Shown in pieces: positions 1 to 6,448 of a stretch of DNA of 6,448 nt; position 1 is the first letter of the stretch; every line of letters starts with the position of its first letter. Source of the DNA: Gammaproteobacteria bacterium (lineage in GTDB: Bacteria; Pseudomonadota; Gammaproteobacteria; Arenicellales; JAOTYS01); contig JAOTYS010000266.1 of NCBI GenBank assembly GCA_029861795.1, positions 1 to 6,448 of the forward strand. Reading direction: 5' to 3'. The translations under genes and the position numbers were made by a program. The notes below the pieces were generated by a model that searched no databases, was not told the origin of the DNA, and saw nothing but the letters and a program-made list of their open reading frames with translations.

Positions 1-1113
1 GTGGTCATTTGGAATTTGATTCGACGTTGTAACCTGACTTGTAAGCACTGTTACTCGATATCTGCACCTAAGGATTTCCCGGGGGAGCTTTCCACAGAGG
101 AAGTTTTCTCGGTGATGAATGATCTTAAGTCATTCGGCGTACCTGTATTAATTCTTTCTGGCGGAGAGCCCCTTCTTAGACCCGATATAATTGAGGTCTC
201 CAAACGAGCCAAATCAATGGGCTTTTATGTCGGTCTGTCTACCAATGGCACAATGATAGATGAAGCCAACATCGAGGAAATTGCCCACGTAGGCTACGAC
301 TACGTGGGTGTCAGTATTGACGGCATGCGAAAAACACATGATCGTTTTCGGCGTAAACAGGGCGCGTTCGATGCGTCGATGAATGGCATTCGTTTGTGTT
401 GTAGTCGGGGTATCAAGGTCGGACTCCGCTTTACCATGACTCAGGATAACGCCGGAGAGTTACCGCAGTTGCTTAAATTGATGGAAGATGAAGGTTTGGA
501 TAAGTTCTACCTTTCCCACTTGAACTACGCGGGTCGCGGCAACAAAAATCGAAAGTACGACGTGGCCCACGGCACCACTCGCTGGGCAATGGACTTACTC
601 TTCGACGTTTGTTGGAAAGATATTTCAAAAGGTGTCAATCGAGAGTTTGTGACCGGCAACAACGATGCAGACGGTGTTTACTTGTTACACTGGGTCAATC
701 GTTATTTTCCGGAGAAGGTCGGCCACATTCGTGCAAAACTTGCGCAATGGGGGGGTAATTCATCAGGAGTCAATATTGCCAATATTGACAATTTGGGCAA
801 TGTCCACCCAGATACTTTTTGGTGGCATTACAGTCTCGGCAACGTGCGCGATCGACCATTCTCAGATATTTGGATTGATACGTCTGATCCTATTATGGCG
901 GGCTTGAAGGCAAACCCGCGAAAGGTGAATGGTCGGTGTGGTCGGTGTCGGTACTTTGACGTGTGTGGCGGCAACACACGGGTGCGCGCTTTGCAGTTGA
1001 CCGGAGATCCGTGGGCGGAAGATCCCGCGTGCTATTTGTCTGATGCAGAAATCGGCATCGCAAATGCAAATCCCACCTTGAGTACATTGCAAACCGATCA
1101 GCTGCTCATGTAA
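1..1113 (+). CDS. nirJ: Heme d1 biosynthesis radical SAM protein NirJ (5' partial)
   Basis: NirJ is a cytoplasmic radical SAM enzyme of heme d1 synthesis; it acts on 12,18-didecarboxysiroheme to remove the two propionate side chains on the upper rings. The radical SAM cluster motif CNLTCKHC supplies C10, C14 and C17, followed by the GGEP motif at 54-57 that contacts SAM. The C-terminal part has C313, C316, C322 and C344 (pattern CGRC-x5-C-x21-C), the ligands expected for the auxiliary 4Fe-4S cluster of NirJ/SPASM-like proteins. The first base falls inside the gene: the GTG at 1 encodes a valine that in known NirJ proteins lies in a PxVIWNLLRRCN stretch, so about 30 N-terminal residues are missing to the left. 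The stop is TAA at 1111-1113. nirN follows after 30 nt, as expected for a nir operon, although nirE, which sits between nirJ and nirN in Pseudomonas aeruginosa, is absent here. Family assignment is very secure. Confidence 0.95.
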   Translation: MVIWNLIRRCNLTCKHCYSISAPKDFPGELSTEEVFSVMNDLKSFGVPVLILSGGEPLLRPDIIEVSKRAKSMGFYVGLSTNGTMIDEANIEEIAHVGYDYVGVSIDGMRKTHDRFRRKQGAFDASMNGIRLCCSRGIKVGLRFTMTQDNAGELPQLLKLMEDEGLDKFYLSHLNYAGRGNKNRKYDVAHGTTRWAMDLLFDVCWKDISKGVNREFVTGNNDADGVYLLHWVNRYFPEKVGHIRAKLAQWGGNSSGVNIANIDNLGNVHPDTFWWHYSLGNVRDRPFSDIWIDTSDPIMAGLKANPRKVNGRCGRCRYFDVCGGNTRVRALQLTGDPWAEDPACYLSDAEIGIANANPTLSTLQTDQLLM

Positions 1114-1143
1114 CACGGACGTGACTTTGGCCATCACTCCAGC

Positions 1144-2736
1144 GTGATATCCGCAGGCCATCAGTGCGATTACGGCATTGGTTTAGGCAAGACTGTTTTC
1201 TTGCTTGTTTTTGTGCTTGTCCCGATATTGTTCAAAACTGCGAGTGCGCAAAGCCCCATCCGGGCAAGTGCTTTGTATCAACGGTATTGTGCTGAGTGTC
1301 ACGGTGCGGATCGACTGGGTGGAATGGGTCCGGCACTATTGCCGCAAAATCTTACACGGGTAAAGAAAGATCAGGCGTCAAAAGCGATTAGGCAAGGTCT
1401 TCCAGCGACACAGATGCCCGGTTTTGAGCAAGCCCTAAATGACGAAGACATTGACGCCCTAGTAGAGCATATCTACACGCCGTTGCTGGAGATTCCCACG
1501 TGGGCGCTTGAGGAAGTCAGGAACAGTCAGGTTGTATACAAAACCACCTCTGAATTGGTGGAGTCACCTGTGTACCACGCGGATCCTTTGAATTTGTTTG
1601 TGGTTGTCGAATCCGGCGACCATCACGTGACTATTCTCGACGGTGACAGACTTGAACCGATTCGGCGGTTTAAGTCTCGCTACGCGCTTCATGGCGGTCC
1701 GAAGTTTTCACCAACAGGTCGATTTGTGTATTTCGCTTCGCGCGACGGTTGGATTACAAAATACGATCTCTATGGGTTGACACGGGTCGCAGAGATTAGG
1801 GCGGGCATCAATACACGTAACCTCGCGGTGTCGAGTGACGGTCGTTTTGTAATGGTGGCGAACTATTTGCCGCACACGTTGGTCATCCTAAATGCGGACG
1901 ATCTTGGGCCTGAAAAGATCATTCCAGTAATCGATGCCCACGGCACCAGTTCACGGGTGAGCGCAGTATATGATGCACCCCCTCGCAACAGCTTTATCGC
2001 GGCGTTGAAGGATGTCACCGAGGTTTGGGAGATTCCTTACCATGACGACCCTCAGTACTACGGCATGGTCCACGACTATCGTTATGAAGGACCTCCTGAG
2101 GTAACGGAGTCGTTTCCTATCCGCCGAATCGGGCTCGACGACTATCTGGATGACTTCTTCTTTGATCAGGAATATCAGCACATTGTTGGCGCTGCGCGGA
2201 ATGCAAAGAAAGGGCAGGTGGTCAATCTAATTGTCGGGCGTAAGATCGCAGACATTGATATACCCGGGTTGCCCCATCTTGGCTCCGGTATCACATGGAC
2301 CTATCAAGGAAGACGAGTTCTGGCTACCCCAAATTTGAAACAGGCCCTGATCAGTGTCATCGACATGAAGTCATGGCAGACCATTCGTCAGATTGAGACG
2401 CTGGGACCCGGGTTTTTTATGCGCACGCATGAGAACACGCGTTATGCCTGGGTGGATGTCTTTTTCGGCCCTGATCGCGATGCGGTTCATGTCATTGACA
2501 AACATACCCTTGAACTGGTGCGAACATTGCGTCCTGCACCGGGTAAAACCGCGGCGCACGTCGAATTCACACGGGATGGACGGTTTGCCCTACTGAGTGT
2601 ATGGAATATGAACGGTGCAGTGGTGGTCTACGATGCCGAGACCCTTGAAGAGGTTAAACGTATCCCGATGAAGAAACCCTCGGGCAAGTACAATGTCTAC
2701 AATAAGATCACCCGCTCCGCAGGCACCAGTCACTGA
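1144..2736 (+). CDS. nirN: Dihydro-heme d1 dehydrogenase NirN (c-type cytochrome with d1 propeller)
   Basis: NirN is a periplasmic c-type cytochrome related to nitrite reductase NirS; in P. aeruginosa it performs the last step of heme d1 synthesis, oxidising one propionate to an acrylate, and hands the cofactor on to NirS. The 530-residue product begins with a Sec-type signal: hydrophobic residues 17-30, then a likely cleavage after the TASA motif near residue 35. The cytochrome c domain carries CAECH at 49-53 (heme c) and M91 in ATQMPGF as the likely sixth ligand. An eight-bladed d1-type propeller fills about 145-520. H183 in YALHGG sits where cd1 proteins have the heme d1 proximal histidine, and H378 in LPHLGSG lies in the region of the distal-pocket histidines. 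The phrase NLFVVVESGDHH and the length (about 490-530) favour NirN over NirS (about 560-600, different c domain) and NirF (no c domain). The start is GTG with no clear Shine-Dalgarno; it is in the same frame as the nirJ stop, so re-initiation is possible. Confidence 0.92.
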   Translation: MISAGHQCDYGIGLGKTVFLLVFVLVPILFKTASAQSPIRASALYQRYCAECHGADRLGGMGPALLPQNLTRVKKDQASKAIRQGLPATQMPGFEQALNDEDIDALVEHIYTPLLEIPTWALEEVRNSQVVYKTTSELVESPVYHADPLNLFVVVESGDHHVTILDGDRLEPIRRFKSRYALHGGPKFSPTGRFVYFASRDGWITKYDLYGLTRVAEIRAGINTRNLAVSSDGRFVMVANYLPHTLVILNADDLGPEKIIPVIDAHGTSSRVSAVYDAPPRNSFIAALKDVTEVWEIPYHDDPQYYGMVHDYRYEGPPEVTESFPIRRIGLDDYLDDFFFDQEYQHIVGAARNAKKGQVVNLIVGRKIADIDIPGLPHLGSGITWTYQGRRVLATPNLKQALISVIDMKSWQTIRQIETLGPGFFMRTHENTRYAWVDVFFGPDRDAVHVIDKHTLELVRTLRPAPGKTAAHVEFTRDGRFALLSVWNMNGAVVVYDAETLEEVKRIPMKKPSGKYNVYNKITRSAGTSH

Positions 2737-2747
2737 CGGCATTCAGT
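2732..2747. terminator. Short inverted repeat across the convergent nirN/nnrS stop codons
   Basis: ACTGA (2732-2736) and TCAGT (2743-2747) are perfect complements around a 6-nt loop. The left arm contains the nirN stop codon and the right arm overlaps the last base of the nnrS stop codon. There is no T-run on either side, so this is not a canonical intrinsic terminator. It could be a weak bidirectional end signal or chance; it is the only structure seen between the two convergent genes. Confidence 0.2.
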
Positions 2748-3913
2748 CAAGTAGGGGTTGTATCGAGCCTCGGCCTGACTAGCATCGGTGTAAAAACGAC
2801 TAGAAAGGTTAGAAAGGCACCAATCCACAATACACCTGCTATGGCAACAAGATTGACGTGATGTTGTGGTGTGATGATCGGCAGTACGACTCGAAATACA
2901 GCAGCCAGGTTGATCGTTAGGAAGGCAAAGACTACGGCACCGTGAGGTTTGAGCGGCCGGCCGGTATGACCAAGAGTAACGCGCACCATCATTCCCGTTG
3001 TCAGTACACCGATTCCGCCCACGGTAAATGCATGAATCGCCAATGCCGGTGATGCCGAACCGAGGATCGCCGCGCTCTTTAATACAAAACCAAGGATAAG
3101 CCATCCGTATCCTGTATAGAGTACCCATAGTATGGGTAACTGCCATATCTTTGGTGTGTGCCAGAGGAATAGACGTAGCCCGTTCATCGTTGCAGCGACC
3201 GCGGTCAACCCGACGATAATCACCGGATCAACAACAAAAAGTTCGACAATAAGCAGTGCGACGACAGGTGCGATAGTTAGAACGTCGACTATAGGATGCG
3301 CGGCGATCGTGACCTCTGGGATAGCTTTCTCGGTAAAAAATGGGATAACGCGTCCTCCAACGATGACCATCAACAAGACGATTACATTCAGCGCTAACTT
3401 TGTGCCCGTAGTGGCCGTGTTGGAACTGAGTCCGAGAACCTCTAGGTGTGTCAGTAAGTTTGCCAGGGCTAGCAGGAAAACAACCGGAACGAAAATGAGA
3501 TTCTTGTATTTTCTCTTTCTTAGTATGGGTGAAACTAGACTCACGGCTAAAATGGGTAGAAATCCCACGTCGATTACGGTGACCAATAGGCTTGGGAATA
3601 TGTCTGTAAAGTAAGGCAGAACTCGCCCGCTAAGCCAAACTGCGACAATCGCAGCGAGAGATTTGCCTTGTAATGTCGGTAGTTCTGTCCAGTTCTGTAC
3701 TGCGGTCAACAGGAATCCTGCGATTACTGCGCTGGTGTACCCGAACAGCATTTCGTGACTGTGCCAAACAGTGATGGGATAAAAACTGTGAGGAGCATAG
3801 CCGCGCATGTAGGTCATGATCCAGCCGAACATCAGTAAGCTGGCACACAGGCTCGCCATGAGGAAAAATGGTCGGAAGCCTATAGAAAACAAGACGATGT
3901 TTGAACGGCGCAA
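2747..3913 (-). CDS. nnrS: NnrS family heme- and copper-containing membrane protein
   Basis: NnrS is an integral inner-membrane protein, reported to bind heme and copper in Rhodobacter, that is induced with denitrification genes and protects cells against nitrosative stress. The 388-residue product has about twelve hydrophobic segments over nearly its whole length. It shows the family signatures GFRPFF (12-17), WHSHEMLFGY (50-59), GFLLTAVQNW (66-75), GRVLPYFT and GRVIPFFT (96-103 and 187-194), RLFLWH (247-252), IHAFTVGGIG (293-302) and RVTLGHTGR (311-319). The histidines at 51, 53, 252, 294 and 316 are candidate metal ligands. The reading frame opens with TTG. The family usually starts only a few residues before GFRPFF, which fits this start, but no Shine-Dalgarno precedes it. 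An AGAGAAG sequence lies further up, before an in-frame CTG at about 3938, so the true start could be about eight residues earlier. It converges with nirN and lies downstream of the hemerythrin gene on the same strand, 154 nt away. Confidence 0.93.
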   Translation of the reverse strand: MRRSNIVLFSIGFRPFFLMASLCASLLMFGWIMTYMRGYAPHSFYPITVWHSHEMLFGYTSAVIAGFLLTAVQNWTELPTLQGKSLAAIVAVWLSGRVLPYFTDIFPSLLVTVIDVGFLPILAVSLVSPILRKRKYKNLIFVPVVFLLALANLLTHLEVLGLSSNTATTGTKLALNVIVLLMVIVGGRVIPFFTEKAIPEVTIAAHPIVDVLTIAPVVALLIVELFVVDPVIIVGLTAVAATMNGLRLFLWHTPKIWQLPILWVLYTGYGWLILGFVLKSAAILGSASPALAIHAFTVGGIGVLTTGMMVRVTLGHTGRPLKPHGAVVFAFLTINLAAVFRVVLPIITPQHHVNLVAIAGVLWIGAFLTFLVVFTPMLVRPRLDTTPT

Positions 3914-4067
3914 ATGAGTTTTTCGTACTGTGGCCAGCGTCTTCTCTTGAATATTCTTACAAAAGCTGCTGATGACACCCTACTTCGCGGCTAAGTGAAG
4001 TCAAACTTGTCCACCGGAGGTGACTGGCCTCTCAGCACCTCAACTTTGCCGGCGCAAGCGAAAGCAT
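3914..4067. other. Intergenic region between hemerythrin gene and nnrS
   Basis: These 154 nt hold no supportable gene. Two structures are visible. GAGGTG (4017-4022) pairs with CACCTC (4036-4041) around 13 nt, a possible end-of-transcript hairpin for the hemerythrin gene but without a T-run. GAATATTC (3949-3956) is a perfect 8-bp palindrome about 36 nt before the nnrS start. No two-sided FNR/DNR box (TTGAT-N4-ATCAA type) was found by eye. An nnrS promoter could lie here, but none is convincing. Confidence 0.4.
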
Positions 4068-4460
4068 CTAGCCAAGTCGAGAATGCAGGCGAGCGTCATG
4101 GGTCTTGAAATGAGTCGTGAACCATTCACTAAGTCGACTTCCTAGATATGACTCGTCCAACGTCTCCTTTTTCTCGCAGTCATCCATGATATCTAGGATC
4201 TCTTCGAGTAAGTGGTCGTGATCAGCTTTGTGTTCCTGATATTGATCGTAATGACTCTCTCGCATTAATTTCTCTTCAAGGGCAAAGTGCGCTGCAATCT
4301 TGGCATAAATCTCACCGAGAAATTCAGTTATCGCGGTCGCGGAATATCTGCGCGAGAGACTCATATACAATTCGTTCAATAGCTCGATCAGTGCGCGGTG
4401 CTCGTAGTCTATGGACGGTACCCCTACCGAGAATTCCTCTTTCCACTCTACCAGTGTCAC
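4068..4460 (-). CDS. Bacteriohemerythrin (diiron oxygen/NO-binding protein)
   Basis: This is a 130-residue single-domain hemerythrin, a cytoplasmic four-helix bundle that binds O2, and in some members NO, at a non-heme diiron centre. All seven iron ligands are present: H21 (after the IDYEH turn), H58 and E62 (HFALE), H77 and H81 (HKADH), H117 and D122 (HFKTHD). The N-terminus VEWKEEFSVGVPSIDYEHRALIEL is split here as VEWKEEFSVGVP followed by SIDYEHRALIEL and matches the family opening. Length is normal and there is no signal peptide or fused signalling domain. The start is GTG at 4460, supported by a strong Shine-Dalgarno GGAGG on the minus strand (4466-4470), 5 nt upstream. Neighbours point to a role in NO or oxygen handling during denitrification, for example delivering O2 or buffering NO; that role is inferred from context only. 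Family assignment is secure. Confidence 0.95.
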   Translation of the reverse strand: MTLVEWKEEFSVGVPSIDYEHRALIELLNELYMSLSRRYSATAITEFLGEIYAKIAAHFALEEKLMRESHYDQYQEHKADHDHLLEEILDIMDDCEKKETLDESYLGSRLSEWFTTHFKTHDARLHSRLG

Positions 4461-4465
4461 CTAGA

Positions 4466-4470
4466 CCTCC
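4466..4470 (-). promoter_or_regulatory. Strong ribosome binding site of the hemerythrin gene
   Basis: On the minus strand GGAGG lies 5 nt before the GTG start at 4460. It is the best Shine-Dalgarno in the window and fixes the start of the hemerythrin, which otherwise would have an uncertain non-ATG start. Confidence 0.8.
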
Positions 4471-4500
4471 TTCGTCATAGCAGTGAGCGCCGATGCTCTT

Positions 4501-4525
4501 ATCCTACAACAATCACAAGTAGGAT
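4501..4525. repeat. Perfect 7-bp inverted repeat upstream of the hemerythrin gene
   Basis: ATCCTAC (4501-4507) and GTAGGAT (4519-4525) are perfect complements separated by 11 nt. The element lies in the 107-nt gap (4461-4567) between the unnamed membrane-anchored protein and the hemerythrin gene, about 40 nt before the hemerythrin start. It lacks a T-run on either side, so a rho-independent terminator is doubtful. An operator or an RNA hairpin in the 5' leader is possible. It is not an FNR-type box. Nothing else is seen in this gap. Confidence 0.35.
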
Positions 4526-4567
4526 TGAGGGCGGAGCTGACCGGTTCACGCGTTATTCTTGCAAGCA

Positions 4568-5074
4568 TCACTGCAGTATCTTGAACCCACCAGTTTCCAC
4601 CTTGAAATCAATGGCGAGGTTTTGCTTTGGAGCCAGCTCTATGTTTTCGGTGAGCTCATAGTCAAAGCCCGTAGAGCGAGGACTATCGCGCAAGCGTATC
4701 ACTATTTTGTGGGCGCCCGGTTCTACGGGGAACCGTTCATAGACCGTAGACGAACCATCACGCGCCAATCCTGAGGGTTGCACAAGTTGATGAAACAAAA
4801 GCTCGTCGTCCAAAAGTAGTTCCACCAACATTGATAAACGTTCGCGCGGGCAGTCTAGGGGTCGTCTCATATTGGGCGGTAGCTCGGCAATCTCCTCTGC
4901 GGTGAGGCGTCGGCACTCAGTTTGATGCTGAGCTGCGTGGCTGAGGCTGAGTTTGACTAGTGCTTTGTTAGGGGCAAGATGAATATAGGCAGGCGCTGAT
5001 GAAAAATAACCAATCACAATGGCAAAACAGAGATACGCAATGATCTGCCCTATGTACTGGAGCGCTTTAACCAT
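4568..5074 (-). CDS. Unnamed membrane-anchored protein coupled to the cytochrome b/Fe-S fusion
   Basis: I cannot assign a named family. From the ATG at 5074 the product is 168 residues: a short positively charged start (MVKALQ), one hydrophobic segment of about 20 residues (IGQIIAYLCFAIVIGYF), then a soluble domain of about 130 residues that the positive-inside rule places in the periplasm. That domain has two cysteines (in TECRRL and LDCPRERL) that could form a disulfide. Its C-terminal half (PGAHKIVIRLRDS, then FDYELTENIELAP) alternates like strands of a beta sandwich. An upstream in-frame ATG at 5107 would add 11 residues. I prefer 5074 because it overlaps the preceding gene by only 8 nt (ATGGTTAA on the minus strand), a typical coupling arrangement, and because an AGGAGG at 5132-5137 is too far (24 nt) from 5107. 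The tight overlap suggests it is a subunit or assembly partner of the cytochrome b/Fe-S protein. I recall similar small proteins near denitrification genes but cannot verify this. Confidence 0.82.
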   Translation of the reverse strand: MVKALQYIGQIIAYLCFAIVIGYFSSAPAYIHLAPNKALVKLSLSHAAQHQTECRRLTAEEIAELPPNMRRPLDCPRERLSMLVELLLDDELLFHQLVQPSGLARDGSSTVYERFPVEPGAHKIVIRLRDSPRSTGFDYELTENIELAPKQNLAIDFKVETGGFKILQ

Positions 5075-6448
5075 CGAGGACCACCGTAGGCGTACTGGAA
5101 TTGACATTACGATCAGTGTTAGCGCGAGTAGCCTCCTGAAGTTTAAGCAGACGTGTACGGAACGTATTTAGCTCCTCTATCAGTTTCTTCTGTTGCGCAG
5201 CACCGCCCCAGAATTGGACGATTCGCTCTCTGGGAGCGCGCTTGCGTAGAAACGGATCACGCTCCCCGTTGATGCGTTGTTCCATCCATTTAAGACCAAG
5301 TCGATAATGACAGTCTCCTTGACGACACCCTGTCAAGAACACCCCATCAGCGTGATTGCGTGAAACGACTAGGTCGATAAACGCAGGGGGCAACATGGCG
5401 ATGCAATTGAGCGAAACTATAGCGGTACCTTGCGCCTGCAGGGCTTGGAGGTTTGGGCCATGGGTACAACCAAAAACCAGAATTCGAACATCGCCATTGA
5501 GTTCTGCACAGACTTTCAGGGTTTGTTCGCGAACCTCGCGGATCGGGAGTGTGGGCAGATCAATCCCAGGCACTAATTCAGTTCGCCGACGAAATGGGGT
5601 TGAGGTCGGGCAGGCGCCTACGCAGATGCCACAAGAGACGCACAGATTTGGGTTGACCACCGCCTGATGCTCGAATGGTTTACCATCTGTGCGCGGTCCC
5701 ATGGTTACTGCACTGAAAGGACAGTCGGCCGCACAGCGATTGCAGCCATTGCAATTATCCAGGTCCACCACCGCCGCCGGTTGCCGCCGTCTGTACGGCA
5801 CCCATGGCAGTATTGCCAGTGCTAGAGTTCCCCCTATGAGTAGTGACCATAAGAACTGCCCAGAGTATCTATCCAACAAGGGGTAAAGTCCCAGGTAAAA
5901 CCAATCCAGGCTCACCACTGAAGGCACCTGGTTCAGATTGACTGGTCCCTGGCTGACCGCAGGAAATGCCAGGGACAAACAAAGCAACATGGCCAACGTG
6001 CCCGCTGCAAGGCCCAAGGGCGGGTTCACCTTGGGGTGGGTGCAGCGTTGTATATGAACCCACAAGAGAAACAGCAAGATGAGTGGTACAGCGATATGGA
6101 TGAATACCATCAAGGTAAAGAATCGACCACTTAACGTCGTATCGTGAAGAAAGTTTCTGGCTATGGGTTCGGCGAAGATACCGAGAGAGTCGAGCCATTC
6201 AGTAGTGGCGATTGCGATGTATTGTGCGAATTTGTCCCAAACCACCCAGTAGCCGCTAATTCCGGAAGCAAATACAAACCAAAGTAGAGCTAATCCGGTA
6301 ACCCATGAGAACGAACGTGCACCTCGCATTCGCTCCTTTATGTATTCGCGTAACAGATGCAACACCATCACTACTACCAAGGCGTCGGATGCATACCGAT
6401 GAAGGCTACGCATAATGCCTCCCGCATACCACTGGGTGTATGTGATTC
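5067..6448 (-). CDS. Cytochrome b / 2x[4Fe-4S] ferredoxin / MvhD-like fusion protein (5' partial)
   Basis: The frame is open to the right edge, and the residues just before the in-window ATG at 6413 (ITYTQWYAGGI) still read as cytochrome b, so that ATG is internal and the gene starts outside. Numbering from that ATG: H5/H19 and H106/H120, each pair 14 apart, are the four heme b ligands of the bc1/b6f cytochrome b core. Helices lie at about 10-27, 38-59, 98-121 and 134-153, plus one at 187-206. A loop with SLDWFY (168-173) sits where the Qo motif PEWY occurs in cytochrome b. A ferredoxin domain follows with C221, C224, C227, C231 and C258, C261, C264, C268. Residues 300-380 resemble the MvhD/FrhD delta subunit of hydrogenases, with C316, C337, and C363/C368 in GCRQGDCHY. 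The tail (about 405-430) may be a coiled coil. Arginine- and lysine-rich loops after helices 1, 3 and the last one place the Fe-S part in the cytoplasm. A role as quinone-linked electron transfer protein is inferred; the partner is unknown. Confidence 0.92.
   Translation of the reverse strand, partial: ITYTQWYAGGIMRSLHRYASDALVVVMVLHLLREYIKERMRGARSFSWVTGLALLWFVFASGISGYWVVWDKFAQYIAIATTEWLDSLGIFAEPIARNFLHDTTLSGRFFTLMVFIHIAVPLILLFLLWVHIQRCTHPKVNPPLGLAAGTLAMLLCLSLAFPAVSQGPVNLNQVPSVVSLDWFYLGLYPLLDRYSGQFLWSLLIGGTLALAILPWVPYRRRQPAAVVDLDNCNGCNRCAADCPFSAVTMGPRTDGKPFEHQAVVNPNLCVSCGICVGACPTSTPFRRRTELVPGIDLPTLPIREVREQTLKVCAELNGDVRILVFGCTHGPNLQALQAQGTAIVSLNCIAMLPPAFIDLVVSRNHADGVFLTGCRQGDCHYRLGLKWMEQRINGERDPFLRKRAPRERIVQFWGGAAQQKKLIEELNTFRTRLLKLQEATRANTDRNVNSSTPTVVLDG

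Follow-up and report, generated by a model that had tools for sequence, protein, structure and literature searches.

What does a membrane cytochrome b that carries ferredoxin and MvhD domains in the same polypeptide do in a nitrite/nitric oxide locus, and which enzyme does it serve? The window considered here is a 6,448-nucleotide stretch of a gammaproteobacterial contig (JAOTYS010000266.1) that ends inside the gene for this fusion protein, and the eNOR context discussed below is known from relatives. eNOR is a newly recognized enzyme that makes the greenhouse gas nitrous oxide from nitric oxide, and little is known about its electron supply. Loci of relatives carry L-numbers and genomes carry G-numbers. 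The window contains the following features.

5067..6446, minus strand: cytochrome b / 2x[4Fe-4S] ferredoxin / MvhD fusion, a single open frame of 459 amino acids whose N-terminus is cut by the contig end
6051..6446, minus strand: Pfam-matched cytochrome b part of the fusion, with heme histidine codons at 6399-6401, 6357-6359, 6096-6098 and 6054-6056
5601..5774, minus strand: two [4Fe-4S] ferredoxin motifs (CNGCNRCAADCP and CVSCGICVGACP), predicted on the cytoplasmic side from the helix order of the model
5139..5429, minus strand: MvhD/FlpD domain by Pfam; in relative L005 this part has a structure match to 5odc_D (E 1.1e-8)
4568..5074, minus strand: small membrane-anchored protein with a predicted periplasmic beta-sandwich, without a Pfam family
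4068..4460, minus strand: bacteriohemerythrin (NF033749, 99 bits)
2747..3913, minus strand: NnrS, a downstream neighbor
1144..2736, plus strand: cytochrome c / heme d1 protein, which we take to be of NirN type, with 62% identity to the L005 gene adjacent to nirJ
1..1113, plus strand: NirJ with its 5' end cut (TIGR04051, 624 bits)

Pfam places Cytochrome_B (42.4 bits against a cut-off of 27.2), two Fer4 stretches and FlpD/MvhD (PF02662; 43.6 bits against 22.3) in one reading frame of the 459-residue fragment. The heme-b histidines are residues 16, 30, 117 and 131, forming two pairs for two b hemes, and all eight ferredoxin cysteines are found. A preliminary description of this DNA had claimed four heme-ligand histidines, eight ferredoxin cysteines and an MvhD-type domain for a single polypeptide, and the family matches and located residues bear this out. 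It had also ended the MvhD domain at GCRQGDCHY; the motif is present at residues 373-381, but the domain continues to about residue 436. Both Cytochrome_B and FlpD occur in all of the best 120 of 5630 rows, the window's protein included, and the four histidines, the eight ferredoxin cysteines and four MvhD cysteines are invariant in 30 aligned relatives. The domain combination is thus more than chance. The alignment of relative L005 to 5odc_D covers three of the four MvhD cysteines.

Against full-length relatives the fragment starts near residue 69; the close matches listed are mostly 500-545 residues long (526 in L005). About 68 N-terminal residues are missing, among them an amphipathic helix and the first membrane helix, which are encoded beyond the contig end. 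The structure model, which is of moderate confidence (pLDDT 72.5), has six long membrane helices ahead of the ferredoxin; in Foldseek its membrane half is matched by cytochrome b, and its C-terminal end by MvhD. In cytochrome b the amino end is inside. If the same holds here, the model's helix order predicts that the ferredoxin and MvhD modules face the cytoplasm; a basic stretch just ahead of the ferredoxin (MPRKKTFS) agrees with this placement. Aligned relatives also have an invariant Asp-Trp in a loop between two helices that we label E and F. We take its position to be that of the PEWY site of bc complexes, and the loop suggests a quinone site. The earlier picture of a quinone-type cytochrome b with Fe-S and MvhD modules in a nitrite/NO locus holds, the cytoplasmic placement of the modules being a prediction.

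The same description had set the fusion gene beside heme d1 genes. They are indeed its neighbors, but nirJ and the nirN-type gene lie on the opposite strand and converge on it, and therefore do not belong to its transcription unit. On its own strand, the ATG of the small partner at 5074 precedes the stop codon of the fusion gene (5069-5067), an overlap suggesting that translation of the two genes is coupled. NnrS is found near the fusion operon in 4 of 54 relatives' loci.

The small partner is modeled as one helix and a beta-sandwich (pLDDT 94), and its relatives share invariant His46, Cys54 and Cys75, which suggest a metal site or a disulfide. Its gene comes after that of the cytochrome b, both in eNOR loci and in nirS loci. 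The probable place of the protein is the outer face, where it could aid electron hand-over or a copper site.

The 54 loci come from a scan of genome contigs in which genes were mapped by tblastn with reference proteins. Their operon order is CuA subunit II (42 loci), eNOR subunit I, CyoE (32), SCO (50), the fusion gene, the small partner (51) and hemerythrin (46), and a Defluviimonas plasmid has the identical gene order. The ferredoxin-MvhD part is present in 51 loci; it went undetected in L051 and L055, whose match is incomplete, and L053 has another version of the protein. Upstream of the fusion gene, 46 of the 54 loci have eNOR on the same strand. The other eight loci (L004, L009, L012, L017, L020, L035, L049 and L054) end within about 1.3 kb upstream of the fusion gene, before the place of eNOR; L012 also gives a weak eNOR match, to a second, downstream heme-copper-like protein. 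In L007 a run of N interrupts eNOR, so that only a 140-residue stretch of it is visible, and in L003, L013 and L042 the contig end truncates the gene. A COX15/CtaA-type gene is near the operon in some loci.

According to an excerpt of PMC8756737, a glutamine replacing the active-site tyrosine (HxxxQ) marks eNOR. HxxxQ, as GHSSQQ or GHGTQQ, stands in place of HxxxY in 34 of the 36 eNOR-type subunit I open reading frames called; in the other two (L006 and L013) the pattern matched elsewhere, so the count reads on 34 sites. By this residue the relatives' reductase is eNOR, a CuA-type heme-copper NO reductase. L005 subunit II has the CuA motif CNEFCGIGHHNM, with a Pfam COX2 score of 20.6 bits that is just below the cut-off of 22. 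Cytochrome b and eNOR diverge together over 28 loci (r=0.85), which linkage alone could also give.

Two further genes accompany some of these operons. One encodes a Crp/Fnr-type regulator, a possible NO sensor, which is near the operon in 17 loci and often directly upstream (for example, L032:5515-6234). The other encodes a second heme-copper-oxidase-like protein of 463-477 amino acids where complete (L010:9625-11016, L014:3493-4881, L019:2342-3736, L040:8239-9642 and L053:8364-9794; further loci are L012, L037, L086, L088, L090 and L091). In aligned sequences this protein has GHxxQ in helix VI and is without the helix VII His-His pair.

The association extends from operons to genomes. Among 398 genomes from the phylum of G004, the fusion (E<=1e-30) is found in 34 and eNOR (E<=1e-80) in 30. 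Both occur in 29, the fusion only in five, eNOR only in one and neither in 363 (Fisher p 8e-38, for genomes that are related and so are not independent events). In the eNOR-only genome, G119, the contig stops directly after SCO, where the fusion gene would start. In three of the fusion-only set (G277, G328 and G171) the contig stops at the operon or within it; a 5.3-kb contig of G195 includes CyoE and no eNOR, and in G187 the gene stands apart. The tight partner of the fusion is eNOR, an NO reductase, and the fusion makes a useful marker, since eNOR was detected in 29 of the 34 sampled genomes that carry it. In eight genomes (G095, G099, G115, G123, G135, G203, G211 and G231) the fusion and small partner genes adjoin nirS instead, with eNOR located on a different contig or at a distance of 13-20 kb. 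From the window alone, with no eNOR in view and the nir genes convergent, the protein might be taken for a chance neighbor unconnected with NO metabolism. Operon context, co-occurrence with eNOR and adjacency to nirS make that scarcely credible.

Partnership with eNOR appears not to be universal in the other direction. Within 9 kb of eNOR-like genes (GHGAQQ) on one Thermus and one Thermomicrobium plasmid, the fusion, the small partner and the alternative version described below are all absent. The fusion is therefore an added part and not a core or obligate eNOR subunit.

An earlier reading had electrons moving inward: quinol would be oxidized outside, and the b hemes would pass electrons through MvhD to a cytoplasmic acceptor, for which NirJ and an HdrA-like flavoprotein had been named. 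Scored in 50 fusion-bearing genomes, NirJ is above its cut-off in 22, with partial matches in three more (G002, G003 and G014). An HdrA-like protein is found in four at E<=1e-60 and in none above the cut-off (16 candidates scored per genome). Neither is therefore a general partner. None of the six window proteins scanned resembles HdrA, so the HdrA-like flavoprotein that the preliminary description took to be encoded upstream is not among them. NirJ as the acceptor is not supported by its distribution, and in 20 NirJ-less genomes NirF and NirDLGH went undetected too. The suggested link of the domain order to nir genes survives in part. NirS is found in 37 of the 50 genomes and not in 13, yet five of those 13 have NirJ and two more (G002 and G003) carry partial NirN- or NirJ-type sequences at the operon. 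The inward route itself draws on the Asp-Trp loop as a hint of a quinone site and on the docking of MvhD on HdrA in known complexes. Electron transfer from quinol to low-potential Fe-S centers is uphill, however, and the NAD(P)H-linked version of the protein better fits flow from cytoplasm to membrane. Together with the limited occurrence of both named acceptors, this makes the inward route improbable.

The 20 genomes just mentioned (G010, G012, G016, G018, G020-G022, G026-G028, G030-G032, G035, G040, G041 and G044-G047) merit separate description. None has NirJ above its cut-off, and NirF (threshold E<=1e-15) and NirDLGH (E<=1e-8) were both undetected in searches that picked up four of four controls; eight other NirJ-less genomes were left out of this count. 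NirS is present in 19 of the 20. In eight loci titled Woeseiaceae, Chromatiales or Gammaproteobacteria (L027, L031, L032, L033, L036, L041, L042 and L047), nirS adjoins a gene belonging to a cluster from which the single member tested is a TonB-dependent receptor. NirS in these genomes could be served by scavenged heme d1, or the metagenome-assembled genomes may have gaps. L032 also encodes a NirS-type protein with extra cytochrome c stretches ahead of the d1 domain (13470-15602), recalling the C1-C2-NirS order that an excerpt of PMC8756737 reports for Chloroflexi.

The alternative version of the fusion, here the FNR version, keeps the cytochrome b core and changes what lies inside the cell. 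In L040 (titled Gallionellaceae, genome G039) and L053, the same core is followed by Fer2, FAD-binding and NAD-binding domains, and 117 of the best 120 relatives listed in a search with the core carry these three domains. Among 150 genomes of the family of G039, the full-length FNR version is found in 33, eNOR in 33 and both in 31. Two (G570 and G595) have eNOR with no full-length match or only a partial match to the FNR version, and two (G555 and G589) show the reverse. Both versions occur in one operon in L040 and L091, and L086, L088 and L090 have tandem ferredoxin-MvhD copies. An excerpt of PMC10734462 reports eNOR in Gallionellaceae and has no mention of a cytochrome b partner.

This exchange of inner modules suggests a dedicated device that passes cytoplasmic electrons through b hemes toward NO reduction, and it hints at how eNOR may be fed. 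Our preferred reading, which we believe about as much as we doubt, is that the fusion is the membrane electron-transfer protein of the eNOR system, carrying electrons from a cytoplasmic donor through the b hemes to the outer side. MvhD would be the docking site of the donor, a flavoprotein linked to NAD(P)H or ferredoxin. Electrons would then pass through [2Fe-2S] and [4Fe-4S] sites to hemes bH and bL, and from there to the outer side, either to quinone or directly to the NO-reducing chain. NO reduction would in that case not depend solely on the bc1 complex. We infer the direction of flow mainly from the existence of the NAD(P)H version; the acceptor may be quinone, CuA, or the copper or heme of an enzyme still being assembled. 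A bolder form, less probable than not, has eNOR (perhaps with the second heme-copper-like protein) fed from the cytoplasm by NAD(P)H or a ferredoxin-type donor, bypassing bc1 through a cytochrome b whose cytoplasmic plug is swapped among lineages.

Several findings weigh against a role in electron supply. Five genomes have the fusion with eNOR undetected, and the fusion gene sits amid genes for the assembly factors CyoE and SCO. No gene for a cytoplasmic donor was found traveling with the fusion gene. A CuA enzyme can take electrons from cytochrome c. Cytochrome c is cited as the eNOR donor in an excerpt of PMC8879329, which counts against a dedicated cytochrome b supply.

The main rival, unlikely in our estimate though to be taken seriously, is that the fusion is an assembly reductase. 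Its outward electrons would be spent on reducing copper, SCO thiols or a heme intermediate during construction of the copper sites and modified heme of eNOR, much as CcoG serves the assembly of cbb3 oxidase, except that here the path would run through b hemes. The frequency of SCO and CyoE at these loci, the occasional COX15/CtaA-type gene, and a partner modeled as periplasmic with an invariant His-Cys-Cys set all fit this role, as does the accessory character implied by the Thermus and Thermomicrobium loci. According to an excerpt of PMC13038864, the membrane proteins CcoG and CrpH assist heme-copper enzymes, supposedly by reducing copper. Neither the fusion protein nor its small partner has a FixG/CcoG family among its Pfam matches (E<=0.001), although a function of that kind may still be present. 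The choice of two cytoplasmic modules, and the tandem copies next to a second heme-copper-like protein, would suit respiration better than assembly, and eight genomes have the gene relocated next to nirS and apart from eNOR. If the fusion is instead the electron-transfer protein that we favor, then a dedicated cytochrome b with interchangeable inputs would let the redox state of the cell interior drive N2O formation.

No description of a cytochrome b-ferredoxin-MvhD fusion was found in the open-access literature searched; the main eNOR study is reportedly that of Murali et al., where the fusion partner may have been noted. Comparison with known systems shows which parts are familiar. Like eNOR, also called ba3-a1, the relatives' reductases in Pseudomonadota carry the marker glutamine, and the fusion gene belongs to their operon, whereas the cytochrome b partner is missing from the Thermus and Thermomicrobium loci seen. 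The order of ferredoxin then MvhD, with its cysteines conserved, is shared with the C-terminal part of HdrA2 and with MvhD of Hdr-Mvh. The match to HdrA2 is confined to that part (66 bits against a full-length cut-off of 1100), and the fusion has no HdrA flavin domain, being joined instead to a membrane cytochrome b.

The membrane half resembles cytochrome b6 and the cytochrome b of bc complexes in the canonical spacing of its four histidines, in helices that presumably correspond to A-F and in the loop that we take to be PEWY-like. It differs in having Fe-S modules in place of the last helices, and no Rieske protein or cytochrome c1 is among the annotated L001 operon genes or the L005 open reading frames. 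The best NCBIfam match of the L005 cytochrome b half is ExtP (114 bits, and 65 for the window, against a cut-off of 290), and ExtQ matches the helices that follow. Both scores are far below the cut-offs, and ExtP and ExtQ are separate families of a selenite/tellurite reduction operon. Finally, the FNR version shares its Fer2, FAD and NAD domains with a module that we take to be of NqrF type, and is set apart from it by fusion to a bc-type cytochrome b and by its tie to eNOR.
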